Below the pieces are notes generated by a model. The model was not told the DNA's origin, searched no databases, and saw nothing but the letters and a program-made list of their open reading frames with translations. From Atopsyche davidsoni (Eukaryota; Arthropoda; Insecta; Trichoptera; Hydrobiosidae): a DNA stretch of 64,000 nucleotides. The DNA is taken from positions 18,414,001-18,478,000 of the forward strand of contig JAILWY010000012.1 in assembly GCA_022113835.1 (NCBI GenBank). Direction: 5' to 3'. This document shows positions 1 to 64,000 of this stretch, in pieces. Position 1 is the first letter of the stretch. Each line of letters opens with the position of its first letter. The translations under genes and the position numbers were made by a program.

Positions 1-1230
1 GTTTCTGCCGGCTCCGCTCGCCAGGTCGGCCGTCCGGGGCGGGCGCGATCGCGTCACGCCTGTCGCACGCGGGGCCGACCGAGGTGTTTGCGTTATTTCA
101 GGTATTGCGATAAAAATACCACCAGCGGCATTTATATTTACCTCGACGCTATCGATCGCGAGAAAATTTCAGTCGGATCGACTGCGACCTCTGACGGCGG
201 CCCGTCGCGATGGATTCGCAATGACGAAGATGAGCGAAGCCTCCTCCGAGCCTCGCGCTGTCCGTCACCTGCATCCGGAAAGCGCAAAAAGCATCCACTC
301 GGAGTCGAAGAACGGACGCGAGCGCGAATGGGTCGATCGGAGCGACTTTCGCAGTGTCGAGAGCCGTCCCCAGACGTGCGCTCCGAGAGCGGCGGGCGGC
401 GGTGGCGCGGCGTCGGCGGCCGTTCCGCCTCGGCGCGGAGACGCCGAAGAGATCCGAAGCTAAATGCCTCTCCGCTCAGCGAGTAGTGCGGAACACTGCG
501 GCGGCAATAACGCGCTCCGCCCCGCCCGCCCCGCCCGCCCCGCCTGACGGATAAACAATTCTTCGCTCCCGCCCTAGCGAGGGCGATATTGCGATCGCGG
601 GGAGGGCTGATATCCACCGCTCGATCGAGTGGCTCTGTTTGTTCAGGGGGGTAATTATGAATATCGTCTCTCGTCGATACGTAGGGAGAATATTCGGTCA
701 ACTCTCTGGCGATCGAAAAAAATAACTCATTAATGAGATTGTTTTTAAGAGCCGCGCTTATTATTTTCATCGCTCCGGAGGTCTTCAGGTCGGTAGCTTC
801 TCAGAGTTCTTGTCGGAAAGTCACCGTTGCCGCAATAGCGACTGAGAATTGCAAAAATTGAGAAAAAGTATTTGAAAATGTTATTATATTAAATTATTTA
901 AATTATAATATTATATTATAAAAGTACTAATGTTTCGATTATTTCATCGAATTGACGAATACCGCTTACCGTTCACCGAGGAGCGAGGAGCAGCAGCACA
1001 TATTCGTCGCCGATCTTGCTTGTATTACGATTCCATTTAATTGCGGTTCTTTTAATTTATTCTTCTTGTTAAATTAAATGGCGTTACTATAAAATTGAAT
1101 AAACCAAAAACCCAGTAGTTCCCTCAATAGAGATTTTAATATTTGATAACTTGACTTGCTACGCCTTTGCCGCGCCGCCCGCATCTCGCCTGCCGGTGCA
1201 CGCGCCGAGCTGCCGCGGAGGCGTCCACCC
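1..1230. other. No gene seen; GC-rich then AT-rich flank
   Basis: The first 600 bases are CpG-rich and contain long open frames in several overlapping phases. These are explained by base composition, not by a recognisable protein. The sequence then becomes AT-rich. No protein motif, convincing exon or transposon end is visible. Confidence 0.5.
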
Positions 1231-1357
1231 GCCCCCCCCCCCTACCGCTCTGATGCCCCGCCGCCCCGCCGCCCCGCCGCCCCGCTGCCCCGCCGCCCCG
1301 CCGCCCCGCCGCCCCGCCGCCCCGCCGCCCCGCCGCCCCGCCGCCCCGCCGCCCCGT
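1231..1357. repeat. GC-rich tandem array, GCCGCCCC-like units
   Basis: An almost pure run of C and G built from alternating CCGCC and CCCCG words, ending in GTCGTCCG. All frames stay open because the array lacks T and A; the apparent Ala/Pro/Arg proteins are artefacts. It is one of about twenty such islands in the window. Confidence 0.85.
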
Positions 1358-2498
1358 CGTCCGTGCGGGAGTGCGGCGCATTCTTTACGGCGATGATTTA
1401 AATGAATACACTCACTTAATTTCTCAACTCGGGAGTTATATTTGAATCGGGCTTAAAGCCAGAATACTGAAATACATTTTAAATTTTTTATATGTCGCAA
1501 TTCGGATCGTACGGCCATAAATCACACTCGCTTAGCAGCGAAAGCGAGCCGCCGCCGCTTCGCTGGCGCACGCTCGACGTCACTCGGCCAGGACGATCGA
1601 GTCCGGTTTGGGTTTCGCGGCGAGCGCTCGATCTTTCCGATAGAGTATGAATATCATCGACCCGAGCTGCCTCGCTCTCGACCGACACCGCTTAACGGAT
1701 TTACTCTCCTGTATTCTGATCAGGTTCGAGGTCTCGATCGGTCCGTCCGATGGAGTTTCTATAGTAAATCTGGCGCATCGCGGACGCCGTCTTCTGAAAA
1801 CTTGTCGAAATGGACGGTTGTCGGATTTAAAATAGTTCAGTGAAATAAAAATATAAAAAACTAGTGATAAATACATCCGTATTATTTGAGAGTATTCTAC
1901 GACGAAGCTGATTATGACCTGTGTATTTAAAGCTTGTTGTTTCAAACAGTCGTCCGCCGTAGCGCCAGAACCCGAGGCCAGGCTGGACGACACTTCCTTG
2001 CGGGCTCTGCACTGAGCGGTGTGCGCGGCCGTAAAAGTGTAATTGAAACGCCATCAAATATTCCGCGGTTGGCGGGGCTCGGCTTGTAAACCGCCGGTCG
2101 TAAACATCGCCCTCCCCTTACCCGCCGGCTCCCCCGGGACCTCCTCCCCCGCAGTCCCGCGATCTGGAAATTCCAGGGTAAGAAACGCGCTCGTAAAACT
2201 TACCAGACGGCCTCACCTCGCAGCTTGCGGCTCTCGAGGCGCGGCAGCCGCGGCTCGCCCGTCCGCCAGCCGCTGCTCTGCACTATTTCTATGAAGAGGT
2301 CTGAGGTAATTTTTTAAAAACTTGTAATCTTTCACCCAGAATATTATAACAGTTGAATTTTCACTCGTTATTGTATTTTGAAAGTAAAAGAATTCTAATG
2401 CCTTCTTTGAGATAAAAAAAAAATTATAGTAAATTAAAATTTACAAACGAAATCATTTTATTATTGATTTATATAAATTAATACATATGTATATATAC
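1358..2498. other. No gene seen
   Basis: Mixed-composition DNA with a moderately GC-rich patch at about 2060-2280. Open frames overlap on both strands and none shows a recognisable domain. The interval ends in a TA-rich stretch that is the target of the transposon starting at 2501. Confidence 0.45.
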
Positions 2499-2500
2499 TA

Positions 2501-5081
2501 GGGTGTCCCTTAAATTTCAAGTTCGATATTTTTTTACGCACACCTTCTTAAAAGTTTAGTAATAACCCTATATTGTCTAGAAAAAAATATTAGTTCGATT
2601 TATAAACGATAACCCGTGGCGACTTGCGATTTAAGCTTGTCCATACAAGTTGCGTAAGTACTGCGCTGTGACTTTTACAAAAAAAACATGTAGTTACCTA
2701 CATGTTTTATTTGTCATTTCATACGTGATTTTTGAGATTAGTAGTGCTTCATTGTTTAGTGCGTTGACATGTCGGTGGAATTACGGAGTGTTAAACAAAA
2801 TAATTTCCTTATCGGTTTGCCTAGATATCAAATAAATGTTCTCTCAGTCCTATTTTACAATATTCTTGAGGTTAAACTGACTGTTAGTGAAAGTGCAAAT
2901 CTTGTGATTAGGGAGTGCATCATATATTGGGAAAAAGCAAGAATTCCAACAGGGGCATTTCCTAACTGCGTGAAGAAAATTGTTGATTTATATCATGTTT
3001 GGAGAGAGATGCAAAAAAATTGTAAGAAAACTCAGGTTACGTTCAAGAGCCGTGAGAACAATTTCAAAATTGATCTTGATAATTTGTTTGATATTGCACA
3101 TGCTGATGCTTTTGAGAGAATGAAAATAGAGGAAGATAAATTATTTTTAATGAAACAGAGAGAGCCAGGTCGACCGGGATGCTTAGGTGGTGTTGATAAA
3201 AAATTGGCAGAAAAATAAGATAGATCTAAACAACGACGAATGGAAGAAGAGGAAAGGGTTGTAAGACAAAGAGAATCACTAGCTGCTGAAACTAGAAAAT
3301 CAAGGGCAGAAGCATTAAAATCTGACTTCCAAAACAATGTACCCGACGTAGTCACAGTCCATTGGGATGGAAAACTATTACCCAGGTTGGATGTACGAAG
3401 TTCTAAAGAAGAACGCTTGCCAGTTATTGCTTCGTTTGACGATAAGGAACAGCTTCTTGCAGTGCCGAAACTAGAACATTCTTCTGGAAAACATCAAGGT
3501 AAGGCTGTCTCAACAGCTCTTTTTGACTGGAACCTTCACGATAAAGTACAAATAATGTGCTACGACACAACAGCTTCCAATACTGGCCATATTAATGGAG
3601 CTTGTGCTATTTTGGAGCAAACTTTAGGAAGAGAATTTCTGCTTTTCACCTGTCGTCATCATGTTTATGAATTGGTCCTAAAAGCTGTCTTTGATAGCAA
3701 AATTAAGCAAATTACTAGTAGCCCAGATATTCCAATGCTTAAAAAGTTCCGAGAAAAATGGAAACACATCGACGCTAGTAACATTGAACCATCTCTTAAT
3801 TTCGTAAAACAACGTGTTGCCGAGACAGACATTCAAGCTTTGTTAATATTTTATAAGGCAGAATTAGACAAAGGTTATGTAAGAGATGACTACCGCGAAT
3901 TGGTCGAACTGTGCGTAATAATTTTGGGAGGAGACACAGAGGAAAAATTAAAACTAAGCCCCCCCGGAGCCATGCATCAGGCACGCTGGATGGCGAGAAC
4001 GATCTATTCTTTAAAAATATGTTTACTTTAGTCACAATGCAGAATAACTGCGAAGGACAAAAAGGCTCTACAAGATGGTTTCTTATTTGTCGTGATATTG
4101 TATGTTAAACCTTGGCTCGAATGTACAGTGGCGATCAAAGCACCTAACCAAGATTTGCGCTTCTTGAAGATGTTAAAAGAGTACGAAAAAGTTGACGCAA
4201 CAATTTCTAATGCTTCTATAAGCAAGTTTAGCCATTACTTGTGGTATTTATGTGAAGAGACAGTTATTCTATCACTGTTTGATGATGAAGTTGATAACCA
4301 AACTAAGAAAATGATTGCCAACTTCAACCGGGACAAAACCTCAGATTTTAGCAAACGCGATGACCCGTCAAAGGAAGAACTTCCTCAAAGGTTGTTTGGT
4401 AAGTTAAATTGACTTTTTGTGATATATTTAAATTGTTGTAGATTTTTTTTGTTATTTGTCTTATTTTTCATTTTTTTCCAGACAAAACACTGCATGATTT
4501 CGTATCGGAAAAGAGCAAACAATTTTTATCACGACTGCAGATCGACGACAGTTTTCTAAAGGAAGATGTATCTTCTTGGAATAATAATGCTGCTTTTCTG
4601 GAAGCTAAATGAAAAATTAATTATTTAAGAGTTGTGAATGATACTGCTGAAAGGGCTGTTAAAATGATCCAAGATTTTAACGGACTTATCACGGCTGAAG
4701 AAGAACAAAAACAGTTCTTGCTGCGCTGTGTCCAGGAACATAGAAAATTGTATCCGGACTGTAAAAAAACAACTCTAAAAAAAAGTTACCCTGACTGATT
4801 GTTATTACTTTATGTTTTTGATTAAAAATTAATGTTCATCTTATTGAATTTTTACTTTTATTCACTTAATTTATTGCATTTATAATGATTTTATACCAGA
4901 CCGAAATATCAAGACAAAACACGTTTTTTACTAAACTTTGAAGCTCGGTCGGCACTGGTTGCAATTATGCTAGAAAGATGAAATTTTATATTTAAGTATC
5001 TTATAGCATTAGTAAAAAAAGTAGAGGGTAAGCATTTCGAAATTTGAAAAAAAAATTTTTTTGGTCATATAAGGGACACCC
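2501..5081 (+). mobile_element. DNA transposon with TIRs, superfamily unassigned
   Basis: The element is bounded by matching inverted ends: GGGTGTCCCTTA on the left and its reverse complement at 5070-5081 on the right. TA lies directly outside both ends, consistent with a TA duplication. The interior, about 2.6 kb, encodes a decayed transposase with an intron. An eight-base hAT duplication is not apparent. The transposase has a hAT-like DTTASN and CRHH arrangement, so the superfamily is left open. Other short TIR elements in the window share no obvious ends with it. Confidence 0.85.
2769..4798 (+). pseudogene. Broken transposase of the 2.6 kb TIR element
   Basis: The reading frame opens at ATG 2769 and runs to a stop near 3218, resumes at about 3240-4031, shifts again, and continues at 4092-4397. 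A likely intron (donor GTAAGT at 4398, acceptor TTTTTTCCAG at about 4482) leads to a last exon with an in-frame stop near 4610 and an end near 4798. Visible motifs are a WDGKLLP segment (a candidate first acidic residue), MCYDTTASNTGHINGAC, a CRHH box, and GAMHQARWMA. A glutamate- and lysine-rich stretch near 3100-3310 resembles a coiled coil. At least two frameshifts and two stops make it non-functional as written. I recognise the general family from uncharacterised arthropod and cnidarian transposase-like proteins but cannot name the superfamily from sequence alone. Confidence 0.8.
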
Positions 5082-5121
5082 TAATATATACATATGTATA
5101 TATATATATATATATATATAC
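5082..5121. repeat. TA microsatellite at the transposon edge
   Basis: A run of TA dinucleotides immediately follows the right end of the 2.6 kb element. A shorter TATATA tract precedes its left end, so the element probably inserted into a TA repeat. Confidence 0.8.
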
Positions 5122-5940
5122 ACCATATCAGCTTTAGTGAAGCATCGACACTCGGCGCTCGCCGGACCTGCCTGACGGGCCCCTAGAGCGGGCGCACTGC
5201 TCAGCTCGCAAATAGCACAGACGACGCTCGGCTTCTCATTATGTCTCCAGATAGCGAGTGACGGACGTTTCCGCTCAAAAACACCCTTCAAATGGAATGT
5301 AATTAATGTTCATAATCAAATTACCTCGCACTTTAAGCGAGTTCCTCGTTCTGCGGGCGTTTCGCTTCACTTTAATTGAATTTTTCAAATCGCCTTTACT
5401 CAGGTTTTCCTTTCCTCTTCTCTAAAATAGAGCCGGATGAGATTTTCCGCACCTGTAGGCAAAGTCGAGCGGCGCCGACCGTTCTTTCGAGCCGCAGTCC
5501 GAGCGCCTCCAAATCGATTTCGTGAATGCTCTTCTATCGATTCGAGAGCGCACCACTCCCCCTCCTCCTTTTTTCGCTCACCAACATCGACATCATCTCC
5601 CTTCGTTTCCGACTCCGATCGTATTTTCTCCGTAAACGCATAAAGGTCGGCATTTGTTCTGAATGATGTAGATAAAATACTGTACGGATGAGACGTGCTG
5701 ACGAGCCCTTCCCCTGCAGGGGGCCAGCTGAATGGCTCATGGCTTCACCGGAGCTCAGGCTGCGCGCAGTTAACCAAATAAAACTGTCGAGGCTTCGACT
5801 TATATTGATAAAGTTCGGTTTCATTTTTAAATTAGCTACCTCGATTGTCGACGAACGTGCGCCAGGCGAGGCGCTTTCCAACGATGTTTCTTTACAATCT
5901 GAAATATGTTTTGCGGTAAGGCTGTAAAGATAAGGGCGCC
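5122..5940. other. No gene seen
   Basis: Unique-looking DNA of mixed composition. Short open frames are present but none has a recognisable motif or splice context. Confidence 0.4.
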
Positions 5941-6030
5941 AGCGAGGCGGCAGGGCGGCAGGGCGGCAGGGCGGCGGGACGGCGGGACGGCGGGGTGGCG
6001 GGGCGGCGGGGCGGCGGGGCGTCGGGGGGT
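5941..6030. repeat. GC-rich tandem array, GGCGGGGC-like units
   Basis: Imperfect repeats of GGCAGGGC, GGCGGGAC and GGCGGGGC words, each about eight bases. This is the G-rich counterpart of the array at 1231-1357. It is G-run rich and so could form quadruplexes, which is inference. Confidence 0.8.
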
Positions 6031-7062
6031 GCCGTTAGCGCTCCCCCCCCGCCTTCCGTCTCTGCGGCGCAGCAGACCCGAACACTTTCCATCCGTAATG
6101 TGGAATTTTCTGTAGAACTTAGTATGAAATTGCCTTAAAAACGTAAAATTTAATCAGTAAACACAAAAAAACTAATACTATCAAATTCGCACCAACGAAG
6201 GTCCTTCGTAGATTCCGGCGCCGCCCATCCGTGCCGAAGTATAAAAAGGTTCGCTTTGCTTCCCTACGTATTCTTTGATATCGGTATATCGGTATCGAAG
6301 AAAAATCGATATAATAGCGTGGCCGCTCATCTCGGCGGAAGCGCCCGGGACGCAGGCGGGTGTCCCCGGGCCTGCGTCGTTGTCGCCCGCGGGTGGTGAT
6401 GCCGTATCGGGCGGTGCCGATCTCGCGGAGGGCAGCGCGAGGCGGGGGTCGTGGCGCCGAGACGACGCGGCGGACTCGCTTCCTCGGGATGTACTTCGCT
6501 CCTACAAAATCGCCCTTTGTGTACCGGATTCCAGTGCCATTTCAACTGCATCTCTGGCGCGCACCGGGAGCGGCGCGTGCAGAGATGCAGAGATGAGTTT
6601 CTCCCGGGCGCTCCCGGGTTCACGGGGCTGACGTGATAACAAAAAGTGTATAAAAAACACTTATCGATGCGCACGCGCACTGTCGCGGGTACTCGAAAGT
6701 TACGCCCTCGCACTCGTTTATCGAGCCACCGCGAATTTCTCGGACCCCCCGACACCGCGAAGGCAATCCAGTAAATATGCCCGCTGCGTTGTCCGGTGAA
6801 GAGAGGCTGACACGATCTGACTTATGCAACGATATAAATCTACGTTCGAAAAAGTTAGACAAGATTTGCCTGAATTTTAAATCGATGTTTACAACACGTC
6901 TATACATATATATATATCTCTAAAGACACTCTTTTGTAAATTGTAGGCTTTTATTTATAAATTGATATTGAAAGTTAAACCACAATAAATATCCAATACC
7001 ATCCATAATAAAAATTATTGCATCGACCCTGAGTTTTCTTTACTTCGACGGAGGTTTTAGTG
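6031..7062. other. No gene seen; contains one hairpin
   Basis: The stretch is GC-rich from about 6320 to 6640 and AT-rich afterwards. Open frames on both strands in the GC-rich part show no known domain. The hairpin at 6546-6590 is listed separately. Confidence 0.4.
6546..6590. repeat. Perfect 10-bp inverted repeat, duplicated 0.7 kb downstream
   Basis: CTGCATCTCT at 6546-6555 is the exact reverse complement of AGAGATGCAG at 6581-6590, enclosing a 25-base GC-rich loop. The left arm and loop recur at 7267-7301 with a few differences; the right arm there has diverged. This suggests a short dispersed repeat. No function is evident. Confidence 0.7.
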
Positions 7063-7115
7063 GCGGGGCGGCGGGGCGGCGGGGCGGCGGGGCGGAGAAG
7101 CGGCGGGGCGACGAG
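7063..7115. repeat. GC-rich tandem array, GGCGGGGC units
   Basis: Five to six copies of an eight-base GGCGGGGC unit, the same unit as in the array at 5941-6030, set in AT-rich surroundings. Confidence 0.8.
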
Positions 7116-7266
7116 AAGGAGCGAGGGCGGCACGTACCGGCGCTAGCCGGCGCCACCTGCCGACTCCTCTCTAATATCTTTCTTTGGCGTTTTAATGGCG
7201 ATCCCTTCGGTACTCCGCCGTCGCGTCGGGGCCGTATTTGGGATACTCCGTTTGTTCGCCGACCGG

Positions 7267-7301
7267 CTGCATCTCTGGCGGGCACCGAGCGGCGCGTGCA
7301 G
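7267..7301. repeat. Second copy of the 6546 hairpin sequence
   Basis: CTGCATCTCTGGCG followed by a GC-rich segment ending GCGGCGCGTGCAG matches the left arm and loop of the 6546-6590 hairpin. The closing arm is replaced by GGCGCC. Confidence 0.65.
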
Positions 7302-9340
7302 GGCGCCCCGGGATGGCGTTGCCTCCAGAGGCTGGCATCCCCGCCCAAACCTCCGCTTCTTTAATAAAATAATCCTAATTTAATTACTGCGGAACCTCCC
7401 ATTTTATGCTGCACGGTGTTCTTTTCTTTGAAATTTATAATTAAGAAGAAATTAAAAATAATTGAACTATTTTGTTAATTCCTTGTGCCGTCTCCCCTTC
7501 ACGGGAAGGGTTGATCTCGACCGGGAATTTCAATCGTTATCTCTGTAGGGTCGCATGGAGAGGGAAGCGAAGGGAGAGGGCAGCGGGTGCATGACCGACA
7601 CGGGCAAAGCCATTTCTTTCAATTGTATTAGAAAAATCGTGACCTACGTGATGAGTATGGATTCTCCATCTCTTCTGTGATATCCCAATGCGAACTGCCC
7701 TTTTTATTTAAAGGAAAATATTCTACTCGACAGCGACTGCGTCTCCGCGAATGAAATATGCTCAGAGACTTCGCAACGCAGGCAGCGTCGGCGCCCGCCT
7801 CGCCGCCATTGCGCAGTCACCGGCGCGACAGCCAGCCTGGCGGCTAGGCGGGGCGCTCTGGCTGCCCTGGCTGCCCTGGCTGCCCCGGCTGCCCCGGCTG
7901 CCCCGGCTGCCCTGGCTGCGAGGTCGGCGATCTTTCATCTGAACCCCCGGTTGGTGGGGTTACCAAATATTTATAAAATTCAAACCGAGTTCTTATCATC
8001 GATTTGAGTGATCGTCTTTTCGGTAACTAGTCGATGACTCCACATGGCTATTCCACCATACACTAGAGATGCGATGTATTTTTAAACTTGAAGACTTAGC
8101 TCGATGGGCAGAATCGAATGAAGCTATATTATCTAAGCTATATAATCTAAGCTATATATTTTATATAGAATAAAAGAATTGAAAAAATAGTTGATAATAT
8201 ACCAGTTTTAAGCAGTTGCGTGTATGCGATTGCTATGTAGTCGATTACCGATTCGCGGAAAGCGCCAGGGACCGTGGAAGAAGAACGTCGCCCACGCATT
8301 CGGAGACGATCGTAGATCTCGAGGGACAGGAAAATCTAAGTTTCCTGTGCTTGGAATACATGAATAGTAACTGTAAAATAGACCGCTCCTATTAAATTCA
8401 CCCACGGAAGGCTTTATCAAACTGCCGATAAAAAGGAAAAAATAATTATAAAAAATTAAGAAATGAGGTGGTATCGAGTTAGTAGTGATTAAGTGCGTTA
8501 ACTACAGATCAGTCGTTTGTACTGTATTCTGTCTCCGCGAACACATCACCACACATAAAGGCGAATCGATGCTTATGGACATTGTTTTGTATTTTATCCC
8601 TCTGCTGGTGTTTTAAAAATCAGTTTTTAAAAAGGAGGTATAACTTTCAACTTCGATAAAACAAAACGTCTCCCTGAAGTTGAGCATATATTAATTTTAA
8701 CTCAAAACAGTACGTGTTGTCGTAACATCGTTTCTAAATTCCGTTAACAACGTGAGAAGCTATGTTTGCGAATCTGTTACTTAGGATCATAGTGATCGTG
8801 CGCGCTTGTCAGGGGTCTTCGGGTGAAAACCTCGCGAGGCATAACGAAAACTCTGAGGGAAGACAAAAGTACAAATGCGAGCAAATCGGAATTTATGAAA
8901 AAAAACTTTTCTCTTGCGAATGGCCAATCGAAGGCGTTTGCTTCTGCGTGATGGGCCGGTCCGTCCCAGGAAAGCCGGTCGCCCCGCAGGAGAGGCCGCA
9001 GAGCCCCGTAAATAGTAATTATTCCCGCCTCTGCCACACCCGCCTTGGCCACCCTCGACCCACCCTCGTAAATTACATCCGAGCAATTACCCTCGGGGGC
9101 GGCGTGATCCCTGCAGATGCACGGGGCACAGGTGGACGCCAGCAGAGCCGACACCCGAGAACGGGTGCCTGAAGTCCAAGCTCTTAGTGAGTAGTGTTTA
9201 AAGTGTGTGTTGCGTAATTAGTCCATGTAGTGTAAAAAATGATTGAAGTGTTTACAGAGCGTGAACATGAGTAAAAAGAGTACGCATAAGATGCAGTGCA
9301 CATGGTTTATATAGTGTGGTAAAGTGTAAATAATATATAC
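7302..9340. other. No gene seen
   Basis: About two kilobases without a supportable gene. A 9-bp tandem array lies at 7858-7920. The open frames around 8762-9172 overlap on both strands and carry no recognisable motif. Confidence 0.4.
7858..7920. repeat. 9-bp tandem array, CTGGCTGCC
   Basis: Seven consecutive nine-base units: CTGGCTGCC three times, CCGGCTGCC three times, then CTGGCTGCG. The block of C variants shows local homogenisation. Confidence 0.9.
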
Positions 9341-9374
9341 ATATATATATATATATATATATGTATATATTATT

Positions 9375-9442
<68 letters not shown>
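9333..9442. repeat. Compound TA/CA microsatellite
   Basis: TA runs, a short TGTG segment, more TA, then CACACA and TA again. The open frames here, rich in Tyr and Ile, are artefacts of the repeat. Confidence 0.9.
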
Positions 9443-9958
9443 GCTGAGAGCTGATAACAAAGCACTGCGCAGGTGACCGTCGCTGATCAAAAAGAAACCA
9501 AATCATTCATGATTCCGGTCACGGTTTACTAGTGGCTAGAAGCAGGGCACAGGAGACGGGGGCGCGGGCAGCCGGGGGTGCGGATAGGCGATGGCGTGGG
9601 GGGGAAGGCGCTCTGGTCGACCTGCGCCGGTCGAACGTTAGTCTCTGTAACGCTGGTCGATTCCTTGCGCCAGAGATCGACCTGTTTTAATATGAATCTT
9701 TCCAAATATAACGCGAGCAAGCCGCGATTTAAATGAAGAAGAACCAAATCATATTAAGAGTTCGATAAATTTACACGATCAATTTTATTTTGAGAGGGGG
9801 TTGACTTCTGCGAAACGCGACTATCGAATAGGATCAAGAACGCGGCCTCTCAGTATGAAATTCGCACTGTATCCTGCGGATGGTAGACCAGGCCTTTGGC
9901 CGCAGCGCTGACGCCCCGCTCGGCCCTCCCCGCCGGCGCCGCCGCGTCTGCCGCCCCC
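9443..9958. other. No gene seen
   Basis: Unremarkable mixed sequence between two simple-sequence arrays. No supported features. Confidence 0.4.
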
Positions 9959-10026
9959 GCCCCAGCCCCCGCCCCGCCCCGCCCCGCCCCGCCCCGCCCC
10001 GCCCCGCCCCGCCCCGCCCCGCCCCG
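9959..10026. repeat. 5-bp GC array, GCCCC units
   Basis: Thirteen or so perfect pentamers of CGCCC follow a short CCCCAG lead-in. The pentamer length means every frame stays open, giving spurious Pro/Arg-rich ORFs. Confidence 0.9.
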
Positions 10027-10128
10027 TTGGCGCCGCTGCGTGACGCCGAGGCGGTCTGGCCCGTCATATCTCGCCAATATGCAGCTGATCGTTCGTTACA
10101 GGGTGTTTCTCCAATTGGCCATGGATGG

Positions 10129-10376
10129 GATGTAATATGACCGGATCATTGTGTGAATCAAGTTTATCATACGTATTACGTCGTTCGTTTGTGAAACTGT
10201 AGTCTATGGTGTCCAGAGCACTGGCAACATAGGGTCCGCTCTAGAGAATGTTATGCGGCGAGCGGCCATTACGGTTCTGACATCGGACAGAGGACGCGGC
10301 GTCGTGACTCGATCTTGTAATCGCACTGTGTTCCACAATAAAGACTTGTACCTCACGCCCCTTGTATTATTATCAC
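10129..10376 (+). other. Possible solo LTR, weakly supported
   Basis: The segment starts TGTAATATGACC and ends CACTACA. It contains AATAAA at about 10339, about 35 bases before the end, as retroelement LTRs often do. I see no matching target duplication, no second LTR and no primer-binding site. The call rests on composition and layout alone, and ordinary intergenic sequence is the alternative. Confidence 0.2.
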
Positions 10377-11328
10377 TACAGAAACTATCCCAGATCAGAA
10401 ATGTTTGAAATCATACTTGCTTTAAAAAATAGCCATTGAATGTAACAGCACCGTTCGGGTGACGAGCGATATCACCCACGCCTCGCACTCCGGCCCGAGC
10501 GGAGGCGCAGGTCGAGCTTCCCCCGGGCGAGCTGTTCAAACTTCTCTAATTATCCGGAGCCAAATGCTACTTTAAAATGAAGTTTCCTTTATGGCCCCGC
10601 GTCATGCGAGGGCGGCGCCCACCGCGGGCGAGAGCCCCCCTCCGTCGAGGCGCGACTGTATTGATGCCCGTTTTGGTGCTGTTTATCAATTTATACTTTA
10701 AGTGACCGAACTTTTGAGAAAAAAGCCTCAGTTTTCAGAGCAACAGTGACAGCTCCGCATACACACGAGTTGCCCTAAAATTAAACGATCGTGCAGCAGA
10801 TTAATAATATTTTCACTAAGATTTTTTTTTGGGTATATTTGTTGTGTAGTGTATATTTTACACACCTAGGGCTCGAGAGATCTGAGCAATCGCTTCTACC
10901 CGATCACGCCCCCTTCTGTCGTAAGAACGCTATTGTCAACGAGTTTCAAAGTTCATCGTCACGTCTCACGTTTAGACATCTCGGCAATTTCGCGAATACT
11001 TTAGAGGCCACTCTTTGCGTAGTCTGATGCCTAACCGCGAAGTTTCTTTTAATGCATACAGTAAAAATTTTAAAATATGTTTAGACTTGATAGTCAAAAC
11101 ATAATTCAAGGCCATAATTCGAAGCCCCTATTTTAAGATCATTACCCCTAGTTCTGTGCTTGCAATGTCTTCTGAGCGCGTATTGCTCGCGCTTAGAACC
11201 GTGACTCGACCACTCGTCTCCGTTGTCGACTCCTCACTACCCACGGGCGGCAGAAAGTCTCTCGGCTGAAGCCAGTGCTCAGTTTGCTTAAAAAAGAGGC
11301 AGCTTCCTTATCGACCGAAATGTTATTG
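10377..11328. other. No gene seen
   Basis: Mixed-composition sequence with no recognised coding, RNA or mobile feature up to the hAT target duplication at 11329. Confidence 0.4.
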
Positions 11329-11929
11329 CTCTATAGCAGTGGTCCCCAACCGTTGTCCGCGGGTGCCATGGCGCCCGCCGACCATTTTCCGTGCGCTCGC
11401 CACTGTCCGACCACAATAAAAAAATTATTTAAGAAAAAGAAATAAAAAATTTGTACTAATTAAAATTTCAAAATAATAATTCATTCCAAAAAATCATAAA
11501 AAAGCCTGTTGAAATAGCATCTTTGGTGGCTGATCCCTTTGATGGGTCAATTTTTGAGTTTTTTGATAATTTTTTGCGAAAAATTTACTGCATCAATAGA
11601 AAAATTTTGAATGCTAAAACTTAGATACGCTCCTTCTTCTAAAGACATGATTTTTTATCTCTTGTAAATTTACATTTAAAATGATAAATACTTATATGTT
11701 TTCCCGATTAAAGTTTAAGAAATTGCAGATTATTATAACCAATGGATCTAGAGCCCTAAGCATTTAGGTGTCTTTTTTTTAAATTGGAAATAAAAGGCTA
11801 CAAATAAATCCATGGTAAAAGAATACTTATAAAATTAAAACAATGTTTTTTTCAACAAACTTTGGTTTTGAAAAGTCGTAATGTTATCAATTTTTTTAGC
11901 ATCTTTAAGACTTTATTTGACTTTAAAAA

Positions 11930-12240
11930 AAGAGCGGTTATTTAATAATTAAAAATAGATAAATATAATTTATAGCTTTTTAATATTCTGTAAAAAATAA
12001 ATTTAAAATAAACTAACAATAAAATAAATGAGATGATACGATTCGCAAAAAAGTGACAAAAGCATTCAGGGAAAAAATACACCCTTTTTGTCAGTACGGA
12101 GCTCACTCGGAAATCGAATCGTTTCATTTAATTTATTTTTATCACTTTACTTTTCTATATTGAAAGCTAATTTATTTACAGAATATTATAAATAATATTT
12201 ACCTATTTTTTATTATTTAATTACCAGAATTTTTATACTA
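11930..12240. repeat. Fold-back inverted repeat inside the hAT element
   Basis: Two arms of about 115-130 bases read as imperfect reverse complements around a centre near 12085. For example, TAATTTATAGC and CTGTAAAAAATAAAT on the left answer ATTTATTTACAG and AATAATATTTACC on the right. The arms are AT-rich and divergent, so the exact limits are approximate. Confidence 0.6.
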
Positions 12241-12364
12241 TTTTTTACTACTACTTATTATTTATTTATAAGAATATAAAAAAATAATTTTTATATTTTA
12301 TAAATATATTTTAAGAATTAAGTATTTTTTGAGCATTATATGTATTATTGACCATGTCCAACTA

Positions 12365-13497
12365 GGCGTGTCACTAGGTTTCTGGCTTTTTTTTATCAAT
12401 GAAAAGTGTATAATTTTAAAATAAATACAAAAAAATAGTTGATTTAAAGTATCGTCCCTCGCTAGCTACACATATTTGCCATCTCTCTGGCAGTACACGA
12501 ATATCGTAACCATAAAACGACGTGTCGGACCGAAACCATTCATCCAACCAATTTTGCACTTTTTTGAAATTGGCCAAGTGTAGCCCAGCCAATCCATGCG
12601 CCATCGACCGGAACAAATTAAAATCGGAAGCGTTCAGCATTTTGATGGTCTCCTGGACGGTGGAAGGGTGATGGCACCAAGCTTTGTCGTGCCTCAATAT
12701 CATTCGTTCGTGTCCCATTCTGGCCGTTTTTCGAGCACTGCATGGGTCAATTGATCAGTTGTTGTCGGTAGCGCCTATCCATTGACAGTTTCACCTGGTC
12801 TCAGAAGCTCATAGTACACGATTCCTTTCTGGTCCCACCAAACGCATAGCATAGTCTTCTTTCCCAAACGATTTGGCCGTGGCATCGATGATGATGATGA
12901 TGCTTTGCCAGGTGAACGATTTTTTCGTTTAGGATTCTCGAAATAAATCTACTTCTCATCCCTAGTAACAATTCGATGCAGGAAACTCTTTCTTACGTGC
13001 CGCAAAAACAAAATTTCGGGGGTGATTCTTTGATTTTCCATCTGTCTCTCAGTCAACTCGTGCCGATCCCATTTTCCTTCCGTTTGATTTTTTCCTATGG
13101 TATGTGAACGTTTGAAAATACCTTGGCGAGACACGTTTAATGCCTCCGCAAGTTGATGTTGTGTTCGCGTATCATCTTCATCCAATATCGCTTACAGATT
13201 TGCGTCCTTAGTCTCGAAATCGCTACTTCTGAAGCGTTTAAACCAATTTTTACAGGATTTTTTTGATGGTGTATGTTTCCATAGACCTCCTCAAAAAAAC
13301 GACGTACTTCAGCTGAATTTGTTTTCAAGCAAAAGCAGAAAAGCAAAACTTCCCGCAAATGCTGATTTTTTGGCACAAAACTCGACATCTTCATTGTTAC
13401 AAAAAAAAATTATTGCGTTGCGAAATGTGTTGGTAGCTTATTGATGACTGATAAAACTATAAAACAACACAAGTTTAGAATTGTCTGTCGACTAAAA
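12365..13497 (-). mobile_element. mariner element nested in hAT, one end truncated
   Basis: TA and the end sequence GGCGTGTCACTAGGTTT at 12363-12381 mark the 3' terminus. The 5' side stops near 13497 within the leader that also precedes the related mariner at 33271. The leader homology (CTAAACTTGTGTT, then an ATGTCGAGTTTTGT start) shows that both copies belong to one family. The terminal repeat on the 5' side is missing. Confidence 0.8.
12416..13397 (-). pseudogene. mariner transposase, frameshifted
   Basis: Translated fragments on the minus strand give, in order: the N-terminal helix-turn-helix (SSFVPKNQHLREVLLFCF); a segment with DEDDTRTQHQLAEALNVSRQ; SFLHRIVTRDEK containing the first catalytic Asp region; and a C-terminus with FRSMAHGLAGLH and LPERWQICVASEGRYF. 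These are typical of mariner DD34D transposases, probably near the mellifera group. The fragments lie in different frames, and the middle catalytic region is broken near 12720-12950. It is therefore non-coding as written. Confidence 0.85.
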
Positions 13498-13657
13498 ATA
13501 TATATATATGTATATATATTTAATTTTTTTTAGCCGGCTTTGGTACTACTTTCGGGAGCAGAAACATATCTTGAAAAAATAAATGGTGCCCGCCGCCCGA
13601 CCGGTATTCTGAAATGTGCTCTTGGGTACAAAAAAGTTGGGGACCCCTGCTCTCTAG

Positions 13658-14649
13658 TATCTTCAACTAAATAAAAAACCATAAATTAATCTCAACGTTG
13701 AAAAATCAAACGAAATAATGACGTTAATGAATAAATACTTCCTTCACTGTACACATTTCGAGAACTTCTCTTTCAAAGCGCCAATCGGAACAGAGTTTTT
13801 TCGTTAATGAGAGATTTATTATTTTATCGACAGACTCCTATTATATTTTTGAATATCCTGCGTACCATCGGGTTGTTCCCATGCGTTGAGCTATTTTTAT
13901 TAGAATTCATTAATTTAAAAGAATAAACATTTGATTTATACACACTCGAGCAGAGCTATCGCACCAGACAGGCACATCCTCGAAGCGAGCGCGGTCTACT
14001 GAAGTCCACCGCGGCTGCACCTGCCCTCTTCCAGATCTTCCTGAAAGGAACGCGAGCGAACTGCGGTAAATCTAAAGTTGATGAAAATCAACACGAATAA
14101 CGGACTTGTAGATGAAGACCAATAGAGGGCTGGAGTCTCGAACGTCGATCAAGAAGCGAGAGCAAGACGAATGTGCTGATCTCATCTTGCCGAAATACAG
14201 AAATTTCTCAAAGAGTCTGCGCCTTTTTGAGTATCGCTCTCTGAAAGGGCTTCACATTCCCAAAACCCGGGGATGGGTGAATCGGTGAGCAAGGCCGCGC
14301 GACCGGCGGAGCCTCGGGTCGACTACGGATACTATGTGCAGACCGCGACGAAGCAGACGAAATCCGTTGAAAGTTTTAGTAGATTGGACAAGCGACTAAG
14401 AAAACGTAAGCTTGTAAAAATAAATTAAAAAATAGAATTGTCCCCAAGAACTTGGTTCACTTTTTATAAAAGGGAAAGAAGAGTATAGCAGAGAAAATAA
14501 ATCACCGTTCATTTTACAATGACGTTTAGTAGTTAGAATAAAATAACAGCATTTACTCAATTTATCAATTATTTTTTCACACGACTAGAGAATCGGCCAC
14601 CCCGTCACCCGACCACCCCGCCACCCGGCTACCTCGCCATTCGCCGGCA
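13658..14649. other. No gene seen
   Basis: AT-rich to mixed sequence between the hAT element and a GC-rich array. Nothing recognised. Confidence 0.4.
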
Positions 14650-14832
14650 GTCGCGCGGCGCGCCCCGCACGCCCCGCACGCCTCGCACGCGCCGCACGCG
14701 CCGCACGCGCGACAGTGATAATTGCAAAAATAGTATCCGGAGAGCATACAGAGCGCGGCGCATTAACGGCCCAGATAATTACGGCCGCCCCCGCCCCCGC
14801 CCCCGCCCCCGCCCCCGCCCCCGCCCCGCTCG
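14650..14832. repeat. Two GC-rich arrays: CGCACGCC-like and CCCCCG
   Basis: At 14656-14712 words such as CGCACGCCC and CGCACGCG repeat. At 14785-14828 there are seven to eight perfect CCCCCG hexamers. The 70 bases between are ordinary sequence. Alternating purine-pyrimidine CGCACG stretches could adopt Z-DNA, which is inference. Confidence 0.85.
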
Positions 14833-15912
14833 CCCCGCCCTGCGCCGCCCCGTCCCGCCCCGCCACCGCCCGCGCGCTAATTTGGCGCCTCACCACTCAG
14901 TCTTTGTGCGGGGTGCGATGTTTACACCGAGAGTGGCGAAAAAGAGCCCGCGGCCCGGCCGGCCGAGGGTGCAGGTTGTTCTGCGAATTTTCTTTCATCG
15001 AATATGAATTGCGCAAATTGTGCAGCTGAATACTGGGGTAATAAATACTGACATAATATTGAAAAGTATATTTTTTTATCGCGATTCGGTGACATAGCGA
15101 AACGAGTCACTTTCTCTTTCTATTTGACTGTTCTGGTGGAACAGAAACGCTTTTCCTACGATGCCTTCGGGTGACTAGGTGACAGTTGTCGTTGCGGTAT
15201 ATTTTTATGTAGAGAAGAGGAAAACGTCAGGCGATAGCGACTGCTGCCTTGTGCGATGTCTTATTAAAATGTAGGGTCCGGGAAAATTTGGAAAGGAACG
15301 GGGACGTTGTCAGGGGTTACGGGTGTCGCGGAGAGATTTCCGGTAGTCGGTCAGCAGACGTCGATCGCTTCGTTTTATGTCAAATCGGTCTTCATTCTTT
15401 CAGAGAACTAGGCGTTCAGTCGGTCGAGGGTAGCCTGGATCTCCGAGATCGCTAGGAAAGGCTGTCGGGATTTCGCGCCCTGTCGTTCGTTCGGGAAGAC
15501 GTCCAGGTCTTTCCCGAGACCTTCGATGTGTGCGGGTAGGATTCATCTTTAGAACAGTTTTTCGAGGACCGAGATCAACCCGGTGGACCTGCAATCTTCG
15601 GTAGCAATCGGTCAGGCTTATGCGGGCTTTCTCCAAATATCCAAAAAAAAAACCACTTTTTTCCATAAAATAATCATTTTAAATTAACTTTAAAAGTAAA
15701 AAGAAAAAGGTATTTATACACCCGATACAGTTTAATTTTGAGCCAGTGTGGGAGAACGCTCTTTTAATGATACAATGATCATCGCCATTCTCAAGATACT
15801 GAATTTTCTAAGATGAAAATATATAATATATGAATACGGCGCTGCCATCTAGCCATGGACGTACACATCTATTCTCAATGCCTCCCGACCGCGCGTCCAC
15901 TCATTCGTCAAA
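14833..15912. other. No gene seen
   Basis: Mixed-composition sequence. Open frames of 60-100 codons occur on both strands without motifs. Confidence 0.4.
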
Positions 15913-15973
15913 CTCCCGTCCCTCCCGTCCGTCCCGTCCCTCCCGTCCTTCCGGTCACTCCCGTCCCTCCAGC
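15913..15973. repeat. GC-rich imperfect array, CCCGTCC words
   Basis: CTCCCGTCC, GTCCCGTCC and CTTCCGGTCA words of about nine bases, imperfectly repeated. Confidence 0.75.
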
Positions 15974-16379
15974 CGCGAGCCTCCCCGCCGGCTCGCGTCG
16001 TCTCCGACTCTTACTCTAACCGAATTCGGTTACTTTCAATATGAATACAAATTTAAGAAACTTAACGAGACATATTTTTTATTGTTGATTTAAATTTACA
16101 ACGAAAAATTTCATTTAATTCCAACCGCCTGAGCGGTCAGTTCACTGCTGGAGATCTTTCATTTTCCGGAACAATTTAATAAATTTATTAATCTTTTGCC
16201 AATATAAAATCTGCGTGTTCAATTATTCCGTAAATTTTTATATTTTCTTTCTTTACTTAGATCGTGATGCAAAAAGTCATTTAAAAATATGTCAATATCG
16301 ATGTATCGTTTTCGACGGAGTCTATTCGAGAATATCTACGGACAAACGATAACGATATTTCAAATGCCGGGGTCTACGA

Positions 16380-17410
16380 AGGATCTACGGAGGAGTCGGA
16401 CGTCAGCCGACATCTCTTCCGGCGCGACCACCTGTTGGCGATCAGCGGGCGGAAGGATCTCGCGAGGGCCCCGGGCGCTCCCTCCCTCCGCGGAGCCCTC
16501 CTCCCCGGAGGAGGCGTCCGCGAGGGCCCGCCCCGAGTCGAGGCGCGGCGAGCGGCGCCGGAGCCGCCCGAGCGCGGCCGAGCCCGCCCGAGACCCCCGC
16601 CCGCCCCCGCTGCCCCGCCGCCCCGCCCGCCCCGCCGCCCCGCCCGCCCCCGCCCGCCCCGGCCGCCCCCGGCCGCGCGTCGACCTGCGGCGCCAGTAGG
16701 TCCGCGCTCTCTCCGTTGACCGCACGCCTCGGTGTTCCGCTTCGTCGCCACGATCGTTTCCGCGACTCGCGCTCCCCTCGTCCCGCACCGCCTTGCGGCC
16801 GCCGTCCGTCCCGACCGCCTCTCGCCCGAGCTCTCGCCCGAGCTCTTGCCCCCGGCGTCCGAGCCGAGCGACCCCGACGGAGCCGCGAGCCGAGAGCAGT
16901 CCTCGCAGATCTCCCTTCTAGCGTTCCGGTCATCCGCTCCGCAGCCTTCGGCCCCCACAGGTACGGAGGCTTCTCGATCGCGCGGCCGAAATCGTCGTCG
17001 GCTCTGCCGGAAGTTTCTCTCGCCCCGCCGGCTCGGTCCGGTCGGAACCCGTCTTCACCTAGTCGACGGATTTTCTCGTCCGTTCGGGAGCGACGACTCC
17101 GGGAGATCCGCAATCGACGGCGCTTCTCCCTCGGGAGTCCTGTCGGTCTTCGATCCGCGACCGAATTCCGAAGAGGCGATCTCGTCATCCGGAGACGACT
17201 CCGGACGCCCGGCAGTCTGCCGTCGAAGAGTTTCGTCGCTCGCCTCCGGACGGCTTTTGCGACCCCCGCGGACCGACGGGCGGAGTCGGCGGAGCCGATG
17301 CGTTCGTGTCGTCGGCTCGTATGGAATCCGAAACGACAAGCGGCAGCGACGAAGACTCGTCCGACCGAGCGACTCGTACGATCCGGGGTCCTTCGCTGTG
17401 TACGCTTTAT
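16380..17410. other. CpG-dense GC-rich kilobase, no identified gene
   Basis: This kilobase is GC-rich and CpG-dense. It holds a CCCGCC/CCGCCC simple-sequence core at about 16590-16680 and long open frames on both strands, including one of 415 codons on the minus strand at 16442-17689. The translated sequences are Arg-, Ser- and Pro-rich and mutually overlapping, with no domain. I attribute the frames to high GC. A promoter or 5' UTR role is possible but unsupported. Confidence 0.4.
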
Positions 17411-20400
17411 GAAAAAAGTTGACGTGTTCGATTTCGGAACTGTCGTTAGTAAACTGTTCGTATTTCCTATCCTTAAAGAGTAACGCCATCCGGCTGCACC
17501 GCATTCGCGACCGAGGCGGGCACCGAGGGACTGCACCCTGGACCGTCCTAGGCGGCGTCGTCCGTCTTGTGGATCTATTGTCACCTTTATTTCGCCACTT
17601 GTAGAATTTTCGTCAGTATGTGCATATGGTGCGAGTTCAACCGGTCCTGTGATATTCATTATCGAAAGTCGTTTCAGTAGTGCCCACAAATTTAATTACG
17701 TAAATTTTAGACAGTGGATAAGGTGCATTGAAAGATACCAGTGCACGGAAACGAATATCGATTAGATATTCAGATAAGAGACCGCCCGGACCCGAATATC
17801 GTTTAACGAGTTAGTCTACGAAATCGCCGGCTTTCAGCAGACGATATCGATTCCGCCACCGCGGCCGCGCTCACGATCGACTTTTCCATGCACAAAAAAA
17901 TAAAAGTATAGAAATAAAGTTATCATCGACCGATCTAAATAGATCGCGGATAAATATTCGTGATCCTTTTGTGAAAACAGTTTTTTTAGGCCGCGAATCG
18001 AGAATCGAACGAGAGTCGAGTCGCTATCGGCAAGGGGTCCCCGCCTTCTCCCCGAGCGTACGCGCTGCAAGGGAGGTAACGAATCGTATTGTAAAGATGC
18101 GGTCATCGGTCATCAGTTATCAGTCATCGGGAGTGACGACTGGTTACTGTCGTTTCAATTCTAACGCTCGAGACATAGCCGAATAAAGCTCGAGAATCCG
18201 AACAGCGTAAATTTTGATGACGGGCGCTTAACGCCGACGAGCATCGCTCGACCGCAGGGGCGGATTTCAGGCAAGGTGGGGAACTGATCTACTCGGTCTG
18301 AACTGATCTACTGATGAAACTCGGTCTACTTTTCCATTCTTTTGCTCTTCTTTAGGTGTCGTGGACGCAAAGCGCTCGCCGCTCGGGCCGGAGAGAGCCC
18401 GCGACCAGGTCGAGCTGCAGCCGCGCCGGCCCTTCAGACCGCTCCGCCTAGTGACGGGGCCATAAAATCATGACAAATGCATTAATTTTCAGTAATTTTT
18501 AGTAATTTTCAGTTCAGATAACCCAGAAAAAAAATGTATAGGATAACTATTTACTAATTTTTATTGAAAGGCAATCGACCTCGACAGCCGATTCATTCGA
18601 CTTCATTTTAATGAGGAAATATCGCTCGAACTTACTTTCAATTACAATATTATTTAAAAACGAAAAAGTTTAAAAAATATTATTTAAAAACGACCGGGCC
18701 AACGTCATCGGGCTTTAAAAAAGCAACTTAGTTGGCTTTTTGTTAAGAATCAATTTCAATTTCGACCCGTCCCGGCGTTGAAGATGCGGATCGGGCTTTC
18801 TCGATCGGAGAGTCACAATTTTGTCATTTAGCGAATTGTATGGCAAATAAGTAAGCATTCCAAATAAAAATACACTAAGGGAAAATCGTTAGTTATCTAA
18901 ATCCACTGCGTTGAACATTTATTTACCTAAATAAGCACTGCGAAATTTAATATTCAAAAATGAATCCCGCAAATCCGGTCATTATATTTAAATAGATACA
19001 CAATCGAGAATCACGTTAAACTTGTTGTACTGACGTGGTACGTATTTCTTAAGATCATTTTTAAATTGGTCATTTTTATCGAAACTAAAATACATATTTT
19101 TTTTGTGAGTAACGCACACTGATTTTTGAAATTTTCTGAATTGTTTTTGTCCTCCGCGAGGATCGGCTTCGACTGGGCCAGTACTGCGTTCACCCGGCTA
19201 ATCTCGCGGTGTAGAGCACTTCCGTTTCGTTAATGCCGGATTCCGGTCCGAACGACGAATACTTACGTGCAAATAGCTCACTCGTGTTGCCGTGATGGCA
19301 TTTGTTTTGACGTGAAGACAATTTGTGCCGCATGGACCTCGTCGCGCTGCGCTGCACAGAGGCTCGCAGCTTCTCGGGAGAATATAATCATTCGATGAAG
19401 GCTTGGTGTTTTTTTTTAATTTATAAATAAATAAAATCGCTTAGTAAAAAGTATTAATTCATAAATACTAATTACCTTAAAAACGTATCAGAATTCAGGT
19501 TTTAACCGCGCAATGAAATTTTTAAAAATTTAGTTAATATAAATTTTTTTGATCTTAAATAATATTTAATAATACAAAAAAATACATTCTCCACAGGTTT
19601 TGCGTTGGTAAATACGCGTTTTAATTCATTCTCAAAAGTAAAAACTCATAAAAACATATTATACCAGAGTATTCTGCCTTAACTTATCGCGCCTCGGTGA
19701 CGGCCTTATCGCGCGCGCCCCCGTGTCGCAGTAGTTGAATGTATTTGTACGATTTGGATACCAAATATCAAGCAGTTATCGTTTTAAAACTGAACTATTA
19801 TTTAGATATTAAAATTGGACAGAAAATTCTAGTAAATATTGCTTGCCCGTCCTGTTCCACCGGTGGATGAAGCGCGTTATCGGGATTGTCTTTAGCGGGC
19901 CGCGCACTCGGGGACGAGCTCTCGCCGAGTGCTCAATTGCTGTCGCTTAAGATTCATAAATCTTAAGTATTATCGTAATAAGTGCCAGTTTATTTTTTCG
20001 AACCGGGATAAATGATCAATTCACAAGAGAAATGGTTTCGAATACATCGCAAACAGCTCACCATGACGACAGCAGGTTGCCATCATTCGGTAAACACGCC
20101 AGTCAGTGCCGCTTCATATTCCTCTTTGGATAAATGGCGCTCAGCATCGCCCGCGGCAAGCGACGTCTCTCCGGTCGACGGGATTCAGAAGCATCATTCG
20201 ATACCTTCTATTTAGTATGCATAGAATTAAAATACGTAGTCTTTGAGTTTTTTTCGGTACAACTATAAACATCCGAATATCAAAATAAAATGAGTGTATT
20301 TACTCGTTTCGGATGGTTTTCAATAAATATAAAAGTCACAAACTGATTGCCATTGAGACTGTTTTGCCATCCTAGACCTACTTCGTTGCGGGTTACGCCT

Positions 20401-20721
20401 CGAGTGCAACTGCAGTTGTGGAATTCTATTTAGCCGTTGTGAGGCGCAGTCAGAACGAGAGAATGATTGATTATAACAAATAAAATATATTAACGACTCT
20501 GGAACTGACGAAAACAGCGATTTCCGCCAACGACTTCGCGGGTGACGGGTGCGGGTCGACGGATCGAAGGAAACCTGCAGGCGTGAGACCGCCCAGGCGT
20601 TTACCCACGTTGACGTTTCCACGCCTGACACCGCGATGCTTATTGCCGGTCGCCCCTCGCTATTGTATCACTTCGGTGTTAGCAAGATTCATTCCAAATT
20701 AAACTATTCTTTTTATTACAG
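17411..20721. other. No gene seen
   Basis: More than three kilobases of mostly AT-rich sequence with scattered GC patches. A 67-codon frame at 20012-20215 has a fairly protein-like composition but no recognised domain. No supported feature up to the small candidate exon at 20722. Confidence 0.4.
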
Positions 20722-20771
20722 GTACGCCGGATGACCTCGCATTGAATACATCCTTGAATTCCGACGATATT
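20722..20771 (+). other. Candidate 50-nt exon, unassigned
   Basis: A pyrimidine-rich acceptor (TTCTTTTTATTACAG) ends at 20721 and a consensus donor GTGAGT begins at 20772. One frame is open, reading TPDDLALNTSLNSDDI. It could be a 5' exon of mbl or of another gene, or a chance pairing of splice signals in a long intron. Confidence 0.25.
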
Positions 20772-21714
20772 GTGAGTAATTTAAAATAAATATGTTTTGG
20801 CAGCGGCTTAGTGTTTTTTTGTTTAATAAAAATATGTAGAGACGCGTGCTTATAATTTATAATAATCGTAATAATTTATCATAATAACATTAATCGTAAT
20901 ATTTAGAATAATCTTTGAATGAAAATATTCTAACGTCCTCGAGCACTGCGAGACGTCGCCAGCCGCGAGAGTCGCGTGGCCGACGCGCATCGCGCCCGGG
21001 AAAAAGCACTTCCGGTCGGCAGAGCACGCGCCGCCCTCGCCGCCCTCGCCGCCCTCATCACCATGAATCCTTAGCAACTCTTCTAATTGATCACGAATCA
21101 CTCACGAGTAATTGTATTTTCAAAGAGTACAACTTTCACACGATACAACTTTTTCATGCTAGAAAACGCGAGTTACGAGTGCTAGAAAATATGTAATTGT
21201 TTTCGTTTTTTGGAATCAGATGCTAAATATACAGATATTATTTCAAAATTTACATTTTACCCTTAATATTTTTTTTCTATTTCGTTTTTTTTTTACATTC
21301 TAACGGTACATTATTATATTTATAATTGTTTTCCAGGTATGCCTAATTCAATCTTCATATGCTCATCTGAAATTCACTAAATCGAAACAAACGTAATGAA
21401 ACGTTCACCGAGGAGTTTGCTCGTTCGCTCCATGCCATTGTCGTCGACAACGGGTGCATTCGGTCTAATGTCTCCCGCGCGTTAACTTTGCACATTCGGT
21501 GACTTCCTATTCTTTTATACACGAGTGAGAAGGTCTTCGATAATTGACGATATTACCGACAGACGAGTGAACGGTCATAGATTATAAAATTGCGATGACC
21601 ACAGTCTTTTGAATATGTTGTTTCAATTGGTCGTCTTTCTCTAAAATCTCTAAAATGTCCCATTCACAAAAATCGCGATACAAGGTGCTCAGTTTTAGTA
21701 AGAAGAATGAGATA
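20772..21714. other. No gene seen; possible recursive splice site at 21336
   Basis: AT-rich sequence with a short GC array (CGCCCTCGC words) at about 21028-21060. At 21320-21342 an acceptor-like tract TTATAATTGTTTTCCAG is followed directly by GTATGC, the layout of a recursive splice site in a long insect intron. No direct evidence of use. Confidence 0.3.
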
Positions 21715-21722
21715 TTCTAGAT

Positions 21723-22462
21723 CAGTGCTTCTCAAAGTGGTCCCTACGGACCCCAGGGGATCCCTGGGATCATTCAGGGGGTCCCTGAATAACGTCAGGG
21801 GGTCCGCGCGAGGTTTAATATAAAATAAAAAAATTGTGACACATTTTTATTAGTATGGAAATTAAAATAAATAACAATGAATACATAACGTCCTAAGTAT
21901 AATATAAATATAGACAGGTGAATAACATACAAGTAATAACAGGCATCGCGGTGAGTCAGGTAGGTTAATACAGGAACGCAATAGAGTCGATACTTGCACC
22001 AACTAGTCTATAATATGAATTTCTGTAGTTTTTCACCCTGGGTCCGTAGGCAAGTTTTGACTATGAAAGGGGGTCCATGGGCAAGTTTTGATTATGATAG
22101 GGGGTCCGTAGGCAAGTTTTGACTATGAAAGGGGGTCCATGGGCAAGTTTTGACTATGAAAGGGGGTCCATGGGCAAGTTTTGACTATGAAAGGGGGTCC
22201 ATGGGCAAGTTTTGATTATGATAGGGGGTCCGAAGGCAAGTTTTGACTATGAAAGGGGGTCCATGGGCAAGTTTTGACTATGAAAGGGGGTCCATGGGCA
22301 AGTTTTGACTATGAAAGGGGGTCCATGGGCAAGTTTTGATTATGATAGGGGGTCCGTAGGCAAGTTTTGACTATGAAAGAGGGTCCATGGGCAAATTTTG
22401 ACTATGAAAGAGGGTCCGTGGGCAAGTTTTGACTTTTGTTTTGAAGAGTTCGAAAGCCACTG
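21723..22462. mobile_element. Small hAT-type element with internal minisatellite
   Basis: A perfect 8-base duplication TTCTAGAT lies at 21715-21722 and 22463-22470. The ends are CAGTGCTTCTCAAAG on the left and the reverse complement of CTTTCGAACTC...; both begin CAGTG, as hAT ends do. The 740-bp element has no coding capacity. More than half of its length is a 31-bp minisatellite. Confidence 0.9.
22036..22437. repeat. 31-bp minisatellite, about 13 copies
   Basis: The unit has the core GGCAAGTTTTGACTATGAAA followed by GGGGGTCC and CATG or CGTA variants. Some units read GATTATGATA instead of GACTATGAAA, and these variant units recur at spaced intervals, suggesting expansion of a multi-unit block. 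Confidence 0.92.
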
Positions 22463-22470
22463 TTCTAGAT

Positions 22471-23211
22471 GTATTTAACCCAATGTGGATCATTATGAAA
22501 TAGTGATCGAAAATCGGCATGTCCTTGTAGAATTACTTACACACTTGGCTTCCGCAAATACATGCTTGGCAATCCTTAAATCATGTCTGCTGCATTCATT
22601 TCTATTCCATCAAGTGCAAGCATTGCAAGAAAAATAGAAGCAACTATAACATTTGTTGAGTTTATAAGGTATTAACTGCCATCGTGTATGTATTTTTTAA
22701 AGTGATCAGTAAATATGAACAATCAAGAGTGCTTTGCGCTGTCATTGGGGCATGACCACTAAACACAATGGCTGTGATTTTGGACACTATACATAATGAA
22801 CCACATATCCAATAGATTTTGAGAAAATAACGATTTTAACCGGTAAAAAAAACCTTAAAAAAAAATTGATAATATTTTTTGAAACTCCATATATTTATTA
22901 AAAAAACCGGGAGAAACGTTTGTTAACCGTTTGTTTGAACCAGATTCACCTTGAACCAGATGTCGCTTAGTAAAAAAGTGTATTGTTAAACGAGGCTAGT
23001 AATTTTTTTATTTATAGTCTTTAAATTAACTCTAAAATAGTTGCATAATTGAAATTTATATTATAATTTTATGATTTAGATTTTTTCATAATTAAGACAT
23101 CACTAATGGTCTATCGGCAGTGGCAACCTCCCCCGTCACCCCGCGTTCATTTTCCGCAACATTGACTCCGTCGATTGAGCGCGAGCCGCGCGAGGTGGCC
23201 ATTCCCGCGCC
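22471..23211. other. No gene seen
   Basis: AT-rich sequence without recognised coding or repeat structure. Confidence 0.4.
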
Positions 23212-23322
23212 TCTGCTCCGCGTGCTCCGCGTGCTCCGCGTTCTCCGCGTTCTCCGCGTGCTCCGCGTGCTCCGCGTGCTCCGCGTGCTCCGCGTGCTCC
23301 GCGTGCTCCGCGTGCTCCGTGT
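23212..23322. repeat. 9-bp tandem array, CTCCGCGTG
   Basis: About twelve nine-base units CTCCGCGTG with a few GTT variants. The period of nine keeps frames open, giving an artefactual LRV-repeat peptide on the plus strand. Confidence 0.92.
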
Positions 23323-24051
23323 GTCCCGTGCGTCCCGTGTGTCTCACGTGTTAAAGCTGATCCCGATCTATAATACATATATACACAGGCGCAAAATACA
23401 GGTTCAGAAAAGGTCGAATCGTCAGATGAGGTCAGAAAATTTACTACCCCTTCGGTGCGGGAGCGGCTGAGTCAAAGGTCCCCGTCCGGCAGGGACCCGG
23501 CCTTACTGCGCCCCCGCCCTCCGCGGCCACGGGGGCTCGCGAGTCACTCGGTGGCCCGCTTCTAATTTTGCGACCCGCAATAATGCTCGATTCGGTCGAC
23601 TTTCGGGAATTCGAGCGAGTGGCTCAGTTAGGCGAGAAGAACGTCTAATCGAAAAATATCCCACAATATAAAACACACGTCCATTATATCGATACTAAAA
23701 TATATTATGAAAAAAATAGAATAATATAATCTGACGCCCGAGAAGAGAGTGACTGGCTAATCGATCGGACGAATCGCTTGCAGCGACTATTTAAAACTAA
23801 ATCGAGTATTCAATCGCATGTGTGAATAAGCCTATCGAATAACCGACTAATCTATACTGACAGAGCGAGAACTGACCAAACTAAAAGTGCTTTATTTCAT
23901 GAGCGATTGCGAAATGTCGTCTGGTAAGTCTCCAAACGACTCGGCGAATCGACCGCGTCGAGAATAACCGAACCGTTGCTCGTATCTGTCAGTGCGGCGG
24001 ATGCAGCGCCGAGTCGACGGGCTCGCGACCCGGCCGAGGGGCTCGCGCCTC
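23323..24051. other. No gene seen
   Basis: Mixed sequence between two large GC-rich arrays. Nothing supported. Confidence 0.4.
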
Positions 24052-24815
24052 CGCGCCGCCCCGGAGCCCCGCGCCGCCCCGGAGCCCCGCGCCTCCGCCC
24101 TTAAGCCCCGCGCAGCCCCGGAGCCCCGCGCCTCCGCCCTTGAGCCCCGCGCCGCCCCGGAGCCCCGCGCCTCCGCCCCGGAGCCCCGCGCCTCCGCCCC
24201 GGAGCCCCGGAGCCCCGCGCCTCCGCCCTTGAGCCCCGCGCCGCCCCGGAGCCCCGCGCCTCCGCCCTTGAGCCCCGCGCCTCCGCCCCGGAGCCCCGCG
24301 CCTCCGCCCCGGAGCCCCGCGCCTCCGCCCCGGAGCCCCGCGCCTCCGCCCCGGAGCCCCGCGCCTCCGCCCCGGAGCCCCGCGCCGCCCCGGAGCCCCG
24401 CGCCTCCGCCCTTGAGCCCCGCGCCTCCGCCCCGGAGCCCCGCGCCTCCGCCCCGGAGCCCCGCGCCTCCGCCCCGGAGCCCCGCGCCTCCGCCCCGGAG
24501 CCCCGCGCCTCCGCCCCGGAGCCCCGCGCCGCCCCGGAGCCCCGCGCCTCCGCCCTTGAGCCCCGCGCCTCCGCCCCGGAGCCCCGCGCCTCCGCCCCGG
24601 AGCCCCGCGCCTCCGCCCCGGAGCCCCGCGCCGCCCCGGAGCCCCGCGCCTCCGCCCTTGAGCCCCGCGCCGCCCCGGAGCCCCGCGCCTCCGCCCTTGA
24701 GCCCCGCGCCTCCGCCCCGGAGCCCCGCGCCGCCCCGGAGCCCCACGCCTCCGCCCCGGAGCCCCGCGCCGCCACGGAGCCCCGCGCCTCCGCCCCACGC
24801 CTCCGCCTCGAGCCG
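24052..24815. repeat. Higher-order GC-rich minisatellite, 21- and 18-bp units
   Basis: Two 21-base units (GCCTCCGCCCC followed by GGAGCCCCGC, and the variant GCCTCCGCCCTTGAGCCCCG plus C) alternate with an 18-base unit (GCCGCCCCGGAGCCCCGC). In order, the array shows the block [TTGA unit, five GGAG units, one 18-mer] twice, then shorter versions with three, zero and one GGAG units. The full block is 144 bp. All unit lengths are multiples of three and stop-free, so frames of over 200 codons run across it on both strands; I do not regard these as genes. Confidence 0.92.
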
Positions 24816-26780
24816 GCGCCGACTGTGACCTACCGAAAGCGGAGCGGCCGGGAATAGAGAAGCGAGGAGCGCCGACAGGTGCGCGAGGTGCGCGGGGGCG
24901 CAGAGCGCGGAACGCGGGCGCGGGGAAGGCCCCTCCTCCGCTGAGGAATTCGTGTTCGATATTCCGCGGAGTCACCGAAAGAAAACACGACGACGCTAAA
25001 TTTAGCCCGGCCGCGCCGAAATTAGATCGCCACTCCGTAAACAAACCGCGGCTCCGCTCGTCGGCCGGCCGCCCCCGATGCAGCGCCGCGCTCGCCTCGC
25101 CTCGCGGATAGGCGACCGCGCGCGAGGACGCCACCACCGCTCCGTGCGTGCGTCTCCCTGCCCCAGTCCTCTCCGCCGTCTCTCTGCCTCCCGCTGCTGG
25201 GGACTACTTCTCGGGCACCGAGTTTAGCAAAGACGCAAAGTTCGATGCGCTGGTAGGACTGTAGACATCGCGTTGATTTCGAGTACCTTCGATGGGCGCT
25301 CGTCGGTTGAGTCCGGGTCTCGCGAGTGCCTGTCTCCGTATCAAATGAGTGAGAGTATGTGACTGTAAATTTTCACTCATTTTTATTAAGTATACGTTTT
25401 TGTAGCATCTCTGAGCTTAATTATTCGACACGTGCACCTAACCTGACCTAACCCGAGAGGTATCTCCCGCGTGTTGTGAAATTTCTTACCACAGTTGTTA
25501 TGCGTTTATTTTCATCGTTTTTTTAATGATATAGATTCCGTGGAATTTTCCATTAAATATGCTTTAATTTTTTTTAAAAGTCAATTTTTTTCTATTTTGT
25601 CTGTACGATTGTTATAAATGATATAAGTATAAACTGTATATTTTTAGAAACATTGCTTTTTATTTAATGTCAAATTGCAGAGAAAAGTCATTAGTAATAT
25701 TTTTACTCCACATAAAAGTTGTTAAAGACATTAAAGATCTTGGATTTTGAATAAAACAAATATAGAGCAGGAAACCAAAAGAACGGCGCCGGCAGCACCA
25801 CCACACGGCGACAAGTGCTTTCCACCAAAATATTTGTCAAGAGTTTTACTTAAAAATTTAATAAGTCAAACTGTGAAACATTATTTATCAGTTTCGTAAA
25901 ATATAATATCATAAAATAAGTATAATACGTATTTAAAACAATATTTCTAGATAAGGTTTAGTTGCGGTCGGCCAGAGGCGAGCGCGGGCTAATGAGTCAG
26001 TTCAGTTCGAGTCCGATTCGACGTATAGTCAAAATGATACGATGAAATATTTTTTTTTAAATTGTTGAAATTATCACAAAAATCATAAAATAGTATGTAG
26101 ACTTTATTGAGCAGACCCTTTTCTCGTTGATGTCACACCGTCTTAATTTTTTTCTAAATATTTAAACTATTAAAATTTTTCGCAGTTAAGAAATCATTTT
26201 TTAGGTGATATTCAAATAATGAAAATTTTCAATCGCAAATATTTATCTTTCAACTCAAATATCAAACACCGGGGACTCGGAAAGAAAGAACAACCTTAAA
26301 AGGTCAAAAAACGCTACCCGAGAGGAAGCCGAATATGAAGAAGTAGGAATTGAAAATATCTGTTTATTATTTTGTGATATTTTTCCTATTATATGCATTT
26401 TATTCTTTATGCATCGCTTAACACAGTGATACCCGAGTGGAAGGTCTCCAACACCATGACAGCACAGTCCACTGTAGACGCAGCAACTGAACTGACAAGC
26501 GACCGACTGATTTCATCAAATGGCTAAAAAAATGTATCAATATACGCTATCGGCCATTTTATTTTGCGATATGTTGATGGAGATCATTGATCGATTCATG
26601 CAATCTGTCGGTCGTTTGTGTCGATGCGGGTGCAGTGCGCTAAGTTATTAAAGGTTTTTTGTTATCTCAAATCTACAAGCGGAACTCATCCGATCTCCGG
26701 GAATAAGACTAACCGTGTGAAATGAAAGCCCTCCGTAGCCGCGGGCGAGCGGGCCTGGAGCGGGCCTCGAGCGGGTGTTC
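24816..26780. other. No gene seen; CpG-dense flank then AT-rich
   Basis: From 24816 to about 25330 the DNA is CpG-rich and unique-looking, which could reflect a promoter or 5' exon, but no defining element is visible. From 25340 on it is AT-rich with no supported feature. Confidence 0.35.
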
Positions 26781-26935
26781 GCGACAGTCCGCGACAGTCC
26801 GCGACAGTCCGCGACAGTCCGCGACAGTCCGCTGCAGTCTGCGACAGTCCGCGACAGTCCGCTGCAGTCTGCGACAGGCCGCGGCAGTCTGCGACAGTTC
26901 GCGGCAGTTAACGGCAGTTAACGGCAGTCCGCGGC
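26781..26935. repeat. 10-bp tandem array, GCGACAGTCC
   Basis: Five perfect GCGACAGTCC decamers are followed by about ten variants (GCTGCAGTCT, GCGGCAGTTA). Divergence rises towards the right-hand side, which suggests recent expansion at the left. Confidence 0.9.
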
Positions 26936-27639
26936 CTGCAGACGCTCCGAGCTTTCGCAAGTCGGCTTCCCTCGATTCTCGGGTGGCTCGCCCTCAAATT
27001 ACCGCGCCGCATCGTTCGGCACCTGTTGACAAATGATATTTGCCGTTCTAGACGTTCAACGAAATTCTCTCAGCGTCTACGGAACATTTCGGTCTGATCC
27101 GAGAAGACGGATGCCAGCGTATTGATTATGAAGAAAAAAAATTTCAATCGCGTTATCATTCAATCCCGATTTTGATTATTATACATTTCTTAATACTCGG
27201 TTCGCTCGGAGGCCGGCCTCGCTCGGCGGCGCGAATTCGGCATTTTCTCGACTGAGGGTCGCCTCCGCGGCAGTCGACTCGTCGCAATCCGATCGAGTGA
27301 CGGTGTCGTCGGTCGTGTTCGAAAAGCTTTGAGAAAAAAATTAAAATATTATTTTACCGACCTCAAACCTTAATACGAAGCGAGGTGACAAAAACACATT
27401 TCTATGTCAATGCAAAGTTAACAACGAGGCGAGATGCGAGGTTGCACCGCAAGGGAGAGCACCTCCTGCGAGCCGCGCGCTCGTTTCGGCTCTTCCGGAG
27501 GATCGGCCGGCCGGTCTTCTTCGTGGGTGAAAACATTAGGGCCAAATAAAAATCGAAAGCCTATTTTCACATGACGTGTTGTTCATAAGTGGCGTCTCTG
27601 ACAGGTTCCATTTAATTGATGTTTAAGCACGGCGTAAGG
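26936..27639. other. No gene seen
   Basis: Mixed-composition DNA, no supported feature. Confidence 0.4.
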
Positions 27640-27778
27640 CGAGGCGACGCTAGGCGAGGTGGGGCGAGGCGAGGTGGGGCGAGGCGAGGTGGGGCGAGGC
27701 GAGGCGAGGCGAGGTGGGGCGAGGCGAGGTGGGGCGAGGCGAGGCGAGGCGATGGCGGGCGAGGCGCAAGGCGAGGCG
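27640..27778. repeat. 5-bp-based array, GAGGC/GAGGT/GGGGC words
   Basis: Pentamers GAGGC, GAGGT and GGGGC are arranged in 15- and 20-base groups such as GGCGAGGTGGGGCGA. Frames are open throughout because no stops can occur. Confidence 0.88.
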
Positions 27779-29488
27779 CGTGCAGCCCCGCCCCCGCGGC
27801 CGGCTCGGCGGCGAGTGACACATCGCGTCCGTGCATTTCTATATCGAGAGAGATGACATAAGACGCGGGACTCGCGCCTTCCGTCCACCCGAGGTCGGCG
27901 GCGCGCTCTGAGCGATGCGAATGCAAGAACGGGGAATTTCAATATTGTCATCGTCGCTCGTCAGACCGGGCGGCGCCGACCGGTCGCCGTTCGAGCTGTC
28001 GATCCGCAATCCGCGAGATCGACGGCGAACGATCGAGGGAATCGATTCGCTCGCTTGCCGTTCGTCTGTACTCGAGAAGTGCGGTTCGACCCGCCGTCGT
28101 CGGATAGGTCGATTTATCCCGAAATACCTCTCGACGGAAGCGTCTCCCTTTTTGTTGGATGCGAATGAAGTCTCCCTGCGATAGCCGACGCTCCTCTTCC
28201 GGCGCGGGGTGCGCGAGGGCCGATCGCGATGAGCTCTCTCTCCTCACTCGACGCCCGCCTCGGAGAGAGGGATTCGCCGCTGCGGAGATCGGGCAGGTCC
28301 CGACTGTCAGAAACCGCATTCGGCCGTCTTAGTTTCTCGCTCATTTTATTTACTTTTGGATAATATTTAAAGGTATGTAAGACTTTTCGCAGTGACGCTA
28401 GCGGCGACCCTCGCGCTAGGTGCGAGGGAGCGCATTTCGACGGCTCGGCGAGTGCGGTCGAGCGTGGCCGCGGATCGGTTTGCCCGCGAGCTCGGTCGGC
28501 GAGTCGACGTTTTCGCGCACAATCCGATCGAGTCCTTTCCGCATCGCAGTTCGACTATTTTATTGTAAATGAGATTATTTTATTGCAATCGCTTCGGCCT
28601 CGACGGGCCGACCGAACTCGGGGAAGCGGCAGCTTTGCCCGCGTTTCGAAGGAGAGCTGACATCCGTCACTCTGCGTCCCGAGATCCGACGACTCGTGCG
28701 ACGAACGTAATTTCATCGGGGGAACGATTTTCATAGTTATGGTATTTAACCGATGTCTACTCATCGCCAGGACGAGTATGTCGAGCCGCAAGATAGAGAC
28801 GAAAAGAACGGCGCCGGACGATCGCGCGGGCGGACGGACGAGCGTCGGCGGCGTCTTCCGAGTGCTCGGGCACGCTTCTGTGTGTGTTTAAATTGAACAC
28901 GATTTACGTATGACGTAAAGTAAACTTAATATTAAAATGCACAGTCGTCAGGGGGCACCGATGCACATCCGTTACCGCGGAAAAGAGAGATGTAATAAAA
29001 AAAAAAAACGATTTATTCTGTATAACAATGTGAAATAAAGCATTTCAAGCTTATCTTGTAAGATCGTCCGATTTATTTATAAAATATTATCTAAAACTAA
29101 TTTAAAGAAGCCGATGTCAATATATATATATATTTTAATAATTTACTATGACATTTTTCACAAATGTACTGTTAGCATTAATTTAAGATAGCTTAACATA
29201 TTGCTTAACGGATTCTGCCGCACCGAAGCGAGGTACTCCGCGACCAAAAGCTCGCCTCACCCGCGAGAGCACGCGGTGCGATGCGACTGTAATGAATATC
29301 TTGCCCAATAAAGCAATTCGCCGCCATTAACGTGAAGATTTGTCCGAGTGTGGCAGCGGCACGTGGAGAGTGTGCACTTCTTGCTTTCAGAGCGCACCTG
29401 CTCTGCTCCGGAACAGCCTAGAGAGTTCCAATAATGATTTTTTTTTTATATAGTATATACAAAACTTAATTTATACATTTTTCAACAG
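27779..29488. other. No gene seen; CpG-dense up to about 28860
   Basis: From 27880 to 28860 the sequence is CpG-rich and rich in TCGA and CGAT words, with overlapping open frames on both strands and no domain. It then turns AT-rich. A promoter role for the CpG-rich part is possible but unproven. Confidence 0.35.
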
Positions 29489-29835
29489 TTTGATAATACC
29501 AACGTAAAAGGTTGGCGAAACCGGTCGCCAATAAAATTAAACACGTGGAAAAATTATCAAAGTATTTTATTTAAAATATATATTTTAAAAGCTATGCATA
29601 TATAATTCTATTAATTTTAATACATATTTTTTTTTTTTTTTGAGTAAAATACTTAATACGGTTTCGCCAACCTTTTACGTTGACAAACAGAGTTTGATAA
29701 TGCCAACGTGAAAGGTTGGCGAAACCGGTCACAAATAAAAACGAACATGTGGAAAATCACTCAAGTATTTTACTCAAAAATATTAAAATGGAATTTCACC
29801 AAGTACTCTCTGTCAAAAATATTGAATTTCTTAAT
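29489..29835 (+). repeat. Stem-loop repeat family, two adjacent copies
   Basis: The first copy (29489-29690) has terminal inverted repeats GTTTGATAATACCAACG and its reverse complement, like a MITE. The second starts at 29691 with GTTTGATAATGCCAACGTG and runs through CACTCAAGTATTTTA to CTGTCAAAAATATTGA. The conserved core GCCAACGTGAAAGGTTGGC is a 6-bp stem with a 7-base loop, followed by GAAACCGGTC. Other copies lie near 43868, 45196, 51505 and 56619. Confidence 0.8.
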
Positions 29836-29901
29836 TTTAATACAATTACATGCTTAGAATTTATATATTATATCAAAGTATATAGTATCTTATACTATAT
29901 A

Positions 29902-29937
<36 letters not shown>

Positions 29938-30537
29938 TTTTTCTCTGTGGTTTATGTCATATAACACGAACTGAATATTAAGTTTATCTAAGCTATTTAA
30001 TATTCATTTAAAACTTTTTTATGGTAAATTGAATGATATTTAGTAATTTATAATACATCCAATTGGATATATTTTCAATTCACGTTCACAGCATTCACTA
30101 TTCAATATAGCAAATCTTTCTTCGAATCACGAAATCAAATATAAATGAACGCGTCCTCGCATGTATGATCGACCGCCTTCGGTACAACTGTGTACTTATC
30201 CACATTTGCATTTTTCGAAATTAGTACATCAGCAGATAGCTCGGCTATCAAAGTGTTGGGTCTCTCGGCGCCTCGAATGCGGCTGTGACGGTTCGGTCGA
30301 CAATGTTAAAGTTATGCGAGCGCAAATAACAATAAGATTTCAGAAAGTGTTTAATATTTTTCCGGTCGGCAACAGCGGCAGTAGCGCGCTAAATTTCTGA
30401 AGTCATAATAATACGAGCGAAGCTCACAACCTACCGAACGTACACGGTAAACCAATTAGATTCCCGGCATTGTGGCAACATCGACTGGAGAATCGATAAT
30501 TCGAAATGCGGCCGCTGGAGGGCAGCGCGCGGCGCTC
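29836..30537. other. No gene seen; short TA microsatellite
   Basis: AT-rich DNA with a TA run at about 29903-29935. No coding feature is supported. Confidence 0.4.
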
Positions 30538-30614
30538 GCCCACGCCCGCCCCGCCCCGCCCCCCCCCTCCGCCCCGCCTCGCCCCGCCCCGCCCGCCTCC
30601 GCCGCCCCCGCCGT
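30538..30614. repeat. GC-rich array, GCCCC and CCGCC words
   Basis: Imperfect CGCCC and CCGCC words in a C-rich block, another GC island in AT-rich DNA. Confidence 0.8.
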
Positions 30615-30769
30615 CACGCTGTCACGTTGTACAAGCGTCATGCTTTATTTCGACTGGGTCGGAAATGTCGGGGAACTCGTCTAGACTGCGGCGCTTGCCG
30701 TTTTCCACTACGCCTTTCCGCTGCGCACTATATCATTTTACCGAAAAATATTTTTAAAAGATATCCAGT

Positions 30770-31710
30770 TTACGTATTTTCTGACGGCCGTCGAAGCGTT
30801 CGGCGAGCGTCCCCCCCCCCCCTTCCGCCCCCTCCCCCCGCTCCGTGACGCGCAGTCAGCTGCTGCCTTCGCCCGCTGTTCCGTGCCGCTTCTCGTCCGC
30901 TTTCGGTGTTTTCTGTTTTATTTGGTTGTTTCTGTGATGCAAGCCCTGTCCGCGTCCAAATATTCCCGCAGTGTGAACCCGCAAGACGGTCGGTGCGGTG
31001 AAGCCGATTCCTCGCCCCCGGAGACGAGCCGAACGAGGTAAAGATGCAATATTTATTCCGTCGCAGCGGACATAACCTCACTTCCGTGCGTCGTGTCGGT
31101 CGGGCGAGGCTCGGGCGCCGCGCCGCCCCGCCTCGGCCGCCGCCGCCGCCGCCGCCGCCGTTCCTGGATATTTTCGCGGTCCCGATCGTCGAGCTGAGAA
31201 TTTGTGCGGCCGCGGAACGCGTGGAATTCCGTGGTGCGTTCGATCGACCTCTCGACGGATCCGAATGCGGCGGTTCGGAACGTTTCACGCGAGTTCTTCG
31301 ATTTTAATTGTATAAATTAATTCGCCGCCGCGACCGGCAGACCGTGAATGACGGCGTGCCGAATTCGCGTTTGCAGCTATCGGGAGCGAGCCGCGCCGCC
31401 GCCGTTCCGCATCGCCCGGCCCGGCCCGCGCCCGACGCTCCCGGCTGCATCGCGATACACTTTGCGGTATCCGCCGCGGCCTTTTGCGCACAGGCTCGGA
31501 TCATTGTCATTCGGTATCGAGCTAGACGACGCTCCCCGCGGCCGCGAGGGCGGGGGCGGGGGCGGCGCGGGGGCGGGGGCGGGGGCGAAAATGACCGCAG
31601 AGTGCGCGCTGCAGCGAGTGACTCTGCCGACGGGCGCTCTTTGTGCGCGCAGAGGCTATTGTCGGTGAAAGTGAGAGCGGGACTGAACCGATCGGATTCT
31701 TATAAGATTT
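30770..31710 (+). promoter_or_regulatory. CpG-dense region, possible promoter or first exon
   Basis: About 0.9 kb of CpG-rich sequence contains a C-run at 30810-30840, a (CCG)n tract at 31135-31160 and a GGGGGC array at 31550-31588. A possible non-coding exon would end at 31037, where CGAACGAG is followed by GTAAAG. It lies about 18 kb upstream of the first mbl coding exon on the same strand, so it could be an mbl promoter. This is inference: no TATA box or convincing initiator is visible. Confidence 0.2.
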
Positions 31711-32797
31711 TTAGCTGAATCTCATTGCCGTGTTCCAGTTGAAGTCTCCCGGCGGTCGTTTGGTATTTTTGCGCTTTCCGAAGTCAAATCCGTCACGCCC
31801 GCGGCGGATCGCAGGGTGTGCGCCGTCCTTGAGTTTGTTCATGTGTTATTTCGTTATTTCACGGCTCAGTTTGCCGATCCCATTACTGGGACTTTCGATT
31901 TGAATTACCTACGTTTATCTTTCGCAGCTTGGGCGAATGTTTCGTTTATCGTAAACGATTAAATTATTCAATGTGGCATTCTAGACATTCCGGTGCATGA
32001 AAGATTTATGATTTTTTATCAGAGTGCATGCTCAATTGATATTTTGTTATCTGGACATGCATAGTTTCTTTTTATAAATTTTATCAGATCTAAACATATT
32101 CCATAACTTTATTTTTTAAAATCGTTCGTTCATTTCGATAGTTTACAATCGCGTAACCGTCTTTAAAATCACATTTTCAACCGAATTACTTTATAGGTTA
32201 ATTGCTAGGAATAGATAACGAGTATTTTATTCATCCAATTTCTTTTAATTTCCCCAAACTTTGCTTTTTACTGTTTTTAATACTCACCAATATGAAGAGA
32301 ACGTGGATTGAAAATAAAAAAAATGTAGTTTTTGTTATATTAAACAGATTTTAATGTAAAATTAAAAACGTACATTATTTAAATTTAGTGTTTATATTTC
32401 GTTTAGGAGTCGAATGTGCCCAGATTTCGTTTATAAGCGACAACATCCGATTGCCCAGTGCAAAATTGATTATTCCATCATAGGTGTGTGGATTTGCGGG
32501 TATTGATCACTGTAACATGGACCCTAGACGAAAAGCGTTCGACATGTTTGTCGAATATATCGATATCTTGAGATTGTTTGTTCCCCTGATTAATTTGGTT
32601 TAGATTCTACTATAAACATTATTGAAAAATACATACACAATATATAGGGCTTTTGTTTTAAAATTTAAACACCTTTAAAATTATTTATACATCAATTCTG
32701 ACAAACTCAAATAAATATAATATATGTTATCATGCATGATTATTATTTGTCACCTCGGAAGTAAATTAATATGTTCACGCTAGCTGTAAGTGGAACC
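31711..32797. other. No gene seen
   Basis: AT-rich sequence with no supported coding or repeat feature. Confidence 0.4.
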
Positions 32798-32805
32798 CTC
32801 TTACC

Positions 32806-32995
32806 CAGGGGTGTCAAACTCAATTTTGCAGAGGGCCATATATTAAATTTAGTATGTGTAGACCTGCCAGATTCAAATAAAATCAGTCTAAAAGCTCTAA
32901 AAAACATGATTCTTCTTTCTGTGACACATTGCGATCGCGGGCCGTATTGATACGGCCTGAGGATGCGGCCGCGGGCCGTATCTTTGACATGACTG
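32806..32995. mobile_element. 190-bp hAT-type MITE
   Basis: A perfect 8-base duplication CTCTTACC occurs at 32798-32805 and 32996-33003. The left end is CAGGGGTGTCAAACTCA and the reverse complement of the right end is CAGTCATGTCAAAGATA, so both share CAG..(A/G)TGTCAAA. The interior is non-coding and includes GGCCGTAT words in both orientations. Confidence 0.9.
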
Positions 32996-33270
32996 CTCTT
33001 ACCCTCTTGTCCATATTTACTGTCAGAAGTTGTAATTTCTGAACCAAAGTGCAGGCTACGATTACTAACCGAAACTTGCTTGAGCTATGTATTGTTTGTA
33101 GAATTTCACTACGTTATAAATCATCATCTAAGCATTGGGTCTTTAGTAAATATCAACCGCAGGCATGCCCGACTGTGGGTGACAAGATTACTCACCTCAT
33201 TAGATGGATTTTATCAACTGGTAGCGCCGCATACGCCAGCTAGTATTTGGGTATATATATATATACACTA

Positions 33271-34064
33271 GGTGCGCAACTAAGTTTTTAGTTTTCACAT
33301 ATAGATGGCGCTAACGACACATGTAGTCGACATACATGTCTAAACTTGTGTTTTTTTATAGCTTAAATATTTGTCACCAATAAGTAGTCAATATATCACA
33401 TTAACACATATTGCAACGCATTTTTTTTTTTTTTTAACAATGGCGATGTCGAGTTTTGTTCCAAAAAAACAGCATTTGCGGGAAACTTTGCTTTTCTGCT
33501 TTAACTTGAAAAAAAAATGCAGCTGAAGTACGTCGTTTGCTAGAATAGGCCTCCGGCGAACATTCACCATCGAAAGCTACATGTGGAAATTGGTTTAAAC
33601 GCTTCAGAAGTGCCGATTTCGACACCGATGACAAAGAACACTCCGGAAGACCAAAACTAATTGAGGACGCCAATCTGCAAGCGTTACTGGAAGAAGAACA
33701 CAGCAAATCGCAGAGGCATTAAACGTGATTTGCTAAAGTATTTACAAACGTTTACATGCCTTGAGAAGAAATTAAAGAGAAGGAAAAAGGATGTCGCATG
33801 ACTTGAGTGAGAGATAGAAAATCGAAGAACCACTTCCGAAATTATGCTTTTGGCGGCATGAAAGAAATAGTTATCTGCAACAAATTGTTACTGGCGATGA
33901 GAAGTGGGTATATTTAGAGAATCCTAAACGCAAAAATTGTGGTTTTCACCTGGCGAAGCATCATCATCATAAACGGCACGTCCAAATCGTTTCGGAAAGA
34001 AGACAATGCTCTGCGTTTGATGGGACCAGAAAGGAATCCTGTACTATGAGCTGCTATACTACTG
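33271..34064 (+). mobile_element. mariner, 3'-truncated
   Basis: TA at 33269-33270 is followed by the terminal sequence GGTGCGCAACTAAGTTTTTA and a leader homologous to that of the mariner at 12365-13497. Homology stops near 34064 within the middle of the transposase, so the 3' half and the second terminal repeat are missing. A TA/CATGTA-rich tract follows. Confidence 0.8.
33440..34064 (+). pseudogene. mariner transposase N-terminal half, frameshifted
   Basis: ATG 33440 opens MAMSSFVPKKQHLRETLLFCF, then an A-run near 33515 shifts the frame. Later fragments include a SCKAL-like remnant, an LQQIVTGDEKW catalytic box (about 33880-33910) and WDQKG..YYEL (about 34020-34055). It corresponds to the first 55-60% of a mariner transposase. 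It belongs to the same family as the copy nested in the hAT element. Confidence 0.8.
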
Positions 34065-34392
34065 CGTACTTTATATATCTATCTGTATATATAAAATATT
34101 ATGAAATGTACATGTAAAATGTATGTATTTACGCAATACATACATTTTATATATACAATTCATTTTGTTAATTTTAATTTATATTAACGTTTCTATATGT
34201 GGAATAGTCCGTTAAGCGTAGCTAGTTGTCATTTGTGTAATGTGCGACATGCGACATTTCATGTGGCATCTAACCTTAGTTATTTGTTACAGTTCCCTGC
34301 CCCCTCTGCTCTGCATCGCCTTGCCCGCCCCGCACGCCCAGCCTACCCCTGTTTGGTGAGTTTAGTAAAATTTATATAAATGTTCCCCAATA
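34065..34392. other. No gene seen
   Basis: AT-rich spacer with CATGTA words, between the truncated mariner and the TA microsatellite. Confidence 0.4.
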
Positions 34393-34393
34393 T

Positions 34394-34461
<68 letters not shown>

Positions 34462-34468
34462 ATATATA
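34393..34468. repeat. TA/TG microsatellite left of mariner
   Basis: About 25 TA dinucleotides followed by TGTGTG and TATATA, directly abutting the transposon end at 34469. Confidence 0.92.
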
Positions 34469-35721
34469 CGAGGGCGGTCCGATAAGTACTTAGCCTACAA
34501 AAGAAAAACGAAAATTTTGGAAAAGTGGCGATTTATTTCTCAAAATAGTCTCCTTTTAGCTCGATACACTTGACCCTGTGATGCTCCAACTTCTTTAACC
34601 CATCTGAAAAATACGTTTTCTCGAGGTCTGCAACGTAGGCCTCCGTGGCGGCGATGACCTCCTCATTCGACTTGAATTTCTGCTCGACAAGTGACTTTTT
34701 CAAGTTTGGAAACAAAAACGGTGAATGGGGGAGCAGTTCGTAGTGCAATTCGACCAATTTGGCCGTGGCGACGGCGGAGGTGTGGGCCGGTGCGTTGTCA
34801 TGGTGGAAGAGCACTTTTTTCTTCGCCAAATGGAGCCGTTTTTTCTACAATTCGGCGTCGAATCGGCCCAATAATTCGGCATAGTAGAGCCCTGTGACCG
34901 TTTTTCTCTTCTCCAGGTAGTCAATGTAGATCACACCTTGTAAATCCCAGAAAACGGCGGCCATCACCTTTCCGGCCGATAGGACAGTCTTCGCCTTCTT
35001 CGGAGCATGTTTGCCGTGTGAAGTCCACTGTTTCGACTGTTCCTTGGTCTCTAGTGTGTACCAGTGGATCCATGTTTCGTCGACGGTCACGAAACGACGC
35101 AGAAACTCCTTCGGATTGCGCTTGAACAGCGTAGAACACTGCTCCGAAGTGGTCTCACTGTTGCGCTTGTTGTCCGGAGTGAGCAAACGGGGCACCCATC
35201 GCGCCGACAGCTTTCTCATGCCCAAAATTTAATGCAGGATATGACCCACGCGGTCTTTTGAGATGCCTACTGTTTCAGCTATCTCGCGCATCTTCAATCG
35301 GCGGTCTGCCAATACGAGATCGTGGATTATTGTCACGTTATCCTCCATGGTAGCCATGTTCGAGGCACCTGGGCGTGGCTCATCAAAAACCGACGTGCGA
35401 CCATGTTGAAACTCGTTAAACCAATTTTTCCATCGAAGGAGAAGAGTCACCGTACACAGCATTCAAGCGTTCTTTGATTTCCCTGCGCGATTTCCCTTCC
35501 AAAAACAAGAATCGAATCACCGACCGATATTGGTCTTTTTCCATTTTTTAAAATACGCGTACACGTCCGCTTCCACACGCGGTCAAAACAAAACTACGAG
35601 CCCGATTCGGCTGAAATTTTGGCAGTAGCCGTCTACAGGAATGTATTACACGATAGTAAATCTCTCTTGCCATACTAGCACCATTGGGTGGTGAGGCTAA
35701 GTACTTATCGGACCGCCCTCG
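34469..35721 (-). mobile_element. mariner-like element with perfect 28-bp TIRs
   Basis: Both ends start CGAGGGCGGTCCGATAAGTA and are identical over 28 bases before diverging. TA flanks both sides, the duplication expected for Tc1/mariner. The length of 1253 bp is typical of a full-length mariner. The intact ends contrast with a broken transposase, so it could still be mobilised in trans. It sits inside a TA microsatellite that continues on the far side. Confidence 0.95.
34533..35544 (-). pseudogene. mariner transposase, frameshifted, third catalytic Asp region lost
   Basis: The frame starts at ATG 35544 (MEKDQYRSVIRFLFLEGKSR), breaks near 35425, and resumes with WFNEFQHGRTSVFDEPRPGA and a second helix-turn-helix (REIAETVGISKDRVGHILH). 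After another break come VTVDETWIHWYTLETKEQSK, with the first Asp, and LFHHDNAPAHTSAVATAKL, with the second. The segment that should hold the third Asp is missing: LPHSP is followed directly by FLFPNLKKSL, which points to a small deletion near 34710. The C-terminus (KLEHHRVKCIELKGDYFEK) is otherwise complete. Confidence 0.9.

Positions 35722-35790
<69 letters not shown>
35722..35790. repeat. TA microsatellite between two transposons
   Basis: About 33 TA dinucleotides between the right end of one mariner-like element and the left end of the next DDE element. Confidence 0.92.
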
Positions 35791-35794
<4 letters not shown>

Positions 35795-37057
35795 GCCATA
35801 TTTTATATCAGTATGTGACTAATAAATAACACCAAAGAAAAGCAACCGATTTATATATATGAGATATTTTTTATTTAATTTGGCCCTTTGCAATTTATTT
35901 GAATTAGTTTTTGAACACAACATCAATCAATCAAGCCTTTATTGGCCAAAGCAAAATGTGCCCTTTTTGCTGCGTTTTCCAACACTTTTTTGAAAATCTC
36001 GGGTGGTATAGCGATGATTTCGGCACAAATGTTTTCCTTGAGCTCGTCAATGGTCCGAGATTTGCTGGCGTACACTTTGTTTTTTAAATAACCCCACAAA
36101 AAGAAGTCCCGAGGGGTCAAATCTGGGTGGCCAGTCAATGTCACCTTTTTTTGACATAATTTTCGTTTCAGAAACTCCATTGTTTGATTTGCAGTGTGGC
36201 ATGGCGAACCGTCTTGTTGAAGCCAGTAACCGTCAAGACCATTTTCACACATTTGTGGGTAGGCATAATGAGCCAACGTCCACTGATATCGATTCCCATC
36301 GACTGTTTCACCTTCTCTGAAGAAAACTGGCCCAATGATGGTTTTGGCACAAACGCCGGCCCAAACAGGCATTTTTTGGCCGTGCAATGGTGTTTCATGG
36401 ATCTCGTGTGGATTCTCCGTTCACCAAATGCGGCAAATTGCTTGTTAACGGCACCAGAGAGTGAAATGTGAAACGGTCATAAAAATTTGGTTCTAGAAAT
36501 CAGGTTCAGTGTTAGCCATTTGAGCGACTGTTTGGCCGTATTTCAAGCGACGTGGATGGTCTGCCGGCAATATTCTTTGAGTCAATTGCACTTTATACGG
36601 AAACAAATGCAAATTATCTTTCAAATGCGCCGCAAAAGGGTTCCACTGACGCCAAAATGCTGAGACGATACGACACATGTGGGTTCTCGGCAACACTCTC
36701 ACTTACCGCTTCAATTAGTTCATTGGAACGTCTTGAGCGTTGATGAATACCATGTGGACGATCTCCCACTGTCCCGTGTTAAAGAAAATTCAACACCAAA
36801 CGACGAATAGTGTAGTCAGACGGTGCTTGTTGGCCACGATATTTTTGACGATATGCACGTTGAGTTAATACAACTAAACGACTATTTCAAATGTACAGCG
36901 TCACTATTTCTGCGCGTTGTTTCGGTGTGAAACTATTCATGGTTAAAATTGTACTGAATTGACGTTTCAAAACATGTTTACTCAAGTCAATCGGTTGATA
37001 AACGTCAAAGTTATTCAATGTTTACATACCGACATAAAAGATGGCGCACCCTGTATA
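35790..37057 (-). mobile_element. Tc1/mariner-superfamily (IS630-type) element
   Basis: The right end reads, in reverse complement, GTATACAGGGTGCGCCATCT. The left end at about 35788-35815 has a degenerate match, TATACACGCCATATTTTATA. The total of about 1.27 kb and the encoded protein fit an IS630-related element. The left end has lost several bases next to the microsatellite. Confidence 0.75.
35923..36940 (-). pseudogene. IS630-type transposase, multiple stops
   Basis: ATG 36940 opens MNSFTPKQRAEIVTLYI followed at once by a stop. The DNA-binding region continues in the same frame (RAYRQKYRGQQAPSDYTIRR), then breaks. The C-terminal half is intact as 154 codons (35923-36387): MPVWAGVCAKTIIGPVFF, WLQQDGSPCHTANQTMEF with the second Asp, and DLTPRDFFLWGYLKNKVYAS with the third acidic region. 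The first Asp region near 36440 is damaged by stops. These motifs match the DDE_3-type transposases common in insect genomes. Confidence 0.85.
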
Positions 37058-37487
37058 CACCTTTCAGAAAAAAACTGAAATGTGAATAATTCAGTAATTT
37101 ATTTCAAAGTAAAAATAAAACTAAATACTAAAAAATACATCTTAAAAAAAAAATCAGGTCTATTCATAAAATATCAAATATATAAAAGTAAATGTATGCA
37201 ATTCAGTTTACATATAGAAACAATAATTAACTATCAATAAAAGCACAGTTGTCAATATCATACAATTAAAGGCCTCTTCATTTTGTGATTTTTTATGGTT
37301 TTGTCTTAAATGTAGGACGTTATTGGCTAACTGCATGTTGGTTGCGCGATTTTTTCCTACGGGTGTAGAGGGCTTTAAGGTTTTCCTCCTGATAGATATG
37401 ATGTCATTACTTGATGCGATTGAAGTTCGATGTTATATGAATTAGAAACCATTTCAGATCGGTGAACCTTGGTTATGATATCTCTTA
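37058..37487. other. No gene seen
   Basis: AT-rich sequence with no supported feature. Confidence 0.4.
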
Positions 37488-37724
37488 TTAACAATTGTGT
37501 TTAGTTTTTAGCCAAATCTTTACAGAACTCCTTATATTGTGCTCACTGAAATAGGAAAGCTCGTTCAACATTCGGGTCATTTGTAGAAATTTTCGCCCTA
37601 ATTCGAGGCCTTCACGGATGACTTTTACAGTGAACGCAACTGGTATAGACTTCTCTTCGTCAGGATCTCTGTCACGATCATTTGATACATTAAGCATAAA
37701 CCCGCAACCCTTAACTTTGTACAC
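37488..37724 (-). CDS. Unidentified open frame, probably repeat-derived fragment
   Basis: A 78-codon frame begins MYKVKGCGFMLNVSNDRDRD and continues with GLELGRKFLQMTRMLNELSY. It looks protein-like (balanced charge, a plausible helix in the second half) but I do not recognise the family. Upstream bases (TCTGAATTCCATTTATTCT, then a TAG acceptor-like site) recur at 46262-46330, where VYKVQGCGVM is followed by a stop. The same sequence at two places suggests a dispersed repeat or a retrocopied exon rather than a single-copy gene. The first Met may be only internal. Confidence 0.3.
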   Translation of the reverse strand: MYKVKGCGFMLNVSNDRDRDPDEEKSIPVAFTVKVIREGLELGRKFLQMTRMLNELSYFSEHNIRSSVKIWLKTKHNC

Positions 37725-37856
37725 GCTACGAAGAATAAATGGAATTCAGAATAGAATGGAATTAAAAAAATGACTAAAAATATAAGCGCCAGGGATAAAT
37801 AATAACTGCAGATTCTATTTTCTCTTTTTAAAAACAGTAGAATTCGGGGGATAGGT

Positions 37857-37879
37857 GTATATATATATTTATATATATA

Positions 37880-37936
<57 letters not shown>

Positions 37937-37937
37937 G

Positions 37938-38036
<99 letters not shown>

Positions 38037-38055
38037 GTATATATGTATATATGCA
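37857..38055. repeat. Long TA microsatellite with ATG interruptions
   Basis: Nearly 200 bases of TA with periodic TATATG or TATTTA interruptions. Spurious Tyr/Ile-rich frames occur on both strands. Confidence 0.95.
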
Positions 38056-39120
38056 AATAAATAAATATGCGTATGCGATATAATTTTGGGATATATAAAT
38101 GTTCGTTGCGGGTGCGGTGCAAGCCTCGCAAGCCTCGCAAGCCTCGCTCGGCGCCGGCGCGGTGCATCGTGACGTCACGCCCGCCGCGCATAACAGGTTT
38201 CCGACTCTCGCTTTCGAATCGGCCGGCGCCGACCACGAGAAGATTTGCGCCAGCTCCGTTTTGATGCTTGCTTATTTTCAAATATCGATTATTTTGCCAG
38301 TTTACTTGCAAAAACTAGTTCCCCCTTTTCTTAATGTTTTCCTGAAGAGGATTCGAGCGAATAGCGCCAAATATGCCAGTTCTCGGCCTGCAGCGGCTGC
38401 CGCGCGTCGTCAGTGTCGGATTGCGCCGACTCCTCGTTCAACCCGCGGCTGCCGATCCTTTGACCCGCGGCCGGCGATTGAGGAAAGGTCTGTGCGAATC
38501 GAGCGATAATTTTGCAACCATCCACGAAATAAACTAAATAATAATTTACCAAAAAAACTGGGCCAACAGTTTGCTACATAAAAATTAAAATTACTGGAAT
38601 TGAAAAATAATACAAAAAAATGTCATAATGTTCTTTCTTTTTGTGTGCAAATGCCCCATTATTATGAACAGATTTTCAATAAGCTAAAGCATTGTGAAGA
38701 AGTGAACATGGCGAGATTCTCATCGGCTGTAATCAGTAATAGCGAATAATGTATTCAGCTTTGTAATTGTATTGCAAAATTTCAAAACTCATACTCAATC
38801 AAAACAGGTTCCCGGTCATTCGGCTTCAAAGGCATTTAATAGGAAGAGAATATATTTTTTAAAATTCTTGTGTGAAATTGTGCGAGTACTTTATTCAAGC
38901 GATAAGTTAACTTTTTGACTCTACAGTCTGCACGCGAGACGACAACCGACAGCCGTCCGATATGTACCAAATTGGCGTCCTCTATTCGTTTTTTTTATAA
39001 TTTTGTAGGAAAATTAGCGCAAAAGAGGACGCTTTTGTTATCTCACATTCTTATTTTTACTTTTAACGAATCTTCAAAATAAAGTAAGATAACAATATCG
39101 AAAGTAACACAAAATAATAA

Positions 39121-39123
<3 letters not shown>
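38056..39123. other. No gene seen
   Basis: A GC-rich patch at 38100-38510 includes three GCAAGCCTC repeats and is followed by AT-rich DNA. No supported gene. Confidence 0.4.

Positions 39124-39196
<73 letters not shown>
39124..39196. repeat. TA microsatellite
   Basis: About 36 uninterrupted TA dinucleotides. Confidence 0.95.
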
Positions 39197-39198
<2 letters not shown>

Positions 39199-39654
39199 GT
39201 GTCAGCGGAATCTTCGTTTCTTTCGGTTTTTTTTACTACGCGATTAAATATCCAGTAGCCATATACTTACACGTCATACTTAATATTTTAAAATGAAATA
39301 AATAAGAAGCGTCTCGATTGTAGAACATCGGGAGAGATACAATAGATATCACGATGACGCGGAGAGAGGCTCGGGCCGCGCGAACTGCTGGACGATGTGC
39401 CAAGCGTCGACGAACGTTTCCACGCCGCTTACAGTAAAACCTTCACTGGAAACATCGTTTAACGTGTGCACTTCTTTTTATTGAATACCAGCGGATTCCC
39501 GGCGCATGCTACTACGCTAAATAAAGCAATAAAATACTTTTTTTATTCGTTCAGTTTTTTCAGAAATTTTGTTTATTTATTAATATTTTTTATCTTAATG
39601 CTAGCGGATATACAATATAGTGAGTTTTTTCGGTAGGTATGTAAACAAATATAT

Positions 39655-40945
39655 TTTTCGGCGTTCAGACCCTTCTGAAATTGAGTGATTTCATCGTTTC
39701 GATTTGAAAGCTCGAACACTGCCATGTCACTGCCTTTGTTAACATATTTGCATATTTACTTAATGGATTTCACGGAGTTGCAGTATTCCACATTGATATA
39801 TGTTTGAAATGTTTTTGACAGTATTGGACTGTATGAACAATCCATCTGTTATCAATGTTTCTTAATTTGATGGTGGTGGTGAATCCTCCATCTTCTGGCT
39901 TTCGTCGTCTGTATTTCGGATATCCATCCTCACCAGTTTGAGTTTCAAACCTCGTTTTTGCCGTTCAATCGAATACATCTAGCATTGCACTTCGCCTTAT
40001 CATGTCTGTGATGCGATGACTGACCAGGCGATAGCAAATCTTTGATTTCCGACCAAGCAGGATTGCATGTAAATGTGATGCAGCAACGGCAACGTCATAC
40101 TAATCCTAACAAACATCAAGGTCAGTTTTTTTTTGTCCGCAGCCTGCATTATCCGCCAACATGACACTGTTCTCTTTTTGAAAAGTATTCGCGACCGCAA
40201 AATGTACATAATTTACAAAAATCAGTACAAAATAAAGTACAAAAATCTACATAATTATTAAAATCAATTAATAAACCGAATTTGATTATTAATTGTTTAA
40301 TATAAGTGGTCTAAAATCTCCGCAGTATTATTGGCTTTCAAATGAAACTGGTTTGGGGCACATCGGTTCGATGGTTTTAAAGCTTAGCGCAGCTAGATCC
40401 ACGCTGGTTTTTGAGTTTGTATTTTATATATATACTAGAAATGTAGCCCGTCACAGAATGACGCGCATTCGATGAACGATGCAATAGTGTTTGAACATAA
40501 TAAGATGAATAATGCTTTAATTTTGTACCATCAGTTGGATGAAGGTGCGAAGTTCTGTGATCTACTTGGCCTTGAACTTTGAAGCAGAGGGGCCCACTGT
40601 TAATTTAGCTCCCATTGATGCAAAAGATATACTGTTATTGTATGATTTTATTTTTCTCTTGAAATTTCCATTATAAATATCTTTTAAATATACTGGGGAA
40701 ATAGGCCTTGCTGGTAGTTTCACTTTACCTTTGTGATTGTAATCGTTGAACTTTCCATCTGATGGGTTTTCTGCTTGATAATGTAAAGCATTGCAGAATC
40801 GACAGGTCACATTAATTAATCCGAAGACAAACGCAGCGTTCGCTGTGCATCAGTTTCTTTTTGTCTTGAGGTCGATGCGCGTACTCGAATTTTAAGAAGA
40901 CGCTGCTCACGTTTTCCTTCCAACTCATTGCTTGACATTTATGTC
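39655..40945 (-). pseudogene. Helitron Rep/helicase remnant, 5' part
   Basis: On the minus strand, from high to low coordinates, an N-terminal segment (about 40945-40820, EGKREQRLLKIRVRASTS) precedes a zinc-ribbon-like CRFCNALHYQAENPSDGKFN and SYNNSISFASMGAKL (40810-40590). Further on come GYPKYRRRKPEDGGF, DNRWIV and the Rep block INVEYCNSVKSIK then ICKYVNKGSDMAVF (about 39960-39660). This order and these motifs are those of the Helitron RepHel protein. The codon between SIK and ICK, where the first tyrosine of the YxxKYxxK motif should be, is TAA (39756-39758). Several frames are used, the helicase is absent, and no Helitron termini could be set. Confidence 0.8.
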
Positions 40946-41435
40946 ACATTTCGTGTCAAACAACGCATCACTTTTCACTGCACTGTTCTTTATTTGATGC
41001 AGTCTTTATCACGTTCAATTGTGCAATTCTTTTTTAATTACGTTTTCTGTGCGTAGACGGTGTTATTTTGAGTTATTAATGATGTGATTAATAATTTCTA
41101 ATGCAATTTCGATAAAAAAAATAGAGATGGCATTTGTGTCAAACTGACATAAACTGAAAATTTCTTAGAAGCATCCAAAATTTCTTTTTTTTGTAAAAGT
41201 TCTAAATTTGAAATTCTCGCGGTGAAGAACAGAATCATATAATTCGTACATATTGAAACTCGCTAAAGCATATTTTATAGTTTATGAATGAAAATATTAT
41301 CCTATCGTCTTGAAATACGGCACATAGCTGCGGAAAAATTTACTAAACTTACGTGCAAAAAATCAGCGTTGTATCTTTTAAGATATTCTATAGAGAGCTA
41401 AAAAATGAAACATACACACCCACACACAATGGCTA
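40946..41435. other. No gene seen
   Basis: AT-rich sequence upstream of the Helitron remnant with no recognisable feature. Confidence 0.4.
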
Positions 41436-41963
41436 TTGCTGGTGGACTATTGTTTTGTGACTAACTTTAAAATCATATTTTACTATACTACAGGACCTGT
41501 GATAATTTGTAGAGAACGGTACCAAACTTTTAAGATTGAAGAAGTTGCAAAAAATTACATCGAGTTGCTCGAGATAGTCGATACCTTGTGGCATCGTTCA
41601 CTGTTCAGTAGCTACCGTTTAGTGGAAACGAGGATTATGTTACTTGTTGAAATGCTTAAAATTACCTTATCGTGGTCTTTTTTCTCAAGTATCACCATAT
41701 TCTGTGTTCTGATTTCTGGTAAATTCTTTTTGTGGCGAGCTATTTCACACTATGCGTGCTCAATACGACTCACCGCAGATTGGACCGTTATACCATACCG
41801 ATTTTATTATTTTCCTTTGCTAATTTGCAAAAAAATATATGAAGCCATTTCGCTGGATACTTTTAGATATTTGCGAATGACAAGCAGTCTTTACTTTAAT
41901 TCTAAGGACCATCTGTCAAATTTCATGCGCGCCTGTGGCGCAGAAGAGTGGATTTTTAACTGA
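41436..41963 (+). CDS. Unidentified 175-codon open frame
   Basis: This is the longest open frame in the AT-rich part that is not explained by simple repeats. It has two hydrophobic stretches (around SSITIFCVLISGKFFLW and PYRFYYFPLLICKKIY) and a predicted helical start. An acceptor-like TATACTACAG ends at 41493, so the coding part, if any, may begin at GPVIICRERYQTF instead of a start codon. I recognise no family. It may be a decayed transposon gene or chance: frames this long are uncommon but not impossible here. Confidence 0.25.
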   Translation: MLVDYCFVTNFKIIFYYTTGPVIICRERYQTFKIEEVAKNYIELLEIVDTLWHRSLFSSYRLVETRIMLLVEMLKITLSWSFFSSITIFCVLISGKFFLWRAISHYACSIRLTADWTVIPYRFYYFPLLICKKIYEAISLDTFRYLRMTSSLYFNSKDHLSNFMRACGAEEWIFN

Positions 41964-43228
41964 CAGTAATCGATCACTCTCCTGCAAAAAGATTCATCGA
42001 GGACACGGTAGAACTCAGTGTCACGGGGATCGGGGATCGCACTCGACGACGGGTGTTCACTACCACGCCGCTCGTCTTGCCCGGTGGCATATAAACTTAA
42101 ATCTCAGTAGCGATCGGCAAATATAATAGTTCTGTCAAAGCAGTCGATCTTTACTGCTTACGTTTGAATGAATAATTTTTTCATTGTACTTTTGAAACTA
42201 ACGAATCTCAGCGAACGGGGACACTCGGTTGAAGTTTCCTCGGGCTGCAGAAGGGCTGCCGCCCGTGGCCAGTCCTGACGGCGTCGATGCGCTCGCCGGG
42301 CCGCACATCTCGCACCATCAGCGCACATCTCGTCGCTCTAGCCACGGAACTCGGATCGTGAACGCCCCCCGATTCGCTTGCAGAAGTTCGAGTTCTTTCG
42401 ATATTTTTCAAGGCATTCACGAAAGAAGGAATGAGCACGAAGCGTCTCGATTAGTTTTCTAACCTCGATTGAATTTAGGAAAGGCCTTTTCGGAAAGATT
42501 CTTTCCGATTTGCGAGTAGATGTCGTTTGCCGCCGCACTCGATGAGTATCAGAATGCTACCGCGCGACTTTAGGAGCGAGTCGCATGTCGCAGTGCCCGC
42601 GGCGATGCTGCCCATAAAGTAATCCATCGGGTGTTCTGAACCCGACAGAGCCATGTCGGTACTGCAGATTAATTTTTGCTTTGTTTGTTTTCTGAATTGG
42701 ATGAAAATCGCCGTCGATCGGAAGCGAGAGAGCGCCGTGTGACCCCGGTGGGTGTCGTCAGGAGAGTTACACACTTCGAAAAAGAAACTTCTCACCCTGC
42801 ATGTCTTTTTTAATGGTTAGAATTATTTGTTGATAATCGTTATAAAATAACGTAATTTTATAATTTGATACAAAAAATATAATTTTTCCCTGCGTATTTG
42901 AGAAGAATGATTTATTTTCGCAATTTGTTATGTTTTTTTAGTAGTATACGTAAGCATATGTCGGTTTATTTGTTCCCTAATGTTGTAACTTTGACTTTAC
43001 TACTTCTACAACGAGTAAAGCCGACTTGCCTTCCAAGCGCTCGTCTGCGCATTCTATCTTCTATCCTCAGTTTTATTCTTAGTATTTATCCTTTTTAGTA
43101 TTTCTTTATGTCACAGCGATCTTATTGACTTTCACTGTAATTATGTCGAATAAAAGCACCTTAACGAATTTATACAAACTTGGGCGTGCAAGCATTGTTC
43201 TCAAGGCGGCAGTGGCTGGCAACGTCGC
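41964..43228. other. No gene seen
   Basis: Mixed sequence. A GC-rich patch at 42220-42380 has overlapping frames but no domain. Confidence 0.4.
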
Positions 43229-43278
43229 ACGGCTGAAGCGGACGCGGACGCGGACGCGGACGCAGACGCGGACGCGGG
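43229..43278. repeat. 6-bp tandem array, GCGGAC
   Basis: Eight hexamers GCGGAC/GCAGAC in a row, another small GC-rich island. Confidence 0.9.
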
Positions 43279-44612
43279 CCGTGGGCTTCTCGCGTTCGTA
43301 GTGCTCTACCTTAAATTATCTAGGATTTTTAAAAGTATAAATAAATATATATATAAATGTGTGTGTATATATATAAATACGTACAAGCATACACTATATG
43401 TCGGCACTGCCTGCCACTTTCGGACGCGTATCGCGTGGAGACATTATTGTGATCGCTAAGAGTGATCTTTGACCCGCTTTCTTGACTCCTTAAATATGTT
43501 AATATAAACGCAGCCGACAGTGCAGGGCGAGGGGACCGGTCCGCGGTCGCGACCGTTGGCCGCGGCTGACCGTTGATCTTCACCCCGCCCCGCCGGGGTC
43601 CCGAGGAGACAGCCTGATTATGGACGTTGGCGTGAGCCCACCCTTTTGGAGTATGATGACGCTCGCCTCGCGTAGCGCCAGGGCTGCCGGATTACGAAAA
43701 GGGGTTATATTGTGAAATTCAGGTATTTTTGTCGGTCGTTGCTTTTAAACGGCCGCATAGAGTATCGTCGTATCGATCGCGGGAGTCTCACAATTAGATT
43801 CTACATCTTTTTCTTGGCAGTTGACACGTTTTCAAGAATTCTGTTGTTTCGTTTTATTGGGTATTAATTAATATTTTTTTGAATAAAATACTTGAGTGAT
43901 TTTCCAAAAGTTCGCTTTTTATTTGTGACCGGTTTCGCCAACCTTTCACGTTGGCATTATCAAACAGAGTGAGATTTTATGTAATAATAAGCAATTAGGT
44001 AAACAATTGTTAGAGGGAGAGGTTGTTAGAAAGAGAGAGAGTGATTGTCAGGTCGTAAGGGGTATTAATAAGTATTAATTGATAATAAAAAAAAACATGA
44101 AAATGATGCGGTAAGGTCGTTTGCGTGAGGTCGAGGTGGATTTAATACATGGAAATCTATAATTTGATACCAATCGAGATCGCGAAGATATTTATCTCGG
44201 AACTGTAGAATGCATATGTAGTATAGATGTAATTTTTGATTGTGGGAAATGCGAGCTATCGTCTCCGATTGCCCGAGACCTCGGCGACGACTAATCTGAA
44301 GGCGTGTGGGCTCGACCGTTCTCGCGTCTCGTGCGGTGACACCCCTGATCGCGTCCGCGGAAAGGCGAGAGAGATCCGCGCGTCCCCCGTGATCGCGGGT
44401 GCACCGCGGCCCGGCGCGCACCCCTAGACGATGCGTTCGGTTCGGATCGCAGTCTTCGTCTCGCCGTCTCGGCAGACGACCGTCTCGAGTATCGCTGCCC
44501 CCTCGCCGGTGTCCGCGTCCAGTGGTTCGCAGTGCTCTCTCCGCGCGAAGACGAGCTCGTATGCGATATCCCTATCGAATGTCGCAGCGAAAGCCTCGTT
44601 TTCTATTTTCAG
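43279..44612. other. No gene seen; one stem-loop repeat copy
   Basis: Contains the dispersed repeat at 43868-43975. From about 44250 the DNA becomes CpG-rich. No coding feature is supported. Confidence 0.4.
43868..43975 (-). repeat. Stem-loop repeat family, minus-strand copy
   Basis: Reads AAATACTTGAGTGATTTTCC, then GACCGGTTTCGCCAACC, TTTCACGTTGGCATTATC and AAAC: the reverse complement of the copy at 29691. The distal CTGTCAAAAATATTGA part is absent. Confidence 0.85.
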
Positions 44613-44681
44613 GTTCTCCGCGCGTACAGCAGCCTCCCCCCGGTCTTCGCGAGTTCGGCTCAGCGGCAAGAGAAGCGCGGG
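44613..44681 (+). other. Candidate 69-nt exon in CpG-rich DNA
   Basis: An acceptor-like TTTTCTATTTTCAG ends at 44612 and a consensus donor GTGAGT starts at 44682. The 69 bases are open in at least two frames. It lies 5 kb upstream of the mbl coding exon on the same strand, so a 5' UTR exon is possible. The upstream CpG-rich block (44250-44612) could instead be a first exon with its own promoter. Confidence 0.25.
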
Positions 44682-45195
44682 GTGAGTGCACCGGGTCATC
44701 GAAATGCAAATTTTTAAATGGTTCTTTGGTATTTTTAGTAGGATGAGGTAAATGTTTATTTCATTAGATGTTATCCGATTTTTTAGAATTTGTAAATTGA
44801 ATATAATCCGAGCTATTCACTCTTCAAGCCGCCCGGGTGGCGTCATTAGATGTCGGCCGTACCTTCCGCACGCGGCGGCGCGTTGCGAGCGGATCTCGCT
44901 CTGGAGGGAGATCCGGTCGCAACGAATTTAGAAAAGTTGCAAGTCTATCGTTCAACAATACCGAAGATTTGAGTGCTTATTTTTTTTTTTTTGTTGTTAG
45001 CAACAGAAAAGAACGCTGCTATTTAGTGGGCTCAGGCGGGGACGGCATGAGGTGGTGCGCGGCAGAGTGTGCGCTGCACGTGGAATTCTCGAGCACTGTT
45101 GTTTGGTTTTATATTTATCGATACCGTCGTTTTTTATTTACAACAAATTAAACATATACATAATAATAAATCTCCTGCGGTTATTATATATTTTT
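44682..45195. other. No gene seen
   Basis: Mixed sequence with a T-run near 44975. No supported feature. Confidence 0.4.
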
Positions 45196-45320
45196 TTCGG
45201 TGACCGATTTCGCCAACCTTTCACGTTGGTATTGTCAAACTGAGTTTTTCACGCTGGCATTATCAAATTAACACGCGGAAAAATCACTCAAGTATTTTAT
45301 TATATTTAAATGTTATTATA
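45196..45320. repeat. Stem-loop repeat family, composite copy
   Basis: A minus-strand core (CCGATTTCGCCAACCTTTCA) is followed by a plus-strand arm that ends GCGGAAAAATCACTCAAGTA, so two half copies meet head to head around CAAACTGAGTTTT. Confidence 0.8.
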
Positions 45321-47884
45321 TGATACATAATATTAGAAAAAAAATCAAGACATTTTTGTTGAAACAAAATTAGGTTTTATGATTAATATTTTTCAATCCT
45401 CAATAAGCACTGGATTTTTGCGTTCGACAATGTCGCCCACTCGTCGAGACGGGCAGCCTCGTGGTTTTGTTCGTCGCTCGGAGTTGACTCACCACCCCGA
45501 TGGTCGAGAGCGGTGCTGTGTGCTTTCTTCTAGTGTTTCGCCCGTCGTTGGACAGTGTCGGCAGTGTTGTCCGGTCCACCGTGTTCCTCGGGCATTCGCG
45601 TTCGAATGGACCGTCTGCCTGTACTGATATTTTTTGACCGATTAGCCTACAAACGTAATTAATCAATTGTCAATAGAGAAATGACAAAACGAGAGAGTTT
45701 TTTTAGAAGTCTTAATTTAAGAAAGGAAAATACTGTTTTCCACCCAGATTCAAAGCCAGGATCTGGGAGCAACTGTTCTAACGGGTCGGGAGAGGTCAAA
45801 TTAATTTTTATCTGGTTTGTCTCATTCCTTGCGCGCCGCCGTTTCGTCTGCGAGTCTCGAGCGGCCACGGTCCTCCTGTTGCCTGGTCCGGCTGCCCTGC
45901 TGCGCGGGTGTTCTCCGAGCCGGACCGAAATACGCGGCCTGCAGTTTTCAGAGTCCGCCGGCCGCTTGTCGACTTCTACATCAAATGCGAGAAACCGAAA
46001 GTGCCGCTTCGATCTGCTGCCGGCTGCGAGACACTCTTCAGTGCGAGGTCCGATGAACTTGACACGATTCTGGTTGGACTCTAAGTGGGGAAGTGGTCTC
46101 TCATCCGACATAGGCGGGTGAAGCGCGCAGTCACAGTATATTTCTATAAACTACACCACACCTATCATTCGATTTACGTGGTACATTATTTAGACGTTTT
46201 TTTAAATACTGGATTTAAAAAAAAAGAAAAATTTCTACAGTCTTTTTTATCTACATTATATTCTGAATTCCATTTATTCTCAAGCGAATGTCTTCCTAGC
46301 GTGTATAAAGTTCAGGGTTGCGGAGTAATGTAAGTTTTCAAAAAGCTAATCGAGATGTCAGATAGAGACGCTTAAGTGACTTTGAATTGCACGTCTCGGT
46401 GAATTGATTTTTGTATTAATTAGAGTTAAATTGACGTAATAAAAGAATTCGTAATAGATCACGTCTTTTAAAATAATTCAATGTGTTTGAATTGGATAAA
46501 AAGTGTGCGTTGTCTATATAACGAATGTATTCTTTGATTCCAATCTACAATTGGGAACTCCCCATTTTGTATGAAAATCAAACTTTCTGTTCACGTGATT
46601 CAGTGCAATATATATTTAATTTTTATTTTTAAAAAACCAACCAAATTGTTAATTACGGATTTCATTACCGAGGTTCGGTATTCTGAAATTGTTTCTAAAG
46701 GCTCCTCCCTACATATGTTGCGTGAAAACTTGCGACCGATTTGCGATTAACCAAAATTAGTAAAAAATACACCCAAAATAAAAAGGCACTATAAGTCGAT
46801 TGAAGATCGGTTGCAAGTCGTGTCGTGACGTGTGTAAGAAGGGTTTATTGTTCATCTAACATTGAACTTGAATCGCATCTACCACTATCGAGTGATGATA
46901 GTGACATCATACCAATCATGAAGAAAATATTAAAAGTCTACGAAAGTGATTACAGTAATTAAATTGTTGTTTAAATTTTTTAATTTATATTTCCGGTATA
47001 TATGCAAAATTAATTAATTATATGCCTTTATATTTTTGTCAATTTATGAATAGACCGTTATTTTTACATTTTTTAAGAAAAACTAAGTTTATTTTACATT
47101 GAAATAAATGAGTGAATAATGCACATTTTAGTTTGTTTTCTATTTACACGGTTTTATTTATAAAATCTACGAATTCGATTTACACGGTTTTCGTTTCTCA
47201 TTGACTTTCTTTCTATTTTCGTTAATGTATTTTTTTTATCAGTTTTAAATAGCTCAACTCTTTTTAACCGCTTATTCCGATGCGCGCACTCTTTAATAGA
47301 GTTACGTATAGGATACGGTTACAGTGCGCGGATAAAACGTTATCGTTACACCGCCATGTTTCGACTTACCGCGAAATCATTACCAAGGTTTATCGTTTTT
47401 ATGATTATCGCTATGCAGTAATACACGGCAGTCTAAATGCATACTAGTGGAGCCCGTCACTGGAGGAGGGCGTTCTTCACGCCGGGGTGACCGGCCCCGA
47501 TCGATCCTTCGGCGCCGAGTGGCGGGTCTGACTCGACACCTGGCTATTCGCAGTTCTCGCGCAACAATCTCGACAGACATTTATACTATAAAAAAAGTTT
47601 AACAATCAGATTTCATCGTTTTGTTCCTTCTTACTGCATTGTTTAGGTATAAAATAAAAAAATAATAAAATACTAAAATAGTTTCCATTTTTTAAATATA
47701 TTTTACTATAGTCTGTGATGTATAAAACAAACCGAAAAATGTAATTTAATAAAATAATAGAAAGAATCGATCGAAGCTATTCTTTATAGCATAAAATGAA
47801 ACATTAAATTAAAAAACACACTTAAATCCCGAACTGTGTGCGTTATATACACTGCTACATAAGATACGTTAAAACGAGCCGGCT
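45321..47884. other. No gene seen
   Basis: About 2.5 kb without a supported gene. A short match to the 37.7 kb open frame lies at 46262-46330. The rest is AT-rich with a GC patch at 45830-46060. Confidence 0.4.
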
Positions 47885-48296
47885 TTGCCGTGCGGGAGGT
47901 CTTGCGGGATGGCCTGCGGGAGGGCCTGCGGGAGAGCCTCCGGGAGGGCTTTCGGAAGGGCCTCCGGGGCTCTGCCGCGGAGTCGTTTTCGCCCGGTGGC
48001 GTCGGGTCGGCGAGGCAGGCGGTCGGCGTCCATCACGCGCGCTCGCTTCACTGCGATATCAATACGATCGGAGACAGGAATACTCCGAGTCGACTGCATT
48101 TCCTCGTTCGGGTGGGTGTCGTCGGGGGTTCGGAGGGCCGGAGGGCCGAAGGGTCGGCCGCCTTCCGCATCGTCCTATTCGGCCTACATCGGAGCGCTCG
48201 GGCGCATTCGGGCCTGCGTGCGCACCCGCCCCCCGCCCCCCGCCCTGCCGCAGCCTCAGTCCGATCGAGGTCGCTCGCGAGTGTCGACTCCTCGAC

Positions 48297-48392
48297 CCCC
48301 GACTCCCGACTCCCCGGCTCCCCGGTTCCCCGGCTCCCCGGCTCCCCAGCTCCCCGGCTCCCCGGTTCCCCGGCTCCCCGGCTCCCCGACGC
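48297..48392. repeat. 8-bp tandem array, GCTCCCCG
   Basis: About eleven octamers: GCTCCCCG, GTTCCCCG and one GCTCCCCA, with the GTT variants at regular spacing. Confidence 0.9.
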
Positions 48393-48652
48393 ATCGGCCG
48401 CGAGGTCCCGAGTGGCGCAGCACTCGGGAGTCGTCGCCGATTCCAAGTTATACGCAAATCGTCGCCGCGAGTAAGCACTCGCGCACTCCCGCCGGCGCGG
48501 TGTCGGCTGCGTAAATCGATCGCTGCACGACGAGGGCCGCGATGACTCACAGCCGGGGCGGCGGCGCGCTCGCCCGGTGAGCCGTCATGCTATCGCGTCC
48601 CGCTCGGTAGGTATGCCGTCGTCGATCTCGCGCCGCAGCGGGTGGAAAGCGC

Positions 48653-48706
48653 GCGTGCCGGAGCGTGCCGGAGCGTGCCGGAGCGTGCCGGAGCGTGCCG
48701 GACCGC
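48653..48706. repeat. 10-bp tandem array, GTGCCGGAGC
   Basis: Five perfect decamers GTGCCGGAGC, the last degenerating to GTGCCGGACC. Confidence 0.92.
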
Positions 48707-48800
48707 GTGCCACGTCGACCGGCCTAGCTCCGGGTAGATGCGCTCGGCCCTCTGTGGCCCGAGGGGCTCCAAGTCGACTCTTCGGATGTTCCGTATTTCT

Positions 48801-49567
48801 TAACTCGCGATTTCGTTAGTGCCAGTAAGAACGATAACATTGACAAAAATATTTTTTTTTTTATTACAGCGCTCGAGGGTATGTCGATGAGTTATATTTT
48901 TCTTTAAACGCATGTCGATCGTCACTTCCGCCGCCGCCGTTGGAAAATTTTCATTTAGTTCATTTTTGTATCCAATGAGGTTTTAGTTCATTGCATTCAT
49001 TTTATTCTAAAGGAGGCTTTTTTGTGGATGATGTTAAATTTTATATCGGCAGGTTATCGAATCGGTTATGCGGAGATGTTTTATTTTTTAAATTATTTTT
49101 TTACTTTTGGATTCCTTCGGTCCGAATCCAGGATCACGACGGACGCCTCGGAGCGCGCTCTCGGATTGCATAACTCACCGCCGCTCACGATGGCGACTCT
49201 CGATCCGCGCACCTCGGAGAGCGCTTTCCGCACGTTAGATGTCAAATATTACCGTCGATGTCGGGTGCTTGCAATATTTGCAAGCTATCATTGGAGATAG
49301 TTTTTTAATATTCAAAACGGTACTGTATAATTTTGTTTTTGGACATGTATTTACCGACGAGCTCGGCGTCCGCTCGCATCGGCCGGTCTCCCCCGCCCCC
49401 GCCCGCCCCCCGAGGGCCGCGGCAGACGGGCCCTCGCGCGCTCCTCGGGTGCTCTCCGTGTGTTTTTTTCGAGATGAGGACCTTTTTTCATATTTAAGCA
49501 TAGCGAATGCCGTCTCCCGCGGAAAAAAAATAGCTCGCCAGGAGAACTGAGGGAGTTTTTCTTTCAG
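48801..49567. other. mbl: Intron or 5' flank directly upstream of the mbl exon
   Basis: AT-rich with a C-rich tract (CCCCCGCCCCCGCCCGCCCC) at about 49388-49410. It ends in a strong pyrimidine tract and CAG (GGGAGTTTTTCTTTCAG), so it is read as intronic. The C-rich tract could pair with the G-rich repeat just downstream of the exon (50154-50213). Confidence 0.5.
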
Positions 49568-49937
49568 ATAAAACGGTCGAAGGCCGGGTACTTCAATTTA
49601 ATTACGCACAACAGAAGGATCTACAAGCGTTCTCGTCTCGCGGTTTTGGCGCATATCGGAGCGCGTCTCGCGGATTGCGATTTTCCGAATCGACCGCAAA
49701 CTGAGTTGTCTCCTTCGATATTACCCGCCGGCGAAATATCGCCCTGCGAGACATTCATCGTCCGCGACGAGAGAGCGGGAAACCGTCACTCGAGGTATCC
49801 GCGTCCGCGCATACGATACTACAATATGACTTCGTTCGCCAGTTTCAGCCCCCGGGCCGCCTAGCCCCCGCGCTCCCGCCCCCTCGCCGCCCCCCCGGAT
49901 GCCGCTCGGGGCGCGTCAGTGATCCCCGCGCCCCGCC
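49568..49937 (+). other. mbl: mbl 5' UTR part of first coding exon
   Basis: A strong acceptor (TTTTTCTTTCAG, ending 49567) defines the exon start. The segment up to the ATG at 49938 is 370 bases. One frame, phase 0 from 49568, is open for 98 codons and ends at TAG 49862-49864, 73 bases before the ATG, so it cannot extend the linear protein. A short upstream ORF begins at ATG 49835. The open phase matters for a circular transcript; see the findings. Confidence 0.7.
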
Positions 49938-50123
49938 ATGGCCATGGTGAGCATGAACAGCCTGCTCAACGGTAAGGATTCGCGCTGGCTGCAGCTGGAG
50001 GTGTGCCGAGAGTTCCAGCGCAACAAGTGCTCCCGCTCCGACACGGAGTGCAAGTTCGCGCACCCCCCGGCCAACGTCGAGGTGCAGAACGGCCGCGTCA
50101 CCGCCTGCTACGACAGCATCAAG
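49938..50123 (+). CDS. mbl: muscleblind, first coding exon (finger 1, first half of finger 2)
   Basis: Muscleblind is a nuclear and cytoplasmic RNA-binding protein that binds YGCY motifs and controls alternative splicing. This exon encodes residues 1-62. [20 protein letters not shown] is the conserved N-terminus, so ATG 49938 is the chosen start. Finger 1 is C23-x7-C31-x6-C38-x3-H42 ([21 protein letters not shown]). The first cysteine of finger 2 is C57 in TACYDSIK. The donor GTATGC follows K62 in phase 0, splitting finger 2 as in other insect mbl genes. The codons are very GC-rich compared with the flanking introns. The equivalent exon in Drosophila gives rise to circMbl. Confidence 0.97.
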
Positions 50124-50153
50124 GTATGCCGACTTCCTTTACATCACACTCTC

Positions 50154-50213
50154 GGGTCGCGGGTCGCGGGTCGCGGGTCGCGGGTCGCGGGTGCGGGTCC
50201 GGGTGCAGGTCGC
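50154..50213. repeat. 7-bp G-rich tandem array next to mbl donor
   Basis: CGGGTCG-type heptamers repeated about six times and grading into GGGTGCGGGTCCGGGTGCAG. It begins 30 bases after the donor of the first coding exon. Confidence 0.88.
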
Positions 50214-50632
50214 GCCCCGGCGCCCCGCGACCCCGGACCGGTTCGGCCCGGCCGACCGCGGGCGCTCCGACCGTTACGGTTCCCACGGCGGCCGGCGGGA
50301 CGTCGCTCCGCCGCAAAACCCCCGGGCGGAGCCTCGAATCCGGTACGTTCGTGTAGCTGTAGATATTCAAGGAAAATTTCAATTCACGACAGCGACCGTC
50401 AGCACGGCCGGTTGAAAAATAATATACACTCCCGAAGACTGAAGAATGCGAAGGGATTGAAATCTGAGCATGCAGTCTGTTGATCGGATGCAGGTCGGTC
50501 GACGGCAAAATAAGAAAACGGCAAAAAATCGTAATAAAAAATAATGTGTTAACGAAATTGTAAATTAATTTCAAAATATATGAAGTTTTCCATAAGATAG
50601 TCTATCAAGGCAGTTGCTTCTAGCCTTTTAAT

Positions 50633-50664
50633 TGCCTCTGGTGTCCAACCGGACACCAGAGGCA
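50633..50664. repeat. Perfect 14-bp hairpin in mbl intron
   Basis: TGCCTCTGGTGTCC is followed by AACC and then its exact reverse complement GGACACCAGAGGCA. It sits at the edge of a hAT-derived fragment. Confidence 0.92.
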
Positions 50665-50669
50665 GTCCA

Positions 50670-51320
50670 TTACCTGTCGAAATCGTGTCATTTAATTAAT
50701 TTAATAGTCACTTTATTTTTCTATGTCGAAAGTTAATTTTTTTACAGAGTACTAGAAAACTATAAATTATATTTAGCTATTTTTTATTATTTAATTTACG
50801 TCTATTTTTAGAGTAAAATAAAATCTTGAAGATGTTGAAAAATTGGATAAAATGACGACTTTTCAAAACCAAAGTTTGTTAAAGATTTTTTTTTTTTAAT
50901 TTTTAAATTAATAAGACGCACATATTTATGTTAAATCTTTCAATTCCAATTTAAAAAAAGACTTTTGTTTGATGTTTAGGATTCTTGGAAAATGTACCGG
51001 ACGAATCTCCAAATTCCTACACTTCAATCGGAAAAACACATATTTATCATATTAATAGTAAATTTACAAGAAGTAAAATCCCATCCTCGTCGCCATTGTA
51101 ACGTAATCAAGAACACGTCTATCTTGTACTCTGTTTATTATAAGACTGGCGAAGTATGGGAATGTAACATAGGTCCTCGCAACATAATGCTACCTACGTT
51201 ACAGTTCGGAAAAAGGGATGTATCAAACTTTTTGCATTTAAATATTTCTGATTGGTGCAGTCGATTTTTCGCAAAACGGACTAGAAAATGATTAAAAAAA
51301 CTCGATTATGGGACCTAGAC
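50670..51320 (-). mobile_element. Fragment of the 11.3 kb hAT-type element
   Basis: In reverse complement this stretch matches 11530-12060 in order: TTGAGTTTTTTGATAATTTT-like, CTCTTGTAAATTT, AACTTTGGTTTTGAAAAGTC and TAATTTATAG words. No terminal CAGTGGTCC sequence is visible, so only the interior survives. The 99-codon frame at 50992-51291 lies inside it and is not a gene. Confidence 0.7.
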
Positions 51321-51504
51321 CCTTAACGAGACCGCCGTTAATTTGGCAGCGTTCGCAGTGAGTCGGATCGAGCCAGACGCACCCGGAGTCGAAGAGCTTA
51401 GAAAAAGATAATTCGCAAGCTTCTGGACATCCGGTGATACTCTAAAATCAGTTTAAAATATATGGAATATAAAGAAATATTAAGAAAGTATGACATATTC
51501 ATAA

Positions 51505-51645
51505 GTAAATAATCAATATTTTTGACAGAGTACTCGGTGGAATTCCATTTTAATATTTAAAATAAAATAGTTGAGTGATTTTTCCACACGTTAATTTTTA
51601 TCGGTGATCGGTATCGCCAACCTTTCGCGTTGGCATTGTCACGCC
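51505..51645 (-). repeat. Stem-loop repeat family, copy in mbl intron
   Basis: Runs from CAATATTTTTGACAGAGTAC through GGAATTCCATTTTAATATTT and GAGTGATTTTTCCACACGTT to CGGTATCGCCAACC and GCGTTGGCATTGTC. This is a nearly full copy in minus orientation. Confidence 0.85.
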
Positions 51646-53022
51646 TATTAAGGAATCAACCAAAATTTCGTTGGCAGAGAAGAACCGGGTTTTTTGTACA
51701 AATTAAAATTTGAGAAGTACAAATATAAATTTCGAAGGAAGGATATCCACAATGGTGGATGGAAAAAAATATTACCCGCTGTCAGATTACGATCTCTGCA
51801 CAACGCGTTACATTCGGAGAGGCGGTTCCGAAAAATCTCAATTTTGTAAAAACTACTAGGCGGTAGGTATGACACTGATTTGATTGATGATTTGTCAGTG
51901 CTCACATACTCATATCACGCGCTTAGAGCGTCCCACTCGCTATTGTATAACAAAAATGGCAGTTCTTAAGGAAAACGAGGAAATTGTTGCCCGGATTAAA
52001 ATACGAATTTACTAGCAGTTTGAGGATTAAATGGGACGGATTGCGAATCGATCTAGATTTTAGGATTTAGAAAATTGCATGATCGAAACACATATTTTTG
52101 GGAATGTAAGTCTCCGGATGTGGCTGATAAGCATTTTAAAAGAGCATATTTTTTCGCATATTGAAAATGATTGAACCTACACAAGTCACGATTATACTTT
52201 TTCTGAGAGTTTCTTTGAATCACTTTCAATATGCGAAAAAATATGCCTAATCATATTAGTTAGTAATATAAGCCTGTAAAGGTAATTAAAACGCACATGA
52301 TTGACGTTCAATCCACAAAATAGACATATATTCTAAAAGAGCACTAAAGAATTGAAACAAACACGTCTTTGTAAACATAAAATACACTATTTTCACATTT
52401 TTTTTCAAGTGTACATTTTTATCCTTTGATTCTAAAAATCAAATGATTTAAGCGATATATCGAGAAAATTTCGATTTCCTGTGATCTTGGCTTTTTGTAA
52501 AAACATGAAAATAATCAGATGACATAGACATGATTTCATAGACAAAAGCTAATTTTGTAAAATGGATCGAGTGAGATGTCCAACAGAAGGCGCTGCCGCA
52601 GCCCCGAGCCCCGCATCTGTCAGAAAGACACAAAGACAACAGCTTGCCGACGCTGCACGGCTTGAAAGTGTACAAGATTACATAACAATGCTGTGAGTAA
52701 TCAGTGTGGGAATTTTATTTGACGCAAATGTCAAATTAATGTTTGATAATTGGTAGCAAATAGGCAAACCGGGGTTTTCGGTTTCTATGCGAGGTACGCT
52801 CGACTATACGCAGTAAATTGCTTATCGGCTGCATAGCTGATATCATGCAGTCTCGAGTTGCACGTCGGCGTAGCTCCGTCGTAATGACCCTCGTATAGCG
52901 TGAGAGTGCGAAGCTATCGGTGCCGACTGCGACGGCTCTCATTCGCACCCTTATGAAGGCTCTCGAGAATAGAGCGGGACACGATTTTAATCGTGATTTA
53001 CGAGATGAACTTTCGGTTTCAG

Positions 53023-53376
53023 GGTCGGTGTAATCGCGAGAAGCCGCCTTGCAAGTACTTTCACCCGCCGCAGCACCTCAAGGATCAGCTGCTCATCAAC
53101 GGGCGCAACCATCTGGCGCTGAAGAACGCGCTCATGCAGCAAATGGGTCTTGCGCCCGGACAGGTGCTGCCCGCCCAGATGCCCGCCGTGGCGAGCAGCC
53201 CTTACCTCGCGGGCGTGCCGGCCGTAGGCGGCGTCGGCGCCTACAGTCCGTACTTTGCCGGCCAACTCGTGCCCACTCTGGTCGGCCACGAGCCCGGCCT
53301 TCCCTCGCCGCTGGCGCCGCCCCTGCCTCCGCAACACCTGGCGCCCCAGAAGCTGCCTCGCTCCGATCGCCTGGAG
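53023..53376 (+). CDS. mbl: muscleblind exon: second half of finger 2 and linker
   Basis: Encodes residues 63-180, phase 0 on both sides. GRCNREKPPCKYFHPPQHLK completes finger 2 (C57-x7-C65-x6-C72-x3-H76). HLALKNALMQQMGLAPGQ is the conserved helix after it. The Pro/Ala/Gly-rich linker PYLAGVPAVGGVGAYSPYFA leads to QKLPRSDRLE, which is nearly invariant before finger 3. Acceptor TTTCGGTTTCAG ends at 53022; donor GTCAGT starts at 53377. Confidence 0.97.
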
Positions 53377-53811
53377 GTCAGTATGTTTTCCTGCCCGCGC
53401 GCCCGCGCTCCCGCGCTCCCCTAGGCCGGCGGTCGGTTCTCGCGTCCGAGTGTATATAGTCTCGATCGATTCCCATCGCATATCGCCAGTCTCCGAAATA
53501 GATAGATCCGATCATTCCGTTCACTAGAGGACACCGCACGCCTCCGAAGCCCGCATCCGCGAAGCCGCGCCGCCAGTAGTGGGCACGGCCGCTTCCGCCT
53601 ATGCTCGCCCTTCCGACGGACTCCTCGCGAACCGCATTCGCAACATCGTCACTCTCGAGCTCGGGGCTCCGTCCGGGGAAGCCGGCGGCGGTGGCGCTCG
53701 CCCTCCCGTGTCCTTGCCCGTCCCCCCTCTCCGGCGCGCTCGGGCGACCCCGAGGCCGGGCCGCCGGGCTCGGGGCGCCGGAGCGAGATGTGAGTTGTGC
53801 GGCGTGTGCAG

Positions 53812-54021
53812 GTGTGCCGCGAGTTCCAGCGGGGCGCGTGCAAGCGCGCGGAGACGGAGTGCCGCTTCGCTCACCCCGCGCGCGCCGTGGCGGCCCACGA
53901 GGACGGCTCCGTGACGGTGTGCATGGACGCCGTGAAGGGGCGCTGCGGGCGCGACCCCTGCCGCTATTTCCACCCCCCCCTGCACCTGCAGGCGCACCTT
54001 AAGGCGCAGGCGAGAGGCGCG
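53812..54021 (+). CDS. mbl: muscleblind exon: fingers 3 and 4
   Basis: Encodes residues 181-250. Finger 3 is C182-x7-C190-x6-C197-x3-H201 ([20 protein letters not shown]). Finger 4 is C217-x7-C225-x4-C230-x3-H234 ([19 protein letters not shown]). The spacing difference between the two matches the known tandem finger pairs. It ends HLKAQARGA with donor GTACGC at 54022, phase 0. The acceptor is CGTGTGCAG ending at 53811. The exon is the branch point for the alternative 3' parts. Confidence 0.97.
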
Positions 54022-54107
54022 GTACGCCCCCCCCCTCACCCCTCACTGCATCACTCTAGCGCGCACCCTTTGGTTGTTTGACTCGCTTCCTCCTCGCCGG
54101 GCCGCAG

Positions 54108-54177
54108 GCGAGGCAGCTCGGGGCGGGAGGGACGGGCGGGCCGGACTTCGTCCCGCTCGATCCTCTACGTCCGCTCC
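54108..54177 (+). CDS. mbl: Possible alternative mbl exon
   Basis: A pyrimidine-rich acceptor (CTTCCTCCTCGCCGGGCCGCAG) ends at 54107 and a consensus donor GTGAGT begins at 54178. In phase 0 it reads ARQLGAGGTGGPDFVPLDPL then RPLR, with one base left over. That phase fits exon 59776, giving a route to the finger 5/6 end that skips the 55.6 and 57.1 kb exons. It is unsupported by homology that I can recall, and the site pair could be fortuitous in GC-rich sequence. Confidence 0.35.
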
Positions 54178-55003
54178 GTGAGTCCCGCGTCGCCGGTGGC
54201 CGTAGTATTTTCGTTTATGGTTCCACTAGAGTTGAAGATTATCCATCCCGAATTGTGGACGTGTTTTATTTTCTCTTCCTTATAATTTTTCCTGAATTTG
54301 CTGTAGATACTAGATCCCGCGTTTCGTAGTGGCTTGTCGCATTAGATCCGTGTACTAGTGAAGTAGACCACCGTTGTGCGATATGTAACCTGATGCAATG
54401 ACCGGACTCGCTATGCTATTTCTTCTGCGCCCTCTATCTCCCGCTGGTCCCGTCGCTTGACTCGCCTCCCTCGGCTGCCGTCCCCCGCCGCAGGGACTCT
54501 GACTCGCGACCGACCGTTTGTGATTGCCTCGCCTTCGGATCGCCGTGGAGGTGTGTAAGTTCATTGCATCGCGGTCCACATATCTTCAGTGAGGAGCGCT
54601 GTGGAGCGACTTCCCGGGGAGTCGCTGTGCGTCTCGGCCGCGGTCGCTCCGAGGCGCTCCTCCTCCGAGACCATCTCGATATTACCTTTCTTTCCCGCGG
54701 ATACATTTTAAAAAAACACCCTGGTGATGAATTGTTTTATTTGAGTGTATAATGATGTAAAGTTTGTCACTGTATGGTGACCGAGTGAGGAGCGGCGGCG
54801 AGCGGGACAGGGTGCCGCCAGGCCAGGCTGCCGTGTCCGGCCCGCTCGCAGCCGCTCCGCTGACGCGGGCCGCGCGCCTCTCGTCGCGTCATCTCTTACT
54901 TACAAGGCTTCATTTCACGCTTGGGAGCTTACTCGACAGTGTACATACGTTCAGATGATCTAATATGACTTGTGTCCCCTCCCCTGGTGCTCGCTTGCTG
55001 TAG
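54178..55003 (+). other. mbl: mbl intron segment
   Basis: Mixed-composition sequence between candidate alternative exons. No further supported exon. Confidence 0.5.
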
Positions 55004-55126
55004 GGCGCGGGTAGCGCGGCTGCGGGCGCGGTGGTTGCGGCCGGCGGCGCCGACGCGAGCAAGAAGAGGCCCGCCGACGACCTGCTACTGGTACCGCCGC
55101 AAGCTTTGCATGCTCCGCCCCCGTAG
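55004..55126 (+). CDS. mbl: muscleblind alternative terminal exon with basic KKRP motif
   Basis: The acceptor CTCGCTTGCTGTAG ends at 55003. In phase 0 after exon 53812-54021 it encodes 40 residues: a Gly/Ala run, then DASKKRPADDLLLVPPQALH and APPP, ending at TAG 55124-55126. The resulting protein has 290 residues and four fingers. KKRP resembles the short basic nuclear-localisation motifs of MBNL proteins, which is inference. A GTACCG inside the exon (55091) could act as a weak donor. No polyadenylation signal is obvious just after the stop, so this may be a cassette exon as well as a terminal one. Confidence 0.65.
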   Translation, partial: GAGSAAAGAVVAAGGADASKKRPADDLLLVPPQALHAPPP

Positions 55127-55624
55127 TGCCCTTTCCTCTCCGCATGTTGTGAGGCGCCACACGCACCTCTGCACCCGGCTTACTGTCTGATACGACTGCG
55201 CTCATCCAGCCACTTCATCCGCGCACGGAGTACGGAGTCACTCCTAACTGATGACGCGACGCTTCGCTCGTCGCCCGCCAGGTGGCGGCGTGGGCGGCTC
55301 GCAACATACCTGTCCGGACCTCCGGGCTCCCCTCGTACCCACTCGTCCTCACTCGTCCCTTACGATGATCCGTTTGTGGGTGCATTTATGTCTCTTCAAG
55401 TACAATATTCTTTCAAAGTTCCGCAAATATCAATTAATTTTTTATTCAGTATTTTTAATTCACTTGTATTTTGACTCATTAGGTATTTGAGAGTAGTAAA
55501 GATGAAGTAATGTCAGCACCCGGGTCTTGTAGGCTCTCTTTAGTCGTAGATTGCCGTTAGGGAGCTGAGGCTCCTGCCTCGCTTCTTGCATTAAGTCTTT
55601 AACTACTTTGTGATTTATTTTCAG
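55127..55624 (+). other. mbl: mbl intron or 3' UTR of the short isoform
   Basis: No coding feature is visible. It ends with TTGTGATTTATTTTCAG, a good acceptor for the 42-nt exon. Confidence 0.5.
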
Positions 55625-55666
55625 ATGGACATGAAGACAGTCGGATCATTCTACTATGAAAATTTT
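55625..55666 (+). CDS. mbl: muscleblind 42-nt microexon
   Basis: Encodes MDMKTVGSFYYENF, residues 251-264, phase 0 on both sides, so it can be included or skipped without changing frame. Acceptor TTATTTTCAG and donor GTAAGT are both close to consensus. The peptide resembles the small exon found in other insect mbl genes ahead of the FPGMVPYKR exon, from memory of the family. Confidence 0.85.
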
Positions 55667-57142
55667 GTAAGTTATTGGAATTCTTTTTTTGCAAATAAAG
55701 TTTGCATTCTACTAAACCGTAGTTATATATCCATAGGGTAAATGTTTTTACATACTCAGCACATACATTATTTGTACACAAATCAAAACACTTGAAAAAT
55801 GTCTTGTTTGCACAAATTGTCAGATTTTCAGGATTATTTGCCTTTTTATTTATATATATAATTTTTATAATATATTTTGTGAAGTGCACCTTTTACAGCA
55901 ACTTACTTAGTGATATTGATAGGGCTTAAAGTTTAGTTTGTAGCAATCAATATTCAATTAATAGATGAACATCAACAGTTGTAGATTCCCCTAAAAAAAA
56001 TATTCAAACAGTTTTCTTTGAATTGTAGTAATCAATGGGTGTCAAGCATGCCGGCACTGTCTTAGTGCGACTGTACTAACTCATACATTTTTCATATTTC
56101 AAAAAATATGTTCTTTGATGATTGTGTCATTTGTTTATAGTATTTTTGAAGCCTAAAACTCCTGAATTATGTTTTCTAAATCTATTTTATATGTACGACC
56201 AGAAGATGTCAACAGACATCATAGGCTTAGTCCGGTCTGGACTCTTGGGATACACTAGGTTTTTAGTCATTTCTAAACAATTGATATTTTTTTATGAGAA
56301 GTATTACAAATAAAAATGGCAAAGTCTTTCATTCCATTGAATATTTCTAAATATTTAATTACAATTTCTGCCATCCTGGACTCAGGCTCAGCTAATTAAA
56401 AGAAAATTTTAGGTTTTAGCACCGAATGTTGTTTTTGTCATACACATGAATAATAACAGATGAAAATATTTCAATTTGATCTGCATCAGGTTCAACATTT
56501 GAAACAATTGCATTGTGAAATTTATAAATTGAATAATTTTCTCCACTGAAATGAAATTCATTGAGGTGCCATTGTCTCTGTAGCCATCTAGTTTTAATAT
56601 TGCAATTATCATTGAAATATTCTAAATATAATAAAATACTTGAGTGATTTTTCCACTGGTTAATTTTTTATGACCAGTTTGATAATGCCAACATGACCGG
56701 TTTCACCAACCTTTCACGTTGGCATTATCAAACTGAGTGCCAATGTGAAAGGTTGGCGAAACCAGTCACCAATAAAAAAATAACATCTGGAAAAATCACT
56801 CAAATATTTTATTATATTTAAAATATTAAATGGGAATTCCACCAACTACTCACTGTCAAAAATATTGATTATTAAATTATTATTGTTTTATACTCAATAC
56901 TAAATTTTAAGCAGCTGTGGCCTTATTTAATGTAAAGTTATGATTAGAGTAGTTTATTTATGTATACATGTATCAACTGTGTGCAGTGTCAAAAATCATT
57001 AATTTAATGCACAACCACTTGAGACTAGTCTTCAGGTACGTCATTAAGCAGGCGGATGGAACTTGAAAGGTAGGACATTGTCCAGCCGGTTCCCCGCCTT
57101 ATGCTCGGATCTCCATACTCACTGCAGACTCTCTCCTCGCAG
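55667..57142 (+). other. mbl: mbl intron
   Basis: AT-rich 1.5 kb intron containing a palindromic copy of the stem-loop repeat at 56619-56882. No other feature. Confidence 0.75.
56619..56882. repeat. Stem-loop repeat family, head-to-head palindromic copy
   Basis: A minus-strand copy (AAATACTTGAGTGATTTTTC, then CACCAACCTTTCACGTTGGC) meets a plus-strand copy (GCCAATGTGAAAGGTTGGCG, then GAATTCCACCAACTACTCAC and AAAATATTGA). Together they make a large inverted repeat inside the mbl intron. Confidence 0.88.
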
Positions 57143-57862
57143 GCATTCCCGGGAATGGTGCCCTATAAGCGGGCTGCGGCCGACAAGTCGGGTGTCCCCG
57201 TGTACCAGCCCGCCACCACCTACCAGCAGCTAATGCAGCTGCAGCAGCCCTTCGTGCCCGTGTCATGTGAGTACCCCGCCCCCGCCCCCGCGCCCGCGCC
57301 CGCCGCCTCCCCCCGGCCCGCTGCGCCCGAGCCACCCGTCGAGTCTGCCCCTACCCTCACGCCCTCTCTCGCTCCCGCCCTCGCGCCTGCCCCCACCGCT
57401 AGTCCCGCCCGACCTGCCCGGCCGTCGCCGATCGCGCTCTCCTATACGGGCGCCGCGCTAAGCAAAGCGGCACCCGCTCCCACCCCTGCTGCTGCCCCAC
57501 CCTTGCTCTACCGGCCGCCACCCTATCCACCCCTCTTGCGCTCCCAGCTGCTGCAGTCGCAACTGCAGTCGCAGTTGCAGTCGCAGTTGCACTCCCAGCT
57601 GCAGTCCCAGCTGCAGTCCCAGCTGCAGGCGCAAGCGCAAGCTCAAGCACAAGCGCAAGCGCAAGCGCAAGTGCAACAGCAGCAGCAGCAGCAGCACCAA
57701 CAGCAACAACAGCTGCAGCTGGGTCAGCTGGGTGGGCAGCTGCCCCTGCAATGGGCACCGCAGCTGGTGTATCCGCAGCAACTGCTGTACGGTCTGCCTC
57801 CCGCGCCCGCGCCAGGTGCACCGCCCCCTCTCAATCCCTACAAGAAGATGAAGACCACCTAA
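57143..57862 (+). CDS. mbl: muscleblind long terminal exon, Pro/Ala- and Gln-rich
   Basis: Encodes residues 265-503 of the long form, ending at TAA 57860-57862. AFPGMVPYKRAAADKSGVPV and TYQQLMQLQQPFVPVSCEYP are conserved in insect mbl. Then follow a Pro/Ala region (residues 307-395) and a striking Gln-rich block (about 398-464) made of repeated QSQL and AQ words and a Q7 run, ending NPYKKMKTT. The acceptor CTCTCCTCGCAG ends at 57142. A consensus donor GTGAGT at 57267 lies inside the codons for SCEY; when used, the exon is 57143-57266 and the transcript continues to 59776. The long form therefore equals retention of that intron. Confidence 0.93.
   Translation, partial: AFPGMVPYKRAAADKSGVPVYQPATTYQQLMQLQQPFVPVSCEYPAPAPAPAPAASPRPAAPEPPVESAPTLTPSLAPALAPAPTASPARPARPSPIALSYTGAALSKAAPAPTPAAAPPLLYRPPPYPPLLRSQLLQSQLQSQLQSQLHSQLQSQLQSQLQAQAQAQAQAQAQAQVQQQQQQQHQQQQQLQLGQLGGQLPLQWAPQLVYPQQLLYGLPPAPAPGAPPPLNPYKKMKTT
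57542..57740 (+). repeat. mbl: Coding Gln-rich repeat in mbl
   Basis: CAGTCGCAGTTG-type 12-base words (QSQL, about eight copies), then GCGCAAGCGCAA words (QA, about eight copies), then a CAG run (CAGCAGCAGCAG). The three adjoining repeat types suggest local slippage. Confidence 0.85.
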
Positions 57863-58195
57863 GGCTCGGGCGCGGCCCGGGCGCCGGTCTAGTCAGGCCC
57901 GGCGGCGCGGGCGGCCGGCCGGGAGCGGAGTGCCGCGCCCGCCGCCGCCTGCCAGTCGCCGACGCCCTCGTGTCGTGTCCCGCCTCGTCAAGTCTAATGT
58001 TTAAAAAACAATTTAGCAGTGGAGATGGGACATGCGGAGACGCGAGTGTGGAGATTGTGTTCCATTGTGATAGCCGTAGCTTAGCTGATAGCGTAGAGGG
58101 CCAGGCCCGCCTCCTTCGAGGCTGTAAATGCATAAAATATTATAACTATTTTTTTAACATGGATAAGTAATAAAGCAACCAAAATTGTTCTGTAG
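57863..58195 (+). other. mbl: mbl 3' UTR of the long isoform
   Basis: The GC-rich start of the UTR gives way to AT-rich sequence. AATAAA at 58169-58174 would place cleavage at about 58190. Confidence 0.6.
58169..58174 (+). terminator. mbl: Polyadenylation signal AATAAA
   Basis: A canonical hexamer about 310 bases after the long-isoform stop, followed within 30 bases by TGTTCTGT. Confidence 0.6.
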
Positions 58196-58332
58196 ATGGG
58201 AAATTTTTATTTAGCTTTAAGTAGGATTACGTGTTGTAACTTGTACAGAGTGGTCGAGGCCTGCCATGCGCATCTGCCACCTCTGCGCCTTGCTATTTGT
58301 AAACAAACACACATATTTACTATTTACATACT

Positions 58333-58364
<32 letters not shown>

Positions 58365-59775
58365 CATATGGAGTCAGTATTTGTAATAATAACGCTTGAA
58401 AATGCATGATTATTTGTTTTTTATTACCTACTTGGTTACATCATCTTTGGTATAATACTGAATTTGGCTTATCGATCTGGAAGCTGTTCTATCCTCTTGG
58501 CATATCACACAGTCGCTTATCTCTCGTAAGTCACCGAGCCTCACGCCCCGCCCGCCTCCCGTAGTTCCCTTCCTTCCGCTAGGACCGGCGGACAGTGTAC
58601 AGTCCCCCGCTCGGGGAGCAAGGGTCCGTCTGTCGGCCTCCCACCGCGCCACCGGACCAAAGTAAACACCGGCCGACAGACACACCGGCGAGCGAGCAAA
58701 CGTCGACCAGCCCGACAGACAGACCAAGTCTACCGAATCGTAGAACATATTCCTTCCTGTAAAGAAAAAGCAAAAGAGCATCAGTCGAATAACGATAACA
58801 CTGCTTGAGTGTACGCTTCCTTGGAACTTTAACTAGAGCGAATGCCCCGTGACCGGAATATCCCGGGAGCCGCGTCACTTGCGGTCTCTAACCTCATCCT
58901 CGATTGAACTGATTTTGTTAAATAGTAGTAAGTTGTTACAGCTTTGTACTTGATCCGATTTGGTTTGGTGTGGCTCCGTTGTTTGTGTCCCACGCCGCTT
59001 CGGTGGCCCCGGCTCGGCCGCTAACACTGCCTAGCGTAGCATGGACTAGACCTTAATTATCCACTCGATCAATGCCCAGGTATTTGTTTTTTTGTATTAT
59101 GCAATATTTAACAGTTTCCTTATCAGTTGCACCGCTTTTGGCATATTTTGACTCGATGACTCTCCTCATCGGTGTTCTTATTTGTCAGCGTTTAGTGATT
59201 TTCCGGTTTTCACAATGTCAGCCGAATCGACACTCATCCAGTCATGGACGCTTCTTATTTTCACTTGGAGATCTTTCATCTCCTAATCTTGTTCCATGTC
59301 CTGGTGAGTATCGCTTCAATCTGATGGGTGTGACTTGTCGTGCCGTAACAAGATTGACGAGTTCGCTTTGAGTCTCGCTTTTGATGAATTATCAGTTTGA
59401 GTAACCGCTTCTTACACTTATATAACTTGACGTGCCGCTTACCGCATGCCGACGTAGTGGACCGAAGCAACCGTGGCAGGCCGCAGAGGCTAACGAGGAC
59501 CGCGTCCTCGGACAGGCTCCTCGTTTGCCTTCCAGAGACTTGTCACTGTCGCCTTCGTTGTTCCGTTCTAGGCTTACCGGCAAAGTCGCGTGAAGCTTCA
59601 CGGTAAATATGATTTTATTTTTTATTAATGCATGTTCAGTCGATTTCCGATCGCATGTACCTAATGATGGCTTTTTGTTTCATGTCTCCCAAATGTGATG
59701 ACATCTGTAATCCGCAATAACTTGTCAACTTGTCCACTATTCACTCGCATTTCTTGACTCGGGGGCCGGTGGCAG
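58196..59775 (+). other. mbl: mbl intron to the finger 5/6 exons
   Basis: Includes a TA microsatellite at about 58335-58367 and otherwise unremarkable sequence. No coding exon is supported until 59776. Confidence 0.6.
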
Positions 59776-59831
59776 GCGGGGCGGCGCCTCCCAACGCGCC
59801 CCACGTGCTGTACACCGACGCCCGGGGACAG
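59776..59831 (+). CDS. mbl: muscleblind alternative exon before finger 5
   Basis: The acceptor GGTGGCAG ends at 59775 and the donor GTACCC starts at 59832. The 56 bases read, after completing a split codon, GAAPPNAPHVLYTDARGQ and end in phase 0. The incoming phase needs one base from the previous exon, and exon 57143-57266 leaves exactly one (T), giving Cys306. The acceptor is short on pyrimidines, so confidence rests mainly on the phase fit and on the neighbours. Confidence 0.7.
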
Positions 59832-60203
59832 GTACCCGCTTGTAAGAGTGTCCGCCTCTCCCTCCCGGAGGCTCTCCACCCCGTCTTTGCTTAGTAACGT
59901 GAGTAGATAACAGCCCGTTTGCGCTTCCGCCGCCTCCACTGCTTGCGCATCGGCGTCTGTGGGAGGCCGGGATATCGCACGGTAACCGTGCGAGCTGCTT
60001 AAGCTGCCCGGAGCGGTCGGCGAATGGCCGGCGCTACCCGACCTCCCGCTGGCGCTGCCTCGGCGCTGCCGAGTGTAGCTCCCGCCGCCGGCCACTCTCA
60101 GTCCGGCTGAGTCGACCGACCACGGTTCGGGGCCGTATCCTCCCGAAGCGCGCTTGCCGCGTTCAGCTCTGAAAGTGCTTGATCTCAGTGTATAACGTTT
60201 CAG

Positions 60204-60288
60204 TTACTGGACACCCTCCCGGTGTGCCAAGATTTTAATCGGCGAGGCTGCGTCCGCCCCGCCTGCAGGTTCGTGCACGTCAGGGAAG
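60204..60288 (+). CDS. mbl: muscleblind alternative exon: CCCH finger 5
   Basis: Acceptor GTATAACGTTTCAG ends at 60203; donor GTGAGT starts at 60289. It encodes LLDTLPVCQDFNRRGC then VRPACRFVHVRE, residues 325-352, with the finger C332-x7-C340-x4-C345-x3-H349, and leaves one base of a glycine codon. The finger keeps the VC-x-(D/E)-F and CRF-x-H pattern of muscleblind fingers 1 and 3. It also resembles the middle finger of ZC3H10, which is the main alternative assignment. Confidence 0.8.
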
Positions 60289-60354
60289 GTGAGTGGGCCG
60301 TGGGGAGGGGATATAACTAAGAAGGTGACGCTGACTAATACCGGGCTGTTGCAG

Positions 60355-60485
60355 GAGGCGGACTGGCGGTGGAGCGCGGCAGTGTGGCGGTGTGCCGGGA
60401 CGCGGCAGCGGGGCGCTGCGGGCGCAGGGCGTGCCGCTACTACCACATCCCCGTGGCCCTGCCACCGGCGCCGGTGTTGCCCTGA
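60355..60485 (+). CDS. mbl: muscleblind alternative terminal exon: CCCH finger 6
   Basis: Acceptor CGGGCTGTTGCAG ends at 60354. A second possible acceptor, GAG, lies 3 bases on, so one glycine may be optional. Residues 353-395 read GGGLAVERGSVAVC, then RDAAAGRCGRRACRYYH and IPVALPPAPVLP, ending at TGA 60483-60485. The finger is C366-x7-C374-x4-C379-x3-H383, the same spacing as finger 4, and GSV-x-VC-x-DA-x-x-GRCGR-x-x-CRY-x-H aligns with finger 4 almost residue for residue. The linker from H349 to C366 is 16 residues, against 15 between fingers 3 and 4. Confidence 0.82.
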
Positions 60486-63400
60486 AGCCGCTGGCGCGCG
60501 CACGGTCGCCGCCGGACTGTTTTTGTTTGAGATATATATGTGCGGCGCGGGGAGGCGACTCTTCCGCGCGGCGCTCGGCTCCGGACGGTGCGAGAAGAGA
60601 AGTATCCTATAGCCCCTTCAAAAGGAGATGGAATGATATATTTGAATTAACATATGAAGGATGCGAGCGTTTCGCATCGTTAAATTTAGTGAATAATACG
60701 CGATATTGTATTCTTTAAAGAATGTACGCTAAGGTAGAGGTAGGAAGCGAAAGCGACCGCGGGCGCCTCGCTCGGAGGCGGAGTCGGCGCCGACCGCGCT
60801 CGAGCGCTCGATTAGTTGTAATTTTACAAATACTACTATTTTTTTGTAAGTTATTTTGTATTGCGGAGGAGCAGCGTGTGAGATTATTGTGTAAATATGC
60901 CGCGACACGTTGAACCGAGGCAGGAGCCTCCGTGTGAACAAACTGATTGTGATATTTATAGAGGTCTTCACTCGCCGGCGGTTACCGGAGCACGGAGTGA
61001 TACTCGAGTCGAATGATAAGCTTAGTGGGAGTTCCTGCGGTACGTCCCGCGTACAGTTCCTTCTGGTCCGGTGAGCGTTTTCCTTTTCGTTTCCGATCGC
61101 CTAATTGGAGAAACGATATTTTACTCATAGTATATATTTTATTACTAGAGCCACAGTCGATCAGGGCGGCAGTTAGAGTAAGAGGTAGCTAGTTAGGCTA
61201 GTAGAGGACGCGGAGCAGCGAGACCGCTGTTCCGTCTGTCTCGCTTTAGGGAGGCCGTCCCGGATGACCTCCGCCCTAGTTTAGCTTAAGGACGACTCCA
61301 TTACAGAAAACACCAATAGTCTAGCGGTTTCTATCTTTACGGCACTCGACTCTCTTTTGACACCGTCGCATTTATATTAAGTGAAGTTGTAGACGACGAT
61401 ACCCCGGGTCGGGTCGCTGCAGTCTCCCATCCGGACCTGTCCGGGGCGCCCGCTCTGTCACTTCCTCGTCGCCTCGACGTATCCGGCCAAAGCTCCGAGG
61501 CTCGGGGCTCACTACTGTTAGTCCCACATGAATATGCAAAATAATGGTAATCAACAATCTTATGATTTTTGTAAGAACCGTTATGAATACTACCTTTGTA
61601 AGATATGGATTATTTTATCACTCTCGAGACTTTGTCAGCGTCGGACGGAGGCCTTCTCCCGAGAGAGATCTCCTAATAAATATATCAGCAGTGCCTATTT
61701 CTCTCGTACCTTAACAGTTTGTTTCCGGCGATGGCCGTTCGGACGGGATGCGGATGCGGAAGCGCCACTCTGTGTTGTCAGTTATGCCATTGGTTGGTTT
61801 TGTACGTTATTTTGAGATTATAAAGATACATTATTTTTAATCGATCGCGATATATTTTTTAAGATGGCCCTCAAGGATCCAGGTTTTCTGTGGCCGGTGG
61901 CAGCTCCGCGTTTGTCGGGAATGCATTTCACCGCAATGAACAATAAATGTGAATACAATGAATGTGCTTCACTGCGATATCTGATGGATATCGAGTCTTC
62001 CATTTTAATTGTCACGATGGTACGTACGGTGGTTGTCCGGTGTCTGCCGCGCCTGGTCTCCGCGAGGGACCGACTCACGGTTGCGAGGTTCCTCTGTTTC
62101 GAATCGGTTCGAGTCCCGTTGTGCAATTTTTCTTTACTTTCCAACGGAGAGTGCTCGCGTTTACATGAGAAGTCTCGAAGATTATTATTTTTTCTATATT
62201 TAATAACATTTTATAAACGTGTTTATATAATTATAATATTATACAAATATATATAGGTACACTATTGAAAAATTATATATTATATTTTTATCAGAGTTTC
62301 TCCGAAATTGACTTTTGAAATTATCACGTAAGCACATAACTTTTGTAACCGTAAATGTCAAGCTCGATCTCCACGGGGTCGGGCTCGTTTGATTTGATCG
62401 AAGTTCTGTGTATAAGCATTATCACTCGACTGTCGAACCGTCGAACTCTTGCGGAATGACGACGCAGCCTTACCAGTGTGCCCTCAGCATCAGCTCTGCA
62501 GTGGGACGGATATTCTAAAGTTGCCGGAAGCCTTGTATGTGTAAGTGTCCCGGTCCGCGTGCTGTGGCGCATGTCAGCCCACGACGGCGCGTGTTCCGCT
62601 CCCGCTCTGCTCTCTCGTTGCCCAGGTGGCGAAGGTGTCTGAGCATGTGAACCGAGAGATTGAATATTTTCATTAGAGATTATTGACATTTGATTTGATA
62701 TTTTAAGTATCCTATTAGGAGTAACTAAGTTGACATTTACAACGAATGTTTCCTTCCGGGTCCGAGTCTGTAGACGTAGACGGATTTGTTTTCCCGTTTT
62801 GTAAGTGATATTCTCTTGAATTATTGTTTCGATAATTTTGTGATATTTTAATATAAATATTGTTATGTCATAAATGGAGTTTTATTCCAAATGAGAAGAA
62901 TGATGAAATGGTAGCGATCGCTGGTTATTTCGAGGATTAGAACTAAAAGCAAAACCATGACTGTAAATATATACAAAAGAGCGCACGCAAGTGACAAAGA
63001 TTTATCTTATTCTTCTTGTTTTTGAATAAATTTACAAACGTACAATTAATGGAATCGGGCCACGCCTGCCACTCATCTGAGTAATCTGGTTTTCTTAAAT
63101 GTATGTGGACATGAACATGAACCTAAACATCATGACATTATAATATCTCTAAGTTAATAACGATGTGATGATGGTCCTCGGACGCTACAGTTCGAGAACA
63201 GCATAGTTAATAAACAAGTAATTATGTCAAACTAGCACATGTTTTTTTGTAACCCGATCCAAATTCCCATCCCGAGGTTCACTTTTCTACCGAGCTCTCC
63301 AGGTCGCCTCGCCTTGTCCTTCAAGAGCCAAGACATTAGAGTTATTTCAAATATTAAGTTGTACATGTCTTGTTTTCAATGGCAGTTTTCTTCATTGATT

Positions 63401-64000
63401 TTTTTGTTTCACGTGTTTTAAAAGTTAAACATTTTCAAATTCAGTAATCAATTTCAAGAAATTTCACCAGTTGTGCGCCCGCACCTGAGTGTTTAAATGA
63501 AGTTATGAAGTCATGTCGATCTTCTGTGTGCTACTCATGTCCAAAAAGTAGACATTGATAAGAGAGGAGTATGGTGCTACACAAGGTTGGAGGGAAATGA
63601 TATTTATTCACCCATATGTCCGTTATGAAAACATCAACCAGAGGATTTATTTATAATTAAAAAAACCTAGAATCAATATAATGGGGATTTGCATTTTAAC
63701 GATTTCAAGCTTAGATTTGAAATTATGGACAAGGCAATAGTAACATCAGAGTATGAGGGCCACTATCAAAGAGAATGGTAAGTATGCAGTCTCAAAAGGC
63801 AGGACCTGTATGCATGCTGGAAGAATTGCAGTTTTGTAAGGTTTAGATTCATACACTGTTGAACAACCATTACAAGGCCAAGTTCAGGATTGTTAGAGCA
63901 ATCGAGAGAATTTTCCTTAGGAATATGTTAGCATTATACATATAGTTATATGTATGTAACAAAACATTAAATAGTTCCAAAAACATTCATTAATATAAAT
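60486..64000 (+). other. Probable long mbl 3' UTR and downstream DNA; no gene seen
   Basis: CpG-rich near the stop, then AT-rich. AATAAA hexamers occur at about 61676, 61942, 63024 and 63209 and could serve the six-finger isoform. Open frames (for example 61864-62256) overlap on both strands and show no domain. A GGTTCGAGTCCCG word at 62106 is not part of a foldable tRNA. Confidence 0.4.

What the first reader, a model, noticed from the sequence alone, without database searches (positions are those of the whole stretch)
57143..60485. Predicted muscleblind isoform with a third tandem CCCH finger pair
Seen: three small exons downstream of the usual mbl stop encode two CCCH fingers (C-x7-C-x4-C-x3-H twice). 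The second matches finger 4 at most key positions. Exon phases fit without a gap: 57143-57266 leaves one base, 59776 supplies two, then phase 0, then 1+2, ending at a stop. Known: insect muscleblind proteins are usually described with four fingers, vertebrate MBNL with four and nematode MBL-1 with two. Inference: this gene can make a 395-residue, six-finger protein that trades the Gln-rich tail for an extra RNA-binding module, probably an ancient duplication of the finger pair. A separate adjacent ZC3H10-like gene is the alternative.
Basis: partly seen in the sequence, partly recalled or inferred. Interest (0 to 1): 0.85.

Follow-up and report, generated by a model that had tools for sequence, protein, structure and literature searches.

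The report
Third zinc-finger pair of insect muscleblind
The muscleblind gene of this insect, probably a caddisfly, carries exons for a third pair of RNA-binding zinc fingers; the pair is genuine and shared by animals from corals to lampreys, though it is already present in automated gene annotations and the nearest relatives seem to use it in place of the second pair.

Summary
Exons 59776-59831, 60204-60288 and 60355-60485 splice in frame onto muscleblind exon 57143-57266 and encode two CCCH fingers. The pair is muscleblind's own: protein searches return muscleblind isoforms, including caddisfly models aligned across the same joins and 80% identical in the pair, and a ZC3H10-type gene lies on another contig. 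Of 286 proteins fetched in three searches, two aimed at this pair, 210 carry it and 67 carry all three pairs, in insects, crustaceans, arachnids, molluscs, echinoderms, amphioxus, a tunicate, lampreys and corals. A tree of muscleblind pairs makes it one group, 100/100; adding ZC3H10 weakens that. A Drosophila isoform with a poorly conserved second pair, MblF, is in print (PMC3315501) and is probably the same thing. The six-finger product is possible but unsupported nearby: 25 of 25 fetched moth, butterfly and caddisfly models with the third pair lack the second. The likeliest main product is a four-finger protein with pairs 1 and 3. RNA contact positions are kept; binding is inferred.

The parts
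49938..50123 (+). muscleblind coding exon with the start codon, finger 1 and the first part of finger 2
   Evidence: its 62 residues are identical to Arctopsyche P0015
53023..53376 (+). coding exon: rest of finger 2 and the linker
53812..54021 (+). cassette exon for the second finger pair (fingers 3/4), 210 nt, phase 0-0
   Evidence: relatives
55004..55090 (+). coding exon with KKRPADD, 87 nt, phase 0-0
   Evidence: aligned to GAGCAATG...SKKRPAESDLLL in P0016
55625..55666 (+). mini-exon MDMKTVGSFYYENF, 42 nt, phase 0-0
   Evidence: same residues MDMKTVGSFYYENF in P0016
57143..57266 (+). exon AFPGMVPYKRAAADK...PFVPVS, shared by both C-terminal forms; ends at donor GTGAGT
   Evidence: I read it as the MblC-type sequence of PMC2238819 (YKRA for FKRP), which is inference
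57267..57862 (+). read-through Gln-rich tail and stop of the form without fingers 5/6
   Evidence: translation
58169..58174 (+). AATAAA, candidate poly(A) signal of the Gln-rich form
   Evidence: pattern only
59776..59831 (+). mini-exon CGAAPPNAPHVLYTDARGQ (its first codon is shared with the exon before)
   Evidence: aligned residues CCAVPLNAQHVLYTDERGQ in P0015 and P0016
59842..59843 (+). decoy donor GTAAGA; its use would shift the frame to an early stop
60204..60288 (+). finger 5 exon, LLDTLPVCQDFNRRGCVRPACRFVHVREG
60355..60485 (+). finger 6 exon and stop codon
   Evidence: Pfam match in a whole-genome scan at window 60378-60452

Best explanation
Fingers 5/6 are an alternative C-terminal module of the muscleblind gene itself: a third tandem zinc-finger pair (TZF3) that dates back at least to the common ancestor of corals and bilaterians. 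Splicing chooses the end of the protein. If the donor at 57267 is ignored, the message reads into the Gln-rich tail and stops at 57862. If it is used, the message continues through 59776-59831 to fingers 5 and 6. A second choice is exon 53812-54021, which adds or omits fingers 3/4. In this insect the commonest TZF3 form is probably TZF1 + TZF3, four fingers, with exon 53812-54021 skipped; some messages may join exon 53023-53376 straight to the finger 5 exon. The module would bind RNA as MBNL1 fingers do, by stacking aromatic side chains on a GC step, and so change which spacing or cluster of YGCY sites the protein prefers. Shown: the exons, frame, homology, kept contact positions and the isoform pattern in relatives' protein models. 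Inferred: that the isoform is made in this species, that the pair binds RNA, and its effect on targets.
For: Frame and splice sites. 157 proteins match the tail at E <= 0.01; of the 120 listed, 99 have muscleblind in the name given, and none of the listed names is ZC3H10 (counted by eye). Caddisfly models P0015 and P0016 align across the joins 57266/59776, 59831/60204 and 60288/60355. P0057, a caddisfly model, joins the linker exon straight to finger 5, LE|LLDTLPV; the window can encode the same 251-residue form. 210 of 286 fetched proteins have TZF3: 67 with all three pairs, 112 with TZF1+TZF3, 27 with TZF2+TZF3, 4 with TZF3 alone (motif classification; two of the three searches were aimed at TZF3, so this is no measure of how common it is). 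TZF3 is one group in the tree of mbl pairs, 100/100. Over 25 TZF3 rows, the positions of MBNL1 Phe202 and Tyr236 hold F or Y in 23 and 25, and that of Arg195 is Arg in 25; PMC9780971 (passages read) says Phe202 and Tyr236 intercalate the GC step. A predicted model of a relative whose only complete pair is TZF3 (P0195; mean pLDDT 56 overall, 85-92 in the blocks over the pair) best matches MBNL1 fingers 3/4, including the RNA complex 3d2s. Three short contigs of source 'lgn' (1469 to 2045 bases) encode fingers 1, 2, 5, 6 in one open frame, as a spliced transcript would. A ZC3H10-type gene is separate.
Against: No transcript of this species was examined. The relatives' isoforms are mostly automated models. 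Finger 5 is C-x7-C-x4-C-x3-H, not the x6 form given for MBNL fingers 1 and 3 (PMC9780971). With ZC3H10-type pairs added, TZF3 is no longer one group in the best tree, though one group is not rejected (AU p 0.323). The caddisfly Arctopsyche has Leu at the aromatic contact of finger 5 and an oyster has Lys. YGCY in the intron after the alternative donor is about as frequent, against base composition, as in the whole window.
Confidence: 0.85

Rival explanations
1. The six-finger product: all three pairs in one protein of 395 to 424 residues, a substantial product in this species.
For: The second-pair exon is intact and phase 0-0, so inclusion keeps the frame. 67 of 286 fetched proteins have all three pairs, in beetles, mosquitoes, Orthoptera, Hymenoptera, Odonata, crustaceans, arachnids, molluscs, echinoderms, chordates and corals; 66 of the 67 show six strictly spaced fingers, P0058 shows five.
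Against: 0 of 25 fetched moth, butterfly and caddisfly models with fingers 5/6 include fingers 3/4; 6 of 6 fetched Lepidoptera models with fingers 3/4 lack fingers 5/6. One search lists only 120 of 157 hits, only 120 of 620, and clusters at 90% can hide members.
Confidence: 0.35
2. The last exons are a separate ZC3H10-like gene lying next to muscleblind.
For: Both window fingers have the short x7-x4-x3 spacing also seen in fingers of the ZC3H10-type gene, and AU tests with so few columns do not reject grouping window TZF3 with ZC3H10-type pairs (p 0.302).
Against: A three-finger ZC3H10-type gene is on contig C19 and a second gene of that type on C4 (the name ZC3H10 is my recall of the architecture). 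The pair scores higher against the window's other pairs than against these (108 and 143 against 61 and 65). Relatives' models carry it in muscleblind proteins.
Confidence: 0.02
3. The pair is real and expressed but has lost RNA recognition and serves for protein contact or localisation.
For: TZF3 looks to evolve faster than TZF1 (window end branch 0.22 against 0), and one contact position of finger 5 is not aromatic in 2 of 25 rows.
Against: Arg195-equivalent in 25 of 25 rows, aromatic contacts in 23 and 25 of 25 (the zinc ligands are kept in all rows, but rows were picked by that motif). The predicted fold of P0195 matches the RNA-bound MBNL1 pair.
Confidence: 0.2
4. Decaying exons without a product.
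For: The donor at 59832 is weak and lies next to a stronger decoy.
Against: Open frame, intact zinc ligands and 80% identity of the pair to the Arctopsyche model; presence from corals onward.
Confidence: 0.03

Closest known systems
Arctopsyche grandis splicing regulator muscleblind isoforms X4, X5, X6 (automated models P0016, P0015, P0057)
   Same: P0015 and P0016 align across the same joins to fingers 5/6; TZF3 80% identical; residues of the first coding exon identical
   Different: All three lack the second finger pair; the window keeps that exon intact but its use is unknown
Drosophila MblF, transcript RF (Irion 2012, PMC3315501)
   Same: A fly Mbl protein with the first pair and a second, poorly conserved pair, 32% identical to the human MBNL1 pair in that paper; D. 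mauritiana P0109 has TZF1+TZF3, and its TZF3 is 37% identical to MBNL1 TZF2 over my boundaries
   Different: I did not see the RF sequence, so equivalence is inference; Irion treats it as a second pair and does not describe three pairs in the parts that I read
Vertebrate MBNL1-3
   Same: Pfam zf-CCCH_10 fingers in tandem; contact residues kept
   Different: Mammalian MBNL has four fingers (PMC9780971, passages); lamprey models P0208, P0233 and P0247 have the third pair
ZC3H10
   Same: Short-spaced CCCH fingers, C-x7-C-x4-C-x3-H
   Different: Different linker, three fingers, own locus in this genome

Membership tests
Muscleblind/MBNL | Tandem CCCH pair with a Pfam zf-CCCH_10 match | tested here: met
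   Joined pair 42.6 bits, cut-off 27, two stretches
Muscleblind/MBNL | First finger of each pair is C-x7-C-x6-C-x3-H, second is C-x7-C-x4-C-x3-H (as given in PMC9780971) | tested here: not met
   Finger 5 is x4. The first finger is x4 in 25 of 25 TZF3 rows (picked partly by that spacing) and in 3 of 23 TZF2 rows, and the second finger is x6 in 19 of 27 TZF1 rows, so the rule is not universal even for accepted muscleblind pairs
Muscleblind/MBNL | GC-step contact residues (Phe202, Tyr236; Arg195 nearby) | tested here: met
   Window has F, Y and R at these places
Muscleblind/MBNL | Part of a muscleblind transcript | tested here: inconclusive
   Frame fits and relatives' models join it; no RNA of this species was available
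Muscleblind/MBNL | Regulates alternative splicing | not testable with these tools
   Needs an assay
Muscleblind/MBNL | Insect gene structure: TZF1 split by an intron, TZF2 in one exon (PMC3315501) | tested here: met
   Exons 49938-50123 and 53023-53376 split finger 2; 53812-54021 holds the whole second pair
ZC3H10 | Separate gene with three fingers (recalled) | tested here: not met
   Window pair has two fingers and fits the mbl frame; a three-finger gene is on C19

The most novel reading that the evidence does not exclude
The ancestral animal muscleblind, before corals and bilaterians split, already had three tandem zinc-finger pairs, and the familiar four-finger human and two-finger nematode proteins are reduced forms. 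The third pair survives as an alternative C-terminal RNA-reading module in many invertebrates and in lampreys. In moths, butterflies and caddisflies it is used instead of the second pair rather than with it, so the gene switches between two different second readers.
Probability: 0.6. Interest if true: 0.6.

Novelty: new member of a known kind. Interest (0 to 1): 0.42.

Why it matters
Human MBNL1 is the protein sequestered by CUG repeats in myotonic dystrophy, and flies are a model for it (PMC3315501). If invertebrate muscleblind genes carry a third RNA-binding pair that human genes lack, isoform-specific results in flies need re-reading, and the effect of adding or swapping a pair on splicing targets becomes a direct experiment. 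In my paper searches no listed title or abstract opening describes a three-pair muscleblind. They cover open-licence PubMed Central only, and most listed papers were not opened.

Tried and rejected
ZC3H10-like neighbour: rejected on gene evidence; the finger tree alone would not settle it.

MBL autoregulation of the 57267 donor: I counted YGCY motifs in ten intervals and the whole window against single-base composition, without shuffles. The intron 57267-59775 has 31.1 per kb against 21.4 expected, the whole window 19.1 against 13.8, so the ratios are close (about 1.45 and 1.4). Single intervals run from about 0.8 to 2.0 times expectation, the highest being the 66-base intron 60289-60354. I make no claim.

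First structure search: the ten significant matches of the P0057 model are MBNL pairs, the best at 71% identity to fingers 1/2; I read these as matches through TZF1, so it says nothing firm about TZF3. I then folded P0195, in which TZF3 is the only complete pair (aligned ranges are not printed).

Papers: searches found no paper. One search listed 2 of 3, its 1, and searches listed 10 of 108 and 10 of 1,056; none of those listed describes three pairs in its title or abstract opening. Searches were judged from listings alone. Of PMC3315501 I read parts 1 to 3 of 7 and passages; of PMC2238819, PMC5041496 and PMC9780971 only passages.

Rows left out: the tree rows come from 25 fetched proteins picked by me out of 286, the window model and two human pairs. 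The two Watersipora rows were dropped from the second tree. The motif classification misses pairs with altered spacing, for example the gastropod models P0150 to P0158, and puts P0058, with five strictly spaced fingers, among the three-pair models; P0232, a lamprey model, has six strictly spaced fingers but a third pair that is not of the TZF3 pattern.

Rfam and tRNA scans of the window found nothing at their default thresholds.
Full report
What is there. The window lies on one contig of a 370.7 Mb assembly (G000:C12:18414001-18478000). It holds the muscleblind (mbl) gene on the + strand. The fetched proteins most like it are isoforms of the caddisfly Arctopsyche grandis (order Trichoptera): over the first 180 residues of the model the identity is 88% to P0015 and 66 to 79% to the nine other insect proteins compared, so the source is probably a caddisfly. 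Coding exons found are 49938-50123, 53023-53376, 53812-54021, 55004-55090, 55625-55666 and 57143-57266, then 59776-59831, 60204-60288 and 60355-60485. All junctions are AG/GT and in frame. The full set codes 424 residues.

Two ends. After 57266 the message can read on through a Gln-rich stretch to a stop at 57862, with an AATAAA at 58169. Or it can use the donor at 57267 and splice to the last three exons, which encode fingers 5 and 6, both C-x7-C-x4-C-x3-H. The donor at 59832 is weak on a generic score of my own, and a stronger decoy at 59842 would shift the frame to an early stop.

Whose fingers. Pfam calls the joined pair zf-CCCH_10 at 42.6 bits, cut-off 27. Six solved sequences match at E <= 10, from 8.5e-11 to 3.1e-9: five are named MBNL1 or MBNL2, and the best, 2e5s, bears a catalogue name and is muscleblind-like 2 by its entry title. 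The search of 5.8 billion proteins with the tail gave 157 proteins at E <= 0.01, of which 120 are listed; 99 of the 120 have muscleblind in the name given, 21 have another or no name, and no listed name is ZC3H10 (counted by eye). The caddisfly models P0015 and P0016 align without a break across PFVPVSC, RGQLLDTLPV and the pair, which is 80% identical.

The ZC3H10 alternative. A genome scan for the zf-CCCH_10 family gives 13 matches at E <= 1. Six are over the cut-off; five of these are fingers 1, 2, 3, 4 and 6 of this gene and the sixth is on contig C19. Finger 5 alone is not found. The control matched in 2 of 14 other genomes, none over the cut-off. Read out, C19 holds a three-finger protein of ZC3H10 layout, and C4 holds a second protein of that type (the name is my recall of the layout). 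The eight matches of a scan for the other CCCH family, PF00642, are other genes. Window TZF3 aligns to the window's other pairs with scores 108 and 143 and to the two ZC3H10-type pairs with 61 and 65. The AU tests do not help: with only 62 columns, grouping window TZF3 with the ZC3H10-type pairs is not rejected (p 0.302). The case against ZC3H10 rests on the gene evidence.

How old. Three searches listed 286 different proteins: 120 of 157, 87 of 87 and 120 of 620 hits, with overlap. By motif, 67 have TZF1, TZF2 and TZF3, 112 have TZF1+TZF3, 27 have TZF2+TZF3, 4 have TZF3 alone and 71 have TZF1+TZF2; 5 more have one pair only. Two of the searches were aimed at TZF3, so these are not frequencies. 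TZF3 occurs in insects, crustaceans, spiders, scorpions, ticks, a sea spider, molluscs, a bryozoan, sea urchins, starfish, amphioxus, Ciona, lampreys and two corals. These are mostly automated models. In a tree of 75 pairs TZF3 is one group with 100/100 support and TZF1 one group with 96/99. TZF2 is not one group in the best tree, but one group is not rejected (AU p 0.269). When two ZC3H10-type pairs are added, TZF3 is no longer one group in the best tree; one group is again not rejected (p 0.323). The long branches of the added rows make this placement unsure. The reading that a three-pair gene existed before corals and bilaterians split follows from the spread of three-pair genes in the same order and does not depend on that root.

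Six fingers or four. Of the 25 fetched moth, butterfly and caddisfly models with TZF3, none has TZF2; 19 carry the YTDERGQLLDTLPVC junction and the other six join the linker exon straight to finger 5 (LE|LLDTLPV; P0057, P0081, P0086, P0087, P0089, P0092). One bee model, P0183, has the same direct join. The six Lepidoptera models with TZF2 in the fetched set (P0213, P0230, P0250, P0262, P0266, P0277) have no TZF3. So in this superorder the two pairs look like alternatives. Lists were cut and clusters hide members, so this is a pattern and not a proof. Six-finger models are common elsewhere, so the six-finger product cannot be excluded here.

Mechanism. PMC9780971 (passages read) states that MBNL1 Phe202 and Tyr236 intercalate the GC step. 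Over 25 TZF3 rows the first position is F or Y in 23 (L in Arctopsyche, K in an oyster), the second Y or F in 25, and the Arg195 position Arg in 25. The window has F, Y and R. A predicted model of P0195, whose only complete pair is TZF3, has mean pLDDT 56 overall but 85 to 92 in the blocks over the pair. It best matches MBNL1 fingers 3/4, among them the RNA complex 3d2s, with E 2.1e-5 to 7.1e-5 for the first five chains. RNA binding by TZF3 is therefore likely but inferred. Irion found that fly transgenes with one or two pairs rescue different splicing events (PMC3315501, parts 1 to 3 and passages read), which makes a swap of pairs a plausible way to change targets.

Expression. No RNA of this species was at hand. 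Three entries of source 'lgn', with contigs of 1469 to 2045 bases, encode fingers 1, 2, 5, 6 in one open frame; one of these clusters has 71 members. In the window these exons spread over 10.5 kb, so such contigs are best read as spliced transcripts. That 'lgn' stands for assembled sequencing reads is my reading of the label.

What is known. Irion 2012 (PMC3315501) reports two pairs in insect mbl and names MblF, transcript RF, as a protein with a second pair only 32% identical to the human one. The TZF3 of D. mauritiana P0109 is 37% identical to MBNL1 TZF2 over my boundaries, so MblF is probably TZF1+TZF3; I did not see the RF sequence. Oddo et al. 2016 (PMC5041496, passages read; first author recalled) tested muscleblind homologues from five animals. 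My searches for three pairs or six fingers in print turned up no description in the titles and abstract openings listed, within open-licence papers only.

Verdict. The pair is a new member of a widespread, automatically annotated kind. The specific six-finger product is undecided and, from relatives, less likely than TZF1+TZF3. The wider reading, that three pairs are ancestral and human and nematode genes are reduced, is the interesting part; loss in jawed vertebrates and nematodes was not tested here and rests on published finger counts (PMC9780971, PMC3315501).

Noticed in passing
window 50124-53022: The intron inside the first finger pair is only 2,899 bases, while Irion 2012 gives about 40 kb to over 700 kb for that intron in other insects.
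   Followed up: no
window 59832-59849: Two donors ten bases apart, the outer one stronger on my score; its use would truncate the protein before finger 5. It could be a regulated off-switch.
   Followed up: partly
window 34845-36420, - strand: Broken mariner-type transposon remains (type from my recall); Pfam Transposase_1 on 34845-35228 at E 2.4e-21, no Pfam match at E <= 0.001 for 35923-36420.
   Followed up: partly
window 2760-4412: ORFs that look like a decayed transposase (my impression); 3219-4031 had no Pfam match at E <= 0.001.
   Followed up: partly
window 22040-22434 and 24056-24796: Tandem arrays with periods of 31/124 and 21/39/102/144 bases.
   Followed up: no
G000:C4:12520558-12520710: A second ZC3H10-type gene in this genome, with two fingers read in a 434-residue open frame.
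   Followed up: partly
P0150-P0158 (Lymnaea, Biomphalaria): The snail models keep finger 5 of the third pair, but finger 6 no longer fits the C-x7-C-x4/6-C-x3-H spacing searched.
   Followed up: no
P0232 (Lethenteron reissneri): This lamprey model has six strictly spaced fingers, but its last pair is not of the TZF3 pattern; other lamprey models do have TZF3.
   Followed up: no
P0075, P0113: Automated names are misleading: muscleblind-type models are called nek3 kinase and naked cuticle.
   Followed up: no
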